Of a stretch of 64,000 nt of DNA, positions 1 to 64,000 are shown piece by piece; position 1 is the first letter of the stretch; each line of letters begins with the position of its first letter. A program made the translations under genes and the position numbers. The notes beneath the pieces were generated by a model. It was not told where the DNA came from, did not search any database, and saw nothing but the letters and a program-made list of their open reading frames with translations. This stretch comes from Halomicroarcula saliterrae (GTDB taxonomy: Archaea; Halobacteriota; Halobacteria; Halobacteriales; Haloarculaceae), in the NCBI RefSeq assembly GCF_031624395.1, contig NZ_JAMQON010000001.1:372001-436000 (forward strand), read 5' to 3'.

Positions 1-328
1 CGAGGAACGCCACGTCGCGGTCTTTATCGGCCAGTCCCAGATTCCCCTCCAGTTCACCGATGGTGATCTGGTCGCCCGGGCGGGTGGTGTGCACGTACGA
101 GGAGGCCAGCCCGTCGTCGTAGCGCTTGATAGCGAGGGTGAGCTGTTCGGTACCTGGGAGGTTCGTCGGGGTGTACGGTCGGACCACCCGCTCGTCGCCC
201 GAGTCGAACCGGACAGTCGTGTGCTGGCCGGGCCGGTGGTCGAACGTGTGGCCGGGCACGCGCAGGCGAAAGCCCGACACGCGGGGCGTGAGCGGATACC
301 TGTCGAGAACCGTCGCTGTGTAGGTCAT
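1..328 (-). CDS. FAD-binding FR-type oxidoreductase, N-terminal part
   Basis: Partial gene read leftwards from ATG 328 and cut by the window edge; about 109 residues are visible. The N-terminus begins MTYTATVLDRYP and is followed by a PGQ turn (about residues 33-35) and an RPYTP motif (about 50-54). RxYT/S is the flavin-binding signature of the ferredoxin-NADP reductase superfamily, so the protein probably moves electrons between NAD(P)H and a small carrier through FAD. The NAD-binding domain would lie outside the window, so the exact partner cannot be named. It is divergent from the cupin gene at 515. Confidence 0.8.
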   Translation of the reverse strand, partial: MTYTATVLDRYPLTPRVSGFRLRVPGHTFDHRPGQHTTVRFDSGDERVVRPYTPTNLPGTEQLTLAIKRYDDGLASSYVHTTRPGDQITIGELEGNLGLADKDRDVAFL

Positions 329-514
329 AAAGTTAGCGTATTGAAAAGAAGTCACAGCAACATAAGTCACCGGGCGGGAGACGGCGGCGCAGGTCCGTCG
401 TCGGACCGTGGGGACGTTTCGCGTACGCACCCGGCCGAGTCGGGGACGCAACCACACCGATATCGGCCGTATCCTGTCACCTCGGTTATGGTCGATGGGG
501 GCGTAGCGCGACGT

Positions 515-916
515 ATGGCAATCGAGAGCGCAAGGGGCCAGCGGTCCGCACTCCCCGAGTTCGAAGCGACGCACACGCTGGACGAGGGTATCTGGCGGGA
601 GGCTTACTGGGGCGATATGCGCGTCGGGTACGAGACGTACTTGCGGGACTTCGACGATGCACCGCTTCTGGCGGGGTTACCGAACGGCCGGTGTCAGTGT
701 CCCCACTGGGGATACATGCTCTCGGGCCGCATGACGGTCCGATACGCCGACCACGAGGAGGGAGTCGAGGCCGGGGACGTCTACTACATGGCGCCGGACC
801 ACAGCATCGCGGTCGACGCCGGGACCGTGTTGCTGGAGTTCAGCCCGCTCGACGAGTGGGCGGAGCTGATGGCGGCCACCGAGGGGAGCCTGCCGGACGA
901 CACCGACGCCGACTGA
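515..916 (+). CDS. Cupin-domain protein
   Basis: A 133-residue protein from ATG 515; an in-frame ATG at 488 is possible but adds only a basic tail that looks non-coding. A single conserved beta-barrel (cupin_2-like) region spans about residues 60-112, with GYMLSGRMTVRY (66-77) as the first half and AGDVYYMAPDH (86-96) as the second. Such small cupins bind a metal or small ligand or act as isomerases or sensors; substrate unknown. His64 and His96 are candidate ligands. It is a single gene between a divergent oxidoreductase and a convergent SDR. Confidence 0.7.
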   Translation: MAIESARGQRSALPEFEATHTLDEGIWREAYWGDMRVGYETYLRDFDDAPLLAGLPNGRCQCPHWGYMLSGRMTVRYADHEEGVEAGDVYYMAPDHSIAVDAGTVLLEFSPLDEWAELMAATEGSLPDDTDAD

Positions 917-981
917 CGACGAGCGGTGATTCGTCTCCCTGCTCGTGGCGTCCGGGGTCACGGTCCGACCCCCCGTCGCGA

Positions 982-1764
982 CTACGTGTGTGCGAACCCG
1001 CCGTCGACGAGGATACGCTCGCCGTTGACGTAGGAGGCGAGGTCACTGGCCAGGAACAGGGCGACGTTGGCCACCTCCTCTGGTCTCCCAAAGCGGCCCT
1101 GCGGTATCGCCCCCAACAGCATCTCCTGAAAACGCTGGCCCTCCTCACCCTCGCCCATCGGTGACTCGGCGAGCATCTGTGTCTCGGTCCAGCCGGGGTT
1201 GATGCAGTTGACGCGGATACCCTCGTCGCCGAAGCGGTCGGCGAGCGAGAAGGTGAGCTGCTGGACGCCTGCTTTTGCGGGGCCATAGAGCGGCATGTCA
1301 CCGCCGGTGCGGGCCGCCGCGAGACTGGCCATGTTGATGATGGTCCCGGCCGTCTCCTGGTCTAGGAACTGCTTTGCGGCGGCCTGGGCGCCGAAGAACA
1401 CCCCCTTCAGGTCGATGTCCATCACGTGGTCGAAGTCCTCGGGCGTGACCTCGAGAAAGTCGATGTGTGAGATGACGCCGGCGTTGTTGACCCAGATGTC
1501 CAGACCACCCAGTTCCTCGGCCGCCTCGGCGGCCACTTCGAGGTCAGTGTAGTCGGTCACCGAACACTCGACGTACTCCGCTCGCTGGTCCGTCTCGGCC
1601 GCGATACGCTCGTGGGTCGGCTCGCCGCCCTCCTTCGGGTCTTCGCGGATGTCGGCGACGACCACGTTCGCGCCATGCTCGGCGAACCTCAGCGAGATGG
1701 CCCGCCCGAGGCCGCTGGCGCCCCCCGTGACGACGGTGGTCTGGCCGTCCAGTAGCTGACTCAT
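982..1764 (-). CDS. SDR family NAD(P)-dependent oxidoreductase
   Basis: 260 residues, the normal length of a classical short-chain dehydrogenase. The Rossmann cofactor loop TGGASGLG is at 13-20, NNAG near residue 94, a catalytic Ser in the strand MASLAAA, and the catalytic Tyr-x3-Lys in LYGPAK. The C-terminus carries the usual ASYVNGERILVDGG segment. It reduces or oxidises an unidentified alcohol or ketone in the cytoplasm. It is transcribed leftward, divergent from the winged-helix regulator at 1961, with a perfect palindrome between them, so regulation by that neighbour is plausible but inferred. Confidence 0.9.
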   Translation of the reverse strand: MSQLLDGQTTVVTGGASGLGRAISLRFAEHGANVVVADIREDPKEGGEPTHERIAAETDQRAEYVECSVTDYTDLEVAAEAAEELGGLDIWVNNAGVISHIDFLEVTPEDFDHVMDIDLKGVFFGAQAAAKQFLDQETAGTIINMASLAAARTGGDMPLYGPAKAGVQQLTFSLADRFGDEGIRVNCINPGWTETQMLAESPMGEGEEGQRFQEMLLGAIPQGRFGRPEEVANVALFLASDLASYVNGERILVDGGFAHT

Positions 1765-1810
1765 CGCTGTGCCCTCGCTCGGAACTGCACTGTATGACGA
1801 ACGTTCATGT

Positions 1811-1825
1811 GTGACACGGTGTCAC
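1811..1825. promoter_or_regulatory. 15-bp palindrome, candidate operator
   Basis: GTGACAC-G-GTGTCAC is a perfect inverted repeat with a one-base centre, 47 bp upstream of the SDR start codon and 135 bp upstream of the divergent regulator. The shape suits a dimeric winged-helix repressor. Which protein binds it is inferred from position only. Confidence 0.4.
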
Positions 1826-1926
1826 TGTCGGCCGAGCGAACAATAAACACTGTCGTAGCGCCAACAGGAACAGTGACCGGTCGGTTGAGTGATTCACTGC
1901 TGGTGGAGCCGACCGGCCGGCGGAGA

Positions 1927-1938
1927 GTTTTTATTATG
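1927..1938 (+). promoter_or_regulatory. TATA box of the winged-helix regulator
   Basis: GTTTTTATTATG lies about 28 bases before the ATG at 1961, the spacing expected for a leaderless haloarchaeal transcript. It supports choosing ATG 1961 over the earlier in-frame start at 1889. Confidence 0.55.
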
Positions 1939-1960
1939 GAGCGGTGACTCGGTCAGAACG

Positions 1961-2788
1961 ATGCCGGATACCTCACCAAACGAGTTCGTCGTCACCTCGA
2001 GGGTCCGGACGGCCATCGTCCAGCAGCTCGCCGCCGGCCCGACCCCGACCGGCGAGCTACTGGGGGAGACAGCCGCGAGCGAATCGGCGGTGTACGACGC
2101 GCTCTCGTCGCTCGAGGAGCGCGGTATCGCCGTGAAGAGCAAGGGGACGTGGGCGCTGACCGCACAGGGGCGGATCGTCGCGGACAGCGTCGAAGAGTGG
2201 CAGGGCACCGAGTCGTTCCTGGAAATCGACCCGGCCTACTGGCGGACCCACCGCGCCGACGTGATTCCCGACCCCTTCCGTCGCCGGCTCCCCGAACTCG
2301 GCGACTACGAGGTCTACCGGGACGGCCCGGGCGAACCCAACCGGGCCGAACAGGTCGCCGTGAGCCGGATGGCCGCTGCGGCGGCCCCTGACATCACGAC
2401 GCCGTTCTACTCGTTGAACCACCAGGTGAACGTCCCGGACAATCCCGAGACGCGGATGCTCGTCACTCGCGAGGCGACGGACATCAGCGTCCAGCGCTAC
2501 CGTGAGGGCCACCGCGAGAAGCTGGAGGACCTGCCGGCGGTCCAGATGCGGCTCACGGCGTGTCAGTTCGCATCCGTCGTCGGCGACGAGTTCGTGCTGT
2601 TCGGGCTCCCGACGGTGGATGCTGACGAGCCAACGCTCTCGGACACCTCGGCGACGCTGGTCTCCGAGACCGAGTCGGCAGTGAAGTGGGGCCAAGAACT
2701 GTTCGAGTACCTCTGGGAGCGGTCGGACCCGATAGAGCCCTACATGGTCGAGCACCACCCCGACGTGCTCGATTCCGTCGGCGAGTAA
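1961..2788 (+). CDS. Winged-helix transcriptional regulator (FilR1/DUF1724-like)
   Basis: 275 residues. The N-terminal third (about 8-70) is a winged helix: TSRVRTAIVQQL, then a recognition-helix region SESAVYDALSSLEERGI, and a wing ending in a TAQGRIV segment. The middle and C-terminal part resembles the sensor-like domain of the haloarchaeal and methanogen FilR1/DUF1724 regulators, with the typical MRLTACQFASVVGDEFVLFGLP strand pattern shortened here. A ligand is not identifiable. It is divergent from the SDR gene and tail-to-tail with the zinc alcohol dehydrogenase. A paralogue with the same architecture lies at 27696-28457. Confidence 0.8.
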   Translation: MPDTSPNEFVVTSRVRTAIVQQLAAGPTPTGELLGETAASESAVYDALSSLEERGIAVKSKGTWALTAQGRIVADSVEEWQGTESFLEIDPAYWRTHRADVIPDPFRRRLPELGDYEVYRDGPGEPNRAEQVAVSRMAAAAAPDITTPFYSLNHQVNVPDNPETRMLVTREATDISVQRYREGHREKLEDLPAVQMRLTACQFASVVGDEFVLFGLPTVDADEPTLSDTSATLVSETESAVKWGQELFEYLWERSDPIEPYMVEHHPDVLDSVGE

Positions 2789-2805
2789 CGCTCTCTGCCC
2801 CGCAC

Positions 2806-3975
2806 TCAGGGCCGCAGAACGACCTTGATGCAGTCGTCCTCCTTGTCGTTGAACGTCTCGTAGAGCTCCGGTCCGTCCTCCAGGGGTGCGTCGTGGGTGA
2901 CGACGAAGGAGGGGTCGATGTTGCCCGACTCTATCTGGTCGAGTAGCGGACCGAGATAGCGCTGGACGTGCGTCTGCCCGGTCTTGACCGTGATGCCCTT
3001 GTTCATCAGCGGTCCCATCGGGAAGTTGTCCGCGCGGCCGACGTAGACGCCGGGGACCGAGAGCGTCCCGCCCTTCCGGCAGCACCGAATCGCCTCGCGG
3101 AGCACCGTCGGGCGGTCGTCCTCCAGATTCAGCCGCTGTTTCACCCGGTCGGAGGTCGCCACGACGCCCGTTCCGTGGGCGTCGGTCCCGACGGCGTCGA
3201 TGCAGCTGTCGGGGCCGCGGTCCCCGGTCAACTCCATCAGCCGGTCGTAGACGTCTTCCTCCTCGTAGTTGATGGTCTCCGCGCCGCCGTGGTCGCGGGC
3301 CATCGCCAGGCGCTCGGGGACGCGGTCGATAGCGACGACCCGGTCGGCACCGAGCATGTCGGCGCTCTGGACGGCGAACTGGCCGACGGGGCCACAGCCC
3401 CAGACCGCGACCGTGTCGTGTTCGTCGATGTCGGCGTTCTCGGCGGCCATGTGTCCCGTCGGGAAGATGTCCGAGAGGAACAGGACTTGCTCGTCGGAGA
3501 GGTCGGATTCTATCTTGACCGGCCCCACGTCCGCGTACGGGACCCGCAGGTACTCGGCCTGCCCGCCGGCGTAGCCGCCCATCATGTGGGAGTAGCCGTA
3601 GAGGCCGGCCGGCGAGTGGCCCATCACCTCGCGGGCGAGCTCGGCGTTCGGGTTCGAGTTGTCACAGAGGGAGTAGAGGTCGTTCTGACAGAACCAGCAC
3701 GACCCACAGCTGATGGTGAAGGGGACGACGACGCGGTCGCCCACGTCGAGCGTCTCGACCCCGCTGCCGACCTCGACCACCTCGCCCATCGGCTCGTGGC
3801 CCAGTACGTCGCCCTCCCGCATCGAGGGGACCCGTCCGTGGTAGAGGTGGAGGTCGGAGCCACAGATGGCCGTCGCCGTGACCTCGATGATGGCGTCGTT
3901 CGGATTGACGATTTCGGGCCGGGGCACGTCCTCGACGCGGATGTCGTGTTTGCCGTGCCAGGTGAGCGCTCTCAT
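2806..3975 (-). CDS. Zinc-dependent alcohol dehydrogenase (formaldehyde-dehydrogenase-like)
   Basis: 389 residues of the MDR superfamily. Catalytic zinc ligands are Cys38 (ICGSDLH) and His60-Glu61 (GHEP). A structural zinc lobe is complete, with Cys90, Cys93, Cys96 and Cys104. A Rossmann loop (WGCGPVGQ) sits near residue 190. The long insertion between the zinc lobe and the cofactor domain and the overall length match the glutathione-independent formaldehyde dehydrogenase-like group, but the substrate is not decidable from sequence. Its ATG overlaps the stop of the SRPBCC gene (ATGA), so the two form one operon. Confidence 0.85.
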
Positions 3976-4742
3976 ACCGTATCCCCCTCTCCTCTCGTGG
4001 ACGGGTTCTTTTCGAGCGTCGGGACCTCACCGGTCTCGACGAGGCTTTTGAACCGGCCCAGGGCCTGGCCGGCCAGTTTCTCCGGAACGATATCGAGCTG
4101 CTGTAGGGCTCTGTCCCCCAACGTCCCGCCGGGCGGGTCGAAGCTGACCGAGAGCGTCACCAGGGTCCCGCGGTCACCCGGTGCGGCCTCGAAGCGGACC
4201 GACCCTTCGTTGGGCAACACGGCGTCCGTCGGCGTCTCCCAGCGGACCAGCTCGCCCGGCTCCGATTCGACGACGTGGGTCTCCCAGGAGGCGTCCTGTC
4301 CGTAGGGCCCGTGGACCGTCCACCGGGACCGGTCGCTGTCGACCGCCTCCACGTCGGCGACGTGCCCCATGACCCGCGAGAACGTGTCGGGGTCACGCCA
4401 GGCGTCGTAGCAGTCCTCGGCGGACTGCCCGACGGTAATAGAGCGGTGAACGTCTGTCTCGGGCGGCGCTGTCCGCTCGGCCCCTCGTTCACTGGACCCG
4501 TCGTTTCGCCCGGTGAGCGCCCGTTTCATCCCGGAGGGGCCGCCCACGCCCCGAGAGACCAGCCAGGCGCCGCCCAGTGCCGTCACTGTCCCACTGACCG
4601 ACCGCTGTCCGAGGCCACGGACGAGCAGTACCGTTCCGACCACGAGCTGGACACCGCGCATCACCGGGTCGGTGGCTGTTCCGCTGTCCGACTGCGCTCG
4701 ATGACTGTCCCGTTGTTCGCGTGCAGCGTGTTGTGTCGCCAT
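3972..4742 (-). CDS. SRPBCC-domain protein with N-terminal membrane segment
   Basis: 256 residues. Two short hydrophobic stretches (about 28-66) resemble the small DUF2892-type membrane hairpin, then a charged linker. A START/SRPBCC fold (about 95-225) begins with the strand [21 protein letters not shown], a signature of the polyketide cyclase/Coq10-like family. SRPBCC proteins bind hydrophobic ligands in a deep pocket; the ligand here is unknown. It is the first gene of a two-gene minus-strand operon and its TGA is fused to the ATG of the alcohol dehydrogenase. Confidence 0.75.
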
Positions 4743-4902
4743 GGAAGTATCCTCGCTGTGGTCGCTCGTAGACGGGTTCGAACGCGACCCTCAGGCGGGG
4801 AAACGGCGCTCGCTGGATTAGCCGTGGTGCCGGCAGCTTCAGGCCGGTTAAACGGGGCAGCGGCCACCGGGATTTTTGTCCGGTTGTCACAACCCTCCGG
4901 AC

Positions 4903-5199
4903 GTGACCGAAGACGCTGACCCAGATTCGAACCTCCAGCAGTGGAAAGAGACGATGCAGGCCGAACACGCCGAGGCCATCGCGAACCCGGACCCCGACGA
5001 GACACACCGAATCGAGGGCGTTTCGCAGGTGAGCTACAGGGTCTACTTCGAGTACGACGACGACACCGAGACACTCGAACGGGAGCGCCGGGAACAGGTC
5101 GAGGAACTGGCCGACCCGGAGCTGTTCTCCTGTGCCTGTGGCGTCCGTGGCATGACCGCACAAGAAGCCACCGACCACGTCGCCGCGGCCCGCGAGTGA
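4903..5199 (+). CDS. Small conserved haloarchaeal protein of unknown function
   Basis: About 98 residues if the GTG at 4903 is the start (VTEDADPD...); an upstream in-frame TTG at 4876 would add nine residues and is less likely. The protein is acidic and soluble. Its C-terminus holds a Cys-x-Cys pair (FSCACGVRGM), followed by an alpha-helical segment TAQEATDHVAAARE. A metal or thiol role for the cysteines is possible but unproven. It is a stand-alone gene, divergent from the SRPBCC-ADH operon. Confidence 0.65.
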   Translation: MTEDADPDSNLQQWKETMQAEHAEAIANPDPDETHRIEGVSQVSYRVYFEYDDDTETLERERREQVEELADPELFSCACGVRGMTAQEATDHVAAARE

Positions 5200-5235
5200 G
5201 CGCTTACGGCGGTAGCGAGGCGACAGCCGACCCGT

Positions 5236-6087
5236 TCACGCGCCGATACCCAGCAGTCCCTGCTGGGCCAGTTCGTCGCCCATCGTCACGCTGACATAGA
5301 GGATGGTAAACAGCGTCGCGTTGTAGAGCCCGTGTATCAGCGACGGGACGACGATGTTCCCCGAGTACTCGTAGGCGACGCCGAACACCGTCGCGGTCCC
5401 AAAGAGGATGCTCACGACGACTAGATTGCCCAGCAGCGAGCCGCCCACGAGGGCGAACAGGTGGAGCGCCGCGAAGATGGCGCTCGGGATGATGACGCCC
5501 GGCACCCGACTGAACCGCTCGCGGATGCGTCCCTGCACCACCCCGCGAAAGAGCAGTTCCTCGCCGGGCCCGATGACGAGAATCGAGGCCGGAATCAGCA
5601 GCAAGAGCACCTCCGGGTTCGAGCGACCGAGCTCCGCCGCGGCGTTGTTCCCGGTCTGGAGCGGCTGGCCGCGGATGTTCTGAATGACCGTCATGATGAT
5701 GCCGGAGAACATGACCCAGACTATCGCCGCGGCGTAGCCGCCCAGCACGATTCCCGCCTGCTTCAGGGTCGGAACTCCGGCGGGGATGCCAAAGGACTTC
5801 CCGTCACCGGCGAGGTCGAGCAGCGAGCGGACCCGCGGTGCGATGGCCGGTCTGAGCTTGTAGTAGCTGAGCGCGACGCCGGCACAGCCGACCCCCTGGA
5901 TGAAGACGAGGCTGAGAACGAGAAAGGCGAACCCGGAGACGATTGTCCCCGTGACGAGCCCGATACCCGCGACCGTCAACAGTAACAGCGCCACGCCAAA
6001 GAGCAGTCCGCCGGCGCCGAGCCCGAAGGCGGAGACGAGCGCGATAGCCGACTGGAGCACTGGTCGCTCCTGTGAGGCAGTTGCCAT
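5236..6087 (-). CDS. CPBP-family intramembrane glutamic protease
   Basis: 283 residues, strongly hydrophobic with about seven to eight membrane segments. All three CPBP (Abi, Rce1-like) motifs are present: EELLFRG with Glu176-Glu177 and Arg181, a histidine in AALHLF (His209), and IHGLYNA (His252). The family cleaves substrates inside the membrane or acts in prenyl-protein-like processing; the substrate is unknown. It is a monocistronic gene, tail-to-tail with the small gene at 4903. Confidence 0.85.
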   Translation of the reverse strand: MATASQERPVLQSAIALVSAFGLGAGGLLFGVALLLLTVAGIGLVTGTIVSGFAFLVLSLVFIQGVGCAGVALSYYKLRPAIAPRVRSLLDLAGDGKSFGIPAGVPTLKQAGIVLGGYAAAIVWVMFSGIIMTVIQNIRGQPLQTGNNAAAELGRSNPEVLLLLIPASILVIGPGEELLFRGVVQGRIRERFSRVPGVIIPSAIFAALHLFALVGGSLLGNLVVVSILFGTATVFGVAYEYSGNIVVPSLIHGLYNATLFTILYVSVTMGDELAQQGLLGIGA

Positions 6088-6147
6088 ACGGTTCGTTAGC
6101 AGCGAAGCCCTGAAAACAGTTCCTTCATGTGTTCCAACGGTGAGGGG

Positions 6148-6687
6148 TCACGCCGTCCGCTCGCCGGCCTCGACGGCCACGTCCAGCCAGTTCGCCTCCG
6201 GCGGGAGCGGGCAGGAGAACGTCTCGCTGTACGCACAGAACGGCGCGTACGCGAGGTTGAAATCCAGCGTCGCGGTGTCGCCGTCTGTCAGTTCCGCGTC
6301 GCTCTCTAGCTCCATGTAGCGGCCCGCCTCGTAGGTCTGCTGACCTGTCGTCTTGTCCCGGAACGGGACGAACAGCTGTCCGGGGTCGTCACCGGCCTGC
6401 CGGTACCCCTGCAACTCGGCGGCCTCGCCGTCGACCTCGAACGCGAAGGTGACGACGTGGAGATAGCGGACGACGCGGCCGTCGGTCGTCTCCATCTCGA
6501 CGGGGTCGGGGTCGTCGTGGCGGGTCACGGTCGCCTCGACGCGGTAGCTCGGGTCCGGCTCGAAGTACGCGAGCCCATCGAACGACCCGCGCTCTTCCGG
6601 CGGAACCGGTGACTGCGGGTGGTCGGCGAAGAAGTCGTCCTTCTCGGCGCGGTTCCGGCGGAGCCGTTCGGCGTAGTCGTCGGTCAT
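6148..6687 (-). CDS. DUF1684 family protein
   Basis: 179 residues, soluble. The C-terminal half has the DUF1684 hallmark: a DFNLAYAPFCAY segment, then FSCPLPPEANWL, ending in a VAVEAGER strand. The family is widespread in bacteria and haloarchaea and has no established biochemical role. The N-terminus starts MTDDYAERLRRNRAEKDDFF, a charged helix also typical of the family. The gene stands alone between the CPBP protease and the acyl-CoA ligase. Confidence 0.85.
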   Translation of the reverse strand: MTDDYAERLRRNRAEKDDFFADHPQSPVPPEERGSFDGLAYFEPDPSYRVEATVTRHDDPDPVEMETTDGRVVRYLHVVTFAFEVDGEAAELQGYRQAGDDPGQLFVPFRDKTTGQQTYEAGRYMELESDAELTDGDTATLDFNLAYAPFCAYSETFSCPLPPEANWLDVAVEAGERTA

Positions 6688-6782
6688 GCGCTCCGTACCG
6701 GGGCGAGCCGTTTCAGTGCAGCGGTCGTGCGGGGAGACGGCCCGGCGGCGCCCGGCTCACGAGCAACAGGGGCGCCGCCGGG

Positions 6783-8744
6783 CTAGGTCTCATCGTAGAT
6801 GGCGTCGACCTTCGACTCGAACGCCTCCTGAATGTTGCGCCGCTTCTTCTTCATCGACGGCGTGAGGAGGTCGTTGTCCGTGGTCCACTCCTCGGGGACC
6901 AGCTCGAAGGCCTTGATGCGCTCGGTGCGCTCCAGTTCGGCGTTGGCGTCCTCGATGGCGGCCCGAACCCACTCCCGGACCTGCTCGTGGTCACATCGGG
7001 CGTACGGGTCCTCCGGCAGGTCGACGCCCGCCCGCGCCGCGAGCCGCTCTATCTCCTCGAAGTCGGGGACCACGAGCGCGCCCACGAACTTCCGGTCGTC
7101 GCCGACGACCATGACCTGGTTGACCCGGTCTACCGTCGCGAACAGGTCCTCGATGGGCTGGGGCGCGACGTTCTTGCCCGTCGAGAGGACGATGAGCTGT
7201 TTCAGTCGGTCGTGGTAGACCAGAAAGCCGTCGTCGGTCAGTTCCACGATGTCGCCGGTCCGGAACCAGCGGCGGCCGTCCCGTTCGACGAACCCGCGGT
7301 CCGTCTCGCCGGGGTCGTTCCAGTACCCCTCGGTGACGTTCGGACCGTCGACGAGCAGTTCGCCAAGACGCCCGGTCACGTCGTCGAACTCCGTGTCGTC
7401 GACGACGTGGGTGTCGATGTGATAGTCCAGCTCCGTGACGGGGTAGCCGAGCGTCCCCGGCCGGAGGTCCTCGGGCGGATTGATGGCGATGACGGGCGCC
7501 GTCTCGGTGAGGCCGTACCCCTCGACGATGTCGATTCCCATCCCGATGAACGTCTCACACAGCGACTTCGAGAGGCTGCCCCCGCCACTGACCATGAACT
7601 CCACCTCGCCGCCCAGCCCCTCTCTGACGGTGCTGTAGACGAGGCGGTCGGCCAGTCGGTGCTGGAGCGACAGCACCGGCCCCGCGTCCTCCGTGCGGGC
7701 GTAGCGTCGGGCCACGTCCAGCGACCACTCGAAGAGGCGCTCCGTGACGGGCGAATCACCGGCCTGCTCGCGCATTCGCCGGAAGATGCGCTCGTAGACG
7801 CGGGGGACGCTCGCGCCCATCTGTGGCCGGAGTGCGAGTAGGTCCCCGGTGAGCGTCTCCGGGCTCTCGGCGTAGCCGACGGTCACTCCCGACGCGTACA
7901 TGAAGAAGTGGCCGGCCAGCCGCTCGAAGACGTGCGCGAGCGGGAGAAAGGCGATAGAGCGCATCCCGGCCGAGACGACGGGGAGCTCCGGCGACTTGTC
8001 GGGGCGGGGGCCCAGCCGGCGTCGCGTCTGGTTGACGTTCGCCCGGAAGTTCCGATGTGTCAGCCGGACCCCCTTCGGTTTCCCCGTCGTCCCGGAGGTG
8101 TAGATGACGCTCGCCAGGTCCCCGGGCTGGCGGTCCGCGAGCCAGGACTGGTAGGCGGACTCCTCGAAAACCGCCTGCCCACGCTCGTACACGTCCGCGA
8201 GCGTCACGACGTCCGCTCGGTCCGGCGCGCAGTCGTCCATGGTGACGATTGTCGACAGCGCCAGCTCGTCCGCCACGGCCAACACGCGCTCTAGCTGGTC
8301 GCCGGTCCCGACGACCGCCACCTCGGCACCTGGGTCGTCGAGCAGATGCCGGACCTGCCCGGTCGAGGAGTCGGTGTACACCGTCGTCACGACGCCGCCG
8401 GCCGACAGCACGGCGAAGTCCGACAGCGCCCACTCCATCCGCGTCGAGGCGAAGAGGCCGACGCGAGTGTCGGCGGCCACGCCGAGGTCCCGGAAGCCGG
8501 CGGCGAGGTACTTCACGAGTTCGTGCATCCGCTCGTAGCTGATCGTCCCGTACTCGCCGTCGGGCGGTGCCGGCACGACATCGTCGGTCAGCGAGCGGTC
8601 GTAGACGCCGCCCTTGTACTGCTGGGCGTCGCGGTCGGCGTTGCGCCGAGCCGTCGCCGCAAACAGCTCACCGAGCGTGTCGGTCCCGACGACCTCGTCG
8701 GTGTACTCGGCCTCGGTCTCGAACCACCCCGGTGTGGCGCCCAT
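6783..8744 (-). CDS. Long-chain fatty acid--CoA ligase (AMP-forming)
   Basis: About 653 residues from ATG 8744; an in-frame GTG at 8762 would add six. The adenylate-forming enzyme signatures are clear: the P-loop YTSGTTGKPKG near residue 220, the EGYGLTE motif near 405, and the hinge and catalytic-lysine region (TGDIVE ... GKNVAPQPIED) towards the C-terminus. It resembles the FadD15/long-chain subgroup by length and by the C-terminal MKKKRRNIQEAF helix. It activates fatty acids as acyl-AMP and then acyl-CoA in the cytoplasm. Monocistronic. Confidence 0.9.
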   Translation of the reverse strand: MGATPGWFETEAEYTDEVVGTDTLGELFAATARRNADRDAQQYKGGVYDRSLTDDVVPAPPDGEYGTISYERMHELVKYLAAGFRDLGVAADTRVGLFASTRMEWALSDFAVLSAGGVVTTVYTDSSTGQVRHLLDDPGAEVAVVGTGDQLERVLAVADELALSTIVTMDDCAPDRADVVTLADVYERGQAVFEESAYQSWLADRQPGDLASVIYTSGTTGKPKGVRLTHRNFRANVNQTRRRLGPRPDKSPELPVVSAGMRSIAFLPLAHVFERLAGHFFMYASGVTVGYAESPETLTGDLLALRPQMGASVPRVYERIFRRMREQAGDSPVTERLFEWSLDVARRYARTEDAGPVLSLQHRLADRLVYSTVREGLGGEVEFMVSGGGSLSKSLCETFIGMGIDIVEGYGLTETAPVIAINPPEDLRPGTLGYPVTELDYHIDTHVVDDTEFDDVTGRLGELLVDGPNVTEGYWNDPGETDRGFVERDGRRWFRTGDIVELTDDGFLVYHDRLKQLIVLSTGKNVAPQPIEDLFATVDRVNQVMVVGDDRKFVGALVVPDFEEIERLAARAGVDLPEDPYARCDHEQVREWVRAAIEDANAELERTERIKAFELVPEEWTTDNDLLTPSMKKKRRNIQEAFESKVDAIYDET

Positions 8745-8842
8745 ACTGCCGTAGTTGACCACAGACGGTCAAGTATGTACGGGATGATAACACGAAACAC
8801 GTTCTAAACTGTTCACTAGCGGGATAGCAACCGCCGGCGGAC

Positions 8843-9304
8843 TCACTCGATGTGGATGTCCGTTCCGTCCGCCGCGTCGTCGGTCTCGACCACGAACCGG
8901 ACTTCGAGCACGCCGTTGTGGTAGCTCGCCGTCACGTGGTCCGGGTCGACCCGGGCCGGGAGGTGAATCCGTTCGCTGACCCGTCGGCTCCGGTAGCTCA
9001 TGCCCTCCCCGACCTCGTGTTCGCCGCTGAGGTGGAGGTGCTCGTCGCGGAGCCGAATGGAGAGCTCGTCCCGGTCGAACCCTGGGAGGTCGGCGAGGAC
9101 CACGAAGCCGTCGTCGGTCTCCTCGATGGTGACGCCCGCGTCCCAGCCGCTCTCGTCGTACTGCGGTTCCCGGACGGCCGGTGTCTGGCCCCAGTTGTCG
9201 CCGGACTGACGGCCGTCACGCGACCCCTGAACGCCGAACATCTCCCGGCGCATCTGGTCGAAGAACTGCTCCATGCTGTCGAAGGGGTTACGCTGTTCTC
9301 TCAT
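8843..9304 (-). CDS. Hsp20/alpha-crystallin small heat-shock protein
   Basis: 153 residues. A short N-terminal arm with NPFDSMEQFFDQMRREMF precedes an alpha-crystallin domain (about 55-145) with the LPGFDRDELSIRL strand and the late motif NGVLEVRF. It is an ATP-independent holdase that keeps unfolding proteins soluble. The C-terminal tail is acidic and lacks an obvious IxI/V motif, which in many sHsps anchors the oligomer; DIHIE is the nearest. A strong TATA box lies about 30 bp before the ATG. Confidence 0.92.
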   Translation of the reverse strand: MREQRNPFDSMEQFFDQMRREMFGVQGSRDGRQSGDNWGQTPAVREPQYDESGWDAGVTIEETDDGFVVLADLPGFDRDELSIRLRDEHLHLSGEHEVGEGMSYRSRRVSERIHLPARVDPDHVTASYHNGVLEVRFVVETDDAADGTDIHIE

Positions 9305-9329
9305 AACGACCTTATATTGGCTCGGAGAG

Positions 9330-9340
9330 CATATAAACAG
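9330..9340 (-). promoter_or_regulatory. TATA box of the Hsp20 gene
   Basis: Read on the minus strand this is CTGTTTATATG, centred about 30 bases before the start codon at 9304, giving a leaderless or nearly leaderless mRNA. A second A/T patch (CAATATAAG) lies closer to the ATG. Confidence 0.65.
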
Positions 9341-9373
9341 ATATGGACACGTGATAGCAGTGGGCCGCCCTCG

Positions 9374-10015
9374 CTATCGAGACAGCGCCTCGGCGGCGAA
9401 CCGGGTCACGAGGTTCCCCTCGGCCCGGTGGAGGATATCGCTACACGTCGCCTTGGAAATGTCCAGATGGGCCGCGACCTCGGTCAGCGTGGCCTCGCGG
9501 GGCGTCGCGTAGTACCCCATCTCTAGCGCGGCCAGCAGCACCTCCCGCTGTCTGTCGGTCATGACGCGAGCGGCCCATCGCCCGTCGATATCGCGGGCGA
9601 ACGTCAGTTCGTAGTCGATACCGGCCTCGTCGAGGGCCTGCCCGAGGGCCGCGAGTCGGTCTGCCGAGGTCAGCACCGTCCACGTCACGTCGCCGTTCCG
9701 GACGGAAAACGGCAACTCGACGGGCACACCGGCCTGCCAGAGCGGTACCACGAGCGCCGGGCTCGTCGTCTCGACCTGCAACAGGACGCTGTCCTCGCGC
9801 GTCGCCAGAAGGTCCACGTCGGCGACGTCCGCGTGGTCGTCCAACGCCGAAAGCGCCGAAACCGGGTCCGCAGTCGTCAGTTCGACGACGGCAACGCCCA
9901 CCTGTGCGTGGGCGAGCACCGTGTGGACCTTGACCGTCAGCTCCGTGTCGGCCGTCGAGACCTCGTGGACCCAGCTGTCTTCGGGGACAGCGAGGGTGAG
10001 TTTCGCCCGTGGCAT
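9374..10015 (-). CDS. HTH_10 (bacterio-opsin activator type) transcriptional regulator
   Basis: 213 residues. The C-terminal 55 residues are a classic HTH_10 domain: TDRQREVLLAALEMGYY, then TPREATLTEVAAHLDISKAT and a recognition helix CSDILHRAEGNLV. The N-terminal 150 residues form an alpha/beta sensor-like module (BAT/GAF-HTH associated) without a recognisable cofactor site. HTH_10 proteins are haloarchaeal regulators such as Bat. The gene is divergent from the heme-copper-oxidase-like membrane protein at 10142, an obvious candidate target. Confidence 0.88.
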   Translation of the reverse strand: MPRAKLTLAVPEDSWVHEVSTADTELTVKVHTVLAHAQVGVAVVELTTADPVSALSALDDHADVADVDLLATREDSVLLQVETTSPALVVPLWQAGVPVELPFSVRNGDVTWTVLTSADRLAALGQALDEAGIDYELTFARDIDGRWAARVMTDRQREVLLAALEMGYYATPREATLTEVAAHLDISKATCSDILHRAEGNLVTRFAAEALSR

Positions 10016-10141
10016 ACGAGGGCCCTAGTTTCGCCCCCCACGCTTCTAACGTGTTCGCCCCGGCCAGCGATGTTCGGGGGCGGCTGAGCGGTTCGGCCCC
10101 GTGGCTATCCCGCCGTCGACCGTAGGACCACCGTGTTCTCG

Positions 10142-11377
10142 ATGCGCTCACGCACGAATCCGTTCGTTCTCGTAGCCGGCGTGTATCTGACAGCCGGGCT
10201 CGTCGCGCTGGCGACGAGTATCGCCGTCGCCGCGGGCCTGATAGACGGGCTCCCTCGGCTCCGCTGGGTCACTGTTCACCTCGTCACTATCGGCGGGCTG
10301 ACACAGGCGGTGTTCGGGCTCCTTCCGTCGCTTCTGGGCGGTGACGTTGCGTCGACGACCGGGAGTCGGTGGACGCAGTGGCTCTTCCTGAACGCCGGCT
10401 ACCCGCTGGTCGTGCTGGGGATGGTGACGGGGTCGGCGACTACCGCACTGGCGGGTGCTGCAGGTGTCCTCCTCGCACTCGCGCTCCTCCTCGCCACCGT
10501 CCTCGGGACGACGGGCAGCGGCCCGGCTGCCGAATACTACCGGACTGCGCCGTGGTTCCTCGTCGCCGGCATCGCCGCGGCGGCGGGACTGTTGCTGCAC
10601 CGTTACGGGCCCGGTGGGTACGTCGGACTCCTCGAGGCACACGTCCACGCCAACGTCTGGGGACTGCTCGGACTCGTCGTCGCTGGGGCCCTGCTCACGT
10701 TGCTCCCGCCGATGCTGGGGGCATCGCTGCGCTACCCCCGCCTCGTGCCGGTCACCTTCTGGGGGCTGACCCTCGGTGCGCTCGGCCTCGTCGCCGGGCC
10801 GCCGCTCGCCCTCGCAGCGCTCACCCTGGCCGGGCTCGCCGGCTACCTGACTGGCACCGTCGCGCTGCTCGCGAACGTGGTCGGGACGGCCCGCACGAGC
10901 GGCTGGACACAGCCCAGCAGACTCGCGCTGGTGGTCGGCGCCTACCTCTGGCTCGTCGCGCCGATACCCGTCGCCCCGTTCGTCCTGCTCGCGCCGACCG
11001 CCGTCCCGGTCGGAGCTATCGAAGCGGCCGCCATCACCGCGCTGGTACTCGGGTGGATGCTCCAGCTCGCGATGGCGTTCCTGCCTGTCATGGTGGTGGC
11101 GACACAGCGACCCGCCGAGGAGTCACTGGTCGAGCGGACGGCTTCGGCCGCGGCGCGGGACGCTCCCTCGTGGGTGCAGGTAGCGACACTCAACGTCGGG
11201 GTCGGCCTGCTGTGGCTGCGGGCCGTCCCGCAGCTATCGGGCTCGGTGGCGGACCTGACCGTCGGCGGCTCCGCGCTGGTCGCGGTCGCGTGGCTGCTGT
11301 TCGTCCGCTCGTTCTGGGGCTCGTTGCTGACCGCTGGCGAGGGGCGACGCAGCCGCGTGGCCCGGGACTCGCCGTAA
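10142..11377 (+). CDS. Heme-copper oxidase subunit I-like polytopic membrane protein
   Basis: About 411 residues with roughly twelve hydrophobic helices and few charges. His46 sits in an early helix (WVTVHLVTIGG), and a second cluster LEAHVHANVWG lies near residues 164-176. Helix-embedded histidines with a following N-x-WG are reminiscent of heme-copper oxidase subunit I and the NnrS family, but the full set of metal ligands is not evident, so a redox function is inferred. ATG 10142 is chosen; GTG 10133 is in frame. Divergent from the HTH_10 regulator, with about 126 bp between them. Confidence 0.55.
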   Translation: MRSRTNPFVLVAGVYLTAGLVALATSIAVAAGLIDGLPRLRWVTVHLVTIGGLTQAVFGLLPSLLGGDVASTTGSRWTQWLFLNAGYPLVVLGMVTGSATTALAGAAGVLLALALLLATVLGTTGSGPAAEYYRTAPWFLVAGIAAAAGLLLHRYGPGGYVGLLEAHVHANVWGLLGLVVAGALLTLLPPMLGASLRYPRLVPVTFWGLTLGALGLVAGPPLALAALTLAGLAGYLTGTVALLANVVGTARTSGWTQPSRLALVVGAYLWLVAPIPVAPFVLLAPTAVPVGAIEAAAITALVLGWMLQLAMAFLPVMVVATQRPAEESLVERTASAAARDAPSWVQVATLNVGVGLLWLRAVPQLSGSVADLTVGGSALVAVAWLLFVRSFWGSLLTAGEGRRSRVARDSP

Positions 11378-11396
11378 CCGCGGCCGTTTCGGGAAC

Positions 11397-11404
11397 GCAT
11401 ATAC
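11397..11404 (+). promoter_or_regulatory. TATA box of the nop5-flpA operon
   Basis: GCATATAC about 27 bases before the ATG at 11428. It supports that internal start rather than any longer open frame. Confidence 0.6.
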
Positions 11405-11427
11405 AACGAGGCCCAGTAGTACGGCCA

Positions 11428-12288
11428 ATGACTGACACGAGCGAGCAGGGCGGCTGGTTCGCGGGTCTCGACCCAGACGACGAGGCCGCCGCCGTAGAAC
11501 GCATCGCGAGCGGCAGCGCCGACGCCCCTGACGATTGGCCCGCTCGGGCCGTCGAATCGGGATTCGCCGCGGACGCCGACGAGTACTACGACCGATTGCA
11601 CGCCGCGACGACGGCAGCCACCGAAGCGGCCGTCACCGAGGCCGAGCGCGCCGACGACAAGCAGCTCGTCCACGCGGTGCGCGCGATGAGCGATTGCGAG
11701 CGCACCGCCAACGAACTGGCCGAACGCGTCGCCGAGTGGGGCACGAGTCGGTACGACGAGGACGGCAGCGGCGTCGGCTACGCCCGACGAATCGCCGACG
11801 GCGAGGTCGGGGACGGCGACGAGGGCGGCGACCGCGCGCTCCGGTCACTCGCGGAGCGCGTCGTCGCGGTGGCGGCGGAGGCCGACGAGCTGCGGGCCTA
11901 CATCGAACGCACGGCGCCGGCCGTCGCCCCGAACCTATCGATGCTCGCCGGGCCGGTCCTCGCGGCACGCCTGCTCTCGCTCTCTGGTGGCCTCGAATCG
12001 CTCGCCAAGCAGCCAAGCGGCACCGTTCAGGTTCTGGGTGCCGAAGACGCCCTGTTCGCGCATCTCAGTGGCGGGACTCCCTCCCCGAAGCACGGCGTCA
12101 TCTTCACCCACGAGTACGTCAGCGGGACGCGACGCGAAGAGCGCGGGTCGGCCGCCCGCGCCCTCGCGGGGAAGCTCTCCATCGCCGCGCGCATCGACCA
12201 CTACAGCGGCGACCGGCGGCCGGACCTCCAGCGGGAACTCGACGACCGCATGGAGCGCATCCGGTCGCGAGGGGGTGAGGGCGAATGA
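11428..12288 (+). CDS. Nop5/Nop56-type C/D box sRNP protein
   Basis: 286 residues. The Nop domain is clear: a coiled region (about 60-170), the NLSMLAGPVLAARLLSLSGG segment, the KQPSGTVQVLGAED motif, and a C-terminal part with the PKHGVIF stretch that contacts L7Ae and the guide RNA. It bridges fibrillarin and L7Ae on C/D box guide RNAs to direct 2'-O-methylation of rRNA and tRNA. It is shorter than eukaryotic Nop56/58 and lacks their KKE/D tail, as usual in archaea. Its stop overlaps the start of flpA (ATGA). Confidence 0.92.
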   Translation: MTDTSEQGGWFAGLDPDDEAAAVERIASGSADAPDDWPARAVESGFAADADEYYDRLHAATTAATEAAVTEAERADDKQLVHAVRAMSDCERTANELAERVAEWGTSRYDEDGSGVGYARRIADGEVGDGDEGGDRALRSLAERVVAVAAEADELRAYIERTAPAVAPNLSMLAGPVLAARLLSLSGGLESLAKQPSGTVQVLGAEDALFAHLSGGTPSPKHGVIFTHEYVSGTRREERGSAARALAGKLSIAARIDHYSGDRRPDLQRELDDRMERIRSRGGEGE

Positions 12289-12920
12289 CGCCGTCGCTGC
12301 CCGAAGGCGTCGAGCGTCACGACTTCGACGGGACGACGAGTATCGCCACCCGGGGCCACCCCGAGTACGGCGAGCGGACCGACGGCGAGTGGCGCCGGTG
12401 GGACCCCCACCGCTCGAAGCTCGGCGCGATGCTCGCCCTGGGGATGGACACCGGGCTGGAAGCGGACCTGAAAACGCTGTATCTCGGTGCCGCGGCCGGG
12501 ACGACCGTGAGCCACGTCGCCGACTTCGGCGGGCCGACCTACGCCGTCGAGTTCGCCCCGCGACCGGTCCGGGAGCTGCTCGACGCCGCCGACCACCGGC
12601 CGAACCTCTTTCCGCTGTTGAAAGACGCCCGCCGGCCCGAGAGCTACGCTCACGTCGTCGAGCCCGTCGACGTGATCGTTCAGGACGTGGCCACCCGCGG
12701 CCAGGCCCGCGTGGCGGCGCTGAACCGGCAGTTCCTCGACGGCGACGGCCGCCTGCTCGCGGCCGTCAAGGCCCGCAGCGAGGACGTGACCGCCGACCCC
12801 GAGGACGTGTTCGACGAGGTGGTGGCGGAGCTTTCGACGTCCTACGAGGTGCTCGCGAGCGAGGAGCTCGACCCCTACCACGAGGACCATCTGGGCGTCG
12901 TCGCACGGCCGCTGGAGTGA
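12285..12920 (+). CDS. flpA: Fibrillarin-like rRNA/tRNA 2'-O-methyltransferase
   Basis: 211 residues. A class I SAM methyltransferase fold, with the SAM loop [17 protein letters not shown] (about residues 63-79), the acidic strand end YAVEFAPR, and the DVIVQDVA strand. It is the catalytic subunit of the C/D box sRNP whose scaffold is encoded immediately upstream, with a 4-bp overlap. Substrates are ribose positions of rRNA and tRNA chosen by guide RNAs. Length is typical of archaeal fibrillarins without the Gly/Arg-rich N-terminus. Confidence 0.95.
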
Positions 12921-12972
12921 GCGTCGAACCGGGACGGAAGGCTTTAGCGGGTCGATTGCGACGTTCCGTTCA

Positions 12973-14055
12973 ATGGACGAGACGGGGTCTCCCGAGAACT
13001 TCACCCGGATGGGAACGCTCGGTATCGAAGAGGAGTTCTACGTCGTCGACGAGTACGGTCGGCCCACGTCGGGCACGGACGAGCTCGTCTACGAGGGCGA
13101 ACCGCCGGCACTGCTCGACGGCCGGCTCGACCACGAGCTGTTCAAATGCATCGTCGAGACACAGACGCCACTCATCGAGGCGCCGGACGACGCCCGCGAG
13201 CAGCTGCTCGCGGTCCGCGAAGCGCTAGTCGAGTACGCCGCCAGCGAGGGGTTCGGTATCGCGGCCGCCGGGCTCCACCCGCTGGCGAAGTGGCGCGAGC
13301 TCGAACACGCCGAGAAACCCCGCTACCGCGCCCAGCTGGACCGAATCAAGTACCCGCAACACCGCAACACGACCGCCGGCCTGCACGTCCACGTCGGGGT
13401 CGACGACCCGGACAAGGCGGTGTGGGTGGCCAACGAACTCCGCTGGCACGTCCCGGTGATGCTGGCGCTGTCGGCGAACTCCCCGTACTGGAACGGTTTC
13501 GACACCGGGCTCCAGTCCGCCCGTGCGAAGATTTTCGAGGCGCTGCCCAACACCGGCATTCCGACGAGGTTCGAGGACTACGCGGCCTTCGAGACCTACG
13601 AACGCCGGATGGTCGAGAGCGGGAGCATCGACGACCGCGGCGAGCTGTGGTTCGACGTGCGACCGCATTCGGGCCACGGCACCGTCGAAGTCCGCGCGCC
13701 GGACGGTCAGGCCGACCCCGACCGCGTGCTCGCCTTCGTCGAGTACGTCCACGCGCTCGTCGAGGACCTCGCGGCCCGCTACGAGGACGGCGAGTCCGGG
13801 ACTGACATTCGGCGGGAACTGCTCGACGAGAACAAGTGGCGCGCCATCCGCAACGGACAGTCCGCGTCACTGCTGGCGCGGGACGGCGACGGACTGGTGT
13901 CGCTTGCCGACATCGTCGAGGCGGAGTGTGACCGACTCGGCGTCGGCGGTATCCGGCGACTTTTCGAGGCCGAGAGCGGTGCCGAGAAACAGCGCCGCCT
14001 TCGCACCGAGGCGGGCGTGCAGTCGCTCGCTGCGTCGCTCGCAATCGAGCACTGA
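12973..14055 (+). CDS. gshA: Glutamate--cysteine ligase
   Basis: 360 residues, ATP-grasp-like GCS2/YbdK family. Signatures include [11 protein letters not shown] near the N-terminus, the [13 protein letters not shown] metal and substrate segment near 135, the [11 protein letters not shown] region and a late [12 protein letters not shown] strand. It ligates Glu and Cys to gamma-glutamylcysteine, the main low-mass thiol of haloarchaea (established for Halobacterium and Haloferax). A T-rich box (GGCTTTAGC, about 12940-12948) sits roughly 28 bp upstream. The gene is monocistronic. Confidence 0.9.
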
Positions 14056-14458
14056 CGCCCAGTCGAAGGCGGTGGAAACTTTGGCTGCCACTACCTCCCC
14101 GTTCGGTGTTTCTCCGCTTCCCACCCGTTCGTCTGTCGCGTCACGGACCCGACAGCGTCGCCGCCCCCACGGCGACACAGCAGATATCGGAAACCGCGTG
14201 TAGACGGCGTTCAGCTACGCCTCGCGACATCCGTTGATAGTGAGTACGACAATAAAATACCAGAGGGTCGCTCTCACGGGCGATAGCAGTCGCCGATTTT
14301 CCGGACTATTTAAATATTATATTACTATCGCTACAGGAAACTCGTCACTCCGGGGGGTGTCTCGCTCGGTCACCGTGGACGGGCGACGCGGTGAGTTCGG
14401 TCGGCACGAGCCAAGGTTTTTTATTCACCAATCGCTTTCGTCCCCGCAGAGACAACAC
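14056..14458. other. Non-coding spacer with A/T-rich element
   Basis: About 400 bp without a supportable gene. It contains a very A/T-rich patch at 14308-14326 (TTTAAATATTATATTAC) in an otherwise GC-rich context, about 135 bp before the next start codon, and a second T-rich box (GGTTTTTTATTCACC, about 14415-14429) 30-45 bp before it. The second is the likely promoter of the HTH gene; the first could be a distal promoter, an activator site or the start of a short RNA. Confidence 0.4.
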
Positions 14459-14950
14459 ATGTCTGCAGATGACCCACACGACGACAGCCTCGACGAGTCG
14501 GGGGACGTACGCGACCGTATCGAACAGGAGGCCGACCGCGCCGTCGAGCAGTTCGACGAGGGCATCGTCGATATGCTCGCGTGGGTGCTGGACACGGAGA
14601 CCCGCGCTCGCATCTACGTGAGCCTCCGGCAACACCCCGAGAGCACGAGCGACGAGATCGCTGATTCGACGGGACTGTACCCGAGTACCGTTCGGGAGGC
14701 GCTCGCCGAACTCCACGACGAGGGGAAGCTGACACGGCAGAAACGCGAGAGCGACGGCGCCGGCAACAACCCCTACGAGTACAGCGCTATCGCGCCGAGC
14801 GAACTCGTAAACACCATCGTGGGCGACGTGCAGTCGGAGCTGAACACGGTGTTCAATCTTGACGCTCATCTGGACGACGTGGGGCCGGAGAGCGACGCGG
14901 CCGAGCCGGTCACCATCTCCGTCGAGGACGCCGACGAAGACGACGAGTAG
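14459..14950 (+). CDS. Winged-helix transcriptional regulator (TrmB/ArsR-like)
   Basis: 163 residues. An acidic N-terminal tail leads to a helix, then a winged helix about residues 48-105: TRARIYVSLRQHPESTSDEI, a recognition helix YPSTVREALAELHDEGKL and the wing TRQKRESDGAGNNPYEYSAI. A C-terminal helix and a very acidic end follow. The wing sequence N-N-P-Y-E-Y is typical of haloarchaeal PadR/TrmB-type regulators. No ligand domain is visible. Upstream spacer is unusually long and A/T-rich, suggesting regulated or autoregulated transcription. Confidence 0.82.
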   Translation: MSADDPHDDSLDESGDVRDRIEQEADRAVEQFDEGIVDMLAWVLDTETRARIYVSLRQHPESTSDEIADSTGLYPSTVREALAELHDEGKLTRQKRESDGAGNNPYEYSAIAPSELVNTIVGDVQSELNTVFNLDAHLDDVGPESDAAEPVTISVEDADEDDE

Positions 14951-15043
14951 TCGGCCCCGCCGCCGGCGACAGCGGCGTGTGACGCGCTGACGAGGCCTGC
15001 TGCAGACGACACGCCTAAATCGGGCGCAACCGTTAGCCGGGGT

Positions 15044-15532
15044 ATGAATGTGGCGCTGGGGGGGACGTTCGACCCCGTGCACGACGGACACCGCGCGCTG
15101 TTCGAGCGCGCGTTCGAACTCGGTGACGTGACAGTGGGACTCACCAGCGACGAACTCGCACCGAACACCCGACACGACGAGCGACACGTCCGCCCGTTCG
15201 ACCGGCGCCGTTCGGACCTCTCGGCCGAACTGGAACGACTGGCCGAGCCAAACGGGCGTGAGTGGACCGTCCGGGAACTGTCGGAGCCGACCGGCATCGC
15301 GACCGAACCGCAGTTCGACGTGCTCGTCGTCTCACCGGAGACCGAAACCGGCGGCAAGCGGATCAACGAGATCCGCCGCGACCGCGGGCTCGAACCGCTG
15401 GCCCTGGAGGTCGTCCCCCACGTGCGAGCCGACGACGGCGATATCATCTCCTCGACGCGTATCGTCAACGGCGAAATCGACGAACACGGCAACGTCACGC
15501 CCGAGCGCGACGGCCGCGAGAAACCCACGTGA
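15044..15532 (+). CDS. coaD: Phosphopantetheine adenylyltransferase (archaeal type)
   Basis: 162 residues of the nucleotidyltransferase alpha/beta phosphodiesterase superfamily. It begins with GGTFDPVHDGH, where the HxGH signature appears as VHDGH, and has a C-terminal ISSTRI motif (the ISSSxIR equivalent) that binds ATP phosphates. It makes dephospho-CoA from 4'-phosphopantetheine. The archaeal enzyme is distinct from bacterial CoaD but catalyses the same step. Stand-alone gene. Confidence 0.9.
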   Translation: MNVALGGTFDPVHDGHRALFERAFELGDVTVGLTSDELAPNTRHDERHVRPFDRRRSDLSAELERLAEPNGREWTVRELSEPTGIATEPQFDVLVVSPETETGGKRINEIRRDRGLEPLALEVVPHVRADDGDIISSTRIVNGEIDEHGNVTPERDGREKPT

Positions 15533-15786
15533 TACCGCAGGCTGCTCTCTCTCGAACGCACAGCATCCCGGTAGTGTCTAGTTTCGCGTGAGACGATTCG
15601 GGGAGTAGAAAGCCCCGGCGAGCTGAACTCGGGGGACTCGTTGCGCGCTTCACTCACTGCGTTCGTTCCAGTGCTTACGTCGTCCGCCTTCGTTTAGCCC
15701 GCCGCCCCTTTCTGGCTGTCCGCACTCTCAAGCACTTACCGAAACACTGCCAGAATCACGGACCGATCAGAAAGCGAGCCGTCGGT
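15533..15786. other. Non-coding spacer with a possible dispersed-repeat remnant
   Basis: About 250 bp without a credible ORF. The segment around 15595-15700 (AGTAGAAAGCCCCGGCGAG and the following CGTTCGTTCCAGTGCTTACG) has the look of a dispersed haloarchaeal repeat, with an imperfect hairpin CCCCGgcGAG/CTCGGGG. Family assignment is not possible from the window alone. Confidence 0.3.
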
Positions 15787-16095
15787 TTACCACTCAGGCG
15801 CGTCCAGCCCGACGTGCTCGATGAGTTCCTTCCAGCGCTGCTGTATCGTCAGCCGAGAGACGTCGGCGGCCTCGGCGACGGCCGTCTGGGAGCGTTCCTC
15901 GCCGGCGACTAGGGCCCCAACGTAGATGCTCGCAGCCATCGAGGCCCGCTTCGAGCGCTCCTCCTCGGGCAGCGTCGAGAGAAACAGGTCCACCGCGTGT
16001 GACCGCGCCTGCGTGCCGAGGTCCAGCGTCTCCGCTGTGGCCTCTATCTCTCCCAGCCACTCGTCCTGCTCGACCCGGTCACTGGCCCGGTACAT
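15787..16095 (-). CDS. Single cyclin-repeat TFB-like protein
   Basis: 102 residues from ATG 16095. The protein consists of one cyclin-like fold: LFLSTLPEEERSKRASMAAS, then IYVGALVAGEERSQTAVAEA and a helix-turn-helix LTIQQRWKELIEHVGL. It aligns well by eye with the C-terminus of the canonical TFB at the right edge of this window ([20 protein letters not shown] ... [15 protein letters not shown]). There is no zinc ribbon and no first cyclin repeat, so it is a standalone TFB second-repeat homologue; it might bind BRE-like DNA or TBP or modulate TFB. It lies head-to-head with the tRNA-Leu gene. Confidence 0.75.
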   Translation of the reverse strand: MYRASDRVEQDEWLGEIEATAETLDLGTQARSHAVDLFLSTLPEEERSKRASMAASIYVGALVAGEERSQTAVAEAADVSRLTIQQRWKELIEHVGLDAPEW

Positions 16096-16144
16096 ACACG
16101 GGAATCGGTCCCGAGGACCGTAAACACTCGCCCGCAAGCGACGG

Positions 16145-16153
16145 GTTTTTAGA
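16145..16153 (+). promoter_or_regulatory. TATA-like box of tRNA-Leu
   Basis: GTTTTTAGA centred about 29 bases before the first base of the tRNA, in the correct place for TBP/TFB initiation at the mature or near-mature 5' end. Confidence 0.5.
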
Positions 16154-16177
16154 CGACTCCCGGATACGATGGAGTGC

Positions 16178-16261
16178 GCGCGGGTAGCCAAGCCAGGAAA
16201 AGGCGTAGCGCTTAGGACGCTATCCCGTAGGGGTCCGCCGGTTCAAATCCGGTCCCGCGCA
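16178..16261 (+). tRNA. tRNA-Leu (anticodon UAG)
   Basis: 84 nt class II tRNA. The acceptor stem GCGCGGG pairs with CCCGCGC, followed by discriminator A; CCA is not encoded. The anticodon stem TAGCG/CGCTA encloses loop CTTAGGA with anticodon TAG. A long variable arm (TCCCGTAGGGGT) and T-arm CCGG-TTCAAAT-CCGG are present. No intron. It decodes CUA and, by wobble, CUG. Its T-arm and acceptor 3' half are duplicated about 171 bp downstream. Confidence 0.95.
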
Positions 16262-16348
16262 TAGCGAGACGCGAACGGACGTGAGCGTCTCGGACAGACG
16301 AACGGCGAGCGCAGCGAGCCGTGAGTCTCCGCGAACAAACCGTGAGCG
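16239..16348 (+). repeat. Direct repeat copy 1 (starts inside tRNA-Leu T-arm)
   Basis: About 110 bp beginning at CGGTTCAAATCC in the T-arm, running through the tRNA 3' end and ending at AAACCGTGAGCG. It is nearly identical to 16410-16518, with one indel and two or three substitutions. Confidence 0.85.
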
Positions 16349-16409
16349 GAGAGTGCGCAAAAGAGGATTTGAAGCACGGAACGAGCGAACGGAGTGAGCG
16401 ACGTTCAGG

Positions 16410-16518
16410 CGGTTCAAATCCGGTCCCGCGCATAGCGAGACGCGAACGGAGTGAGCGCCTCGGACAGACGAACGGCGAGCGCAGCGAGCCGTGAGTCTCC
16501 CCGAACAAACCGTGAGCG
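16410..16518 (+). repeat. Direct repeat copy 2 with tRNA 3' fragment
   Basis: Second copy, offset 170-171 bp. It starts with a truncated tRNA 3' end (T-arm plus acceptor strand) that lacks a 5' half and cannot be a tRNA. The arrangement is what an attL/attR-like scar or a local tandem duplication would leave. Confidence 0.85.
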
Positions 16519-16587
16519 ACAACAACCGACCGGAGCGGATTTAATTCCGGAAGGAACGCACAGCGAGCAGCCCAACCGGCCGTGACG

Positions 16588-16812
16588 TCACTTGTGCGTA
16601 AAGAGGACCACGCGGTCGTCGTGGGTGGTCGTACAGAGGTCCATCTCGAAGTCGAGATTCAGCGAGGTCGTCTCCTGTTTGCAGACGACCATATCGTCGA
16701 ACGGTTTCTCACAGGCCGGGCAGGCGACGGCCGTCGTGTTCTGGTACGACTTGATCGCGTCGTTGTCCTCACGCGGGGTCAGCGAGGAGATGAGTTCGTC
16801 GAAATCCTCCAT
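16588..16812 (-). CDS. Small zinc-finger-like haloarchaeal protein
   Basis: 74 residues. A helical N-terminus (MEDFDELISSLTPRED) is followed by VACPACEKPFDDMVVC, giving a CPxC pair and a third Cys; a fourth Cys is further on (MDLCTTTHDDR) with a nearby His. This could form a zinc-binding knuckle. The C-terminus VVLFTHK looks conserved in similar haloarchaeal proteins I recall. Function unknown. Monocistronic, divergent from the cobT operon. Confidence 0.65.
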   Translation of the reverse strand: MEDFDELISSLTPREDNDAIKSYQNTTAVACPACEKPFDDMVVCKQETTSLNLDFEMDLCTTTHDDRVVLFTHK

Positions 16813-16961
16813 ACCTGTCGTGGGCGACGGCGTCGCTTAAATCATGGGTCCTTCTAGCTACGCGAGTGCCGACTGTCGCGAGCTCTCCCACGGCGGCAAA
16901 AATAACGACTGTAGCTAGCCGACCGGTGCGTTAAAGTGCGGTTGCAGTAACCCAAACTAGT

Positions 16962-17996
16962 ATGACACGGTCCCCAGAGACGACGCGGTTTATATTGGTC
17001 GCCGGGACGACGGAGACAGCACAGCGGGACGGGCTGAGCGCCGCCGGGGCGGACCCGGAGCTGCTGTCGACGACGCCGGGCGCCGACGCCGAACTGCTCA
17101 CCTACGGTCGGCCGGTCCGGACCGACACGGTGCCGGTGAGTCCGAGCGGCTGTCCGACGCCGGCGCTGGTGACGCGGGCCGTCAGGGAGCTGCTGGGGTT
17201 CGACGTGGCGGTGGTCGACGGCGGGCTGACCGAGCCCACCGGCGCGCCGACGGTCTCGGTCGGTGCGGGCGTCGGGCGGGATATCGGCGACCAGGACCCG
17301 GTGCCGACGGCTTACGGGGCCTTCGAGGCGGCCAGACAGTACGGTCGCAAGCTCCCGACCGACGAGCTGTGGCTGGCCGAGACGATTCCGGGCGGGACGA
17401 CGACGGCACTGGGGGTGTTGCGGGCGCTGGGCGAGGAGGCGATGGTCTCCTCGTCGCTCCCGGAGAATCCGGTCGAACGGAAGGAGCGGGTCGTCAGCGA
17501 GGGGTTGGCGGCGAGTTCGATGCAGCCGGGCGACGCCGCCGGCGAACCGAAGCGGGCGGTCCGGCGGATGGGCGACCCGGTGCTCGCGACGCTGGCCGGG
17601 CTGACGACCGGCGCCGTCGAGACCGACACCGCGGTGACGCTGGCCGGCGGGACACAGCAACTCGCCGTCGCGGCGCTGGTCCGCCACGGAGGGTACGAGG
17701 GGTCGCTCGGGCTGGCGACGACGAGTTACGTCGCCGACGACGGCACGGCCGACCTGCGTGCGAGCGCGGGGGAACTCGACCTCGACCTGACCGTCACCGA
17801 CCCCGGGTTCGACGCGAGCGACCACGTCGCCATGGAGCGGTTCGTCGCCGGGGAGGCGAAGGAGGGCGTCGGGATGGGCGGCGCGCTGGCGCTGGCCGAC
17901 CGTGCCGGGCTGGGGATGGCCGAGGTCCGTGACCGCTTCGCCGCGGTGTACGACGACCTCGTCGACCCCGAGCCGACACCGGGTGAGCTGGCGTGA
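16962..17996 (+). CDS. cobT: Nicotinate mononucleotide-dependent phosphoribosyltransferase CobT (archaeal)
   Basis: 344 residues, TIGR00303-type archaeal CobT. Features include an N-terminal strand [11 protein letters not shown], the [12 protein letters not shown] loop near 100, an [14 protein letters not shown] active-site segment near 145, and the Gly-rich [15 protein letters not shown] segment near 225. It activates the lower ligand base (alpha-ribazole phosphate formation) in cobalamin assembly. The GTG start of the next gene overlaps its stop codon, so the two cobalamin genes are translationally coupled. Confidence 0.85.
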
Positions 17997-19279
17997 ACGG
18001 CGTCGTCCTCGCCGGGACGGCCTCCGGTGTCGGCAAGACCGTCGCGACGCTGGCGACGCTGCGGGCACTCGACGAGGCGGGCCTGGACCCACAGCCGGCC
18101 AAAGCCGGCCCGGACTTCATCGACCCGAGCCACCACGAGGCCGTCGTTGGTAAACCGTCGCGGTCGCTGGACCCGTGGCTCGCCGGCGAGGACGGAACGG
18201 TGCGCACCTACCACCGGGGTGAGGGCGACATCTGCGTCGTCGAGGGGATGATGGGGCTGTACGACGGAACGAAGGTATCGACCGCCCGCGTGGCCGAGGT
18301 GCTCGACCTGCCGGTCGTGCTCGTCGTCGACGCGAAAGCCGGGATGCAGAGCGTCGGCGCGACGGCGCTGGGGTTCCAGCAGTACGCCGGCGAGGCGGGC
18401 GTCGATATCGAGGTCGCGGGTGTCATCGCCCAGCGGGCCCACGGCGGCCGCCACGCCGACGGCATCCGCGAGGCGCTCCCCGACGGCCTCCGGTATCTCG
18501 GTCGGATTCCGCCGACCTCTGACCTGGAGATCCCCGACCGGCATCTCGGGCTGGAGATGGGGACCGAGTCGCCGGTCGACCCCGAGGCGCTCTCGGTGGC
18601 GGCCGAACACGTCGACGCCGAGGCGATAGCTGAACTGGCCCGCGAACCGCCCGCGGCGACCCCGGCACCGCCGCCCGAATCCGGACGCCGGCTCGCGGTC
18701 GCCAGCGACGCGGCGTTCTGTTTCAGCTACCCAAGCGTCGCCGACCGGTTCGAGGGCGCTATCGAGCAGTTCTCGCCGCTCGCCGGTGACCCGGTTCCAG
18801 CGGCGGACGCGGTCTACCTTCCCGGCGGCTACCCGGAGCTCCACGCCGAGGTGCTCGCGGCGTCGTCGACGCTCGATGACCTCGCTGCCCGGGCGGCTGA
18901 CGGCCTGTCGATATACGGCGAATGCGGTGGACTGATGGCGCTCTCGGAGTCGCTGACGACCGCCGACGGCGACAGCTACGACATGGCCGGCGTGCTCCCC
19001 GCGGCGGTCGAGATGCGCGAGCGGTATCAGGCGCTTGACCACGTGGAACTGCGGGCCAGCCGGGACACGTCCGTCGCGGCGGCCGGGACCCGGCGTCGCG
19101 GCCACGAGTTCCACTACTCCTCGGCGACGGTCGCCGGCGACGCGACCTTCGCCTTCGAGGTAGAGCGGGGCGAGGGCATCGACGGCGACCGCGACGGTCT
19201 GACCGAGTACGCGACGGTCGGCACCTACTGTCACGCCCACCCATCGAGTGGCGCTTTCGACGCGCTGCTGTCCGGCTGA
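17993..19279 (+). CDS. cbiA: Cobyrinate a,c-diamide synthase
   Basis: 428 residues from GTG 17993, overlapping the cobT stop. The N-terminus is a P-loop/dethiobiotin-synthetase-like domain ([18 protein letters not shown], with Mg-binding Asp nearby), and the C-terminus is a class I glutamine amidotransferase-like domain with the nucleophile Cys in [11 protein letters not shown] and a late histidine ([11 protein letters not shown]). It amidates the a and c carboxylates of cobyrinate using ATP and glutamine. Other cobalamin genes are outside the window. Confidence 0.9.
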
Positions 19280-19333
19280 GCGGGGCGGCCCACGCGAGTT
19301 GTCAGACGGAACGCTGACGTGCGGCTGACTGCC

Positions 19334-19346
19334 CATAAGGTTTTTT
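19334..19346 (+). promoter_or_regulatory. Promoter of dacZ-mscS
   Basis: CATAAGGTTTTTT about 32 bases before the ATG at 19372. A TATA-type box consistent with a short or absent 5' leader. Confidence 0.5.
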
Positions 19347-19371
19347 CCTGTTTGCAATCGTGGTAGGGACA

Positions 19372-20181
19372 ATGAACGAGCTGCGCGACCTCTCCGAGGA
19401 GCTGGTCGCAGATATCGACGCCGTCTTCCTTTTCTCGCCGAGTATGAGTAACTTCGAGGAGCTCGAAGCGGTCGACGGGACGGTCGTCGTCGTCGGGCCG
19501 GAGAACACCGTCGGCGCCGACGAGTTCGTCGAGCTCCCCATCGACTTCACGGATCTGGAGGGCCGGATTCGCTTCGGCATCGAGGGCGCGCTGGAACAGG
19601 AACTCGTCGAAGAGGGCGACGAGGTGGCCTGCGTGAGCGATTTCATGGGCGGGACGGCCAACGCCTTCGCGCGCATCCAGACCAAGGACTTCTCGCCCTC
19701 GGGCGTCTACGACCTCTTTGTCAACTCGCGGGCCGAACCCGGCGTCGTCCGGGACGTCTTCGAGGTGGCGGTCGAACTGGGCAAGAAGGGCCAGAAGGGC
19801 AAGCCGGTCGGTGCGCTGTTCGTCGTCGGCGACGCCGGGAAGGTGATGAACAAGTCCCGCCCGCTCAGCTACAACCCCTTCGAGAAGTCCCACGTCCACG
19901 TCGGCGACCCCATCGTCAACGTGATGTTGAAGGAGTTCTCCCGGCTCGACGGCGCCTTCGTCATCTCCGACGCCGGCAAAATCGTCTCCGCCTACCGCTA
20001 TCTCGAACCCTCCGCCGAAGGCGTCGACATCCCGAAGGGGCTGGGCGCCCGGCATATGGCCGGTGGGGCAATCACCCGCGACACGAACGCGACGGCTATC
20101 GTCCTCTCGGAGAGCGACGGGCTCGTCCGCGCGTTCAAAGGCGGTGAACTCGTCCTGGAGATCGACCCAGAGGAGTACTAA
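19372..20181 (+). CDS. dacZ: Diadenylate cyclase DacZ (c-di-AMP synthase)
   Basis: 269 residues. The DisA_N/DAC domain occupies the C-terminal half with both signature motifs: DGAFVISDAGKI (DGA loop) and GARHMAGGAITRD (RHR/RHxxA loop). The N-terminal half is a PK-like regulatory domain typical of archaeal DacZ. It condenses two ATP into c-di-AMP, which in Haloferax is essential and linked to osmotic homeostasis (established knowledge). ATG 19372 fits the promoter; an upstream in-frame GTG exists. The next gene, an MscS-type channel, starts 2 bp after the stop. Confidence 0.93.
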   Translation: MNELRDLSEELVADIDAVFLFSPSMSNFEELEAVDGTVVVVGPENTVGADEFVELPIDFTDLEGRIRFGIEGALEQELVEEGDEVACVSDFMGGTANAFARIQTKDFSPSGVYDLFVNSRAEPGVVRDVFEVAVELGKKGQKGKPVGALFVVGDAGKVMNKSRPLSYNPFEKSHVHVGDPIVNVMLKEFSRLDGAFVISDAGKIVSAYRYLEPSAEGVDIPKGLGARHMAGGAITRDTNATAIVLSESDGLVRAFKGGELVLEIDPEEY

Positions 20182-20183
20182 CG

Positions 20184-20978
20184 ATGCAGTCCCTACCCGA
20201 CTGGCCGGACCTCGTTCGGACGCTGTTCTCCCCACAGGGGACGTTCGTCGTCTCGCTGCTGGTCCTGGGTATCGGCCTCCTCGCGGGCTTTCTGATCTGG
20301 CGGGCCTCCCGGCAGTTCATGGAGGAGATGGGCGTCCCCGAAGCCGTCGAAGGTACTCCCTTCGAGCGGACCGCCCGAAGCCTGGGGACCTCGACGGTCG
20401 GCATCATCTCGAACCTGGCCGCGCTGTTCGTCTACATCATCTCCATCACCATCGCCCTGAACATCGCCCAGCTCGTCCAGCCCGAGGCGTACTGGACGCG
20501 CTTTACCGCCTTCCTCCCCGACCTCTTTATCGCCGTCTTCGCCATCATCATCGGGCTCATCGCGGGCGATAAGGCCCGACTGGTCGTCTCGGAACGGCTC
20601 CGGAGCGTCAAACTGCCCGAGGCGACGGTAATACCCGAAATCGTCAAGTACAGCATCTTCTACCTCGCGATTCTCGTCGCACTGGGCCAGCTCGGTGTCG
20701 CGACCCTGGCGTTGCTCATCCTGCTTGCGGCGTACTCGTTCGGTCTCGTCTTCCTCATCGGACTGGCGCTGAAAGACCTGCTCGCGGCCAGCGCCGCCGG
20801 GCTCTATCTCCTGCTCACCGAGCCATACAGCATCGGCGACGAGGTCGTCATCGGCGACCAGCAGGGAATCGTCCAGGAAGTGGACATGTTCGTCACGCAC
20901 GTCGAGAGCGACGGGAAAGAACACATCATCCCGAACCGGAAAGTGATGCAGGACGGTATCGTCCGCGTCCGCGACTAG
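20184..20978 (+). CDS. MscS-family mechanosensitive channel
   Basis: 264 residues. Four or five membrane helices occupy about residues 20-195, the last being the pore-like helix LAAYSFGLVFLIGLALKDLL. They are followed by a short MscS beta domain (YSIGDEVVIGDQQGIVQEVD, then THVESDGKEHIIPNRKVM). The C-terminal alpha/beta domain of E. coli MscS is absent. Coupling to dacZ by a 2-bp gap suggests joint control of turgor with c-di-AMP. It overlaps the convergent acyltransferase gene by 4 bp. Confidence 0.85.
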   Translation: MQSLPDWPDLVRTLFSPQGTFVVSLLVLGIGLLAGFLIWRASRQFMEEMGVPEAVEGTPFERTARSLGTSTVGIISNLAALFVYIISITIALNIAQLVQPEAYWTRFTAFLPDLFIAVFAIIIGLIAGDKARLVVSERLRSVKLPEATVIPEIVKYSIFYLAILVALGQLGVATLALLILLAAYSFGLVFLIGLALKDLLAASAAGLYLLLTEPYSIGDEVVIGDQQGIVQEVDMFVTHVESDGKEHIIPNRKVMQDGIVRVRD

Positions 20979-21514
20979 TCGCTCCCGAGTGGCTCCGCCG
21001 GAACCCCGGCCACGGTCTCGCCGGGCGCCACGTCCGCGACCACGAGCGAGTTCGCCGCGACCTGTGCGTCCGCGCCGATTTCGACGCCCGGCAGGACGAT
21101 AGCGCCCGCCCCGACCATCGCCCGCTCGCCGACGACGACCTCGCCGGTGCGGTACTCGTCCTGCAGGAACTCGTGACAGAGCAGGGTCGCGTCGTAGCCG
21201 ATGATGGCGTCGTCCTCGACGGTGATGAGCTCGGGCCAGAACACGTCCGGGGTCGACTCCAGCCCCCACGCGACCCCCTCGCCGACGGTCACGCCGAGAC
21301 GACCCAGGAGCCAGTTTTTCAGTCTGAGACTCGGCGAGACGCGACAGACGAGGATGACCACGTAGTTGACTACTATCTGCAGCCGTCCCTTCGCGTCCGG
21401 CCAGGGAAACAGCGAGTTGCGCGGCCCGGGGGTCGCGACGCGGTCCAGTCGGTCGTGCCTGCGCTCGGCGTCCGTCTCTGACGGTGTCTCGTCCGGCTCT
21501 GTCGCGTCGCTCAC
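20975..21514 (-). CDS. Left-handed beta-helix (hexapeptide) acyltransferase
   Basis: 179 residues. A charged N-terminus and one hydrophobic segment (LQIVVNYVVILVCRVSPSL, about 45-63) precede hexapeptide repeats such as ITVEDDAIIGYDATLL and VGAGAIVLPGVEIGADAQVA, ending in a VAGVPAEPLG cap typical of sugar and serine O-acetyltransferases. The catalytic His is probably in LLCHEFL. The acceptor substrate (glycan or lipid-linked sugar) is unknown. Monocistronic. Confidence 0.8.
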   Translation of the reverse strand: MSDATEPDETPSETDAERRHDRLDRVATPGPRNSLFPWPDAKGRLQIVVNYVVILVCRVSPSLRLKNWLLGRLGVTVGEGVAWGLESTPDVFWPELITVEDDAIIGYDATLLCHEFLQDEYRTGEVVVGERAMVGAGAIVLPGVEIGADAQVAANSLVVADVAPGETVAGVPAEPLGSD

Positions 21515-21690
21515 GCCCGCCCGTAGAACTGGGACCGTCTTGAACGCCCCGCTAGTGACTCCGTGAACTGTAGTGACGACTGACCGCTCGACAGCCAGCC
21601 AGGGCCGGGCTTTCCGACCGTCAGCAGTCGTGGCGCCCCTGCTGCCGGCAGCGACAGTGAATCCGTAGCAGAAAACGACTCCGCTCTGTC

Positions 21691-22980
21691 CTAGTCCCGA
21701 ATCTCGTCCATGTGGTCGATGCGCTGCTGGACGAGGTCGGCTTTGCCGATGTCGTGGCGCACGCGCAGGCCCTCGGTACCGGCCCGTTCGAGGGCGCTCT
21801 CCGCGATCGCCTCGGCCTCACCGATGGTGTCGGCGATGCCCACGACGGCGTACGAACGGGACGTCGTCGTGTAGATGCCGTCCTCGCGGTCGTCGACGGA
21901 GGCGTAGTACAGGAGCGCCTCGCCGGCGTTCTCGGCGTCGATAGTCACTTTCGCCCCGGCCTCGGGGTCCGTCGGGTAGCCGTCGGGGACGGCGTACTTG
22001 CAGACGGTCGCTTTCGGCTGGAAGGAGAGCTGGGGAATCGAGACCTCGTCTCGGGCGGCGGTGAGCACGTCGAGGAAGTCGGTGTTCAGGACTGGGAGCG
22101 TGTTCATCGCCTCTGGGTCACCGAAACGGGCGTTGAACTCGACGACGCGCGGGCCGGTCTCAGTCAGCATGAACTGGCCGTAGAGCACGCCCTTGTAGCC
22201 GTCCAGCGCGTCCACGGTCGCCCGGAGCACGTCGACGGCGTCGTCGTAGTCGCCCTCGGACATGAACGGCAGTTCGAGGCTGGCGTCGGTGTAGCTCCCC
22301 ATCCCGCCGGTGTTCGGCCCCTCGTCGCCCTCGTAGGCGCGCTTGTGGTCCTGTACCGCCGGCGTGACCCGGAGCTGGCCGTTGGCGACGAACGCCTGGA
22401 CGGTGAACTCCTCGCCGACCAGCCGCTCCTCCAGCACCACGCGGTCGTAGTCCGAATCCCGGAGGTACGCCTTCGCTTCCTCGGCGGTGCACTGGTCGCC
22501 GATGACCCGGACACCTTTGCCGCCGGTGAGGCCGGCGGGCTTGACCGCGAGGTCGCCGTCGTACTCGTCGATGTAGTCGCAGGCCGCGTCCATGTCGTCG
22601 AAGGTCTCGAAGTCGGGACAGCCGGGGATGTCGTTCTCGGCCATGAAGCGGCGCTGGAACGCCTTGTCCGTCTCGATGCGGGCCTCGTCGGCCTGCGGCC
22701 CGAAGGCGTAGACGCCGGCCTCGTCGAGCGCGTCGGCGACGCCGGCCGCGAGGGGGGCCTCCGGACCGACGACGGCCAGCGTGGCGTCGACGTCCTCGGC
22801 GTAGCTGGTCACGGCCGAGGGGTTCGTCGTCTCCAGCGTCTCGAACCCGTCGGCAAGGTCGACGATACCGGGGTTGCGGTTGCCGGCACAGGCGTAGAGC
22901 TCCGCGTCGGAATCGGCGAGCGAGCGCGCGATAGCGTGTTCGCGGCCGCCGCCACCCACGAGCAGCACTGTCTCTGTCAT
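21691..22980 (-). CDS. purD: Phosphoribosylamine--glycine ligase
   Basis: 429 residues, full length for GARS. It starts with GGGGREHAIARSLADS, has the ATP-grasp lid region (KPAGLTGGKGVRVIG) and the metal-binding VVEFNARFGDPEAM motif. It catalyses step two of de novo purine synthesis: phosphoribosylamine plus glycine plus ATP gives GAR. It stands alone here, not beside other pur genes. Confidence 0.96.
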   Translation of the reverse strand: MTETVLLVGGGGREHAIARSLADSDAELYACAGNRNPGIVDLADGFETLETTNPSAVTSYAEDVDATLAVVGPEAPLAAGVADALDEAGVYAFGPQADEARIETDKAFQRRFMAENDIPGCPDFETFDDMDAACDYIDEYDGDLAVKPAGLTGGKGVRVIGDQCTAEEAKAYLRDSDYDRVVLEERLVGEEFTVQAFVANGQLRVTPAVQDHKRAYEGDEGPNTGGMGSYTDASLELPFMSEGDYDDAVDVLRATVDALDGYKGVLYGQFMLTETGPRVVEFNARFGDPEAMNTLPVLNTDFLDVLTAARDEVSIPQLSFQPKATVCKYAVPDGYPTDPEAGAKVTIDAENAGEALLYYASVDDREDGIYTTTSRSYAVVGIADTIGEAEAIAESALERAGTEGLRVRHDIGKADLVQQRIDHMDEIRD

Positions 22981-23076
22981 ACCTCAACGCCTGACTGGCT
23001 TCGACGTAAGTATTGTCTTTCAGCGGCTCAGTGACCGCCGCTGGGGCGTCGGGTGCGGGCGCGGCACCGCCGCGGG

Positions 23077-23400
23077 CTACTGCTCGTCCCGGAGCTCGTC
23101 GAGCGCTTCTTCTTGCTCGCTGCGGGTCAGGCCGCCCGCCTCAGCGAACCGGCCGTCGTACTGCCAGCTGGGGATGGCGGCCCACGTCGCGTCGTCGTCT
23201 CGGCCGCCGACCCTGCGGACCCACAGCGACGCGAGCACGACCCAGCCGCCGACGGCGACCAGCCAGGACTCGGGGACGGGGACGCCGGCCAGCGAGAGGA
23301 GCCCGCCGATGACCGGCACCGCGAAGAGACCGACGAACACGACGGCGACGAGGTACTGCATCGTTCGAGTCGACAGTGACACGTTCACCGCCTTGGTCAT
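23077..23400 (-). CDS. Small two-helix membrane protein of unknown function
   Basis: 107 residues. Two hydrophobic helices (about 14-36 and 44-62) are separated by a short PVPESW loop. They are followed by a cytoplasmic tail WAAIPSWQYDGRFAEAGGLT and an acidic SHOCT-like helix (RSEQEEALDELRDEQ). Similar short haloarchaeal proteins exist but I know no function. Divergent from the DUF255 gene by about 100 bp. Confidence 0.7.
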   Translation of the reverse strand: MTKAVNVSLSTRTMQYLVAVVFVGLFAVPVIGGLLSLAGVPVPESWLVAVGGWVVLASLWVRRVGGRDDDATWAAIPSWQYDGRFAEAGGLTRSEQEEALDELRDEQ

Positions 23401-23499
23401 GACATCTGGTCATCACGTCCCGGAATAGCTCTTGTGGTGGTGCCGGCTGTCGCGTGTCAGGACACACCGCTTTTGAGTCCGGGCCGCCGAGGACGAGTC

Positions 23500-25689
23500 A
23501 TGAGCGACGACGCCGACCCCACGTCCCGAAATCGACTCGACGAGGCCGAGAGCCCCTATCTGCGCCAGCACGCCGACAACCCGGTCAACTGGCAGCCGTG
23601 GGACCAGCGGGCCCTCGACGCGGCGAAAGAGCGCGACGTGCCTATCTTCCTCTCTATCGGCTACGCCGCGTGTCACTGGTGTCACGTCATGGAGGAGGAG
23701 AGCTTCCAGGACGAGGATATCGCCGCGACGCTCAACGAGAACTTCGTCCCCGTCAAGGTCGACCGGGAGGAACGGCCCGACCTCGATAGCGTCTACATGA
23801 GCATCTGCCAGCAGGTGACCGGGGGCGGCGGGTGGCCGCTGTCGGCGTGGCTCACGCCCGAGGGCGAGCCGTTCTACGTCGGGACCTACTTCCCACCCGA
23901 GGAGAAGCGCGGCCAGCCCGGCTTCGGTGACCTGCTCGACCGGCTCTCGGACTCCTGGTCGGACCCCGAGCAGCGGTCGGAGATGGAGAACCGGGCCCGG
24001 CAGTGGACTGACGCGATCGAGAGCGACCTCGAACAGGTGGGCGACCCCGGGGACCCCGACGAGAACCTCGTTCAGACGGCGGCGAAGATAGCCCACCGCG
24101 GCGCGGACCGCGACCACGGCGGCTGGGGGTCGGGCGGGCCGAAGTTCCCCCAGACCGGGCGGATTCACGCCCTGTTGCGCGCGCATGCGGACGGCGAGGC
24201 GCCACGCGCTTCGGGCACGTCGAGCGGGGCGCGAAGCGACTCGCGAGAGGAGGGGCACGAGGACTATCTCACCGTCGTCGAACAGACGCTGAACGCCATG
24301 GCCGACCGGGGGCTGTACGACCACGTCGGCGGCGGGTTCCACCGCTACTCGACCGACATGCAGTGGGCGGTGCCCCACTTCGAGAAGATGCTGTACGACA
24401 ACGCCGAGATTCCCCGCGCCTTCCTCGCGGGGTATCAGGCCATCGGCAACGAGCGGTACGCCTCCGTCGTCCGGGAGACGTTCGACTTCGTCCAGCGGGA
24501 ACTCCAGCACGAGGACGGTGGCTTCTTCAGCACGCTCGACGCGGTCAGTCGACCCCCGTCCGACCCCGATGGGGACACCGAGGAGGGCGCCTTCTACGTC
24601 TGGACGCCCGAGCAGGTCCACGACGCCGTGAGCGACGAGCGGGCGGCGGACATCTTCTGTGAGTACTTCGGTATCACCGAGCGCGGGAACTTCGAGGGGG
24701 CGACGGTGCTGGGCGTGCGCAAGCCCGTCGACGTGCTCGCAGAGGAGCACGAGATGGACGAGGCGGGGGTCACTGAGACGCTTCAGACAGCGCTCGACGA
24801 GGCCTTCGAGGCCCGCGAGGAGCGCCCGCGGCCCGCCCGGGACGAGAAGATTCTGGCCGGCTGGAACGGGCTGATGATATCGACGCTCGCGGAGGGGGCC
24901 GTCGTGCTCGACGACGCCTACGCCGACGTGGCCGCCGATGCACTGGGGTTCGTCCGCGAGCAGCTGTGGGACGAATCCCGGCAGCGGCTCTCCCGCCGGT
25001 ACAAGGACGGCGACGTGGCCATCGACGGCTATCTGGAGGACTACGCGTTCCTCGGCCGTGGGGCCTTCGACCTCTATCAGGCCACCGGCGATGTCGACTA
25101 CCTCGACTTCGCGCTCGACCTGGCCGACGCCGTCACCGAGGCGTTCTGGGACGCCGAGGCGGAGACGCTGTATTTCACCCCGACGGGCGGCGAATCACTG
25201 GTCGCGCGGCCACAGGAACTGACCGACCAGTCGACCCCGTCGAGCACGGGCGTGGCCGCCTCGCTCCTGCTGGAACTCGACCACTTCCGCGGGGACGACC
25301 GCTTCGGCGAAGTGGCCGAGAAAGTCGTCCGGACCCACGCCGACCGCACCTCGGCGAACCCGCTGCAACACGCCTCGCTCACGCTCGCGACGGACACCTA
25401 CGAACAGGGGTCGCTGGAACTCACGCTGGTCTGTGACCCCGCCGACCCGCCGGCCGAGTGGACCGCGACCCTGGCCGACCGGTACGTCCCGCGGCGGCTG
25501 CTGGCGTGGCGACCGGCCGACGAGGGGGCCTTCGAGTCGTGGCTCGACACGCTCGGGCTGGCCGAAGCGCCGCCCATCTGGGCCGGCCGGGACGCCGACG
25601 GCGAGTCTACCGTCTACGCCTGCCGGAACTTCGCCTGCTCACCGCCGAAACACGGGCTCGAAGCGGCGCTGGACTGGGGCGAAAACTAG
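23500..25689 (+). CDS. DUF255/YyaL thioredoxin-fold protein (SSP411 family)
   Basis: 729 residues. The N-terminus has the DUF255 thioredoxin-like domain with LRQHADNPVNWQPW and the Cys-His-Trp-Cys active site in YAACHWCHVMEEESF (about residues 62-76). It is followed by a long (alpha/alpha)6 barrel of N-acylglucosamine-epimerase type with repeated HVGGGFHRYSTD and GAFYVWTPEQV segments. The biochemical activity is unknown; a role in thiol or sugar metabolism is suggested for the family. An internal low-conservation linker (about 245-270) is haloarchaeal. It overlaps the convergent thioredoxin gene by 4 bp. Confidence 0.9.
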   Translation: MSDDADPTSRNRLDEAESPYLRQHADNPVNWQPWDQRALDAAKERDVPIFLSIGYAACHWCHVMEEESFQDEDIAATLNENFVPVKVDREERPDLDSVYMSICQQVTGGGGWPLSAWLTPEGEPFYVGTYFPPEEKRGQPGFGDLLDRLSDSWSDPEQRSEMENRARQWTDAIESDLEQVGDPGDPDENLVQTAAKIAHRGADRDHGGWGSGGPKFPQTGRIHALLRAHADGEAPRASGTSSGARSDSREEGHEDYLTVVEQTLNAMADRGLYDHVGGGFHRYSTDMQWAVPHFEKMLYDNAEIPRAFLAGYQAIGNERYASVVRETFDFVQRELQHEDGGFFSTLDAVSRPPSDPDGDTEEGAFYVWTPEQVHDAVSDERAADIFCEYFGITERGNFEGATVLGVRKPVDVLAEEHEMDEAGVTETLQTALDEAFEAREERPRPARDEKILAGWNGLMISTLAEGAVVLDDAYADVAADALGFVREQLWDESRQRLSRRYKDGDVAIDGYLEDYAFLGRGAFDLYQATGDVDYLDFALDLADAVTEAFWDAEAETLYFTPTGGESLVARPQELTDQSTPSSTGVAASLLLELDHFRGDDRFGEVAEKVVRTHADRTSANPLQHASLTLATDTYEQGSLELTLVCDPADPPAEWTATLADRYVPRRLLAWRPADEGAFESWLDTLGLAEAPPIWAGRDADGESTVYACRNFACSPPKHGLEAALDWGEN

Positions 25690-26108
25690 GCCATCGCCGA
25701 CTCGATCTGGTCGGCGAGATGGACCGCGATGGGGACCGGTTCCTCCTCGACGAAGCGGGCGATCTCCTCGACTGCTTGCGACGTGTCGCCGCTCCGTGGC
25801 GCGTACTCGACGACGACAGTCGGGATGTACTCGATACCGTACTCCTCGACGCCGGGACCGGTCTTCGAGCCGTCGTCTTGCTTCTCGGTCGGGTAGTGGT
25901 GAATTCTGGCGTCCGGAACCTCCGCAGCCTCCAGCGCGGCGCCGAAGTCGGGGAGCTGTGCGCGGCAGTCCTTGCACCAGTCGCCGCCCCAGATGTGGTA
26001 GTCGAGTTCGGTCCGGTAGCGGGCGAGGGTGTCCACCGTATCGGCGTATGCGTCTCGCACCCACACCGGGTTCGGTTCCATCGTTTCGAGGCGTCCGGTC
26101 TCGCTCAT
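25686..26108 (-). CDS. Thioredoxin-family protein with WCKDC active site
   Basis: 140 residues, thioredoxin fold. The redox motif WCKDC sits about residue 44-48 (IWGGDWCKDCRAQLP), with the cis-proline in YIPTVVVE. It is probably a cytoplasmic thiol-disulfide reductase, as no signal peptide is visible. The partner is unknown. It lies tail-to-tail with the DUF255 CxxC protein, sharing 4 bp, which invites but does not prove a shared thiol function. Confidence 0.82.
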   Translation of the reverse strand: MSETGRLETMEPNPVWVRDAYADTVDTLARYRTELDYHIWGGDWCKDCRAQLPDFGAALEAAEVPDARIHHYPTEKQDDGSKTGPGVEEYGIEYIPTVVVEYAPRSGDTSQAVEEIARFVEEEPVPIAVHLADQIESAMA

Positions 26109-26231
26109 GGCAGCCAGTAGCGGTGCAACTGGCTTGAACCTCCCGACTGTCGCACGTACGGTCGTGACTCTGGACCGGTAATCGCCCGTCCGGGAGTCGG
26201 CGATACGGGTGCGAGACTCCGACAGCCCGTC

Positions 26232-26666
26232 TCAGGCCTCGTCGATCCGCTCGCGGAGTCGCTCCTGCAGCAGCGTCCGGTGACAGCGCTTTCGGTCCCC
26301 CTCGAAACAGACGAGGGCGACCGTCTCACCGCCCCGAACCCGCGCGGCCAGCTCTTCGACCGCCCGCTGTGCGTCGTCGTCTCGGGTCAGATACGTCCCG
26401 TAGCGGCGCTCGAACTCCGTCTCGTCCCAGGCGGCGTTGTGGGCACCCTCCTCACAGAGCCCCTGCATCTGCAGGTCCTCGGCGCGCTGTTTCGTCTCGT
26501 CGAGCAGCGGTTTCGGCGGTCCGAGTTCGGGGACGTTCTCGTCGACGGCGGCGTGGAACCAGCCCGTCGGCTCGCGGACCACGCCGACGAGCGTCTCCTC
26601 GCCGTCGAGGTCGGTCAGGTCGTGCTGTATCGCCGCGGCGTACGTCTCGCGGACGGCCCCGCTCAT
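26232..26666 (-). CDS. DUF488 family protein
   Basis: 144 residues. The hallmark at the C-terminus is VALVCFEGDRKRCHRTLL, the C-x6-7-C-H-R active-site-like motif of DUF488. The N-terminal YGTYLTRDDDAQRAVEELA region and the preceding LCEEGAHNAAW segment are less conserved. The family's role is not established; nucleic acid or phosphate chemistry has been proposed. Upstream and divergent is the cysteine synthase gene. Confidence 0.82.
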   Translation of the reverse strand: MSGAVRETYAAAIQHDLTDLDGEETLVGVVREPTGWFHAAVDENVPELGPPKPLLDETKQRAEDLQMQGLCEEGAHNAAWDETEFERRYGTYLTRDDDAQRAVEELAARVRGGETVALVCFEGDRKRCHRTLLQERLRERIDEA

Positions 26667-26744
26667 GGCTGTCTGTTCGCCGCCCCGCCGGAAAGTACTG
26701 CCGGGACCGCCGACTCCCCCTCGGCTTTGGCGGTTCCACTGGGG

Positions 26745-26752
26745 GTTTTAAC
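26745..26752 (+). promoter_or_regulatory. TATA box of the cysteine synthase gene
   Basis: GTTTTAAC about 27 bases before the ATG at 26776, following a G run; a good leaderless promoter candidate. Confidence 0.55.
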
Positions 26753-26775
26753 CGACGACGGCGTACGCGCCGCCA

Positions 26776-27699
26776 ATGCACGAGACAGTTCACGATTCTA
26801 TCGCCGACGCCATCGGCTCGCCGCTGGTGTCGGTCGCCGCTCCCGAGGGCGCGACGGTGGCCGCGAAGGTCGAGTCGTTCAACCCCGGCGGCTCCGCGAA
26901 AGACCGCCCGGCGCGGTTCATGATAGAACGCGCCGAGGCCGACGGCGTCATCAACCCGGGCGATACGCTCGTCGAGCCGACCAGCGGCAACACCGGTATC
27001 GGGATGGCGATGGTCGCCGCGGCGAAGGGGTACGACGTGGTGCTGGTGATGCCGTCCTCGAAGTCGCCCGAACGCCGCCAGATTATGAAAGCCTACGGGG
27101 CCGACATCGAGCTGGTCGAGGGCGACATCACCGCCGCCAAGGACCGCGCGGACGAGCTCACCGACCGCGACGGCGCCGTCCAGCTGCGCCAGTTCGAGAA
27201 CCCGGCGAACCCGCGGGCCCACTACGAGACCACCGGCGAGGAGATCATCGAACAGGTCGGCGACCGGACCGTCGACGCGCTGGTCGCGGGCGTGGGCACC
27301 GGCGGGACGATAACGGGCACCGGCCGGCGGCTCCGCGAGGCGTTCCCGGACATCGACGTCGTCGCGGTCGAACCGGCCGGCAACGCCGTGCTCTCCGGGA
27401 TGGAGCCGGGCACCGGCGAGGACAGCTTCCAGGGGATGGGGCCGGGCTTCGTCAGCGACAACCTCGACGTGGACCTGCTGGACGACGTGAAGACCGTCGA
27501 ACTCGACGACGCAGAGGCCGAGTGTCGCCGCCTCGCCCGCGAGGAGGGTATCCTCGTCGGGCAGTCCTCTGGCGCGTCGAACCTCGCCGCCCGCGACGTC
27601 GCGGGCGAACTGCTCGATGCGGGCGTGACGGACCCGCTGGTCGTCACCGTCTACTGGGACAGCGGCGAGCGGTACATGTCGACCGGGATGTTCGACTAG
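26776..27699 (+). CDS. cysK: PLP-dependent cysteine synthase
   Basis: 307 residues, fold-type II PLP enzyme. The PLP lysine is in NPGGSAKDRPARFM (about Lys41), the substrate loop TSGNTGIGMAM near 72, and the PLP phosphate loop AGVGTGGTITGTGR near 176. It converts O-acetylserine (or O-phosphoserine) plus sulfide to cysteine; the exact acyl donor cannot be read from sequence. It overlaps the convergent regulator by 4 bp. Confidence 0.9.
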   Translation: MHETVHDSIADAIGSPLVSVAAPEGATVAAKVESFNPGGSAKDRPARFMIERAEADGVINPGDTLVEPTSGNTGIGMAMVAAAKGYDVVLVMPSSKSPERRQIMKAYGADIELVEGDITAAKDRADELTDRDGAVQLRQFENPANPRAHYETTGEEIIEQVGDRTVDALVAGVGTGGTITGTGRRLREAFPDIDVVAVEPAGNAVLSGMEPGTGEDSFQGMGPGFVSDNLDVDLLDDVKTVELDDAEAECRRLAREEGILVGQSSGASNLAARDVAGELLDAGVTDPLVVTVYWDSGERYMSTGMFD

Positions 27700-28457
27700 T
27701 CGACGCGGTCGGCGTTCCGTTTGAACGCCGCGTACTTCGATTCCGTCCACTCGTTCATCGTCTCGGTGTCGTTGTGAATGGCGCCGCGGACGCCGTTCTC
27801 CGTGTGGACGATGATGCCGCTTACGGTCCCTTCGGGTTTCTCGGCGATCCAGAGCGCGTACGGCATCGTCTCGTCGGTGACGTACAGCGCCATGTTGTCG
27901 GCCGCCGAGAACTCCCCGCAGATGTCGTCGTACGTCGAGGAGAACGCCTCGAAGACCTCGGTGGTCAACACCAGTTCGGTGTCGTCGTCGTCCTCGACGA
28001 GTTCGGCGACCTCGTCGATGTACTGGGGTGTCACCGAGGGACCGGTCGCCCGCAGCGTCGTCGCGCCGGTGCCAAGCGCCGTCGCCGCTTCGATGGGCGC
28101 TTGCGGGGTCGCCATCGTCGACTCCACGACGGTCGCACCGTGGAGGACGGCGGGGTCGATATCGATCTCCGGGGGCAACGCATCGAGGACTGGCTGGGCC
28201 CGCGTGAGCGCGTCGAGGCGGTCGAGAAACCCGTCGTAGGCCGAGAGCGCCTGTCGGCCGGCGTAGGTGGTCACGTAGGCACTTCCCTCCCGGGTGACGA
28301 GTGAATCCGCGGTCAGGTCGTCGATCGCTCTGTCGACTGTCGAACGGGAGATAGACAGCTGCTCGACGAGCTCGGGCTTCGTGAGCGGTGTGGAGAGCAC
28401 CCGAAGGACGTCACGTCGCCTGGCGACGATGTCTGCAGTGTCGGGTACCGAAACCAT
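27696..28457 (-). CDS. Winged-helix regulator (FilR1/DUF1724-like), second copy
   Basis: 253 residues. Winged helix at about 12-70 (RRRDVLRVLSTPLTKPELVE, then SRSTVDRAIDDLTADSLV). The DUF1724/FilR1 middle domain follows, with the LVLTTEVFEAFSSTYDDICG segment and the late NMALYVTDETMPYALWIAEK pattern. The ligand is unknown. It has a clear minus-strand TATA box and is the neighbour of cysteine synthase in tail-to-tail orientation. Confidence 0.82.
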   Translation of the reverse strand: MVSVPDTADIVARRRDVLRVLSTPLTKPELVEQLSISRSTVDRAIDDLTADSLVTREGSAYVTTYAGRQALSAYDGFLDRLDALTRAQPVLDALPPEIDIDPAVLHGATVVESTMATPQAPIEAATALGTGATTLRATGPSVTPQYIDEVAELVEDDDDTELVLTTEVFEAFSSTYDDICGEFSAADNMALYVTDETMPYALWIAEKPEGTVSGIIVHTENGVRGAIHNDTETMNEWTESKYAAFKRNADRVD

Positions 28458-28480
28458 TGTCGGTACACAACGGGACGTGG

Positions 28481-28490
28481 ATATATAGTT
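28481..28490 (-). promoter_or_regulatory. TATA box of the DUF1724-type regulator
   Basis: On the minus strand it reads AACTATATAT, centred about 28 bases before the start codon at 28457. A strong leaderless promoter. Confidence 0.65.
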
Positions 28491-28594
28491 TGTTTTCGGC
28501 GTTCCCGACTGCGGTACACCGACCCGGTCACAGCGCGGCCCGCTGGCCTCGACTCGGGGGACTGCTCAGGAGGTGGGAATTCTCCCGCTCGTTT

Positions 28595-28604
28595 GGTATA
28601 TATC
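28595..28604 (+). promoter_or_regulatory. Orphan plus-strand TATA box
   Basis: GGTATATATC stands in a gene-free gap with no plus-strand ORF after it. The predicted start near 28630 would give a transcript through a structured segment (see 28687-28723). It might drive a small RNA. Confidence 0.35.
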
Positions 28605-28686
28605 TCTCAGCACGCTATTGTCGGTGTGGGCCCGTTATCTAGGGAGTGGGGTGGTCCACAACGGCACCATCGGTCGCAGCGACCAC

Positions 28687-28723
28687 ACCTCTGACACGCG
28701 GTCGCGCGACCGACCTCTGACAT
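28687..28723. repeat. Palindrome flanked by direct repeats
   Basis: A perfect 14-bp palindrome CGGTCGCGCGACCG (28699-28712) is bracketed by direct repeats ACCTCTGACA (28687-28696 and 28713-28722). It lies just downstream of the DUF5804 gene's stop codon on the minus strand and downstream of the orphan TATA box on the plus strand. It could be a terminator hairpin, a protein-binding site or part of a small RNA. Confidence 0.45.
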
Positions 28724-28740
28724 AGTCTTCTCACCGCTGC

Positions 28741-29238
28741 TCAGGCACCGAACTCCGCCTCAGTGACGCGCACGACCAGCGTGTCCGCGACGTCCCGAAG
28801 GTCGTACTCGGGGATGGTGTCGCCCGTCCGCGTCAGGAGCATCGGCTCGACGAGCGCCGGGGGCCGCGCGGCGGGCGAGTCCGTCTCGCTGTCACCGCCG
28901 GCGTCCTCGACGACCCCGTACACCTTCAGGAACCGGCCGGTGTCGTCGGGCGCTAGCTCGTCGTCGCGGATGGCCGCGGCGAGCTCCCGAGAGAGCCACT
29001 CGCTCCCGCTGATAGAGGGGACCTTGACGAAGGCGGCGTCGGTGTACCGAACCAGATACCAGTTCAGGTCGTTGAGGAGTGCCACCGCCGCGCCGAGGCT
29101 CACCGTCTCCAGCTGGATGGTGTTCTCGAACGGTTCCCGCAGGTCGTAGGTGACCAGCGCGTTCCGAGCGGTCTCCCGGGAGAGCAGTTCGTACCGGAGG
29201 TTCACGTCTTCGCTCCCGACGAGACAGACCTGCGCCAT
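28741..29238 (-). CDS. DUF5804 family protein
   Basis: 165 residues, acidic and soluble. It begins MAQVCLVGSEDVNLRYELLS and ends in a VADTLVVRVTEAEFGA strand, matching the haloarchaeal DUF5804 group as I know it. There is a variable Pro/Asp-rich loop near residue 115. Function unknown. It is the downstream neighbour of thiI on the same strand (29239-29265 between them), so co-transcription in the order thiI then this gene is likely. Confidence 0.72.
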   Translation of the reverse strand: MAQVCLVGSEDVNLRYELLSRETARNALVTYDLREPFENTIQLETVSLGAAVALLNDLNWYLVRYTDAAFVKVPSISGSEWLSRELAAAIRDDELAPDDTGRFLKVYGVVEDAGGDSETDSPAARPPALVEPMLLTRTGDTIPEYDLRDVADTLVVRVTEAEFGA

Positions 29239-29265
29239 GGGACGACAAACTGCTGCCCCCGAGAT

Positions 29266-30444
29266 TTACCTTTCGATAGGGACGACCTCACGGGCCGTCG
29301 CACAGGTCCGGGCGCGCTCGAAGAGGTCGTCCGGTTCGGCCGCCCGGACCGCGTCGAGGTCCGCGTTGGTCTCCGGTAACTCGGGCGCGACCCGGTTGCA
29401 GCCGGTGTCGACCGTGGCGTCCTCGAAGGTCCCGATGTCGCGTGCGAGGTTCGTGATGTCGGCCTTGTCCATCGTCAGTAGCGGCCGGTGGATCGGGAGC
29501 GTCGTGGCCACGTCGGTCACGGCGATGTTCGCGCTCGTCTGGCTCGACTTCTGGCCGATAGCTTCGCCGGTGACGACGCCGACGGCGGCCTCCGCCTCGG
29601 CGACGGCCTCGGCCGTCGCGAGCATGAACCGGCGGAGCGAGAGCATCCGCAGGTCCGCCATCGCGGCTTCGAGGTCGGCCACCACCGCGCCGGCGTCGAC
29701 GACGTGCAGCGACATCGGCTCGCCCGGCGCGTAGCCGGCCAGCGTCTCCACCGTCGCCCGGGCCCGCGCTCGGTGGTCCGGGCCGCCGTAGTCGCCCAGG
29801 TCGACGTACACCGGGACGACGGGACAGCCCCGCGCCATCAGCTTCCAGGCGGCGACGGGCGAGTCGATACCGCCGCTGACCAGCGCGACGACCGGCCGCT
29901 GGGTGCCCAGCGGGAGCCCGCCGGGGCCCGCTCGGCGTTCCAGATAGACGTAGGCCTCGTCGGGGCGACACTCGACGCACAGCCGGAAGTCGGGGTCGTC
30001 GAGGTCCACGGCCGGCTCGGCGCCCATCGACTCGACGGCGTCCCACACCGCGGCGCCGCATTCGGACTCGATCTCCGGGCTGGTAAACGGATGCGCCGAG
30101 GCCGGCCCGGCGCGGTCGGCGTCGACGGCGAAGCTCCCTCCGTCGTAGTGGGCCTCGGTGGCGTCGACGAGGGCCGAGCTGATGGCTTCGAGCGTCGGCT
30201 CGACGGTCTCGGCCGGCGACGCCGAGACGACGCCGAAGGTGTCGGCGGCCGCGTCCGCGACCGCGTCGGGCTCGTCGGTGTGGACGAACAGTCGGTTCCG
30301 ACGGCGCTCGATGTCGCCCGTGAGCCCCCGGGCCGCGAACATCGCCCGCAGGTTCTCGGCCAGCCGGTCCTCCATCTTCCGGCGGACCTGCTCGCTCTTG
30401 ACGCCCAGCTCGCCGTTCCGGACGAGGACGACGTCGGGGTGCAT
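29266..30444 (-). CDS. thiI: tRNA 4-thiouridine synthase ThiI
   Basis: 392 residues from ATG 30444 (MHPDVVLVRNGELGVKSEQV). A ferredoxin-like plus THUMP N-terminal region is followed by a PP-loop ATPase with LVSGGIDSPVAAWKLMARG near residue 180, and an AAS region with TGEAIGQKSSQT. There is no C-terminal rhodanese domain, as in most archaea, so sulfur must come from another route. It adenylates and thiolates U8 of tRNA and may also serve thiamine thiazole synthesis. Followed by the DUF5804 gene. Confidence 0.92.
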   Translation of the reverse strand: MHPDVVLVRNGELGVKSEQVRRKMEDRLAENLRAMFAARGLTGDIERRRNRLFVHTDEPDAVADAAADTFGVVSASPAETVEPTLEAISSALVDATEAHYDGGSFAVDADRAGPASAHPFTSPEIESECGAAVWDAVESMGAEPAVDLDDPDFRLCVECRPDEAYVYLERRAGPGGLPLGTQRPVVALVSGGIDSPVAAWKLMARGCPVVPVYVDLGDYGGPDHRARARATVETLAGYAPGEPMSLHVVDAGAVVADLEAAMADLRMLSLRRFMLATAEAVAEAEAAVGVVTGEAIGQKSSQTSANIAVTDVATTLPIHRPLLTMDKADITNLARDIGTFEDATVDTGCNRVAPELPETNADLDAVRAAEPDDLFERARTCATAREVVPIER

Positions 30445-30608
30445 ACCCGCAGTTGCCCGAAGGCGAATAAATGGGTGTCGCTCCCCGTGGTCCGTCTCAG
30501 TCCTCGCTCGCACCGTGCATCTCGGTGGCTCGCCACAAGTGTGGCTGTCAGTCCGCCGAGCGGGTAGATGTGTGTCTCCACACCGCGTCCGGTCGGCCAG
30601 CCGCCGGT

Positions 30609-31811
30609 TCAGAACGTCGAGAGCTCGCCGTCGATGACCTTGCGAGTAATCTCGGTCACGTCGTCCAGCTCCGCGTCGATAGCGTCTCTGACCGCCGCCT
30701 CGATGTCGCCGACGGCGACGCCGTCCTCGGTGACGACCATCGCGTCGGCGACGTGGGGCTGGTCGATAGGCGAGCCGATCTGGGAGAGCAGCCGGACCTG
30801 AATCTGACGGATGCCGTCGACCTCGTCGACGACGGACTTGGCGGTCTCGGTCGAGAGGAGGTTGTAAATCTTCCCGATGTGGTTGACGGGGTTCTTCCCG
30901 GACGTGGCCTCCATGCTCATCGGTCGGTTGGGCGTGATGAGGCCGTTGGCGCGGTTGCCACGGCCGACGGAGCCGTCGTCGCCCTGTTCGGCGCTGGTAC
31001 CGGTCGTGGTGAGGTAGATGGACTCCTCGTCGTAGTCGTCGGCGGTGTTGACGTGGACGGTCACCTCGCGGTCGGTGTACTCCGTCGCGAGCGCGGTGAC
31101 GTACGTGCGAACGTCTTCGACGGCTCGCTTGTACGCCTCCAGGTCGGCGACGTGCTCGTCGACCATCGCGACGGCGACGGTCACGTCGATGTGGTCCCCC
31201 TCGCGCTTGCCCATGACCTTCACGTCCTGACCTACGACGGGGTTCTCGTCGGCGTACTCGCCGGTGAGCTTGTGCTCGGTGTCGGCGACGATGCGCTCGG
31301 TCTCCGAGAGCGGCGCGTGGCCGACGCCGTAGCTCGTGTCGTTGGCGTTGGGGACGGTGGCCTCCTCGCCGAAGACGGTCTGGAGGTCGCCCGACCCCTC
31401 GCCGAACTCCACGTCGACGACGATGTCTGTCCCGAGGTCGAGATGCGGGAACTGCTCGCCCAGATACTCGCGAGCGGCCCGCAGCGCGATGGTCTCGGCG
31501 GGGATGCGCTCGCCGTCGTAGCTTTTCGTCGCCCGGCCGACGACGAGGAGATAGATCGGTTCGAGCACCTCGCCGCCGCCGTAGGCCGGCGCGGCCGTCC
31601 CGGCCACGAGCTGGGTCTCGTCCGTGTTGTAGTGGAGCACCTTCCCGAACCGGTCGATGTAGGTCCGTGCGAGCGCGCGGGAGACGCTCTCTGCGACCCC
31701 GTCACAGATGGAGTCCGGGTGGCCGATACCCTTTCGCTCGACGATTTCGACGTTCTGGTCCTCGACAGCGAGCCCGCTCTCGGGCGCGACGTGGATGTTC
31801 CGCTCTGTCAT
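30609..31811 (-). CDS. mat: Archaeal S-adenosylmethionine synthetase
   Basis: 400 residues from ATG 31811 ([20 protein letters not shown]). It belongs to the archaeal MAT family, distinct from bacterial MetK. Motifs include [28 protein letters not shown] and the late [20 protein letters not shown] region with [11 protein letters not shown]. It makes SAM from Met and ATP, feeding the methyltransferases of the cell. Monocistronic. Confidence 0.95.
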
Positions 31812-31876
31812 TGGTCGCTCTTTGCTGTGCCCGCTTCTATAACTTACGGGAACCGCTCGGCACACAAAGATTACTA

Positions 31877-32416
31877 TCAGGCATTTTCGAGCAGCATACC
31901 GAGATACGACGTGCGGGTCTGGTTCTCGGGGTCGAGGCCCAGTTCGCGGAGCACGGCGAAGGCGCCCTCGCGGGCGGCCTCGACACCGCTCTCGTCGGTT
32001 TCGGTCTCCACCTCGACGAACTCGCCGACGCCCTCGACGGCGTCGAGCGTGACCGTGTAGCCGTCGTAGCGGTAGAACCGCCGGTCTTTCCGCACCGTCG
32101 CCGCCGGCTCGAACCCGAGGCGCTCGAAGATGGTATCGGCCGTCTCGCCGTCGCCGACCGCGGTCTCGTACTCCTCGCGGGTCTTCGACTCCGCCTCTAC
32201 CAGCGGTCCCTTGTACGTGATGCGGGCCGCTGTCTCGCCGTCACGGGTCTCGCGTCGCACCCGGAGCGCCTCGTCGGTCTCGGCGAACTCCCGGTGTGGC
32301 GCGTCGTAGTACGTGTCGACCTGCACGACGTCGCCCGTCTGTGTGGCGCTCAGTTCGTCGAGGCGCTCGGCGACCGCGGCCAGGTCGGCGGCGACTTTCA
32401 CTTCGACTTCGTACAT
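31877..32416 (-). CDS. CYTH-domain protein (class IV adenylate cyclase CyaB-like)
   Basis: 179 residues from ATG 32416. It starts with MYEVEVKVAA, the E-x-E-x-K signature of the CYTH triphosphate tunnel fold, and continues with VDTYYDAP, LRVRRE, ITYKGP and a late GEFVEVETE strand, all expected metal or triphosphate contacts. Members act as CyaB-type adenylate cyclases or on tripolyphosphate; which one cannot be told. The upstream gene on the same strand, 68 bp away, encodes the glutamine-rich protein. Confidence 0.85.
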   Translation of the reverse strand: MYEVEVKVAADLAAVAERLDELSATQTGDVVQVDTYYDAPHREFAETDEALRVRRETRDGETAARITYKGPLVEAESKTREEYETAVGDGETADTIFERLGFEPAATVRKDRRFYRYDGYTVTLDAVEGVGEFVEVETETDESGVEAAREGAFAVLRELGLDPENQTRTSYLGMLLENA

Positions 32417-32484
32417 GTCTCTGTCGTGGTGGTGACCGGTAAAAAACGGTGCTATCGCTTCGACGGCGGCGGTCCGACAGGGCC

Positions 32485-33369
32485 TCAGTCCTTCCCGGTG
32501 AAGTGGCCCTGCTCGTCGCGTTCCTGCTCCTGTGCGGAGTGTTTCCCACCGCGGGAGCGCGCTTCCTGGGTCAGGCCCTGGGTGTTGCCCTGCTGGTTCT
32601 CCTCGTTGCCCTGCTGTTCCTCGTGCTGGCGCTGCTGGTGCCGTTGCTGACCCTGTTGCTGGGGCTGTTGACTCTGCTGGCCGCCCTGCGAGACGAACTG
32701 GCCCTGCTGACCGCGCTGCTGTTGTTGTTGTGGCTGCTGGCTCTGCTGGCCGTACTGCTGTTGCTGGGGCTGCTGGCCCTGCTGGCCGTACTGCTGTTGC
32801 TGGGGCTGCTGGCCCTGCTGACCGCCCTGCTGTTGCTGGGGCTGCTGGCCCTGCTGACCGCCCTGCGAGACGAACTGGCCCTGCGGACCGCGCTGCTGTT
32901 GCTGGGCCTGCTGTCGGTGTTCCTGCCGGAACTGCTGGGAGTGGCGCTGGTCGGCCGCGCCCTGGTCGGCGCCGCGGCCCTGCTTGCCCGGCCACCCGGC
33001 CTGCTGACCACTCGGCTGCTGCTGGGCGGAGAGGTACCCCTCTCGCTGCTGCTGGGGCTGCTGGCCTTGCTGGCCGTACTGCTGTTGCTGTGGCTGCTGG
33101 CCCTGCTGGCCGTACTGCTGCTGCTGTGGCTGCTGGCCTTGCTGGCCGTACTGTTGCTGTGGCTGCTGGCTATACTGCTGCTGTCGCTGTTGGCTCTGCT
33201 GCTGCCCGTACTGCCGTTGGTGTGGTTGCTGACTCTGCTGTTGTCTCCGCTGGGGAGACTGCTGTTGCTGTGGTTGCTGGCCCTGCTGTTGCCCGTACTG
33301 CTGGCTCTGCTGGCCGTGCTGTTGTTGCTGACGGTGCTGCTCGCCCTGGTTCTGATTGTGATGTGGCAT
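32485..33369 (-). CDS. Glutamine-rich, tandem-repeat low-complexity protein
   Basis: 294 residues from ATG 33369 (MPHHNQNQGEQHRQQQQ). By my count about 140 residues are Gln. A 12-residue unit of the type YGQQGQQPQQQQ recurs five or more times, and a larger unit with GQFVSQGGQQ recurs twice. The last 30 residues differ: EARSRGGKHSAQEQ and EQGHFTGKD, reminiscent of KGG-type stress-protein motifs. It is nearly uncharged in the middle, unlike the acidic haloarchaeal proteome. The reading frame is supported by wobble mixing of CAG and CAA. There is no signal peptide. Prion-like or phase-separating behaviour is inference only. It sits directly downstream of the TOMM cluster on the same strand. Confidence 0.7.
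   Translation of the reverse strand: MPHHNQNQGEQHRQQQQHGQQSQQYGQQQGQQPQQQQSPQRRQQQSQQPHQRQYGQQQSQQRQQQYSQQPQQQYGQQGQQPQQQQYGQQGQQPQQQQYGQQGQQPQQQREGYLSAQQQPSGQQAGWPGKQGRGADQGAADQRHSQQFRQEHRQQAQQQQRGPQGQFVSQGGQQGQQPQQQQGGQQGQQPQQQQYGQQGQQPQQQQYGQQSQQPQQQQQRGQQGQFVSQGGQQSQQPQQQGQQRHQQRQHEEQQGNEENQQGNTQGLTQEARSRGGKHSAQEQERDEQGHFTGKD
32640..33330. repeat. CAG/CAA-rich tandem repeat tract
   Basis: Degenerate tandem repeats (CTGCTG and TTGCTG on the plus strand) with unit lengths around 36 bp and longer that encode the Gln-rich protein. Such a tract is prone to slippage and to length variation between strains. Confidence 0.75.
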
Positions 33370-33485
33370 GATACGAGTTCGAGGTAGTGTCTTGTGACTC
33401 AGCGATGCCTGGGGCTGCCGAACGTCCCCGTCTATTGACACACCGCCCAACCCCGGCTAGGTTGTGCCTGCATATGCAGCAGCGC

Positions 33486-34250
33486 TCAGGGATGGGCGAG
33501 CGCCACGCTCACGAGCGTCCACTCGTTCGGCCGGTCCGCGAGGCCGAGCAGCGCGTCGACGGCGTCGTAGCGGAACCCGGCGTAGGGGCGCGAGCCGATG
33601 CCGAGATGGTCCGCGGCGAGCTGCATCGCGTGGAGCACCGCGCCGGCCTCGACGAGCGTGAACAGATACCCCCGTTCGCCGTACTTCGCCGTCGACCGCG
33701 ACGGGAGGCCCGTGACGAGGAGCATGACGCTGACGGCGTGGTCGGTGTCGAGATGTGTCCACTGCTCGCCGACGAAGCGGTTGAGGGGGCCGAACCGGTC
33801 GTCGACGTAGTCGGGGTCGGCCGGGCGCTCCAGTGTGTTCGCCGCGGGATTGTAGTGATAGAGCCCGGAATCGAGGTCGACGGCGTCGACGACGAGCGGA
33901 TAGATTTCGAGGGGGTAGCGCTGCCCGGCCGAGGCGACGGGTCTGGTCCCCGACGCCGGGTCCACCCGGTACGCACTGGTGAGGACGGTGAACAACTCGT
34001 CTCTGGTCACCGGCCGCGGCTCGGTCGGGTCGTCGAACGAGGACCGCGAGCGCAGCTGTCGCAGGAAGGGAGTGTCGTCGGGGTCGAACGACGCGGACGG
34101 CGTCTCCGACTCCAGCCGCGTGTACTCCCTGTACCCGCCGGTCGGCCACGACCGGTCGTCCACAGCCACCGCGTCGGCGTCGACGAGGTCGTGCTGGTTC
34201 CGGTGGTACAGCCGATACAGCGGATACAGGCCGTCAGGCAGTTGGCTCAT
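33486..34250 (-). CDS. SagB/ThcOx-type FMN dehydrogenase of the TOMM cluster
   Basis: 254 residues from ATG 34250, nitroreductase fold. The first half shows a SRSSFDDP segment (the FMN-phosphate Arg-x-Ser region) and ASAGQRYPLEIYPLV, a SagB-type substrate strand. The second half has GAVLHAMQLAADHLGIGSRP, the helix that covers FMN. In azol(in)e clusters this family oxidises azolines to aromatic azoles. It overlaps the YcaO gene by 4 bp (ATGA-type) and is the last gene of the operon. Start choice rests on that overlap; a much longer reading frame upstream is antiparallel noise inside ycaO. Confidence 0.88.
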   Translation of the reverse strand: MSQLPDGLYPLYRLYHRNQHDLVDADAVAVDDRSWPTGGYREYTRLESETPSASFDPDDTPFLRQLRSRSSFDDPTEPRPVTRDELFTVLTSAYRVDPASGTRPVASAGQRYPLEIYPLVVDAVDLDSGLYHYNPAANTLERPADPDYVDDRFGPLNRFVGEQWTHLDTDHAVSVMLLVTGLPSRSTAKYGERGYLFTLVEAGAVLHAMQLAADHLGIGSRPYAGFRYDAVDALLGLADRPNEWTLVSVALAHP

Positions 34251-35560
34251 GGGAACGGGTGTGGGCAGTCGTTCAGGTCTGTGGGCGCCGGCGACGCCGA
34301 ACTGTACCCGCGGTCGACCGGCACCGTCGAGAGGCGGTCTCCGCCCCAGTATCGGTGGGCCCCACTGAGATACAGCGGCTGGGCGGCCGGCGCGAGCACG
34401 CGGACCACGGTGAACCCGGCCGCCGCCACGTCGCGCGTCGTCACGTCGACGGTGTAGACGTCCCACGTGTCAGTGACAGTCGGTACTACGTCGCTCGCAT
34501 CGAGGGGACCTGTCTCGGCGTCGATTTCGGCGGGCGTCGTGGTGGACTCGGTGTCGGTCCAGGCGGGGAGTTCGGCCGCCGCCCCGCGCTCGCTCCACGC
34601 CAGCAGCCGCTCCTCGCGGCCGACTTCTGCGGGCGACAGCGCCGACAGCGACGGCCGCTCCTCGGTCCGGGCACGCAGGTGCTGCTGGTAGCGACGAGTC
34701 TGTATCGCCTCTTCGAGCGCCGACTGGGCCGCTCCGCTGGCGTCGACGGCCGCCGCCGCGGCGACGGAGACCTCGGGCAGCCCGTGGCGGTCGACCAGCA
34801 CCGCGACGACGACCGGAATCCCGAGGTCGGTGCGCGCGTCGAGCAACCGCCAGTCGATGCCGGCTCGGTCGAGCCGGTCACACAGCGTCCCCACCGGACC
34901 GTCACGGTCCGGCACGCGAACGCTCGGTAGCGGGCTCTCGGTGAGATAGTACAGCATGAACGCGTCGCGTTCGACGACCTCCAGCAGCCCGCGCCGGACG
35001 GCGCCGGCCCGTTCCAGTCCGGCGGCCAGCCCCGTGCTGATAGGAGCGCGGACGAACGGCCTGTCGCGCGTGTCGTACGAGAGATACACCAGCTGTGCCG
35101 GGACCTGTACCGTAGTGCCGTCGGTCGCCCGCTCGCCCGCGACCCAGCGGAGTTCGTCGCCGCGCTCGTAGCACGCCGGCGGAACGGTCCCCGCCGCTCG
35201 CTGTTCGGGCGCAAACGTCACCACATCGGCGGGGTCGACCGCGTTGTCGAGGGCGCCGTAGGCGTCCTCACGAAGGTCCCGGTCCCGGTAGATGGCGGCG
35301 CTGTACCGTTCGACGCCCTCGCCGATAGCCGCTGTGAGGGCCGCCCGAGGGGTCAGTGCGGCACCGCCCTCGCTCGGCGGCACGAAGACGCCGTCGGTCA
35401 TCGCAGCGGGATGGGCGCGGTCGACAGCGGCGGTGTGGAGCCGGGGCTCGTCGGCTGGTGTGGCCCCGGTTCGGACGCGTCTGAACACGCCGACGGATGG
35501 GTCTGTGAGGGTTCGCCCCGCCCGCACCACCCGGTCAGTCGCGTCCGTCACACGCGTCAC
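34247..35560 (-). CDS. YcaO cyclodehydratase (TOMM D protein)
   Basis: 437 residues from GTG 35560. The three ATP/Mg-binding clusters of YcaO are present: EGVERYSA (about 81-88), EVVERDAF (about 193-200) and ALEEAIQTR (about 280-288). The C-terminus ends in NDCPHPFP, a PxPxP-like tail needed by azoline-forming YcaO enzymes and usually missing from other YcaO classes. It phosphorylates backbone amide oxygen to cyclise Cys, Ser or Thr onto the preceding residue. It overlaps the C protein gene by 26 bp and the dehydrogenase by 4 bp, so all three are translated from one mRNA. Confidence 0.93.
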   Translation of the reverse strand: MTRVTDATDRVVRAGRTLTDPSVGVFRRVRTGATPADEPRLHTAAVDRAHPAAMTDGVFVPPSEGGAALTPRAALTAAIGEGVERYSAAIYRDRDLREDAYGALDNAVDPADVVTFAPEQRAAGTVPPACYERGDELRWVAGERATDGTTVQVPAQLVYLSYDTRDRPFVRAPISTGLAAGLERAGAVRRGLLEVVERDAFMLYYLTESPLPSVRVPDRDGPVGTLCDRLDRAGIDWRLLDARTDLGIPVVVAVLVDRHGLPEVSVAAAAAVDASGAAQSALEEAIQTRRYQQHLRARTEERPSLSALSPAEVGREERLLAWSERGAAAELPAWTDTESTTTPAEIDAETGPLDASDVVPTVTDTWDVYTVDVTTRDVAAAGFTVVRVLAPAAQPLYLSGAHRYWGGDRLSTVPVDRGYSSASPAPTDLNDCPHPFP

Positions 35561-36425
35561 ATCCCGGGACTCCGAACAGTCTGGCCTCGCCGTAGTCGAG
35601 CGTCCGAAGGTCGAACCGGAACAGCCGGCCGACGAGGTCGGCCGGCAGCCGGGCCAGTCCCGCCCGGAGCGTCAGCCGCGTCAGGACGTGCGAGCACAAC
35701 TCCGTCTCGTAGGTCGGGCCCGGAGCGAGGGAGCGATACGTCAGCTCCCGGCCGGCGTCGTTCAGTTCCTCGCGAGTCGTGAGACACGCCAGACACGACT
35801 CGCTCGACGGCGAGAGCACCGGCCCGATTTCGACCTCTGTGCCCCGCACCGCCGCTCGAACGAGCGTCGCGTCCGAGTCGAGCCACGCGCGGTTGACCGC
35901 TTCTCGGTCGGTGGTCGCGTCGCCCTCGACGAACACCAGCACGTCCGGGTCGCTGTCGGTAGTCGTACAGCCGAACGCCCCGAACGCGTCGCCGAGTTGG
36001 CCCGTGGTCGACGGCTCCCCGTGCAGCCCCACGGTGAGCGACCGTACTCGGTCCGCAAAGCCCGGGCGGCTGTCGGCGTCGAGTCCGAGCAGCAGCGTTT
36101 CGAGCAGGCTCAGGCGGTTGTCGTCCACGTCGAAGCCGTCGAGCAGTTCGACCGGGTACACGAGTCCCGCGGCAGAGAGGCGCTCGGCGATGGCGAGCGC
36201 AGTCGCTTCGTCACCGATGGCCGGCACCACGTCGCCCAGCGGGGTCTGTCCGTCGCTGGCCGCGAGGAGGTCGCCGCTCAGCTGTGCCGCCTCGCCGGAG
36301 AGTGTCCTGGTGCCGGTGGGACCGGTGACGACGATCGCGTCGCCGTACTCGGCCATGGCAGTGCCGTTTGGCACTTTGAACCGCGTCTCGACAGTCAGTT
36401 CGGTGGGGCTCTGTGGTGTGTCCAT
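35535..36425 (-). CDS. TOMM precursor leader-binding protein (ocin-ThiF-like C protein)
   Basis: 296 residues from ATG 36425. Residues about 10-90 form a winged-helix RiPP recognition element (RFKVPNGTAMAEYGDAI, SGEAAQLSGDLLAA and a helix ending AERLSAAGLVY). The rest is a shortened E1/ThiF-like domain with a zinc site of two pairs, Cys211-x2-Cys214 (SCLAC) and Cys289-x2-Cys292 (GCDAC). No adenylation motif is apparent, as in other TOMM C proteins. It binds the leader and presents the core to YcaO. It starts 3 bp after the precursor's stop codon. Confidence 0.88.
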   Translation of the reverse strand: MDTPQSPTELTVETRFKVPNGTAMAEYGDAIVVTGPTGTRTLSGEAAQLSGDLLAASDGQTPLGDVVPAIGDEATALAIAERLSAAGLVYPVELLDGFDVDDNRLSLLETLLLGLDADSRPGFADRVRSLTVGLHGEPSTTGQLGDAFGAFGCTTTDSDPDVLVFVEGDATTDREAVNRAWLDSDATLVRAAVRGTEVEIGPVLSPSSESCLACLTTREELNDAGRELTYRSLAPGPTYETELCSHVLTRLTLRAGLARLPADLVGRLFRFDLRTLDYGEARLFGVPGCDACDGRD

Positions 36426-36428
36426 GAC

Positions 36429-36638
36429 TCACTCGTCGTGTCCCGGCGCGGCCGCGCTGCAGCCGCCGCTGCCCCCACCGCCACAGGAGCCGCCGCCACC
36501 GCCGCCGTAGGAACCGCCGCCGGCGGGACTGCGGGGCTCGTCAGCTTCGTCGGCCGTCTCCTCGTCGTCTTCGTCCCGGAGTTCCGGCGGCAATCCGTCG
36601 GTTATGTCCAGGTCGATGTCCGTGTCGTGTGGAGACAT
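36429..36638 (-). CDS. Microcin-B17-like TOMM precursor peptide
   Basis: 69 residues from ATG 36638 (MSPHDTDIDLDITDG). The leader (1 to about 38) is highly acidic. The core (about 39-69) is Gly/Ser/Cys-rich: Ser43-Tyr44, Gly45-50, Ser51-Cys52, Gly53-56, Ser57, Gly58-59, Cys60-Ser61, then AAAPGHDE. The Gly-Ser-Cys and Gly-Cys-Ser triads are the bis-heterocycle sites of microcin B17. Candidate cyclised residues are Ser43, Ser51, Cys52, Ser57, Cys60 and Ser61. No protease site is obvious; the leader-core boundary near PRSPAG is a guess. A longer frame starting at 36896 is rejected because of the promoter at 36661. Confidence 0.85.
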   Translation of the reverse strand: MSPHDTDIDLDITDGLPPELRDEDDEETADEADEPRSPAGGGSYGGGGGGSCGGGGSGGCSAAAPGHDE

Positions 36639-36660
36639 AGCACCAAAATCGCCAGCGGTT

Positions 36661-36670
36661 GGTAAAAATC
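36661..36670 (-). promoter_or_regulatory. TATA box of the TOMM operon
   Basis: On the minus strand GATTTTTACC is centred about 27 bases before the precursor ATG at 36638, giving a leaderless mRNA. It lies in the roughly 160-bp spacer shared with the divergent threonine dehydratase gene. Confidence 0.6.
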
Positions 36671-36796
36671 TGGCCCGGACGTGCGCGCCAGCTGCCGTCT
36701 CGCTTCGTTTCCCGGCCGTTCGCGAACTCTCTCGCGTCCCACAGTCGACCGACGGGAGACCGCGACTTTTAGTGTGCTTGCGACCGGGGGGGCTGT

Positions 36797-37831
36797 ATGG
36801 ACGGTCGCTACGAGCCCGTCGAGTCGCCGGACGAAACGACCGTCTTCCCGTATCACGACCTGACGCCGCCGACGACGGCCGACGTGGCCAGGGCACGGAA
36901 GGTCGTCTCCCGCCATCTCCCCGAGACGCCGCTGGTCCGCAGTGAGACGCTTTCGGCGGCGCTCGACGCGGACGTGTATCTGAAACGCGAGGACACGCTG
37001 CCGACCGGCGCGTTCAAAGTCCGGGGCGGCGTCAATCTCGTCGCCTCGCTCGACCCCGAGTTCCGCGAGCGCGGTCTCATCGCCGCCAGCTCGGGCAACC
37101 ACGGCCTCTCTGTCGCGTGGGCGGGCCGGGAGTTCGACGTGCCGGTCACCATCGGGGTCCCCGAGAAGGCCAACGCGGGGAAGGTCGCGGCGATGGAGCG
37201 ACTCGGCGCCGACGTCGTCAGCTACGGGCCGGACTACGACACCGCCCGGGAACACATCGAATCGCTCGCCGTCGAGAACGGGAAACGGTACGTCCACTCG
37301 GGCAACGAGCCCAAGCTGCTCTCGGGCGTCGGCACCGCCGGGCTCGAAATCGTCGAGGAGCTCCCGGAGGTCGACCGGCTGTACTGTCCCATCGGCGGTG
37401 GCACCTCCGCCGTCGGCTACTGTCTCACCGTCGGCGCGCTGACCGACGCGGACGTCGTCGGCGTCCAGTCGGCCGCGGCGCCCGCGATGTACCGTGCGTA
37501 CCACGAGGACACGCTGGAGCCCCACGACCGGATGGAGACCAGCGCCGAGGGCGTGGCCACCAGAGTTCCGTTCGCGCTCACGATGGGCGTCCTCCGGGAC
37601 GGACTGGCGGATCTCCAGCTGGTCTCCGAAGACGCCATCCACGAGAGCGTCGCCCGGCTGTTCGTCGAGGAGCGTATCGTCATGGAGGGGGCCTGCGGGA
37701 CCTCGGTCGCGGCCGCGCTGCGGGCCGGCGACGATATCGCCGGCGAGACGGTCGTTATCCCCGTCTCCGGCCGCAACATCGACCGTGCGAAGCTCGACGC
37801 CGCCCTCGCCGACTACGACGGCGTGGCGTGA
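36797..37831 (+). CDS. Threonine/serine dehydratase-like PLP enzyme
   Basis: 344 residues, fold-type II PLP enzyme. The PLP lysine is in TGAFKVRGGVNLV (about Lys75), the substrate loop in SSGNHGLSVAW near 100, and the Gly-rich phosphate loop in CPIGGGTSAVGY near 200. It resembles biosynthetic and catabolic threonine dehydratases (to 2-oxobutyrate) without the C-terminal ACT-like regulatory domain of E. coli IlvA. A serine racemase or dehydratase role cannot be excluded. Divergent from the TOMM operon. Confidence 0.85.
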   Translation: MDGRYEPVESPDETTVFPYHDLTPPTTADVARARKVVSRHLPETPLVRSETLSAALDADVYLKREDTLPTGAFKVRGGVNLVASLDPEFRERGLIAASSGNHGLSVAWAGREFDVPVTIGVPEKANAGKVAAMERLGADVVSYGPDYDTAREHIESLAVENGKRYVHSGNEPKLLSGVGTAGLEIVEELPEVDRLYCPIGGGTSAVGYCLTVGALTDADVVGVQSAAAPAMYRAYHEDTLEPHDRMETSAEGVATRVPFALTMGVLRDGLADLQLVSEDAIHESVARLFVEERIVMEGACGTSVAAALRAGDDIAGETVVIPVSGRNIDRAKLDAALADYDGVA

Positions 37832-37850
37832 GGGCCGGCGGGAAACGTTG

Positions 37851-37860
37851 TTCTTAAGAG
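37851..37860 (+). promoter_or_regulatory. TATA box of the FKBP gene
   Basis: TTCTTAAGAG about 28 bases before the ATG at 37883. Confidence 0.55.
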
Positions 37861-37882
37861 TGCCACGGCTTACCTTCGGGGT

Positions 37883-38824
37883 ATGAGCAACGACTCCGAG
37901 GCCGACGACGCAGAGGCAGCCGTCGAGGAAGAGACGGCCGACGAAGAGACCGAGAGCGGACTCCAGTCGGGCGACGTCATCAAACTCGCCTACACCGCAC
38001 GCACTGTCGAGGAGGGGAGCCTCGTCGACACCACAGACGAGGACGTCGCCGAAGACGAAGGCGTCGACACCGAGGGCCAGGAGTTCGGCCCGCGAACCAT
38101 CGTTCTGGGCGAGAACCACATCTTCCCGGACGTCGAGGAGGACATCTTCGGCAAGGAGGTCGGCGACGAAGGGACCGTCACCATCGCCGCCGCGGACGCC
38201 TTCGGCGAGTACGACGAGAGTCAGGTCCGAACTATCTCGAAGGACAAGATTCCGGAGGACGACCGCTACCCCGGCGCACACGTCCAGATAGAGAACGAGC
38301 AGGGCCACATCGAGACCATCATCGGCGGCCGCGCGCGAGTCGACTTCAACCACCCGCTCGCGGGCGAGGACGTCGAGTACGACTACGAGATCGTCGCCGA
38401 GGTCACCGACCGCGAGGAGAAGGCACAGGGCATCCTCCAGATGATGCTCGACGTCGAGCTGGACCTCTGGTTCGAGGACGAGACCGTCGAGGAAGAGCAG
38501 CTGGTCGAGTCTGACGACGACGAAGACGAAGAGGGCGAGCCCGAGTACGAGACCGTCGAGGTCGAGAAGGACACGCTCTACATCGAGGCCACGCCGCAGC
38601 TGACGATGAACCAGCAGTGGATGATGGGCAAACAGCAGATCGCCCAGCAGCTCACCCAGCTGCTCGGCGTCGACCGCATCATCGTTCAGGAGGAGATCGG
38701 TGGCGGCGGCATGGGCATGCCCGGCATGATGGGCGGCGGCATGGGCGGCCTCGAGGAGCAGCTCGAAGACGCCGACGTCGACGCCGAGGAGATCGCCGAA
38801 GAGCTCGAAAACGCCGGCGAGTAG
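37883..38824 (+). CDS. FKBP-type (SlyD-like) peptidyl-prolyl isomerase
   Basis: 313 residues. An acidic N-terminal tail (about 1-30) precedes an FKBP domain with LAYTARTVEEGSLVDTT and an IF-insert (flap), as in archaeal long FKBP/SlyD. The loop ARVDFNHPLAGEDVEYDYEI is characteristic. The C-terminal extension (about 200-313) contains acidic and Met/Gly-rich parts (GGGMGMPGMMGGGMGG), then a helical DAEEIAEELENAGE end that resembles the NAC/UBA-like helix. It probably combines prolyl isomerase and chaperone activity in the cytoplasm. Confidence 0.9.
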   Translation: MSNDSEADDAEAAVEEETADEETESGLQSGDVIKLAYTARTVEEGSLVDTTDEDVAEDEGVDTEGQEFGPRTIVLGENHIFPDVEEDIFGKEVGDEGTVTIAAADAFGEYDESQVRTISKDKIPEDDRYPGAHVQIENEQGHIETIIGGRARVDFNHPLAGEDVEYDYEIVAEVTDREEKAQGILQMMLDVELDLWFEDETVEEEQLVESDDDEDEEGEPEYETVEVEKDTLYIEATPQLTMNQQWMMGKQQIAQQLTQLLGVDRIIVQEEIGGGGMGMPGMMGGGMGGLEEQLEDADVDAEEIAEELENAGE

Positions 38825-39027
38825 CCGACCACCGCTGTCGACGGAGATTTCTACCCTCGTGGTGGACCAGTGGTCCCGTACGGGAGAACTGGGTCCGTCA
38901 CGACTCCGCGCGATACAGCTGTCAGATGTGGCACCTTCGTGGCCAGTAGTGGCTGCTTTTTCCCGTGGTCCGCTCCGGCGCTTCTCACGGTTCCGACGGG
39001 AGGCAAAATTCAGGATAATGCGGAAAA

Positions 39028-39042
39028 AATTATAATAAATAA
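39028..39042 (+). promoter_or_regulatory. Promoter of the nitric oxide synthase gene
   Basis: AATTATAATAAATAA centred about 26 bases before the ATG at 39061, in a 40-bp A/T-rich island. A strong leaderless promoter candidate. Confidence 0.65.
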
Positions 39043-39060
39043 ACACCTAACTATGGGCGG

Positions 39061-40176
39061 ATGTACAATGTTCGGGACCACTACGATAGAGAGACGCTAC
39101 TCGAAGAGGCGGAGTCCTTCGTCAGGGAGTGTTACGCGGAACTAGACAAGGAGGGAGAGATAGACGACCGGGTCGCCGAGATCAGAGCCGAAGTCCGAGA
39201 GCGAGGCCACTACGACCACACCTACGAGGAGCTCGAACACGGCGCAAAGATGGCGTGGCGCAACAGCAACCGGTGTGTGGGCCGCCTGTTCTGGGACAGG
39301 CTCGAAGTCGTCGACGAGCGCGGTCTGGAGACGCCCGAGGAGATACACGAGGCCTGCTGTCGGCACATCCGGCAGGGACGCAACGACGGCGATATCGTGC
39401 CGACGATAACGCTGTTCAAACCGCAGATCAGGGGGGAGACACAGGTCCGTATCTGGAACTACGAACTGCTCCGGTACGCGGGGTACGAAACCGAAAACGG
39501 GGTCGTCGGCGACCCCGCGGAGACCGAGTTCACGAACTACTGTCTCTCGCGGGGGTGGGAGCCGGACCGGACCGAGTTCGATATCCTCCCACACGTCATC
39601 CAGGTCGGCGAGGACGAACCCGCGATGTTCGACGTCCCCGACTCCGTCGTCGAGGAGGTCGAACTGACACACCCCGACTACGAGTGGTTCGGCGACCTCG
39701 GCCTGAAGTGGTACGACGTGCCGATAGTGTCGAACATGTGCCTGGAGATCGGAGGGATACGGTACACGGCAGCGCCGTTCAACGGCTGGTATCTCTCGAC
39801 GGAGATCGGTGCACGCAATCTCACCGACAGGGACCGCTACGACATGCTCCCCGAGGTCGCACGGCGACTGGGGCTTGACACGAGCGAGGACCGTTCGCTG
39901 TGGAAAGACGAAGCGACCCTGGAGATACACCGCGCGGTCATCCACTCGTTCGACGAGGCAGGCGTGCGGATTACCGACCCGCACACAGTCACAGACCAGT
40001 TCGAACAGTTCGAGCGCAACGAGAACGCCAACGGGCGCGACATCACCGGCGACTGGTCGTGGTTGATACCACCGACCAACCCAGCGACGACCCAGACGTT
40101 CCACACCACCTTCGACGAAGACGTGAACACCCCGAACTTCTTCTATCAGGAGGACCCGGACCCGATGTCCGGGTGA
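39061..40176 (+). CDS. nos: Nitric oxide synthase oxygenase domain
   Basis: 371 residues, NOS oxygenase only. The heme thiolate Cys72 is in AWRNSNRCVGR. The substrate and pterin region is recognisable in FNGWYLSTEIGARNL and the C-terminal segment GDWSWLIPPTNP. The oxygenase is the whole protein: there is no fused reductase, as in bacterial NOS of Bacillus and Deinococcus, so electrons must come from another flavoprotein or ferredoxin. It converts arginine to NO and citrulline through N-hydroxyarginine. It is a single gene with its own A/T-rich promoter. Alternative ATG 39053 is out of frame. Confidence 0.94.
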   Translation: MYNVRDHYDRETLLEEAESFVRECYAELDKEGEIDDRVAEIRAEVRERGHYDHTYEELEHGAKMAWRNSNRCVGRLFWDRLEVVDERGLETPEEIHEACCRHIRQGRNDGDIVPTITLFKPQIRGETQVRIWNYELLRYAGYETENGVVGDPAETEFTNYCLSRGWEPDRTEFDILPHVIQVGEDEPAMFDVPDSVVEEVELTHPDYEWFGDLGLKWYDVPIVSNMCLEIGGIRYTAAPFNGWYLSTEIGARNLTDRDRYDMLPEVARRLGLDTSEDRSLWKDEATLEIHRAVIHSFDEAGVRITDPHTVTDQFEQFERNENANGRDITGDWSWLIPPTNPATTQTFHTTFDEDVNTPNFFYQEDPDPMSG

Positions 40177-40292
40177 AACCGGTTCCGTGGTGTCCTCACC
40201 GGCCCCTGCTTGTCAGTGACTCGCCACGTATCGCTGCCGGCAGACGGGCCTCGGTCGTGCGAACGGACCGCGCAAGCCGCTGGGACCGCTGG

Positions 40293-40922
40293 TCAGGCGA
40301 TATCCCGACTCGTGTCGATGCTGACCTGTTCGACCAGGTCGAGCTTGATGATGTCGTTGGGGGCGCGCCCGCCGCGGAACTTCGGTATGGCCAGTTTGTT
40401 CTCCACCTCGTCGCCGGTCGTGCGCGTCTTGAGCTGGAACACGACGTCGGCGAAGTGTTCGGTGGTGTCGCGCAACATCGGGACGTCGTGGCCGTCGAGA
40501 CAGTGCAAAATCGCGAGGCTCCCGGTGTTGACGATGTGGTTCTGGAGGTCGTTCATGAACGCCCGGTACCGGGAGTGGGGCTCCTGGGCCTCCAGTACGT
40601 CCAGCGGGTCGACGATGAGATTCGAGGTCTCGGGGAGCGCGGAGACCAGCTTGCCCGCGTTGTCGAGTGGCGCTTCCCCGGAGATGTGCCGGACGGTCGG
40701 GTCGCCCGTGTTGGCCGGCGTCTGCTCGATGCTGGCGACGACCGATTCGGCGGTGCGGTCGAGCGAGAGCCACAGCGTCCCGCGCGTGGCGGTGAGTTCG
40801 TAGAGGAACAGCTCCGCCTGGCTCGCCGGCTGGGCCGTCAGCGCGACGATGCTCCCCGCCGGGATGCCACCGTCGAGCTTCCGGTCGAGGACGTCGATGC
40901 CCGTACGTAGCCGGTTCACCAT
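40293..40922 (-). CDS. RAD55/KaiC-like ATPase fold protein with degenerate P-loop
   Basis: 209 residues starting MVNRLRTGIDVLDRKLDGGI, the N-terminus of RecA/KaiC-like ATPases. The Walker A position, however, reads LTAQPASQAELFLYE, with no GKT/S. Walker B-like NLIVDPLDVLEA follows near residue 100. Loss of the P-loop suggests a regulatory, non-hydrolysing role, as in GvpD-like or RAD55-like haloarchaeal proteins. It is the downstream partner of the MinD-like ATPase, 29 bp apart, both minus strand. Confidence 0.75.
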   Translation of the reverse strand: MVNRLRTGIDVLDRKLDGGIPAGSIVALTAQPASQAELFLYELTATRGTLWLSLDRTAESVVASIEQTPANTGDPTVRHISGEAPLDNAGKLVSALPETSNLIVDPLDVLEAQEPHSRYRAFMNDLQNHIVNTGSLAILHCLDGHDVPMLRDTTEHFADVVFQLKTRTTGDEVENKLAIPKFRGGRAPNDIIKLDLVEQVSIDTSRDIA

Positions 40923-40951
40923 GCTACTGTGCGTATTTTAATCCCACCCGA

Positions 40952-41581
40952 TTAAATATTCCGCTTGAACAGGCTTTTCGCGCACTGCAGGTGCCGAGCC
41001 GCCGATTCCTCCGTTTCGAGTGCAGGTTCCGACAGCTCCGGAATATGGACGATTTCCCGGCAGTTCAGCAGCGCTGACGGGTCCGTCCGGCCGTCGCTGC
41101 GGACCAGTACCACGGCGGCCGGTGGCGCGTCGAGCTGGCGGGCCATCGCCGCCGTCTTCGCCGCGTCGCGGAGGCTCCGCTCGCGGGGCGTCGAGACGAC
41201 CACCGTGCGGTCGGCCGCTCGCAGCGGCGCTACCGCGTCGGCACTCGCCCCGGCCGGACAGTCGAGCAGGACGGGCTCGGTGTCGTCGGCGAGGCGCTCG
41301 TACAGCGCGGCCGCGGTGGCGGTGTCGGCCCCGCCACAGGGCAACACGTCTACTCCGGGGAAGCGACCGGCGGGCTGTGCGACGGTTCGGGGGTCTGGGC
41401 GTTCGACCGCGGCGGCGACGCCGGGCGTCCGGTCGACGCCGGTGCGGTGGTGCAGGTCCGGCATGTCGAGGTCGCCGTCGACCACGAGCGGGCTCGCTCC
41501 GAGCGATGCCAGCGCCCGCGCGAGCCCGACTGCCGTCGTCGTCTTCCCACAGCCGCCCTTCCCCCCAGCGATTGCGAGCAT
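40952..41581 (-). CDS. MinD/ParA-family P-loop ATPase
   Basis: 209 residues from ATG 41581. It starts with the deviant Walker A GGKGGCGKTTTAVGLARAL, the MinD/ParA signature lysine included. Switch I (VDGDLDMPDLHH) and a Walker B-like region (PVLLDCPAGASADAV) are present. The C-terminus ends KSLFKRNI, possibly a short amphipathic helix. In haloarchaea several MinD homologues position archaella or chemosensory arrays and others. Its 29-bp gap to the degenerate RAD55-like gene suggests a functional pair. Confidence 0.88.
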   Translation of the reverse strand: MLAIAGGKGGCGKTTTAVGLARALASLGASPLVVDGDLDMPDLHHRTGVDRTPGVAAAVERPDPRTVAQPAGRFPGVDVLPCGGADTATAAALYERLADDTEPVLLDCPAGASADAVAPLRAADRTVVVSTPRERSLRDAAKTAAMARQLDAPPAAVVLVRSDGRTDPSALLNCREIVHIPELSEPALETEESAARHLQCAKSLFKRNI

Positions 41582-41826
41582 AGTGGGTGTGGGTGCGGCA
41601 TCCGGTTTGAATGCTCGGCCAGCTGCGGGGGCGTGCCTGATAACACGACTGCGAGTGCGGACAGTCAGAAAGCCACGGCCTGCTAACCCGCGGGACTTTC
41701 CGGCCGTCTGCAGTTCTGTTCTCCGGACCGTCGGCACTCGATTCGCCACCGACTGCGGCCCGACCAGTCCTCCCTAGTCGGCGTGTCGAGAGATTCAAGA
41801 GCGTCGGGAGCACGAGTGCGAGTAAG

Positions 41827-42744
41827 ATGCGGCACGACCACATCATCAGCGCCAAACAGCTGTCGCGGGCCGACATCGAGGCGGTGCTCGACCACGCGGC
41901 CGACATCGCGGCGGACCCGGCTGCCTACGCCGACCGGCACGCCGACACGCTGTTGGGGCTGCTCTTTTTCGAGCCGAGCACGCGCACCAAGATGAGTTTC
42001 ACCACGGCGATGAAACGGCTCGGCGGCGACATCGTCGACATGGGGTCGGTGGAGTCCTCGAGCGTCAAGAAAGGCGAGTCGCTGGCCGACACCGTCCGCG
42101 TCGTCGAGGGGTACGCCGACGCGCTGGTCCTGCGACACCCGATGGAGGGGTCGGCGAAGATGGCCAGCGAGTTCGTGGACGTGCCGCTGGTCAACGCCGG
42201 CGACGGCGCCGGCCAACACCCCACACAGACGCTGCTCGACCTCTACACCATCCGCGAGAACGCCGGCTTCGACGACCTCACCATCGGTATCATGGGCGAC
42301 CTGAAGTACGGCCGGACAGTCCACTCGCTCGCTCACGCGCTGACCAACGTCGACGCCCACCAGCACTTCATCAGCCCGGAGTCGCTCCGGCTGCCCCGGT
42401 CGGTCCGCTACGACCTCCATCAGGAGGGCGCCGAGGTCCGGGAACACACCGAACTGGAGAGCGTGTTGCCCGAACTCGACGTGCTCTACGTCACGCGCAT
42501 CCAGCGCGAGCGGTTCCCCGACGAGAGCGAGTACCGCGCCGTCGCCGGCCAGTACCAGATAGACAGCGAGACACTGGAAGCGGCGAAAGACGACCTGACC
42601 GTGATGCACCCGCTCCCGCGCGTGGACGAAATCGCCCACGACGTGGACGACACCGACTACGCGACCTACTTCGAGCAGGCCCACAACGGCGTCCCGGTGC
42701 GGATGGCGCTGCTCGATATGATTCTCGGCGGTGAACCAGCATGA
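41827..42744 (+). CDS. pyrB: Aspartate carbamoyltransferase catalytic subunit
   Basis: 305 residues, normal length. The carbamoyl-phosphate loop [11 protein letters not shown] near residue 50, [12 protein letters not shown] near 130 and the late HPLPRVDEI segment are all present. It forms N-carbamoyl aspartate in pyrimidine synthesis. Its stop overlaps the pyrI start (ATGA), which usually fixes the stoichiometry of the c6r6 holoenzyme. Confidence 0.97.
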
Positions 42745-43205
42745 CCGACGACCAACAGCTCCGCGTCTCGAAGATCCGCAACGGCACCGTTATCGACCAC
42801 ATCACCGGCGGGCAGGCGCTGAACGTCCTCGCCATCCTCGGTATCGACGGGACCAGCGGCGACTCCGTCTCCGTCGCGATGAACATGCCCTCGGACCGGC
42901 TGGGCAAGAAAGACATCGTGAAAGTCGAGGGCAAGGAGCTCTCCCAGAACGAGGTCGACGTGCTGTCGCTCATCGCGCCCGCGGCCTCCATCAACATCGT
43001 GCGTGACTTCGAGGTCGTCGAGAAGGCCCGGGTCGAGCGCCCGTCGATGGTCGAAGGGGTACTGGAGTGTCCGAACCACAACTGCATCTCGACCGAGGAC
43101 GAGCCGGTCCAGTCCCGGTTTGCCGTCGTCGACGACGGCGTGCGCTGTGAGTACTGCGACACCATCATCCGCGACGACCTCCCGGCGCACATCCTCGCGG
43201 AGTAG
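42741..43205 (+). CDS. pyrI: Aspartate carbamoyltransferase regulatory subunit
   Basis: 154 residues. The N-terminal nucleotide-binding domain begins [20 protein letters not shown]. The C-terminal zinc domain has four cysteines in ECPNHNCIS and RCEYCDT. It binds CTP or ATP and clamps the catalytic trimers. Translationally coupled to pyrB by a 4-bp overlap. Confidence 0.96.
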
Positions 43206-43214
43206 CCCGGCCCG

Positions 43215-43820
43215 TCACTCGGGTGCGCCCCCATCGGTCTGGACCGCTCGCAGACGCGCTTCCGTATCGATGCTCGTGAGCGACCGCGCCGGAACCGTCT
43301 CCTCGACGTAGTTCACGTCGAGTCCGTCGAGCAGTGCCCGGAGACTCCGCTCGCCGTCCCCGAGCGTCGCCCGCGCCGCCGAAAGCGTCGGTTCGACCCG
43401 ATACACCGCGTGGAGCGGTTCGGGGCCCCCGTCGGTCCGGGGGACGACGGCGTCGTGGTCTCCGAGTCGGTCCAGCAGCGTCCCCAGTGTGGCCGCGTCG
43501 GCCAGCGGCATGTCACACCCCAGCACCACCGCGCGGTCGGTGTCGGCGGCCGCGAGCGCGGTCGCCAGACCCGCGAGCGGCCCTTCGTCTGGACGCTCGT
43601 CCAGCGCCCACGCGATATCGGTGTCGTAGCCGGCCAGTGCGTCGGCGAACGCGGCCCGCTGGTCCGGCCGGCAGTTGACGACGACGCTGTCGGCGACGGC
43701 CGAAAGCGTCGCGACGACGTGGGCGAGCATCGGCCGCCCGTCCAGTTCCGCCAGGGCCTTCTCGCGGTCACCGAATCGGGTGGAGCGGCCGCCGGCGACG
43801 ACGACGCCGGTCGCGTTCAT
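43215..43820 (-). CDS. mobA: Molybdenum cofactor guanylyltransferase
   Basis: 201 residues from ATG 43820. It starts with the nucleotidyltransferase signature VVVAGGRSTRFGDREKALAE and has VVLGCDMPLAD, the Asp-containing metal site, near residue 92. It attaches GMP to molybdopterin to make MGD. Divergent from mogA, completing a local molybdenum cofactor cluster. Confidence 0.9.
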   Translation of the reverse strand: MNATGVVVAGGRSTRFGDREKALAELDGRPMLAHVVATLSAVADSVVVNCRPDQRAAFADALAGYDTDIAWALDERPDEGPLAGLATALAAADTDRAVVLGCDMPLADAATLGTLLDRLGDHDAVVPRTDGGPEPLHAVYRVEPTLSAARATLGDGERSLRALLDGLDVNYVEETVPARSLTSIDTEARLRAVQTDGGAPE

Positions 43821-43897
43821 GTGTGACCGAACCCACGGCACGGAGTTACCTGTAGGTATCCCCGACAGTTTTGCCGCGCGCGGCCGCTGTCGAGGGT

Positions 43898-44431
43898 ATG
43901 AGCGACCACGACGACCACACACACGAAGCTGACGACCACGACGACCACCACGCACACGACGAAGACGCCGTCGCCGTCGCCGTCGTCACCGTCTCCTCCT
44001 CGCGAACGCTCGCGGACGACCCGGGCGGCGACGTCATCGAGGCGGCGCTGACCGACGCCGGCCACGATGTGACGGCGCGCACGCTGGTCGACGACGACCG
44101 GGTCGCTATCGCCGACGCCGTGACGAGCGCTCTCGAAGGGGGCGCCGACGTGGTCGTGACGACCGGCGGCACTGGCCTCACGGCCGACGACGTGACCGTC
44201 GACGCCCTCGACCCGCTGTTCGACCGCGAGATTCCCGGCTTCGGCGAGCTGTTCCGCTCCGTCTCCTTCGAGGAAGTCGGGCCGATGGCGATGGCCTCCC
44301 GGGCGACCGCCGGTGTCGTCGCGGACCGGCTCGTCTTCTGTCTCCCCGGGAGCGAGAACGCCGCCCGAACGGGGAGCGAGCAACTGGTCGCGCCCGCGGT
44401 CGGCCATCTGCTCGGACTCGTCAGACGTTGA
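43898..44431 (+). CDS. MogA/MoaB-type molybdopterin adenylyltransferase
   Basis: 177 residues from ATG 43898. The N-terminal 22 residues are a His/Asp run (SDHDDHTHEADDHDDHHAH) that looks metal-binding. The MogA/MoaB domain then shows VVTVSSSRTLADDPGGDVIE, the TTGGTGLTADD loop near 92, and LPGSENAARTG. It adenylates molybdopterin before molybdate insertion, or is the MoaB paralogue. The His-rich extension is unusual and might buffer nickel, zinc or copper. Followed 43 bp later by moaC. Confidence 0.86.
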   Translation: MSDHDDHTHEADDHDDHHAHDEDAVAVAVVTVSSSRTLADDPGGDVIEAALTDAGHDVTARTLVDDDRVAIADAVTSALEGGADVVVTTGGTGLTADDVTVDALDPLFDREIPGFGELFRSVSFEEVGPMAMASRATAGVVADRLVFCLPGSENAARTGSEQLVAPAVGHLLGLVRR

Positions 44432-44474
44432 CGCGACCCGCAGGGTTTTGGGGGCAGTTCCGCTACGGACTGCC

Positions 44475-44957
44475 ATGACAGAGGAGTTCTCACATGTCGA
44501 CGCCGAGGACGACGCACAGATGGTCGACGTCGGCGAGAAGGCCGACAGCCGGCGCCGGGCGGTCGCCAGCGGGGAGATACGGCTCTCCGACGCGACGCTC
44601 GAAGCCATCGCCGCCGACGAAATCGGGAAGGGCGACGTGTTGACGACGGCCCGAATCGGGGCGATTCAGGCCGTCAAACACACCTGGGAGACGATTCCGA
44701 TGTGCCACCAGATTCCCGTCACGAACGTCGAGACCGACTTCGAGGTCGGGGACGCGGCCGTCGCACTCACCGTCGCGGTCGAGACGGTGGGGAAGACTGG
44801 CTGTGAGATGGAGGCACTGGAGGGTGTGACGACGGGGTTGAACGTCGTCTGGGATATGGTAAAAGCCAGCGAGAAAGACGACGACGGTCAGTACCCGACG
44901 ACGGCTATCGAGGACGTCCGCGTCGTCGAGAAGTCGAAATCAGTGCCACAGGAGTAG
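44475..44957 (+). CDS. moaC: Cyclic pyranopterin monophosphate synthase accessory protein
   Basis: 160 residues from ATG 44475. MoaC signatures: MVDVGEKADSRRRAVASGEI at the start, and IPMCHQIPVTNVE and GCEMEALEGVTTGLNVVWDM further on. It converts 3',8-cH2GTP to cPMP in molybdenum cofactor synthesis. Same strand and 43 bp after the MogA-like gene. Confidence 0.95.
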   Translation: MTEEFSHVDAEDDAQMVDVGEKADSRRRAVASGEIRLSDATLEAIAADEIGKGDVLTTARIGAIQAVKHTWETIPMCHQIPVTNVETDFEVGDAAVALTVAVETVGKTGCEMEALEGVTTGLNVVWDMVKASEKDDDGQYPTTAIEDVRVVEKSKSVPQE

Positions 44958-45082
44958 CCCGACTACCCGGGCCCGACAGCCCGTGTCGGTGCTCCCCGAA
45001 ACCAGCCATGCTGTAGAGTGGTCCGCGGCCGAACCTGCGCTATCGGAAACAACTACGTATGGGCCGCGGATTAGGTACGTAC

Positions 45083-45910
45083 ATGCAGGTTCTGGGCATC
45101 GTGGGGCACTCCGACACCGGGAAGACGACGCTGGTCGAGCGGCTGGTCGAGCGGTGTGCGGGGCGCGTCGCCACGGTCAAACACTGTTCCGAATCGCCCG
45201 ACGTAGAGACCGACGGGAAAGACACGGCGCGCCACCGGGCCGCGGGCGCGGCCGAGACGGTCGCACTGACCGACGACGGCGAGTGGTTTGCCACCGGCGA
45301 GTCCCGCACGCTCGCGGAGACGCTGGACGCGCTTGCGCCCGACTACGACTACGCCTTCGTCGAGGGGTACAGCGGGTCGTCGCTCCCGAAGGTGGTGCTC
45401 GGCGACCGCGAGGCCGCCGACCCCGTCGTCCACCGCGCCGACCGCGGGAGCGAGGCGGACCTCGACGCCGTCCTCGACGCGCTGGCCGAACGGGACCCCT
45501 ACATTACGCTCGAAACGCTGGTCGAATCGGTCAAACGGTCCCCCGACGAGGACCGCGCGGGCGCTATCGCGACGTTCACCGGACGGGTGCGCGCGAAGGA
45601 GAGCCCCGAAGACCGGCCGACCGAACACCTGGAGTTCGAGCGCTACGACGGCGTCGCACAGGAGCGCATGGCCGACCTCCAGCGCGAACTCGAAGCCCGC
45701 GACGGCGTCCACGCGGTCCGGCTCCACCACAAGACCGGGGTCGTCGAGGCCGGCGAGGACATCGTCTTCGTGGTTATCCTCGCCGGCCACCGCGGCGAGG
45801 CCTTCGCTGCCGTGCAGGACGGCATCAACCGGCTCAAAGACGAAGTGCCGCTGTTCAAGAAAGAGGTGACCGTCGACGAGGAGTTCTGGGCCCACGAGCG
45901 GGAGTGTTAG
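45083..45910 (+). CDS. MobB-MoaE fusion protein
   Basis: 275 residues from ATG 45083. The N-terminal half is a MobB P-loop GTPase-like domain (VLGIVGHSDTGKTTLVERLV; later YAFVEGYSGSSLPKVVLG). The C-terminal half (about 145-275) is MoaE, large subunit of molybdopterin synthase, with TFTGRVRAKE, LEFERYDGVAQERM, LHHKTGVVEAGED and the final FKKEVTVDEEFWAH. It couples dithiolene formation to nucleotide attachment in one chain. The MoaD partner is not in this window. Confidence 0.92.
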   Translation: MQVLGIVGHSDTGKTTLVERLVERCAGRVATVKHCSESPDVETDGKDTARHRAAGAAETVALTDDGEWFATGESRTLAETLDALAPDYDYAFVEGYSGSSLPKVVLGDREAADPVVHRADRGSEADLDAVLDALAERDPYITLETLVESVKRSPDEDRAGAIATFTGRVRAKESPEDRPTEHLEFERYDGVAQERMADLQRELEARDGVHAVRLHHKTGVVEAGEDIVFVVILAGHRGEAFAAVQDGINRLKDEVPLFKKEVTVDEEFWAHEREC

Positions 45911-46020
45911 CTGCCTGTCTCGCACCGGCGAGACGGTCACGGCGAAATCGGCGCCGGCGCTCCATCGGCGCTCGAACTGTCGGTTCAGTGGGGATATGCG
46001 CCCGCGTTAGTCGACGGTCG

Positions 46021-46040
46021 CCGACTCCCGGCGGAGTCGG
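46021..46040. terminator. GC-rich hairpin between mobB-moaE and the microprotein gene
   Basis: CCGACTCC-CGGC-GGAGTCGG: an 8-bp perfect stem with a 4-base loop, 111 bp after the MobB-MoaE stop codon and just before the TATA box of the 23-residue peptide gene. It may end the upstream transcript or act as an operator. Confidence 0.35.
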
Positions 46041-46054
46041 TTCGCGTCGATAGT

Positions 46055-46065
46055 TCTTTAAGAAT
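46055..46065 (+). promoter_or_regulatory. TATA box of the 23-residue peptide gene
   Basis: TCTTTAAGAAT centred 26 bases before ATG 46086: ideal leaderless spacing. This supports the tiny ORF as a real gene. Confidence 0.6.
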
Positions 46066-46085
46066 AGCTGTCATACTGTGAAACG

Positions 46086-46157
46086 ATGTCAAAGAAGATA
46101 CTCCTCCTGATTGCAGTCGTCGCTGCCGTCGGCGCGGCGTACGTGGTCAAGAAGTGA
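46086..46157 (+). CDS. 23-residue single-pass membrane microprotein
   Basis: ATG 46086 to TGA 46155-46157 encodes MSKKILLLIAVVAAVGAAY followed by VVKK. Two lysines flank each side of one 19-residue hydrophobic helix with a GxxxA-like pattern. It has its own TATA box at leaderless distance. Its basic ends are unusual in this acidic proteome. Function unknown; it may be a bitopic peptide regulating a membrane protein or a short anchor. No homologue can be named from sequence alone. Confidence 0.55.
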   Translation: MSKKILLLIAVVAAVGAAYVVKK

Positions 46158-46233
46158 GGCCGGCCGCCCTGTCGTATCGTTTTCGACCACCCTTTTCAGA
46201 ACGCTTACCCGACCTACCGACCTAGCCGCTGCC

Positions 46234-47058
46234 ATGTACGGCGTCGTCACGCGCAACGAGGAGGAGACCGAGTGGTCGGAGTTCGACCGGGCGTTCTACG
46301 AGGTCAAGGACGTCACCGGCCGGGCGGTCGAACCCATCGCCGGCGCGGTGAACATGGTGTCGTGTTTCGGGGACAACGCCGTCGAGGGCGAGGAGGAACT
46401 GCTCGCGTTCGACGACGAGGGCACCGCCGCCACCCGGAACGAGCCCTACTTCGACTGGACCTACGTCTGCCCGACTCACGACCGGTATCGGGAGGGGCTC
46501 CTCGACATCATCGAGGAGGCCGCCGCCGTAAACGGGGACGTGCGCCTCGACGACGTGGGGTTCCCGCGTGAGGAGTACTGCCACTGCGAGCGGTGTGACC
46601 AGCGGTTCGCCGACAGCGAGTTCGAGGAGTGGGGAGTCTGGCGGACACAGGTCATCACGGAGTTCGTCGCCGCGGCCCGCGAGCGCGTCCCCGGCGACCT
46701 CTACCTGACGCTGTACCCCGACCCCTACCCCGGCCACCTAGAGGCCCGGACCGGCGTCGCCGTCGACGACATCGAACCCTACGTCGACGAGTTCGTCGTT
46801 CCGATATACGATATGGCCTACTCGACGACCTACTGGCTGGAGATTCTGGCGAAGGGGTTTCGCGACCGGCTCTCGACGCCGTTCAGCATCGAACTGTACG
46901 CCGTCGACGTCGACATAGACGACCTCGCGAAGGCCGTCGAGGTGGCGGAGGCGTACGGCCGCTCCGTCCTCTTTGGCTACGACGCCAGCAACGCCCGGGC
47001 GACGATTCGCCGCCTCGGCGCCGACGCTCGCGACGGCCGCTCGTTCGGCCCGGAATAA
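46234..47058 (+). CDS. Uncharacterised putative TIM-barrel protein
   Basis: 274 residues from ATG 46234. The strand-helix pattern (DVRLDDVGFPRE, LYLTLYPDPYPGH, EFVVPIYDMAYS, FSIELYAVDVDID, GYDASNARATIRRL) resembles a glycoside-hydrolase-like TIM barrel with several acidic residues at strand ends. A Cys cluster YCHCERCDQRF (about 115-121) may hold zinc. No catalytic pair can be assigned with certainty. Monocistronic, between the microprotein and a Gly-zipper protein. Confidence 0.6.
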   Translation: MYGVVTRNEEETEWSEFDRAFYEVKDVTGRAVEPIAGAVNMVSCFGDNAVEGEEELLAFDDEGTAATRNEPYFDWTYVCPTHDRYREGLLDIIEEAAAVNGDVRLDDVGFPREEYCHCERCDQRFADSEFEEWGVWRTQVITEFVAAARERVPGDLYLTLYPDPYPGHLEARTGVAVDDIEPYVDEFVVPIYDMAYSTTYWLEILAKGFRDRLSTPFSIELYAVDVDIDDLAKAVEVAEAYGRSVLFGYDASNARATIRRLGADARDGRSFGPE

Positions 47059-47111
47059 CGGCCCGGCAGTCGCCACGTGGGTTTTTACGTCCAAGCGCCG
47101 AACACTGTGGT

Positions 47112-47351
47112 ATGCGAAACCGAATCAAACGCGCAGTTAGCCGTGCCAAGTACGCAGCGACTGGCGGGGCTGTCGGCGGAGCCCTCGGCGGACTGTTCAG
47201 CCCGAAGGCCGCGAGCACTGGCGCCGGTATCGGGGCGTTCGTCGGCGCGATGGTCGGAGAGAAGTGGGCCGAGGCCGAGCCGGTCGTCGAGCGGGCCAAG
47301 GAGTCGGCGAAGGCCAGGGCCGGCGACCGCCTCGGGAGCGCGGAGAGCTGA
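47112..47351 (+). CDS. Gly-zipper (YMGG-like) small membrane protein
   Basis: 79 residues from ATG 47112. A basic start (MRNRIKRAVSRAKYA) leads into a Gly-zipper helix pair (GGAVGGALGGLF, GAGIGAFVGAMVGEKW), then an amphipathic acidic tail. Such GxxxG-rich hairpins insert in membranes and oligomerise. Specific function unknown. It starts 53 bp after the putative TIM-barrel gene. Confidence 0.6.
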   Translation: MRNRIKRAVSRAKYAATGGAVGGALGGLFSPKAASTGAGIGAFVGAMVGEKWAEAEPVVERAKESAKARAGDRLGSAES

Positions 47352-47386
47352 CGCGGTCACGGCGTCGTCCCCGAAGACGCGACCCG

Positions 47387-47941
47387 CTACGACCGCTCGC
47401 GCCAGCGCTGAATCTCCTCGCGGTCGCGCGTGTCCGCCGGTAGCTCGTCGAACCAGCGGGCCTCGCTTATCTCGTTGTCGGGGTCCTGTACGGCGATATC
47501 AGTCGTCTCTGCCCGCGCCTCGAAGACGGGGAGCACCCCCCACGTGTTGTTGTTGTCGCAGTAGAACTCGATGCGTCCGAGCATCCCCAGCCCGTCGATG
47601 GTGGCCTCGATGCCGCTCTCCTCCCGGAGTTCGCGCAGCGCGGCGTCGCTGAACGTCTCCCCCGGGTCGAGCTCGCCGCCGGGTAACACCCACATGTCGA
47701 CGCCGTCGTGGCGCACCAGCAGGAGCTCGCCGGTCGGCCGGAAGGCGAGCGAGTGTGCGCCGAAGGGCGCGCCGTGGTCCCGGGCGTCCTCGGCGACAGT
47801 CCGAAACCGGGGCCGCTGTACCCGCCGGTGGCGGGTGAACTCCACGAACCCGTCGTACTCCTCGACCAGGTCGTGGTAGGTCTGTTCGGCCTGCTGACTG
47901 GCCACGTCGGCGAGATACCACAGGTCGTCGACAGTGGTCAT
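47387..47941 (-). CDS. Nudix hydrolase
   Basis: 184 residues. The Nudix box GGELDPGETFSDAALRELRE with EESGI is complete (about 88-110, including the GE..REL.EE glutamates). An N-terminal helical segment (VDDLWYLADVASQQAEQTYH) and the C-terminal ARWFDELP segment are typical of haloarchaeal members. It hydrolyses a nucleoside diphosphate-linked substrate, not identifiable. Confidence 0.9.
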   Translation of the reverse strand: MTTVDDLWYLADVASQQAEQTYHDLVEEYDGFVEFTRHRRVQRPRFRTVAEDARDHGAPFGAHSLAFRPTGELLLVRHDGVDMWVLPGGELDPGETFSDAALRELREESGIEATIDGLGMLGRIEFYCDNNNTWGVLPVFEARAETTDIAVQDPDNEISEARWFDELPADTRDREEIQRWRERS

Positions 47942-48102
47942 CTGTCTCCGGCGAGCGCGTCGTAGCTAACGGGCGCAGACGGGGAGGCGAGAGGGTGAGA
48001 GAGACCGGTCATGCCCGCCGGTACGCGAGAGAATCACTATAAGCCTTCGACACGCGGGGCTGAATCAGTCCCTTTTTGAACAGCCATCGAGTACCCAGCC
48101 CT

Positions 48103-48285
48103 ATGGCATTCGAAGAAGACGACACGGTCATTCTCCACGACGAGCACAGCGACTACGACGGTGAGACGGGGACCATCACGCAGGTGGTCGATACGATGTT
48201 CGGCGACGCGAACTACACCGTCTCCTTCGAGGACGGCCAGGAACAGGGCGTCCCCGAGGACAACCTCGAAGCCAGCGAGGAGTAA
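48103..48285 (+). CDS. Small acidic beta-barrel protein (DUF1918/KOW-like)
   Basis: 60 residues from ATG 48103. A single small beta-barrel: DDTVILHDEHSDYDGETGTI, VDTMFGDANYTVSFEDGQEQ and GVPEDNLEASEE. The pattern resembles DUF1918 or KOW-like modules; a nucleic acid role is not established. A TATA-like CTATAAG (48037-48043) lies upstream with a short leader. The next gene starts one base after its stop, so it may be co-transcribed with the RNase P block. Confidence 0.65.
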   Translation: MAFEEDDTVILHDEHSDYDGETGTITQVVDTMFGDANYTVSFEDGQEQGVPEDNLEASEE

Positions 48286-48286
48286 G

Positions 48287-48712
48287 GTGTCGTCGGTTCC
48301 GTTCCACTACGTCGACCTCCGCGCGTTCTGTTACGCGACGGAGGACGAGAAACGCGTCGAGGCGGCCCTCCGGACGTATCTCCCCGAGGAGTACGACCTC
48401 GACCGGGCGGAGAGCGAGGGCCACTACGGCGACCGCATCGTCGTCTACTCGGCGCGCGTCGAGAACGCCGACGACGTCCGCCACGTCCTCTCACAGGTTG
48501 CGACGCTCTCGGATATCGACGCGGTGCGTGCGGAACTGGACGACAGGGTCGACGACAACTGTTCGTTTTTCCTCACGCTGGACAAGCAGTCGGCCTTCCG
48601 CGGCTCGGTCGAGCGCGGCGACGGGCTGACGCTCCGCGCGAAGGTCGAGGCCTACCCGGCCAAACGCGAGAACGCCGTCGAGAACGCTCGGGACCTGCTC
48701 GCCGAACTGTGA
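48287..48712 (+). CDS. RNA-binding protein, exosome-associated family (COG1325)
   Basis: 141 residues from GTG 48287. It starts PFHYVDLRAFCYATEDEKRV and has a LRTYLPEEYDLDRAESEGHY segment and the later SFFLTLDKQSAFRG, matching the COG1325/PF01877 archaeal RNA-binding family. It is linked by gene order to RNA processing. Its stop overlaps the start of the RNase P p30 gene by 1 bp, and it lies 1 bp after the small barrel protein. Confidence 0.75.
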   Translation: MSSVPFHYVDLRAFCYATEDEKRVEAALRTYLPEEYDLDRAESEGHYGDRIVVYSARVENADDVRHVLSQVATLSDIDAVRAELDDRVDDNCSFFLTLDKQSAFRGSVERGDGLTLRAKVEAYPAKRENAVENARDLLAEL

Positions 48713-49407
48713 TGTACGAGGCCGTTCACGCCCGTCCGGACGGCCCGAGCACGGTCGCGAGACAGGCACGGACGGCCGCGGACTACGGGTTCGACGGCGT
48801 CGTCGTCCGCAACCACGGCGACGCGGGGACGCCCGACGATATCGACGCCGTCGCCGACAGCCTCGACGTGGACGTGGTCGAGGGCGTCGAGATTCGAGCC
48901 GACGACCCCTCCCAGGCCAGCGGGCTCGTGGGCAACCACCGCTCGAAGCGGACCATCGTCGCCGTCCACGGCGGGGACAGAGCGCTCAACCGGTTCGCCG
49001 TCGAGAACTCCGCCGTCGACGTACTCGCACACCCGATGGCCGGAAACGGGGATTTCAACCACGTGCTGGCGAAGGCCGCCGCCGACAACGGCGTCCGTAT
49101 CGAGTTCTCGCTCCGGTCGGTCGTCCACGAGAGCGGCGGCAGCCGCGTGCGCCAGCTCGGTGCCCTCCGGAAGCTCCGGGAGCTCGTCGCCGATGCGGAC
49201 GCCCCGTACGTCGTCAGCTCGGACCCGCGGAGCCATCTGGAGTTCCGGGCGCCCCGGGAGCTGTGTGCGCTGGGCGAGCAGATCGGCTTCGACGCCGACG
49301 ACATCCGCGCGGGGCTGGTCGAGTGGGGCCGGCTGGCCGACCGCAACCGCGACCGGGCGGGCGATTCCTACGTCGAACCCGGCGTGAGGCTCGACGAACC
49401 GGAGTAG
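48712..49407 (+). CDS. rnp3: RNase P protein component 3 (p30)
   Basis: 231 residues from ATG 48712. It has the PHP-like TIM barrel of Rpp30 with YGFDGVVVRNHG, DVVEGVEIRADDPSQ, VDVLAHPM and IEFSLRSVVHESGGSRVRQL, plus a late SDPRSHLEFRAPRELCAL segment. It binds the RNase P RNA with Pop5 to mature tRNA 5' ends. Upstream overlap 1 bp; downstream a short membrane protein gene intervenes before rnp2. Confidence 0.88.
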   Translation: MYEAVHARPDGPSTVARQARTAADYGFDGVVVRNHGDAGTPDDIDAVADSLDVDVVEGVEIRADDPSQASGLVGNHRSKRTIVAVHGGDRALNRFAVENSAVDVLAHPMAGNGDFNHVLAKAAADNGVRIEFSLRSVVHESGGSRVRQLGALRKLRELVADADAPYVVSSDPRSHLEFRAPRELCALGEQIGFDADDIRAGLVEWGRLADRNRDRAGDSYVEPGVRLDEPE

Positions 49408-49425
49408 TGCCCCTGAATCTGGTGT

Positions 49426-49436
49426 CTTTATTTATC
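49426..49436 (+). promoter_or_regulatory. TATA box of the 139-residue membrane protein
   Basis: CTTTATTTATC centred about 28 bases before the ATG at 49459; gives this gene its own promoter inside the rnp3-rnp2 interval. Confidence 0.6.
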
Positions 49437-49458
49437 ACGAGGGCCACAAGAGTAATAT

Positions 49459-49878
49459 ATGGCTGACACGAGTCCGAGGTTTGGTGGTCTCGTGGTCGCC
49501 TCGCTCGCGGGCGTGGTGGGCACAAAGTATCTCTTGGGGGGAGCACTGGCGGGGGCCGGTGTCTCTGTCGTTCAATCCGTTCTTGTCACGGACAGCCTCG
49601 CAGTGACCTTCGCCGTCGGCATACTGCTTGGCATCGTCACCGGTGCGCTCGCCGGCGGGTTCATCCTGGCCCGAGTGATGACAATCGTCTCGTTCCTGAC
49701 CGTCATGGCGCTCAGTGTTCCCGCGCTCCGGATCGGCGACCCCGTCATCGTCGCCGAGAGCGTCGGGATGGGGCTGGCGCTGCTCTACCTGTTCGTCCGG
49801 AGCCCGATAGAGCGCGTCGAAGCGGCCCATATCGACGACACAGACAGCGCCAGTCGGACCGGGTCGACGCTCCGGTGA
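49459..49878 (+). CDS. Small polytopic membrane protein, unknown function
   Basis: 139 residues with about four hydrophobic helices (VVASLAGVVGTKYLLGGALA; LAVTFAVGILLGIVTGALAG; IVSFLTVMALSVPA; LALLYLFVRSP) and a polar C-terminal tail. No enzyme motif. It has its own TATA box and separates rnp3 from rnp2, so it is not obviously part of the RNase P operon. Confidence 0.6.
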   Translation: MADTSPRFGGLVVASLAGVVGTKYLLGGALAGAGVSVVQSVLVTDSLAVTFAVGILLGIVTGALAGGFILARVMTIVSFLTVMALSVPALRIGDPVIVAESVGMGLALLYLFVRSPIERVEAAHIDDTDSASRTGSTLR

Positions 49879-49961
49879 CGGCCACGACGCGACGATGACA
49901 TCCGTTTTCACCCCGGCGCGCCAAGCGGTCGTATGACCGACGGCTCCCGGGGTGTCCCATC

Positions 49962-50438
49962 GTGAAGCACCTCCCGAAACATCTCCAGCCCCGCTGGCGG
50001 TATCTCGCCGTGGCCATCGAGACGTGGCCCGACGCCGACCTCGACCGTCGCTCGTTCCAGCGCGAGGCGTGGTACGCGGCCCAGAATCTCCTCGGTGACA
50101 CCGGCAGCGCCGAGACGGACATGACCGTCGTCAGGTTCGACCACGACGACGGCCTCGGCCACGCCATCGTCCGGGTCCGGCGCGGTCACACAGACCAAGC
50201 GAGAGCGGCGCTGGCCTGTATCGACGGCGTCGACGGTGACCCGCTCGGGCTCCGTGTCAGTGGCACAAGCGGGACCGTCCGTGCGTGTGAGGAAAAATAT
50301 ATACGCGGCCCGGCAAAACCACCGGAACAGAGACACGTCGTGTTCGACAACCGGAATCGGCGTGCCGTCGCTCGCGACGGGCGGGTGGACGTGCACACCG
50401 ACGGCGGGTTCGTCGGCGCGACAGACCTCGACATCTAA
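49962..50438 (+). CDS. rnp2: RNase P protein component 2 (Pop5)
   Basis: 158 residues from GTG 49962. It starts MKHLPKHLQPRWRYLAVAIE with RRSFQREAWYAAQNLLGD and the LGHAIVRVRRGHTDQARAAL strand-helix segment, as in archaeal Pop5. An acidic C-terminus (DVHTDGGFVGATDLDI) follows. It binds RNase P RNA together with p30. A tiny ATG frame (49933-49965) overlaps its start. The proteasome gene follows 4 bp later. Confidence 0.88.
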   Translation: MKHLPKHLQPRWRYLAVAIETWPDADLDRRSFQREAWYAAQNLLGDTGSAETDMTVVRFDHDDGLGHAIVRVRRGHTDQARAALACIDGVDGDPLGLRVSGTSGTVRACEEKYIRGPAKPPEQRHVVFDNRNRRAVARDGRVDVHTDGGFVGATDLDI

Positions 50439-50442
50439 CACT

Positions 50443-51225
50443 ATGCAGGGACAAAACCAACAGCAGGCGTACGACCGCGGGATAACTATCTTCTCTCCGG
50501 ACGGGCGTCTCTATCAGGTCGAATACGCCCGCGAAGCGGTCAAACGCGGCACGGCGAGTATCGGCATTCGGACCAGCGACGGTGTCGTGCTGGCCGTGGA
50601 CAAGCGCATCCGCTCGCCGCTGATGGAACGCTCCTCCGTGGAGAAAATCCACAAGGCGGACGACCACATCGGCATCGCCTCGGCCGGCCACGTCGCCGAC
50701 GCCCGACAGCTCATCGACTTCGCCCGGCGGCAGGCACAGGTCAACCACCTGCGCTACGGCGAACCGGTCGGCGTCGAGACGCTCACGAAGGAGATTACCG
50801 ACTACATCCAGCAGTACACGCAGGTCGGAGGGGCACGCCCCTTCGGCGTCGCGCTCATCATCGCCGGCATCGCCAACGGCGAACCGCGGCTGTACGAGAC
50901 GGACCCGTCGGGGACGCCCTACGAGTGGAAGGCCCTCGCGGTGGGAGCCGACCGCGGCGACATCCGGGACTACCTCGAAGAGCACTACGACGAGACGATG
51001 ACCCTCGACGAGGGCGTCGACCTCGCGCTCGAAGCGCTCGCTTCGGTCGCCGAGGACGGCCTCGCCCCGGAGGGTATCGGCATCGCGACCATCGACGTCG
51101 AGACGGAGGAGTTCGGCGAACTGAGCGACGAAGTGAAGAAAACGCATCTCGAAGCCACCGACCTGCTCGCCGACGGCGACGCCGGCGACGACGCCGACGA
51201 CGCCGACGAAACCGACGAGGAGTAA
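50443..51225 (+). CDS. psmA: Proteasome subunit alpha
   Basis: 260 residues. The alpha-subunit N-terminal signature YDRGITIFSPDGRLYQVEYA is followed by the KRGTASIGIRTSDGVVLAVD strand and the ARPFGVALIIAG segment. The N-terminal helix MQGQNQQQA gates the 20S core. The C-terminal tail is very acidic (DADDADETDEE). It starts 4 bp after rnp2, a conserved archaeal arrangement. Confidence 0.97.
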   Translation: MQGQNQQQAYDRGITIFSPDGRLYQVEYAREAVKRGTASIGIRTSDGVVLAVDKRIRSPLMERSSVEKIHKADDHIGIASAGHVADARQLIDFARRQAQVNHLRYGEPVGVETLTKEITDYIQQYTQVGGARPFGVALIIAGIANGEPRLYETDPSGTPYEWKALAVGADRGDIRDYLEEHYDETMTLDEGVDLALEALASVAEDGLAPEGIGIATIDVETEEFGELSDEVKKTHLEATDLLADGDAGDDADDADETDEE

Positions 51226-51284
51226 GCGGTTTCATTTTTCCACACGTCCATAGAATTAAGCCCCGGAGTGGCCAAGCCGTGTGT

Positions 51285-51644
51285 ATGATGTGTCCACGGT
51301 GTGGGGGACGGCTCACGCGGTATCGGCTCGACGAGCGGGAGACTGTCGGCTGTCAGGAGTGTGAGTACGTGGGCGTCTCGGTCGACCACACGGCCGAACA
51401 CGGCCGACCGGAGTCGTGGGACGACGCGATAGACCGGTTCCAGGAACAGGGCCAGTCGGTGGTGACGGTGACCCGCGACGACCTGCCGGCCGACGTGCCG
51501 GTCGCCGAGTCGAACGATACGGCGCTCGGAAACGGGGTCGACGGCGAACGAGCCGCGGACATCGAGGACTTGGTGTTGCCGGTTTTCGACGAGGCGGACG
51601 CTCACGACGACGCAGGCGACGCGACGGTGACCGACCCGAGCTAA
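51285..51644 (+). CDS. Zinc-ribbon protein with an acidic tail
   Basis: 119 residues from ATG 51285 (a second ATG follows at 51288). A zinc ribbon formed by CPRCGGRLTRY and VGCQECEYVGV (four Cys) is followed by a helical segment WDDAIDRFQEQGQSVVTV and an acidic tail. A TATA-like GAATTAAGC (51253-51261) lies upstream. Possibly a DNA- or RNA-binding regulator; no target known. Confidence 0.7.
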   Translation: MMCPRCGGRLTRYRLDERETVGCQECEYVGVSVDHTAEHGRPESWDDAIDRFQEQGQSVVTVTRDDLPADVPVAESNDTALGNGVDGERAADIEDLVLPVFDEADAHDDAGDATVTDPS

Positions 51645-51687
51645 TCGACAGCCCGTGACCGAACGAGAGAATCGACCGGGGATTCGG

Positions 51688-52737
51688 TCAGTCGTTGGCT
51701 TCGACTTCTTCCTCTTCGTCCGTGGCCGCTGCCCCGTCCGCGCTGCCGCGCCCCTCCTCCTCTTCCTCGGAGCGGGCGGCGACGAGCGAGCCGCGCGAGA
51801 CGCTGTACATCGGCTCGTCCGCGTGTTGGACGTCGCTGATGGAGAACGGAATCGAGGCGTCTTGGAGGTGCTGCTCGAACAGCTTCTTGAAGCCCTTCGG
51901 CGAGGAGGTGCCGCCGGTGACGACGACCGGCACGTCCAGCCCTTCCTCGATGTCTTCTTCGTCGACCTCTTCCTGAATCTTTCCGATGACGTAGTCCAGC
52001 AGGTTCTCGTAGTAGATCGAGAGGGCGCCCTCGACGCCGCCCACGTCGGTCTCGAAGTCGAGCTCGAAGTCGTCTTCCTTGATAGAAGTGACCTTATCGA
52101 CCGGCTTGCCCGTCGCCTGGGCGGCCTGCTCGTCGACCCAGTCCCCGCCGCGGGCGACGGAGAACTTCATCACCGGCACCGCGTAGTAGGACAGACAGAC
52201 GTTGGTCATCCCGGCACCGAAGCTGATACCCAGTCCGGTAAAGTCCCTGTCGGCGAGGTCGGAGTAGATGACTGCCATCCCCTCGTTGATGGGTTCCGCG
52301 TCGTACCCCATGTCGTTGAGGAACGACTGGATGGTCTTCTGGTGATACAGCGTGCTCAGGTCCGAGTCGATGGGGTCGGCCGGCGAGGAGAAGTACAGCT
52401 TCTCGTCGGGGTGGTTCGGTGAGCCCACGACCTGCTCGATGATGAGCTTCATCATCGGAATCGCGGACTGCTCGTCCGAGGAGAGAATCCCCTGGGACAT
52501 CGGCCGGCGTGTCTCCTGATTGAAGATGTTCGCGAAGTTGAGCGCGTCGTCGCCGAGCACGTAGACGTCGTCGTCCTTTCGGATATGCAATACGTCAGAC
52601 CGAGAGAGCATCCGTTCGGCCATATCGCTGTACTCGATCTCGACGAACGAGTTTCGCTGCTGAACGAATACGGTGTCCGTACCGTCTTGCTGTGCCGAAA
52701 TAAGGTTCATCGTCCCAACGTCAAGTCCTTTTGCCAT
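51688..52737 (-). CDS. Salactin-like actin homologue
   Basis: 349 residues from ATG 52737 ([16 protein letters not shown]). It follows the actin/Hsp70 ATPase layout: a phosphate-1 loop GLDVGTMNL, a phosphate-2 loop [16 protein letters not shown] near 170, and the adenosine-binding [13 protein letters not shown] near 275. The sequence matches salactin, the haloarchaeal actin-like filament protein of Halobacterium, as I recall it. The C-terminus is an acidic tail ([20 protein letters not shown]). It likely forms dynamic filaments at cell poles. An upstream in-frame ATG (52770) is less likely. Confidence 0.8.
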
Positions 52738-52904
52738 GAGTAGTTCACTAATAATTCCCGCATACTCCACATAAATGTACGTATCTACCTGATTCGTTAT
52801 TGTTTTTAGCTGACTAAATGTGGAATGTCGGCATGAATATTCAACTAGGTTCCGGAACGATATATATCAACAGCCGGACGGGAACGGTCTCCGGAGTGGC
52901 CCGC

Positions 52905-53813
52905 TCAGTTTCCGCGGCCGAGCATCGTCGCCACGCGGTCCAGCAGTCCACCGAGCACCGTCTCCTCCTCCTGGTTCTCCGCCTCCTCCCGTTTCTGCTT
53001 GCGGAGCTCCGCGAGCGCGTTCGTCTGGTCGTCCACCGTGGACTCGGAGCGGTCGGTGGTCTTCTGGCCGCCCTTGACCATCGCCAGTCCGGCGACCTGC
53101 TCGTCGACGCCGCTGCGGTGGACTCGCTCGGCCTCCACGTCCAGTCCCGTCACGTCCATATCGGCCTCGCTCTCGCTGGTTCGGATGTTCAGGTCGCTCC
53201 CCTCGGAGCGCTCGACGCCGCCCCATGTGAGGTCCACGTCCTCCATCGCCGACTCGATGTCGGACTCGATCTGTTCGTCGGTGATCTCCTCGCCGGCCTC
53301 CGCGTCCTCGGCGGTGAAATCGCCCGGTCGCGGCTTCGCCCGGTCGATGTGGTAGGCGACGAGCGCGCCGCCGGTCGCGGCGAGCAAGACGGCCAGTCCG
53401 ACCCCGTAGACGAACAACACCTGAATGCTGTAGGTCGGTCCGGAGCCGACCGCCCAGTTGTAGGGGTACGCCCAGACGAACAGCCCCAGTCCCACGAGCG
53501 ATATCGTCGAACCCGCTGCTGCGCCGTACAGCGCCCGCCTGCTCACCGGGAGCAGGACGACCACACTCGACAGGGTCGCGGGCAGCGCGAGCATGCCCAC
53601 CGCGATGGCCGCCTCGCGGTAGATGAAGTCGGCCGACGGACCGCCGGCGCCCGTCAGCTGGCCGGCGGCACCGATGACGAACGCTGCGATGCCAAAGCCG
53701 ATGCCGGCGAAGAACAGCGCGAACCCGAGATAGACGTCGACCTCGCGGTCCGGCTCGCCAATATACGTTCGATACCACTCGAAGAGTCGTCCGTCATCGG
53801 TCCCGTCTGTCAT
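52905..53813 (-). CDS. Four-helix membrane protein with acidic cytoplasmic domain
   Basis: 302 residues. About four to five membrane helices (residues 28-155), including the segment TYSIQVLFVYGVGLAVLLAA, are followed by a long acidic cytoplasmic region (about 160-302) with GEEITDEQIESDIESAMEDV, a VDEQVAGLAMVKGGQ block and a coiled-coil-like ELRKQKREEAENQEEETV. Function unknown. It ends 168 bp upstream of salactin on the same strand, so it may be a membrane partner or linked gene. Confidence 0.65.
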   Translation of the reverse strand: MTDGTDDGRLFEWYRTYIGEPDREVDVYLGFALFFAGIGFGIAAFVIGAAGQLTGAGGPSADFIYREAAIAVGMLALPATLSSVVVLLPVSRRALYGAAAGSTISLVGLGLFVWAYPYNWAVGSGPTYSIQVLFVYGVGLAVLLAATGGALVAYHIDRAKPRPGDFTAEDAEAGEEITDEQIESDIESAMEDVDLTWGGVERSEGSDLNIRTSESEADMDVTGLDVEAERVHRSGVDEQVAGLAMVKGGQKTTDRSESTVDDQTNALAELRKQKREEAENQEEETVLGGLLDRVATMLGRGN

Positions 53814-53894
53814 AGTTGTTCGTTATTTCGGCCACTGTGATAGCTACATTATCCAAACGCTCTGTAATCAGTCTTTCCCGAAACCCGCAGTAAG

Positions 53895-53903
53895 GACTTT
53901 AAC
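53895..53903 (+). promoter_or_regulatory. TATA box of the SBDS gene
   Basis: GACTTTAAC about 27 bases before the ATG at 53926. Confidence 0.5.
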
Positions 53904-53925
53904 TGCCCCACCGTTACCGGCTGAT

Positions 53926-54651
53926 ATGATATCGCTTGACGAGGCGGTGACGGCGCGCCTCGAATCCCACGGACAACGGTTCGAGGTACTGGTCGACCCC
54001 GACGCGGCACTGGAGATAAAGCGAGGGGAGTTCGACGGCGACCTGGCGGATGTCATCGCGGCCGAGGACATCTTCGAGCACGCCGACCGCGGTGACCGGC
54101 CACCGGAGAACATGCTCGAAGAGGTGTTCGAGACGACCGATCCGATGGAGATCATCCCGGAGGTCATCAGGAAAGGGGAGATTCAGATTACGGCCGACCA
54201 GCGCCGCGAGATGCAAGAACAGAAACACAAACAGCTCGTCCAGCGCATCACGCGCAACGCCGTCAACCCCCAGATGGACGACGCGCCCCATCCCCCGGAG
54301 CGCATCGAGTCGGCCCTCGAAGAGACGGACTTCCGCATCGACCCGATGGAGCCCGTCGAGACGCAGGTAGACGACGCTCTGGACGCCTTGCGGCCGGTCA
54401 TCCCGATCCGCTTCGACGAGATAACCGTCGCGGTGCAGGTGCCCGCCGACTACGCCGGCAGCGCTCAGGCCAAGATTCGGACCTTCGGCGAACTCGAACG
54501 CGAGGAGTGGCAGGCCGACGGCTCGTGGGTCGGTGTGCTCACCTTCCCCGCGGGGATGCAGAACGATTTCTACGACGTGGTCAACGAGCACACGAGCGGC
54601 GAAGCCGAGACCCGTATCATAAAAGACGAAGACGAAATCGGCACGCGGTAG
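53926..54651 (+). CDS. Ribosome maturation protein SBDS
   Basis: 241 residues. It has the three-domain SBDS layout with the N-terminal FYSH domain (VTARLESHGQRFEVLVDPDA), the helical middle (TADQRREMQEQKHKQLVQRI with the NPQMDDAPHPPERIESAL segment) and the ferredoxin-like C-terminal domain (IPIRFDEITVAVQVPADYAG). It helps release aIF6 to activate 60S-like subunits with EFL1-like factors or their archaeal equivalents. Monocistronic. Confidence 0.95.
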   Translation: MISLDEAVTARLESHGQRFEVLVDPDAALEIKRGEFDGDLADVIAAEDIFEHADRGDRPPENMLEEVFETTDPMEIIPEVIRKGEIQITADQRREMQEQKHKQLVQRITRNAVNPQMDDAPHPPERIESALEETDFRIDPMEPVETQVDDALDALRPVIPIRFDEITVAVQVPADYAGSAQAKIRTFGELEREEWQADGSWVGVLTFPAGMQNDFYDVVNEHTSGEAETRIIKDEDEIGTR

Positions 54652-54664
54652 CGCCGAGCCGCGG

Positions 54665-55006
54665 TTATCCCTGCTTGAAGCCGACGAAGAAGCCGCCGGT
54701 GAACCCGGCGCTGACCGGCAGCGCCGAGAGCAGCGACGTGACCCACGACGGCGGCTGGCTGGCCGCCGACCCGGCGCTGCTCGTCGTGTTCCTGGCCGCG
54801 CCCCCGATGGCCTGCCAGTTCACTTCGAGGATGCCCCGCGTCTCGAGGAACTTGAACAGCGCCAGTTCCAGACCGACGATGACGGCGATGAGCTTCGCTA
54901 TCTTCTTGGCTGCGAAGCCGATGATACCACCGATGACCGCACCGGTTCCCAGTTCCAGTCCCATCTTCTGAAGACTGAAATCCAGTTGTAACGCAAACTC
55001 GACCAT
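54665..55006 (-). CDS. FUN14-domain small membrane protein
   Basis: 113 residues. The two hydrophobic segments (GLELGTGAVIGGIIGFAAKK; LIAVIVGLELALFKFLE) with glycine-rich spacing and the C-terminal VSAGFTGGFFVGFKQG helix match the archaeal FUN14 family. Function in archaea is unknown. The ORF is convergent with SBDS (stop codons 13 bp apart) and its promoter region faces hflX. Confidence 0.8.
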   Translation of the reverse strand: MVEFALQLDFSLQKMGLELGTGAVIGGIIGFAAKKIAKLIAVIVGLELALFKFLETRGILEVNWQAIGGAARNTTSSAGSAASQPPSWVTSLLSALPVSAGFTGGFFVGFKQG

Positions 55007-55118
55007 ACTGGGTACCTTATTGTGCCGCTGTATATCCTTTGTGGGACTCGGACCGGTGTCCGGTGGTTTTCGGAGCGACCCTGCAGACTAAATAATCGGA
55101 CGGCCTACGTGGTGGTGA

Positions 55119-56429
55119 GTGACGGCGACACACACCACAGACCGTGCAGTCGTGGCGAAACGCGTCGATAGCGGCGAGGCCGACACCGAGGAGATACGCG
55201 ACCTCGCGCGGGCGGCCGGCTACGACGTGGTCGGCGAGATAACGCAGACCCGAACTGAGGACCCGGCCTACCACCTGGGCGAGGGGAAGGTGACGCGGCT
55301 GGCAAACACCGTCGCCCGCGAGGAGGCGACGACGGTCATCTTCGACAACCAGCTGGGGCCCTACCAGACCTACAACATCGGCAACGAGCTCCCGACGGGC
55401 GTGACCGTGATGGACCGGTTCCGGCTCATCCTCGAGATATTCGGCCAGCGCGCGCGGACCCGGAAGGCCCAGCTCCAGGTCGAACTCGCCGAGTTACGCT
55501 ACGAGCTCCCGCGAGCGGAGGCGAAAGCCAGCCTCGCGAAACGCGACGAGCGCCCCGGTTTCATGGGTCTGGGCGAGTACGACGAGTCCCGAGAGGAGGA
55601 CATCAAAAAGCAGATAGCCAACATCCGGGACGAGCTCGAATCCATCGAGGAGACCGAGCGACACCGCCGGAAACAGCGCCGCGAGTCCGGTTTCGACCTC
55701 GTGGCACTCGCGGGCTACACCAACGCCGGGAAGTCCACCCTCCTGCGACGGCTCGCCGCGGACCTCGAAGTCGACGAGAACGAGGACCTGCATCCCGACC
55801 TCGACACCACCGCCGAGAGCGAGGACCGCCTCTTTACCACGCTCGGGACGACCACCCGCCGCGCGGAGGTCGGGAAACGCGAGGTGCTCGTCACCGACAC
55901 CGTCGGGTTCATTCAGGACCTCCCCCACTGGCTCGTCGAGTCGTTCAAGTCCACGCTCGATTCGGTGTACCGGGCGGATCTGGTCTTGCTCGTCGTCGAC
56001 GTCTCCGAGCCCGTCGAGGAGATACGCGAGAAGCTGGTGACGAGCCACGACACCCTCTACGAGCGCAACGAGGCCCCTATCGTGACGGTGCTGAACAAGA
56101 CCGACACCGTCGACGACGAGGAGATACGGCGCAAACGGGAGGCCCTGTCGGCGCTGGCACCGAACCCCGTCGCCGTCAGCGCCGCGGAGGGGCTGAACAT
56201 CGACGCGCTGGCCGAGCGCATCGACGCGGAGCTGCCCGACTACGAGCGCGAGCGCCTGGTCCTCCCCATGACCGAGGAGACGATGAGCGTCGTCTCGTGG
56301 ATTCACGACCACGCCCACGTTGAGACCGTCGACTACGGGGACGAGGTCGTCATCGAGTTCGAGGCCCGGCCGGCCGTCGTCGAGATGTCGCGGTCGAAAG
56401 CCGGCGACCTCGTCGGCGCGTCGGCCTGA
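55119..56429 (+). CDS. hflX: Ribosome-associated GTPase HflX
   Basis: 436 residues from GTG 55119. The HflX N-terminal domain (DPAYHLGEGKVTRLANTV, DNQLGPYQTYNIGN) and the coiled linker (RTRKAQLQVELAELRYELPR) precede a GTPase domain with G1 AGYTNAGKSTLL, G3 DTVGFIQDLP and G4 LNKTD. It splits or rescues stalled ribosomes. Archaeal length, C-terminal domain present. Confidence 0.95.
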   Translation: MTATHTTDRAVVAKRVDSGEADTEEIRDLARAAGYDVVGEITQTRTEDPAYHLGEGKVTRLANTVAREEATTVIFDNQLGPYQTYNIGNELPTGVTVMDRFRLILEIFGQRARTRKAQLQVELAELRYELPRAEAKASLAKRDERPGFMGLGEYDESREEDIKKQIANIRDELESIEETERHRRKQRRESGFDLVALAGYTNAGKSTLLRRLAADLEVDENEDLHPDLDTTAESEDRLFTTLGTTTRRAEVGKREVLVTDTVGFIQDLPHWLVESFKSTLDSVYRADLVLLVVDVSEPVEEIREKLVTSHDTLYERNEAPIVTVLNKTDTVDDEEIRRKREALSALAPNPVAVSAAEGLNIDALAERIDAELPDYERERLVLPMTEETMSVVSWIHDHAHVETVDYGDEVVIEFEARPAVVEMSRSKAGDLVGASA

Positions 56430-56501
56430 GCGGGCTGACGAGAGCCGTTGGCACTGCCCTGACCCGAAGGAAGATATACGGGCGGAATCAACGGTGGGGC
56501 A

Positions 56502-56978
56502 ATGCGGGTATTCGAGACTGAACTCCCCGGCGTCGGCCGCCGCTACACCGTCAGGTTCGGCGACGGCGGCGAGTTCGTCGTCCTCATCCACAACGACGGG
56601 AACCGAGAGACGTTCTGGCGCGACGACCCGGACGGAGACAGCGACCGGCTGTTCCAGACGACCGAGCCACAGGCACGGAAGCTCGCCGAGATATTCGACG
56701 GCACCTACTTTCACACGGTGGCGGAGGACCTCGACGACGCCTTCGAGAACGCCCGGATTCGGTGGATAGAAATCGATTCGACGTCACCGCTGGCGGACGA
56801 GACGTTGCGCGGGACCGGACTCCGGACCCGGAGCGGCGTCTCAGTGCTGGCAATCCAGCGAGGGACCGACACCATAGCGAACCCGGACCCGGACGTCGTG
56901 CTCGCGGCCGGCGACACGATAGTGACTGTCGGCACCGAGGCGGCGTACGAACGGCTGCACGACCTGCTGGACGGCTGA
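56502..56978 (+). CDS. RCK_C-domain regulator of a potassium/proton antiporter (KhtT-like)
   Basis: 158 residues. The N-terminal half (VGRRYTVRFGDGGEFVVLIH) resembles KhtT; the C-terminal RCK_C/TrkA-C domain holds SPLADETLRGTGLRTRSGVS, VLAIQRG and PDVVLAAGDTIVTVGTEAA. Such proteins bind ligands such as c-di-AMP in some bacteria and gate K+ flux. The antiporter (KhtU-like) partner is not in this window. Monocistronic. Confidence 0.82.
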   Translation: MRVFETELPGVGRRYTVRFGDGGEFVVLIHNDGNRETFWRDDPDGDSDRLFQTTEPQARKLAEIFDGTYFHTVAEDLDDAFENARIRWIEIDSTSPLADETLRGTGLRTRSGVSVLAIQRGTDTIANPDPDVVLAAGDTIVTVGTEAAYERLHDLLDG

Positions 56979-56990
56979 CCGACGGCCGAC

Positions 56991-58421
56991 TCACTCGGCC
57001 CACAGCGCGCCGGGCACCGCCTCCACCAGGTCCGTCGCGACGAGTCCGGAGCCGTGTTCTTCGACCGCTGTGTCCCCGGCGGTGCCGTTGGCGTAGGCCG
57101 CGAGGGCGGCGGCGTGGCGCGGTTCGAGTACACAGGCCAGCGCGCCTGTGACACCGGCGAGCACGTCCCCGGTGCCGCCGACCGTCATTCCGGCGTTGCC
57201 CGTTCGGCTGATTCGGGTTCGCTCGCCGTCCGATATCACGTCGTAGGCCCCCTTGACCAGCAGCGTCTGACCGATGTCGGCTGCGAAATCCTCGACCAGT
57301 TCGGCCCGCTCGCGCCAGTCGTCGCTGGTCTCCCCGCCCATCCCGACCAGTTCGCCCTGATGTGGTGTACAGACGAGGTCGGCCTCGGTCTCGACGTCTG
57401 GGACGACCTGCAGGGCGTCGGCGTCGACGACGGCGGTGCCGTCGAAGCGCGCGAGCAGCGACTCGACGGCCGACAGCGTCTCCCCGGCGCCGCCGAGTCC
57501 CGGCCCGAGCACCAGCGTGTCGTGGTCGGCAGCGAGGTCGGCCAGCCAGTCGACGTGGGCCGGGGCCAGCCGGTCGCCGTCGTACTCGCGGACGATGAGG
57601 TTCTCGCTGTACCCCTGTATCTCGCGAGCGACGGTGTCGGGGGCCGCGACGCGGACGAGGTCGGCCCCCGCCCGCAGCGCCGCCCGGGCGGCCAGCGCCG
57701 GCGCGCCGGTGTAGGGGCCGCCGCCGACGACCAGCACCTCCCCGTTGTCCCCTTTGTGACTCGCGGGGTCCCGCGAGAGCCGCCGGCGGTCGCCCCGTTC
57801 GACGAACCGCTGGGCCGCGTCGGGGATGCCGATGTCCGCGACGGTGACCGACGCCGGGAGGTCGGCGAGCCCGGGTTTCGTGTCGTGGAACGTGACGACG
57901 TGGTCGGCGGCGACGGCGTTCTCGGCGAGGTCGCCCGTCTCGCAGTCCAGCCCCGAGGGGACGTCCACGGAGAGAACCGTCGCCGCCGAATCGTTCATCG
58001 CGGCGGCGGCGGTGGCGGCCGGCTCACGCAGCGCGCCGCTGATACCCGTGCCCAGCATCGCGTCGACCGCGAGGTCGGGGTCCCCCAGCTCGAACGCCGA
58101 CGAGTCACCGACCTGTTCGGTGGGGTAGTCGGCCGACTGGAGCGCGTCCCAGTTCTCCCGGGCGATGTCGGTGGTGATCGTCTCGGGGCGACCGAGCAGA
58201 CACACCCGGAGCGCGAACTCGTCCAGAAAGCGCGCCGCGACCAGCGCGTCGCCGCCGTTGTTCCCGCGCCCGGCGACGACGACGACCTCGTCACCCGGGT
58301 CGGCGTGGTCCCGGACGGCCCGCGCGACGCTGTGCCCGGACGATTCCATCAGCTGCTTTCGCGGGACGCCGAGCGCTTCGGCGTTCGCGTCGACGACCGC
58401 CATCTCGGAGCCAGTTAGCAT
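56991..58421 (-). CDS. nnr: Bifunctional NAD(P)HX dehydratase/epimerase
   Basis: 476 residues. The N-terminal YjeF epimerase domain has GRGNNGGDALVAARFLDE; the C-terminal carbohydrate-kinase-like dehydratase domain has GGGPYTGAPALAARAALRAG, the LGPGLGGAGETL loop, LVCTPHQGELVGM and the catalytic GNAGMTVGGTGDVLAGV. It repairs hydrated NADH and NADPH. Followed by acylphosphatase in the opposite reading order (its stop is 31 bp before the nnr start). Confidence 0.93.
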   Translation of the reverse strand: MLTGSEMAVVDANAEALGVPRKQLMESSGHSVARAVRDHADPGDEVVVVAGRGNNGGDALVAARFLDEFALRVCLLGRPETITTDIARENWDALQSADYPTEQVGDSSAFELGDPDLAVDAMLGTGISGALREPAATAAAAMNDSAATVLSVDVPSGLDCETGDLAENAVAADHVVTFHDTKPGLADLPASVTVADIGIPDAAQRFVERGDRRRLSRDPASHKGDNGEVLVVGGGPYTGAPALAARAALRAGADLVRVAAPDTVAREIQGYSENLIVREYDGDRLAPAHVDWLADLAADHDTLVLGPGLGGAGETLSAVESLLARFDGTAVVDADALQVVPDVETEADLVCTPHQGELVGMGGETSDDWRERAELVEDFAADIGQTLLVKGAYDVISDGERTRISRTGNAGMTVGGTGDVLAGVTGALACVLEPRHAAALAAYANGTAGDTAVEEHGSGLVATDLVEAVPGALWAE

Positions 58422-58452
58422 ACCGGCTCTGCGGGCGCCACCGACCTAAAAG

Positions 58453-58728
58453 CTACCAGCGGACCTCGAAGCCATCGAGTCCGTCGGGGGCCTCCTCGCT
58501 GACCTCGACCGTCGAAACATCCGCCATCGACGACCCCTCGTAACAGAACTCGATCATCTCGTCGACGGCGTCCGGGTCGCCCTCGAAGACGGCCTCGACG
58601 CGGCCGTCGTCCAGGTTCCGGACCCAGCCGTCGACGCCCTTCTCGATGGCCCTGTCCCGCGTCGTCGCTCGATAGTACACTCCCTGTACCTTCCCGGAAA
58701 CGTGGACGTGGGCGCGCTTGCGTGACAT
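58453..58728 (-). CDS. Acylphosphatase
   Basis: 91 residues, canonical AcP fold. The phosphate cradle HVSGKVQGVYYRATTRDRA includes the catalytic Arg (about Arg23), and the catalytic Asn is in WVRNLDDGRVEAVFEG (about Asn42). It hydrolyses acyl phosphates such as carbamoyl phosphate. Same strand and 31 bp upstream of nnr, so possibly co-transcribed. Confidence 0.94.
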   Translation of the reverse strand: MSRKRAHVHVSGKVQGVYYRATTRDRAIEKGVDGWVRNLDDGRVEAVFEGDPDAVDEMIEFCYEGSSMADVSTVEVSEEAPDGLDGFEVRW

Positions 58729-58782
58729 GCGTCAGTGTAGACACACCGGTCAGTTATGTCCGGTGGTCCCGCCGGTTCTCGC

Positions 58783-59691
58783 TCAGAGCTCCCGCCCGCC
58801 CGAACGCAGATAATGAAAGAGATACGTCTGCGTGTAGCCGGCGTACTCGCCGCCCAGCGTCTCCCGGATGGCGGCCGAGGTGTCGCCGTAGCTGCCCCGG
58901 TCGCAGTCGGGGTAGAACTCCGCGATGACCGTCTGAATCCAGGTGTCCAGCGGAACGGCCTCCAGGTAGCCAAGCGAGAACAGCAGGATGCAGTCGGCCA
59001 CCTTGTCGCCGACGCCGACGAACTCAGTGAGCGCGTCGCGGGCCGCTTCGTAGGGGAACTCGGCCGCGGCCGCCGGGTCGGACTCCCCCTCGGCGACCAT
59101 CTCGGCCGACCGCTTGACGTAGGGGGCGCGGTAACCCAGACTCAGCTCCCGGAGGTCGGCCTCGCTCGCGCCGGCCAGCGCGTCCGGGGTCGGAAACGCG
59201 TGATACGTCCCGCCGTCGAACGAGACCGGCTCGCCGAACTCGCGGCGGAGCGCCTGTTGCATCCCGTGGATACGACCGACGCGCATCTGGGCCGAACAGA
59301 TAAACGAGACGAGCGTCGGAAAGACGGGGTCCCGGACGATACGCATCCCCCAGTAGGCGTCGAACGCCTCGTCGACGACGGCGTCGGGCGGGGCCGTCTC
59401 CCGGATCGCCGGCAGGTCGTCGTCCAGTCCGAGCAGGGTCCTGAGGTGGGGCTCGGCGTCGACGGAGCTCTCCCACTGGAGTTCGCCGTCGGTCTGGCGC
59501 ACCCGGACGACCTCGGGCTCGCCGTCGACCCGCAGCGTCGTCCAGTACCACGCCGACCCGCCGCTCGCGGCCGTCCGCTCGTACATCCGGCCGTCCTCGC
59601 GGTCCCAGAGATACGACTGGCCGCTCTCGACGGTTGCCTGCAGGTCGATACCGCCCGGGAGCGCTCCCACGTCGAACTGTCCGCGATGCAT
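58783..59691 (-). CDS. OGG-type DNA glycosylase (8-oxoguanine/alkylpurine)
   Basis: 302 residues. The C-terminal HhH-GPD domain has GVGDKVADCILLFSLGYLEA with the catalytic Lys (K in GDK) and the aspartate in PLDTW. An N-terminal beta domain with VESGQSYLW and FPTLVSFICSAQMRVGRIHG matches OGG1-like proteins. It excises oxidised or alkylated purines and then nicks by beta-elimination. It lies 54 bp upstream of the acylphosphatase gene on the same strand, so OGG, acylphosphatase and nnr may be co-transcribed. Confidence 0.85.
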   Translation of the reverse strand: MHRGQFDVGALPGGIDLQATVESGQSYLWDREDGRMYERTAASGGSAWYWTTLRVDGEPEVVRVRQTDGELQWESSVDAEPHLRTLLGLDDDLPAIRETAPPDAVVDEAFDAYWGMRIVRDPVFPTLVSFICSAQMRVGRIHGMQQALRREFGEPVSFDGGTYHAFPTPDALAGASEADLRELSLGYRAPYVKRSAEMVAEGESDPAAAAEFPYEAARDALTEFVGVGDKVADCILLFSLGYLEAVPLDTWIQTVIAEFYPDCDRGSYGDTSAAIRETLGGEYAGYTQTYLFHYLRSGGREL

Positions 59692-59756
59692 TGGTTCCGG
59701 GAACGGCGTGGAGGCGTATCGGGGTTTCTATCCGCCACTGTGCGGGGGCCGGCGGC

Positions 59757-61157
59757 TCAGACCGCCGAGTCGGCCTGCCGGCGCAGCAGCGCGATGGCGC
59801 CGACGACGCCGAACACCGCGACGGCGGCGGCCTGCGGGGTCGTCACCGGGACGCCGAGGACGGTCCCGAGCCCGGAGACCAGCGTAAAGGCGAGAAACAG
59901 CGGGAGGACGACGGCGACAGCGTAGTACCACGGGAGCCCCATGATTCTGGCGAGTCTGCCGGCGCCGTTCCGGTACTCGTCGAGGGCGGCCTTTCCGAGG
60001 ACCCACCCGTCGAACAGCAGGAAGCCGAGCAAGCCGGCGGTCAACGCGAGGTTGGCGACGGTGTCGGCGAGCAGCGTGAACAGCGACGGCGACAGCGCGG
60101 CCCCGCTCCCGGTGACGAGGAAGAGGCCGCCGACACCGGCCGTCGCCCGCGAGCGCGTGGTGTCGCGTTCGTCGACGAGGTAGGCCACGAGCACCTCGAA
60201 GATGCTGATCGCCGACGAGAGCGCCGCGAGCAGGACGACGCCGAAGAAGACGAGGCCGACGACGCGGCTGTACGGCAGGTCGGCGAAGGCGCCAGCGAGG
60301 CTGACGAACAGCGCGCCTGGGCCGCCCTGTCCGGGCGAGATACCGAGCGAGAACAGCAGCGGGAAGATGACCAGTCCCGCGAGGACGCCGATGCCGGTGT
60401 TCAACACCGCGATGATAGTCCCATCGGCGGCCAGCGAGCGGTCCTCGCCGATGTAGGAGGCGTAGGTGAGCATCGCCCCGGCGCCGACCGAGAGAGTAAA
60501 CAGCGCCTGCCCCGCCGCGGCGACGAGGACGTCGAGGAAGTTCGCCCGGAGGTAGGCCACGTCCAGCGAGAGGTAGAACTCGTAGCCCTCGGCGCTCCCG
60601 GGCAACGTCACGGCCCAGAGAGCCAGCGCCCCGAAGAGGACGACGATGCCGGGGACCATCACCGTCGTCGCGAGTTCGATGCCCCGGTCGACGCCGGCGT
60701 AGACGACGGCCACCGTCGCCAGCAGGAACAGGGCGTGGAAGCCGGCGGCGCCGACGCCGAAGTCGATGGCGGCGAAGTACCCCTGTGGGTCCGCGAAGTA
60801 CGCGCCGGAGGCGCTGGCGACGGTGTACCGGAGGATCCAGCCGCCGACCACCGAGTAGAAAGAGAGGACCACGACGGAGGCGAGCAAGGCGACGCCGCCG
60901 AGGGCACGCCAGCGGCGGCCGCCCAGCGCGCCGAAGGCGCCGACCGGATTTCGGCGGCTCCGACGGCCGATGACCATCTCGCCGAGCAGTCCGGGGACGC
61001 CGACGAGCACGATTACGAGGACGTACAACAGGAGGAATGCGGCGCCGCCGTTGGTCGCCGTCAGCCAGGGAAACCGCCAGATGTTTCCGAGGCCGACGGC
61101 GCTGCCGACGGCGGCGAGGAGGAACCCGAGCCGGGTCCGCCAGGTGGCTCTCGTCAT
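59757..61157 (-). CDS. Sodium-dependent transporter, SNF/NSS family (copy 2)
   Basis: 466 residues, about 11-12 helices. The NSS signature at the N-terminus is RLGFLLAAVGSAVGLGNIWR with FPWLTATNGGAAFLLLY, and helix 6 has FFTLSVG-like (LFTLSVGAGAMLTYASYI) residues. It couples Na+ to uptake of an amino acid or related solute; the substrate cannot be assigned. It is the downstream member of a tandem pair with the gene at 61212. Confidence 0.9.
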   Translation of the reverse strand: MTRATWRTRLGFLLAAVGSAVGLGNIWRFPWLTATNGGAAFLLLYVLVIVLVGVPGLLGEMVIGRRSRRNPVGAFGALGGRRWRALGGVALLASVVVLSFYSVVGGWILRYTVASASGAYFADPQGYFAAIDFGVGAAGFHALFLLATVAVVYAGVDRGIELATTVMVPGIVVLFGALALWAVTLPGSAEGYEFYLSLDVAYLRANFLDVLVAAAGQALFTLSVGAGAMLTYASYIGEDRSLAADGTIIAVLNTGIGVLAGLVIFPLLFSLGISPGQGGPGALFVSLAGAFADLPYSRVVGLVFFGVVLLAALSSAISIFEVLVAYLVDERDTTRSRATAGVGGLFLVTGSGAALSPSLFTLLADTVANLALTAGLLGFLLFDGWVLGKAALDEYRNGAGRLARIMGLPWYYAVAVVLPLFLAFTLVSGLGTVLGVPVTTPQAAAVAVFGVVGAIALLRRQADSAV

Positions 61158-61211
61158 CGTCTCACGGTCTTCCCGAGCACCAAAAAGCGTGTCGAGTGTC
61201 GCGAAGACACG

Positions 61212-62555
61212 TCAGAACGGCTGGAAGAAGCCGGCGTCCTCGACGAGGAACATCTCGTTGATACCCAGCGCGAGCGTGAGGACGATAGCGGCCACGACGA
61301 CCACCCGGACCGTCCAGAGCCACACCTCGCCGCCCGCGCCGAGGCCGCCGGTCCCCTCCCGCAGCTCCGCGACGGCGTCACGGCCGAGCACCCACCCGAC
61401 GAAGACAGCGGTGGCGAGCACCGACAGCGGGAGGAACACCTGGTAGGCGAAACTGTCGAACCACGTCAGCCACGCCGTGTCCAGCGCCGACGGGAGGCCG
61501 AGCAGGAACAGGGCCACCCCGATGGCCGGGGCGAGATAGTGCCGGGGCACGTCGTAGTTGTCGTTGGCGTAGGCGACGGCGGTCTCAAGCAGGCTGATGG
61601 CCGAGGACAGCGCCGCGATGAGGACGACGCCGAAGAAGACGACGCCGAACAGCCGGCCGAACGGCACCGTTCCGAACCCGGCGGCGGTCGCGACGAACAG
61701 CGCGCCGGCGCCGCCGGTCCCGGTCGTCACCTCCGCGCCGATGGTCAGCAGGATGGGGAAGACGACCAGTCCGGCGAGGATGCCCACGAGCGTGTTCGTC
61801 ACGACGATAGCCCCGCCGTCGGCGACGAGGTTGTCGTCGCCCCCGACGTACGAGGAGTACGTCACCATGATGGCCATCCCCAGCGAGAGCGTGAAGAAGG
61901 CCTGACCGACGGCGAAGGGGATGATGGTCCCGGCGTTTGCCACCATCGCGCCGGGGTCCGGCGAGAGGAAGAAATCGTAGCCGGCGGCGGCGCCGGGGAG
62001 CGTGGCAACCCACGCCGCCAGGGCGACCATCAGGACGACGATACTGGGGACCATCACCTTCGTCGCCTTCTCGATGCCGTCTTCGATACCCAGCGCGACG
62101 ATACCGACGACCAGGGCGAGGAAGACGGCCTGAGCCACCACCGCGTCGAGGCCCGCCGAGACCGACCCGAAGTAGCCCGCGGGGTCCGAGAAGTACGCCC
62201 CTCGGGCGCTCCCGAGGATGTAGCGAAGCACCCACCCGCCCACGACGTTGTAGTACGAGAGAATCCAGAACCCGGTGAGGACGGCCAGGCCGCCGACGGC
62301 TCGCCACTTCCGGTGGCCCAGCCGCGAGAAGGCGTCGACGGCGTTGACGTGGGTCCGCCGACCGAGGACGAACTCCGCGAGCATCGCCGGGAAGCCGACG
62401 AGCGCGACGGCCACGAGATAGAAGACGACGAAGGCGGCCCCGCCGTTGGTCGCGGTCTTGAACGGGAACTGCCAGAGGTTCCCGAGACCGACTGCGCTGC
62501 CGATGGCCGCGAGGACGAATCCCGGTCGGGTCGCCCACGTTTCTCGGTCCGACAT
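61212..62555 (-). CDS. Sodium-dependent transporter, SNF/NSS family (copy 1)
   Basis: 447 residues. N-terminal signature RPGFVLAAIGSAVGLGNLWQ followed by FPFKTATNGGAAFVVFYLV; helix 6 region AFFTLSLGMAIMVTYSSYVG. It shares architecture with the downstream copy, 54 bp away; both are minus strand and are probably co-transcribed. Substrate unknown. It is slightly shorter at the C-terminus than its neighbour. Confidence 0.9.
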   Translation of the reverse strand: MSDRETWATRPGFVLAAIGSAVGLGNLWQFPFKTATNGGAAFVVFYLVAVALVGFPAMLAEFVLGRRTHVNAVDAFSRLGHRKWRAVGGLAVLTGFWILSYYNVVGGWVLRYILGSARGAYFSDPAGYFGSVSAGLDAVVAQAVFLALVVGIVALGIEDGIEKATKVMVPSIVVLMVALAAWVATLPGAAAGYDFFLSPDPGAMVANAGTIIPFAVGQAFFTLSLGMAIMVTYSSYVGGDDNLVADGGAIVVTNTLVGILAGLVVFPILLTIGAEVTTGTGGAGALFVATAAGFGTVPFGRLFGVVFFGVVLIAALSSAISLLETAVAYANDNYDVPRHYLAPAIGVALFLLGLPSALDTAWLTWFDSFAYQVFLPLSVLATAVFVGWVLGRDAVAELREGTGGLGAGGEVWLWTVRVVVVAAIVLTLALGINEMFLVEDAGFFQPF

Positions 62556-62763
62556 TTTTCGTTCGGACCTACTCTCGTGTGGCTGTTAACAACTGCGGTT
62601 GTTCTGTATTTTCGTCTCTCGACGGAACAGTGTCTCTGCCCGGTACGAACGCTTTTGTCGGTAGTAGTGACGAGTTGCAATCACCGTTGTGCGCGTCTCG
62701 CGGTGTGTCGGGCCGTCTCTGTCAGCGTGGTCGACGGCCGGTCCGATCCCGGACCAGCAGCTT

Positions 62764-62874
62764 GCCGCCTCTGCTCGGTCTCACCCGTCCCGGCTCTGCT
62801 CGGTCGCCGATGGGACGGCGACCGGGGCGCCGGGACGCGTCGTGCGCTACGCTTCGCCGTAGACCGGGACAGCG
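62764..62874. repeat. Direct repeat copy 1 (duplicated SDR 3' end)
   Basis: 111 bp, nearly identical (one substitution by eye) to 62891-63001, offset 127 bp. It contains the last nine codons of the SDR reading frame plus its downstream flank, now disconnected from the gene: a pseudogene scrap. Confidence 0.85.
62801..62824. terminator. GC-rich hairpin in repeat copy 1
   Basis: CGGTCGCCG-ATGGGA-CGGCGACCG: 9-bp perfect stem, 6-base loop. The same hairpin recurs at 62928-62951. It could be a transcript end structure for the minus-strand SDR, although haloarchaeal terminators are usually T-tracts. Confidence 0.35.
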
Positions 62875-62890
62875 ATTCCTTGCAAGCGGC

Positions 62891-63001
62891 GCCGCCTTTG
62901 CTCGGTCTCACCCGTCCCGGCTCTGCTCGGTCGCCGATGGGACGGCGACCGGGGCGCCGGGACGCGTCGTGCGCTACGCTTCGCCGTAGACCGGGACAGC
63001 G
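62891..63001. repeat. Direct repeat copy 2 (overlaps the SDR 3' end)
   Basis: The copy that is still joined to the SDR gene; its right part covers the C-terminal codons (VPVYGEA and stop at 62974-62976) and its left part the downstream flank. Confidence 0.85.
62928..62951. terminator. GC-rich hairpin in repeat copy 2
   Basis: Identical hairpin to the one at 62801, about 23 bp after the SDR stop codon on the minus strand. Confidence 0.4.
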
Positions 63002-63684
63002 GCGCCACTAGTAACCCCCGCCCCGTCCGAACAGAGAAACAGCATAACGGCGGCGATATCTCTGGGCTCGACCCACTGCTCGAAGTCGGCGTCGGGCATC
63101 ATATCGCGGTTCATCGGTGTGTCGATGACGCTCGGCAGCACGCTGTTTGCCCGTACGGAGCCGAGATTCTCCTCGGCGATCGTCTCGGTTAGAATCCGGA
63201 CCCCGGCCTTGGTCGCCCGGTAGAGCCCGTCGCCCTCGCCGCCTTCCAGTGAGGACCGCGCCGAGACCGAGACGATACTCCCTTCGGTCTCCTGTAGATG
63301 GGGCAGGGCGTGTTTCGAGGCCAGAAACATCGTCTTGAGATTGACGCCGAAGAGGAAGTCGAACGTGTCGGCCTCGGTCTCGTGTATCGGGTCGCCGCCG
63401 CGCCACGTCCCGGCGACGTTCAGGAGGTAGTCCAGCCGACCGTGTTCCGCGACGACAGCCTCGACAACGTCGGCCACGTCGCCCTCGTCGGTGAAGTCTC
63501 CCCGGTGGAACTCGATGCGGCCGGGGTCGGACAGCTGGAAGTCGTCGCTGTCTGGCTCGACCACGTCGGCACCACAGACAGTCGCCCCCGCCTCGATGAA
63601 GGCGTTAGCGACCGAACTCCCCAGCGCCCCGCCGACGCCGGTGACCAGTGCGACCTCGCCGTCGAAATCGAAGCTGACGGACAT
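62974..63684 (-). CDS. SDR family oxidoreductase
   Basis: 236 residues from ATG 63684 (MSVSFDFDGEVALVTG). It has the cofactor loop TGVGGALGSS, an acidic ribose site in CGADVVEPD, and the catalytic pair in DGLYRATKAGV with Ser in IVSVSARSS. It is likely NAD-dependent; substrate unknown. The NNAG-equivalent is LNVAG. Its 3' end is duplicated downstream. Confidence 0.88.
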   Translation of the reverse strand: MSVSFDFDGEVALVTGVGGALGSSVANAFIEAGATVCGADVVEPDSDDFQLSDPGRIEFHRGDFTDEGDVADVVEAVVAEHGRLDYLLNVAGTWRGGDPIHETEADTFDFLFGVNLKTMFLASKHALPHLQETEGSIVSVSARSSLEGGEGDGLYRATKAGVRILTETIAEENLGSVRANSVLPSVIDTPMNRDMMPDADFEQWVEPRDIAAVMLFLCSDGAGVTSGAAVPVYGEA

Positions 63685-63867
63685 GTTCGGGGAGAGGTAC
63701 GGGGCCAGCAAAAAACTCCGGGCCACCGCGGTCGGCGCTCTGTCCGCTGACAGTCACAGCCCTGGTAGCACACCTGCGCGTCGAGTAGGTAAAGACCGAC
63801 TGAGGCGAAAAAGGGACGGGCAGTCCGTCCGGTCGTCCGGACCGGAACGCCGGTTGCTCAGTGGATG

Positions 63868-64000
63868 CCCATCGCTTCGATCTGTTCCTGGTACCGGTTC
63901 CGGATGGTGACTTCGGTCACCTGCGCCACGTCGGCGACCTCGCGCTGGGTCTTCTTCTCGTTGCAGAGCAGCGAGGCGGCGTAGATAGCGGCGGCGGCGT
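63868..64000 (-). CDS. Transcription initiation factor TFB, C-terminal end
   Basis: Partial gene entering from the right edge; the last 44 residues are visible, ending [15 protein letters not shown] and [17 protein letters not shown]. This is the end of the second cyclin repeat with the HTH that contacts the BRE. TFB recruits RNA polymerase to TBP-TATA. Haloarchaea carry several TFB paralogues; which one is not decidable. Confidence 0.9.

What the first reader, a model, noticed from the sequence alone, without database searches (positions are those of the whole stretch)
33486..36638. Complete four-gene TOMM/LAP cluster in a haloarchaeon
A precursor peptide, a leader-binding C protein, a YcaO with a PxPxP-like tail and a SagB-type dehydrogenase are adjacent, spaced by 3 bp or overlapping by 26 and 4 bp. 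That is the minimal set for making a linear azol(in)e peptide. Haloarchaeal salt-in cytoplasm and the acidic leader make the chemistry setting unusual. I cannot tell whether this exact family has been described.
Basis: partly seen in the sequence, partly recalled or inferred. Interest (0 to 1): 0.93.

Follow-up and report, generated by a model that had tools for sequence, protein, structure and literature searches.

The report
Archaeal azole-peptide gene cluster
A salt-loving archaeon carries four adjacent genes, a small glycine-rich peptide and matches to the three parts of a known peptide-tailoring machine, which would likely turn the peptide's two cysteines, and perhaps neighbouring serines, into thiazole or oxazole rings; what the peptide does is not known.

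Summary
On the minus strand lie precursor A, leader-binding C, YcaO D and SagB-type B, spaced as described. C, D and B each pass curated TOMM cut-offs (C narrowly). A 23-row model of C (pLDDT 86.8) superposes over nearly its full length on TruD/LynD. D ends in PHPFP, a literal PxPxP.

The precursor is real: in Haloarcula salinisoli the same cluster sits at the same site, and the 28-residue core is identical despite 13 silent codon changes, while the acidic linker has drifted. A sister type in Halohasta/Halonotius has its own precursor family (49 proteins, CCSA in 48).

Fused YcaO "haloazolisin" genes, reported from all haloarchaea, form a separate D clade. This discrete type is rare (C at 70 bits or more in 6 of 392 sampled genomes, the window's included) and sits between a CYTH and a PALP-enzyme gene. 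antiSMASH flagged a "thiopeptide" in H. salinisoli F24A, perhaps this cluster.

Most likely it makes a linear azol(in)e peptide; chemistry, processing and target are untested. The operon has no exporter, immunity or leader-protease gene. GSC and GCS motifs recall microcin B17, but D is not close to McbD. A new member of a known kind, worth a Haloferax expression test.

The parts
36429..36638 (-). Precursor gene A, 69 aa: leader residues 1-39 (36522-36638), core residues 40-69 GGGSYGGGGGGSCGGGGSGGCSAAAPGHDE (36432-36521), stop 36429-36431. The leader/core border is inferred from where conservation starts
   Evidence: Orthologue in G301 (69% identity, E 8.6e-20); core 28/28 residues identical with 13 silent codon changes
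36594..36623 (-). Conserved leader motif, residues 6-15 (TDIDLDITDG), conservation continuing to L20; likely recognition sequence for C (inferred)
   Evidence: T6-L20: 13 of 15 identical to the G301 leader while the following acidic linker diverged
36663..36668 (-). TATA-like TTTTTA, 25-30 nt before the ATG of A (possible archaeal promoter of a near-leaderless transcript)
   Evidence: Read from sequence; a TTTTATAT lies at a similar distance before A in the G301 locus L048. Not tested
35535..36425 (-). C protein, 296 aa: N-terminal region (about residues 14-90) with the strand and helix order of a leader-binding domain, E1/ThiF-like body, four Cys (C211, C214, C289, C292) that likely bind zinc (inferred)
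34247..35560 (-). D protein, YcaO cyclodehydratase (predicted), 437 aa, C-terminal PHPFP (34250-34264)
   Evidence: PF02624 193.9 bits, TIGR03604 243.6 bits; E81, E84, E194, E197, R198, E284 invariant in 12 of 12 D proteins
33486..34250 (-). B protein, SagB-type dehydrogenase (FMN dependence recalled for the family), 254 aa; K189-Y190 (33681-33686) aligns with the KY of McbC
   Evidence: TIGR03605 87.6 bits; PDB hits CyaGox, McbC, BmdC; K189 kept in 7 of 9 rows (Arg in L051, L052), Y190 in 9 of 9
32417..36796 (.). Accessory stretch between CYTH and the PALP-enzyme gene that holds the cluster and a Gln-rich ORF
   Evidence: 14 of the 30 other congeners (all but the window's genome and G301) were fetched; in 11 of 14 the two flanking genes are 80-268 bp apart, in 3 of 14 they are 1.4-2.5 kb apart; no cluster protein found at E 1e-5 in 14 of 14

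Best explanation
The operon is predicted to make a linear azol(in)e-containing peptide (LAP/TOMM): the leader of A would dock on C, D would likely cyclise the two core cysteines and perhaps neighbouring serines with ATP, and B would likely oxidise the rings to azoles. Shown here: the four genes, their profile matches, a fold model of C like that of known leader-binding domains, the conserved YcaO glutamates and PxPxP tail of D, the KY pair of B, and strong conservation of leader motif and core in a relative. Inferred: docking, ring formation, which residues react (C52 and C60 most likely; S51 and S61 could give oxazole-thiazole and thiazole-oxazole pairs), and oxidation. Unknown: leader removal, export, immunity and target. 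The fixed core and the absence of export or immunity genes from the operon argue for one conserved role rather than a fast-changing weapon, but do not prove it.
Against: C only just passes TIGR03882. No product, transcript or mass is known. No TldD/E domain or pentapeptide repeat protein was found in the genome; no exporter is in the operon. D residue 186 aligns where TruD and MJ1094 have Glu (alignments) and McbD has Asp; none of 8 window-group D proteins (G, A, M, M, M, M, K, S) is acidic there; the effect on ATP use is unknown. K189 of B is Arg in 2 of 9 rows. The window precursor has only one orthologue besides itself in 392 genomes, and none in the protein search.
Confidence: 0.8

Rival explanations
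1. The product is a convergent analogue of microcin B17: a glycine-rich peptide with oxazole-thiazole (GSC) and thiazole-oxazole (GCS) pairs that poisons the DNA gyrase of rival haloarchaea.
For: The core carries GSC then GCS on a poly-Gly chain, in the order of McbA's GSC and GCS. In microcin B17 Gly39-Ser40-Cys41 gives oztz39, and a tzoz54 is named (PMC3622597 passages). Whole-peptide alignment with E. coli McbA beat 2000 of 2000 shuffles; core only, 11 of 2000 shuffles reached it. That haloarchaea have a bacterial-type gyrase is recalled.
Against: Gly-rich bias makes the score soft; D lies far from McbD (long branch); no mcbE/F/G-like genes in the operon; no pentapeptide repeat protein found in the genome; two Cys against four in McbA.
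Confidence: 0.08
2. D installs another backbone change (thioamide or amidine) rather than azolines.
For: The YcaO superfamily has thioamide-forming members (PMC5589413 and PMC8120280: abstract starts; PMC8120280 passages); amidine formation is recalled.
Against: TIGR03266 score 86.2 against cut-off 365; SagD-type model passed; no TfuA found in the genome; C and B partners are those of azole synthetases.
Confidence: 0.05
3. The cluster makes a thiopeptide, as antiSMASH labelled a cluster in H. salinisoli F24A.
For: Table 3 and section 15 of PMC8600319 list one thiopeptide cluster in F24A and none in strain F28 of the same species.
Against: By eye, ORFs listed beside the window cluster and in L048 showed me no split dehydratase or cycloaddition enzyme, but no profile search was made for them; the core has 4 Ser, no Thr. 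Whether that label refers to this cluster was not checked.
Confidence: 0.03
4. The operon is silent or decaying and makes nothing.
For: Rare and patchy.
Against: All four frames are open; dN is well below dS in all four genes against L048; core invariant.
Confidence: 0.04

Closest known systems
Cluster in Haloarcula salinisoli (locus L048, G301)
   Same: A-C-D-B order, same genomic site, identical 28-residue core; C 61%, D 65%, B 71% identity
   Different: Longer acidic linker; extra DsrE-like and HTH_10 genes between the cluster and the PALP-enzyme gene
Halohasta/Halonotius C-D-B-A clusters (L049-L052)
   Same: Discrete C, D, B; D in the same clade (98/95)
   Different: Precursor last, different leader, core around CCSA
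Haloazolisins (Cox et al. 2015, PMC4603692, passages)
   Same: Haloarchaeal YcaO near the SagD type (own fused copy 215.9 against cut-off 219.25), tails HPFP or HPYP
   Different: Fused, truncated CD, open frames of 579-672 aa in the rows of the tree, separate 100/100 clade; no clear partner genes or precursor found beside it in Haloferax (PMC9953058 section 17)
Microcin B17 synthetase McbBCD and McbA (L109)
   Different: C and McbB show no similarity above shuffles (64 of 300 reach the score); D 14% identical to McbD; McbE, F, G absent from the operon
TruD and LynD heterocyclases
   Same: Fold of the C domain and YcaO motifs
   Different: C and D fused there, separate here

Membership tests
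LAP/TOMM biosynthetic cluster | YcaO cyclodehydratase of the azoline type | tested here: met
   TIGR03604 243.6 over 219.25; PHPFP tail; conserved Glu/Arg positions
LAP/TOMM biosynthetic cluster | Leader-binding partner protein | tested here: met
   TIGR03882 39.2 over 36.9; model matches TruD/LynD. Binding itself not tested
LAP/TOMM biosynthetic cluster | Precursor with Cys/Ser/Thr core beside the enzymes | tested here: met
   A, 3 bp upstream of C, conserved in L048
LAP/TOMM biosynthetic cluster | Azol(in)e rings in the product | not testable with these tools
   Needs expression and MS
Haloazolisin (Cox 2015) | Fused, truncated CD protein | tested here: not met
   C and D separate; D outside the fused clade
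Microcin B17 | McbEFG export and immunity genes | tested here: not met
   Not in the four-gene operon; no pentapeptide repeat protein found in the genome. ABC exporters elsewhere in the genome were not sought
Microcin B17 | D close to McbD | tested here: not met
   Tree, long separating branch; 14% identity
Thioamidated RiPP | TfuA partner | tested here: not met
   PF07812 not found in own genome; it rings in 1 of 14 controls
Thiopeptide | Split dehydratase and cycloaddition enzyme | tested here: inconclusive
   None seen by eye among neighbouring ORFs; no profile search made for them

The most novel reading that the evidence does not exclude
Archaea reinvented microcin B17: Haloarcula makes a poly-glycine peptide with the same oxazole-thiazole and thiazole-oxazole pairs and uses it against the DNA gyrase of other haloarchaea.
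Probability: 0.08. Interest if true: 0.85.

Novelty: new member of a known kind. Interest (0 to 1): 0.52.

Why it matters
In the passages I read, haloarchaeal YcaO genes come with predicted precursors at best (PMC4603692) and no confirmed product, and deleting the fused ycaO of Haloferax mediterranei did not remove its antagonism (PMC9953058 passages). This operon has a clear precursor next to a discrete synthetase, so whether archaea make azole peptides can be tested directly; Haloferax volcanii has already been used to express archaeal RiPP clusters (PMC12144867 passages). The two precursor families with nearly fixed cores also hint at conserved roles.

Tried and rejected
Precursor against the protein database: 1 candidate, no hit at E 0.01. 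Precursor against 392 genomes: 24 of 392 matched at E 0.01; apart from the window's genome and G301 the other 22 had E 1.9e-4 or worse and look like low-complexity chance. Precursor against PDB: 20 matches up to E 10, best 0.046, along Gly/acidic stretches; ignored. PHROGs: none for C, D or B at E 0.001. Rfam: none in 33300-37000; one tRNA in the window. C against PDB by sequence: none at E 1. First model of C with 8 rows had pLDDT 68.8; its searches also led to LynD/TruD and it was replaced by the 23-row model. C hits: 12 of 392 genomes at E 0.001, 6 of them above 70 bits (window's own included); of the other six, G140, G114 and G341 belong to B-C-D clusters and G370 to a plasmid C-D-B cluster, G307 looks unrelated (L061) and G214 gave no TOMM match in its stretch (L057). 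In the tree three rows are the same genes as others (L012=L051, L014=L049, L028=L050). Novelty searches in the held papers; other passages read for this: PMC12893001, PMC10093198. The supplementary precursor table of PMC4603692 was not seen, so a listed relative cannot be excluded. Recalled, from no call: the catalytic pair of McbC, ATP-site numbering of E. coli YcaO, FMN use of SagB enzymes, gyrase of haloarchaea.
Full report
What is there. On the minus strand, 33486-36638, four genes follow each other: A (69 aa), C (296 aa), D (437 aa) and B (254 aa), with a 3 bp gap and overlaps of 26 and 4 bp. D is a YcaO (PF02624, 193.9 bits) that passes the SagD-type TOMM model. B is a nitroreductase-family SagB-type dehydrogenase. 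C passes the TOMM leader-binding model by a small margin and has no Pfam match.

D. E81, E84, E194, E197, R198 and E284 are invariant in 12 of 12 D proteins including McbD. Residue 186, Glu in TruD and MJ1094 and Asp in McbD, is not acidic in 8 of 8 window-group proteins. The C-terminus is PHPFP. In a tree of 51 rows (three of them second copies of the same genes) the window D pairs with Haloarcula salinisoli and then with four Halohasta/Halonotius-type proteins (98/95). The 28 fused haloarchaeal CD proteins form their own 100/100 clade, the seven B-C-D-type proteins another (97/93), and McbD is distant. Long branches make the deeper joins unsure, and no characterised non-azoline YcaO was included.

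A. In G301 the cluster lies at the same site; the contig length ties G301 to Haloarcula salinisoli. Between the two A genes the 28-residue core GGGSYGGGGGGSCGGGGSGGCSAAAPGH is identical although 13 of 28 codons changed silently; the leader stretch T6-L20 keeps 13 of 15 residues; the acidic linker between them has drifted and differs in length. dN and dS are 0.26 and 0.90 for A, 0.29 and 0.89 for C, 0.26 and 0.98 for D, 0.21 and 0.81 for B, and 0.09 and 0.52 for the flanking PALP-enzyme gene. Gly codons can only change silently at their third base, so the silent count alone says little; that no first or second base changed in the core, while the enzymes have dN of 0.21-0.29, is the telling part. 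This is a maintained precursor, not a chance ORF.

Sister types. Its 4-row profile finds 49 proteins, 48 of 49 with CCSA and 37 of 49 with the pattern CC[ST]A..N...T. In 392 genomes it gives 9 matches at E 0.01, of which 4 are strong (E 1.7e-27 or better), and these are the same four genomes; the other 5 have E 0.001 or worse. The window genome has a second discrete cluster, B-C-D, on contig 3, with a likely precursor just upstream (core SAGYCCCCTEECEDLWYC, L004 6410-6550), and a fused CD gene. C of the B-C-D type gives 55 of 392 genomes at E 0.001, 20 of them at 140 bits or more.

Distribution. The window's C gives 12 of 392 genomes at E 0.001, 6 of them at 70 bits or more. D of the discrete type, outside the B-C-D and fused types, is in 3 of 32 genomes of the genus (G000, G301, G233); in G233 it lies on another contig than the PALP-enzyme gene. 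Of the 30 other congeners I fetched 14: none of 14 had a cluster protein (E 1e-5) beside CYTH and the PALP-enzyme gene, in 11 of 14 the two genes are 80-268 bp apart, and in 3 of 14 (L092, L096, L100) 1.4-2.5 kb of other sequence lies between them. So the cluster is an accessory insertion at a fixed junction, shared by the window strain and H. salinisoli. Ribosomal protein uL4 matches that of PDB entries 3cc2 and 1jj2 (Haloarcula marismortui, recalled) best, so the genus is probably Haloarcula; a C protein of 76% identity is named Haloarcula onubensis.

How it would work. By analogy with characterised LAPs (general knowledge), the DIDL motif of the leader would dock on C, D would phosphorylate amide oxygens and cyclise C52 and C60, possibly with S51 and S61, and B would oxidise azolines. 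Leader removal is open: the TldD/E domain PF01523 was not found in the genome (it rings in 10 of 14 controls, not in Haloferax volcanii). No exporter or immunity gene is in the operon. The fixed core in both families argues for one conserved role; this is inference.

Against microcin B17. The GSC and GCS motifs stand in the order seen in McbA. Whole-peptide alignment beats all of 2000 shuffles, but the fairer core-only alignment is reached by 11 of 2000. The enzymes are not close and immunity genes are absent, so a shared origin of the precursor is unlikely and a shared target is only a guess.

What is known. Cox et al. (PMC4603692, passages) described nearly 100 haloarchaeal clusters with fused CD, named them haloazolisins and predicted 31 precursors. 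PMC9953058 (passages and section 17) reports that the fused ycaO is in all haloarchaeal genomes and that its deletion left antagonism in place. PMC12144867 (passages) mentions YcaO-related archaeal RiPPs, and names two lanthipeptides as the only ones validated before it. PMC8600319 (passages and section 15) lists a thiopeptide cluster in H. salinisoli F24A, perhaps this one. NCBI names the H. onubensis C a TOMM precursor leader peptide-binding protein, so automatic annotation already sees the enzyme. Searches of held papers listed no paper whose title or abstract start describes this precursor; that is a limited library and only listings and passages were seen.

Verdict. Observation confirmed, interpretation supported, product untested. 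A new member of a known kind in a domain where, in what I read, the product class awaits proof.

Noticed in passing
L004 6410-10000 (own genome, contig 3): Second discrete TOMM cluster, B-C-D, with a likely precursor just upstream whose core holds CCCC; its D scores 194.7, below the TIGR03604 cut-off
   Followed up: partly
39061-40176: Nitric oxide synthase oxygenase domain (PF02898, 525.9 bits) in a haloarchaeon; a like ORF stands near the cluster in L048
   Followed up: partly
32485-33369: Gln/Gly-rich repetitive protein of about 294 aa next to the cluster, no Pfam match; a piece recurs at this site in L092 without the cluster
   Followed up: partly
L058 10621-10836 and 6221-6454 (G233): Two small Cys/Gly-rich ORFs flanking another discrete C-D-B cluster, possible precursors
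   Followed up: no
L059 11188-11328 and L060 5614-5808: Thr-rich possible precursors (STCTTTTTCRGTTTSTTVS and like) upstream of B in two B-C-D clusters
   Followed up: no
L106 and L107 (Halorubrum and Haloplanus plasmids): Plasmid-borne C-D-B clusters with, on the opposite strand just after B, a gene annotated as aminoglycoside phosphotransferase family protein; D ends in PQPFL
   Followed up: no
L112: A distant YcaO of this type in a Candidatus Kerfeldbacteria contig
   Followed up: no
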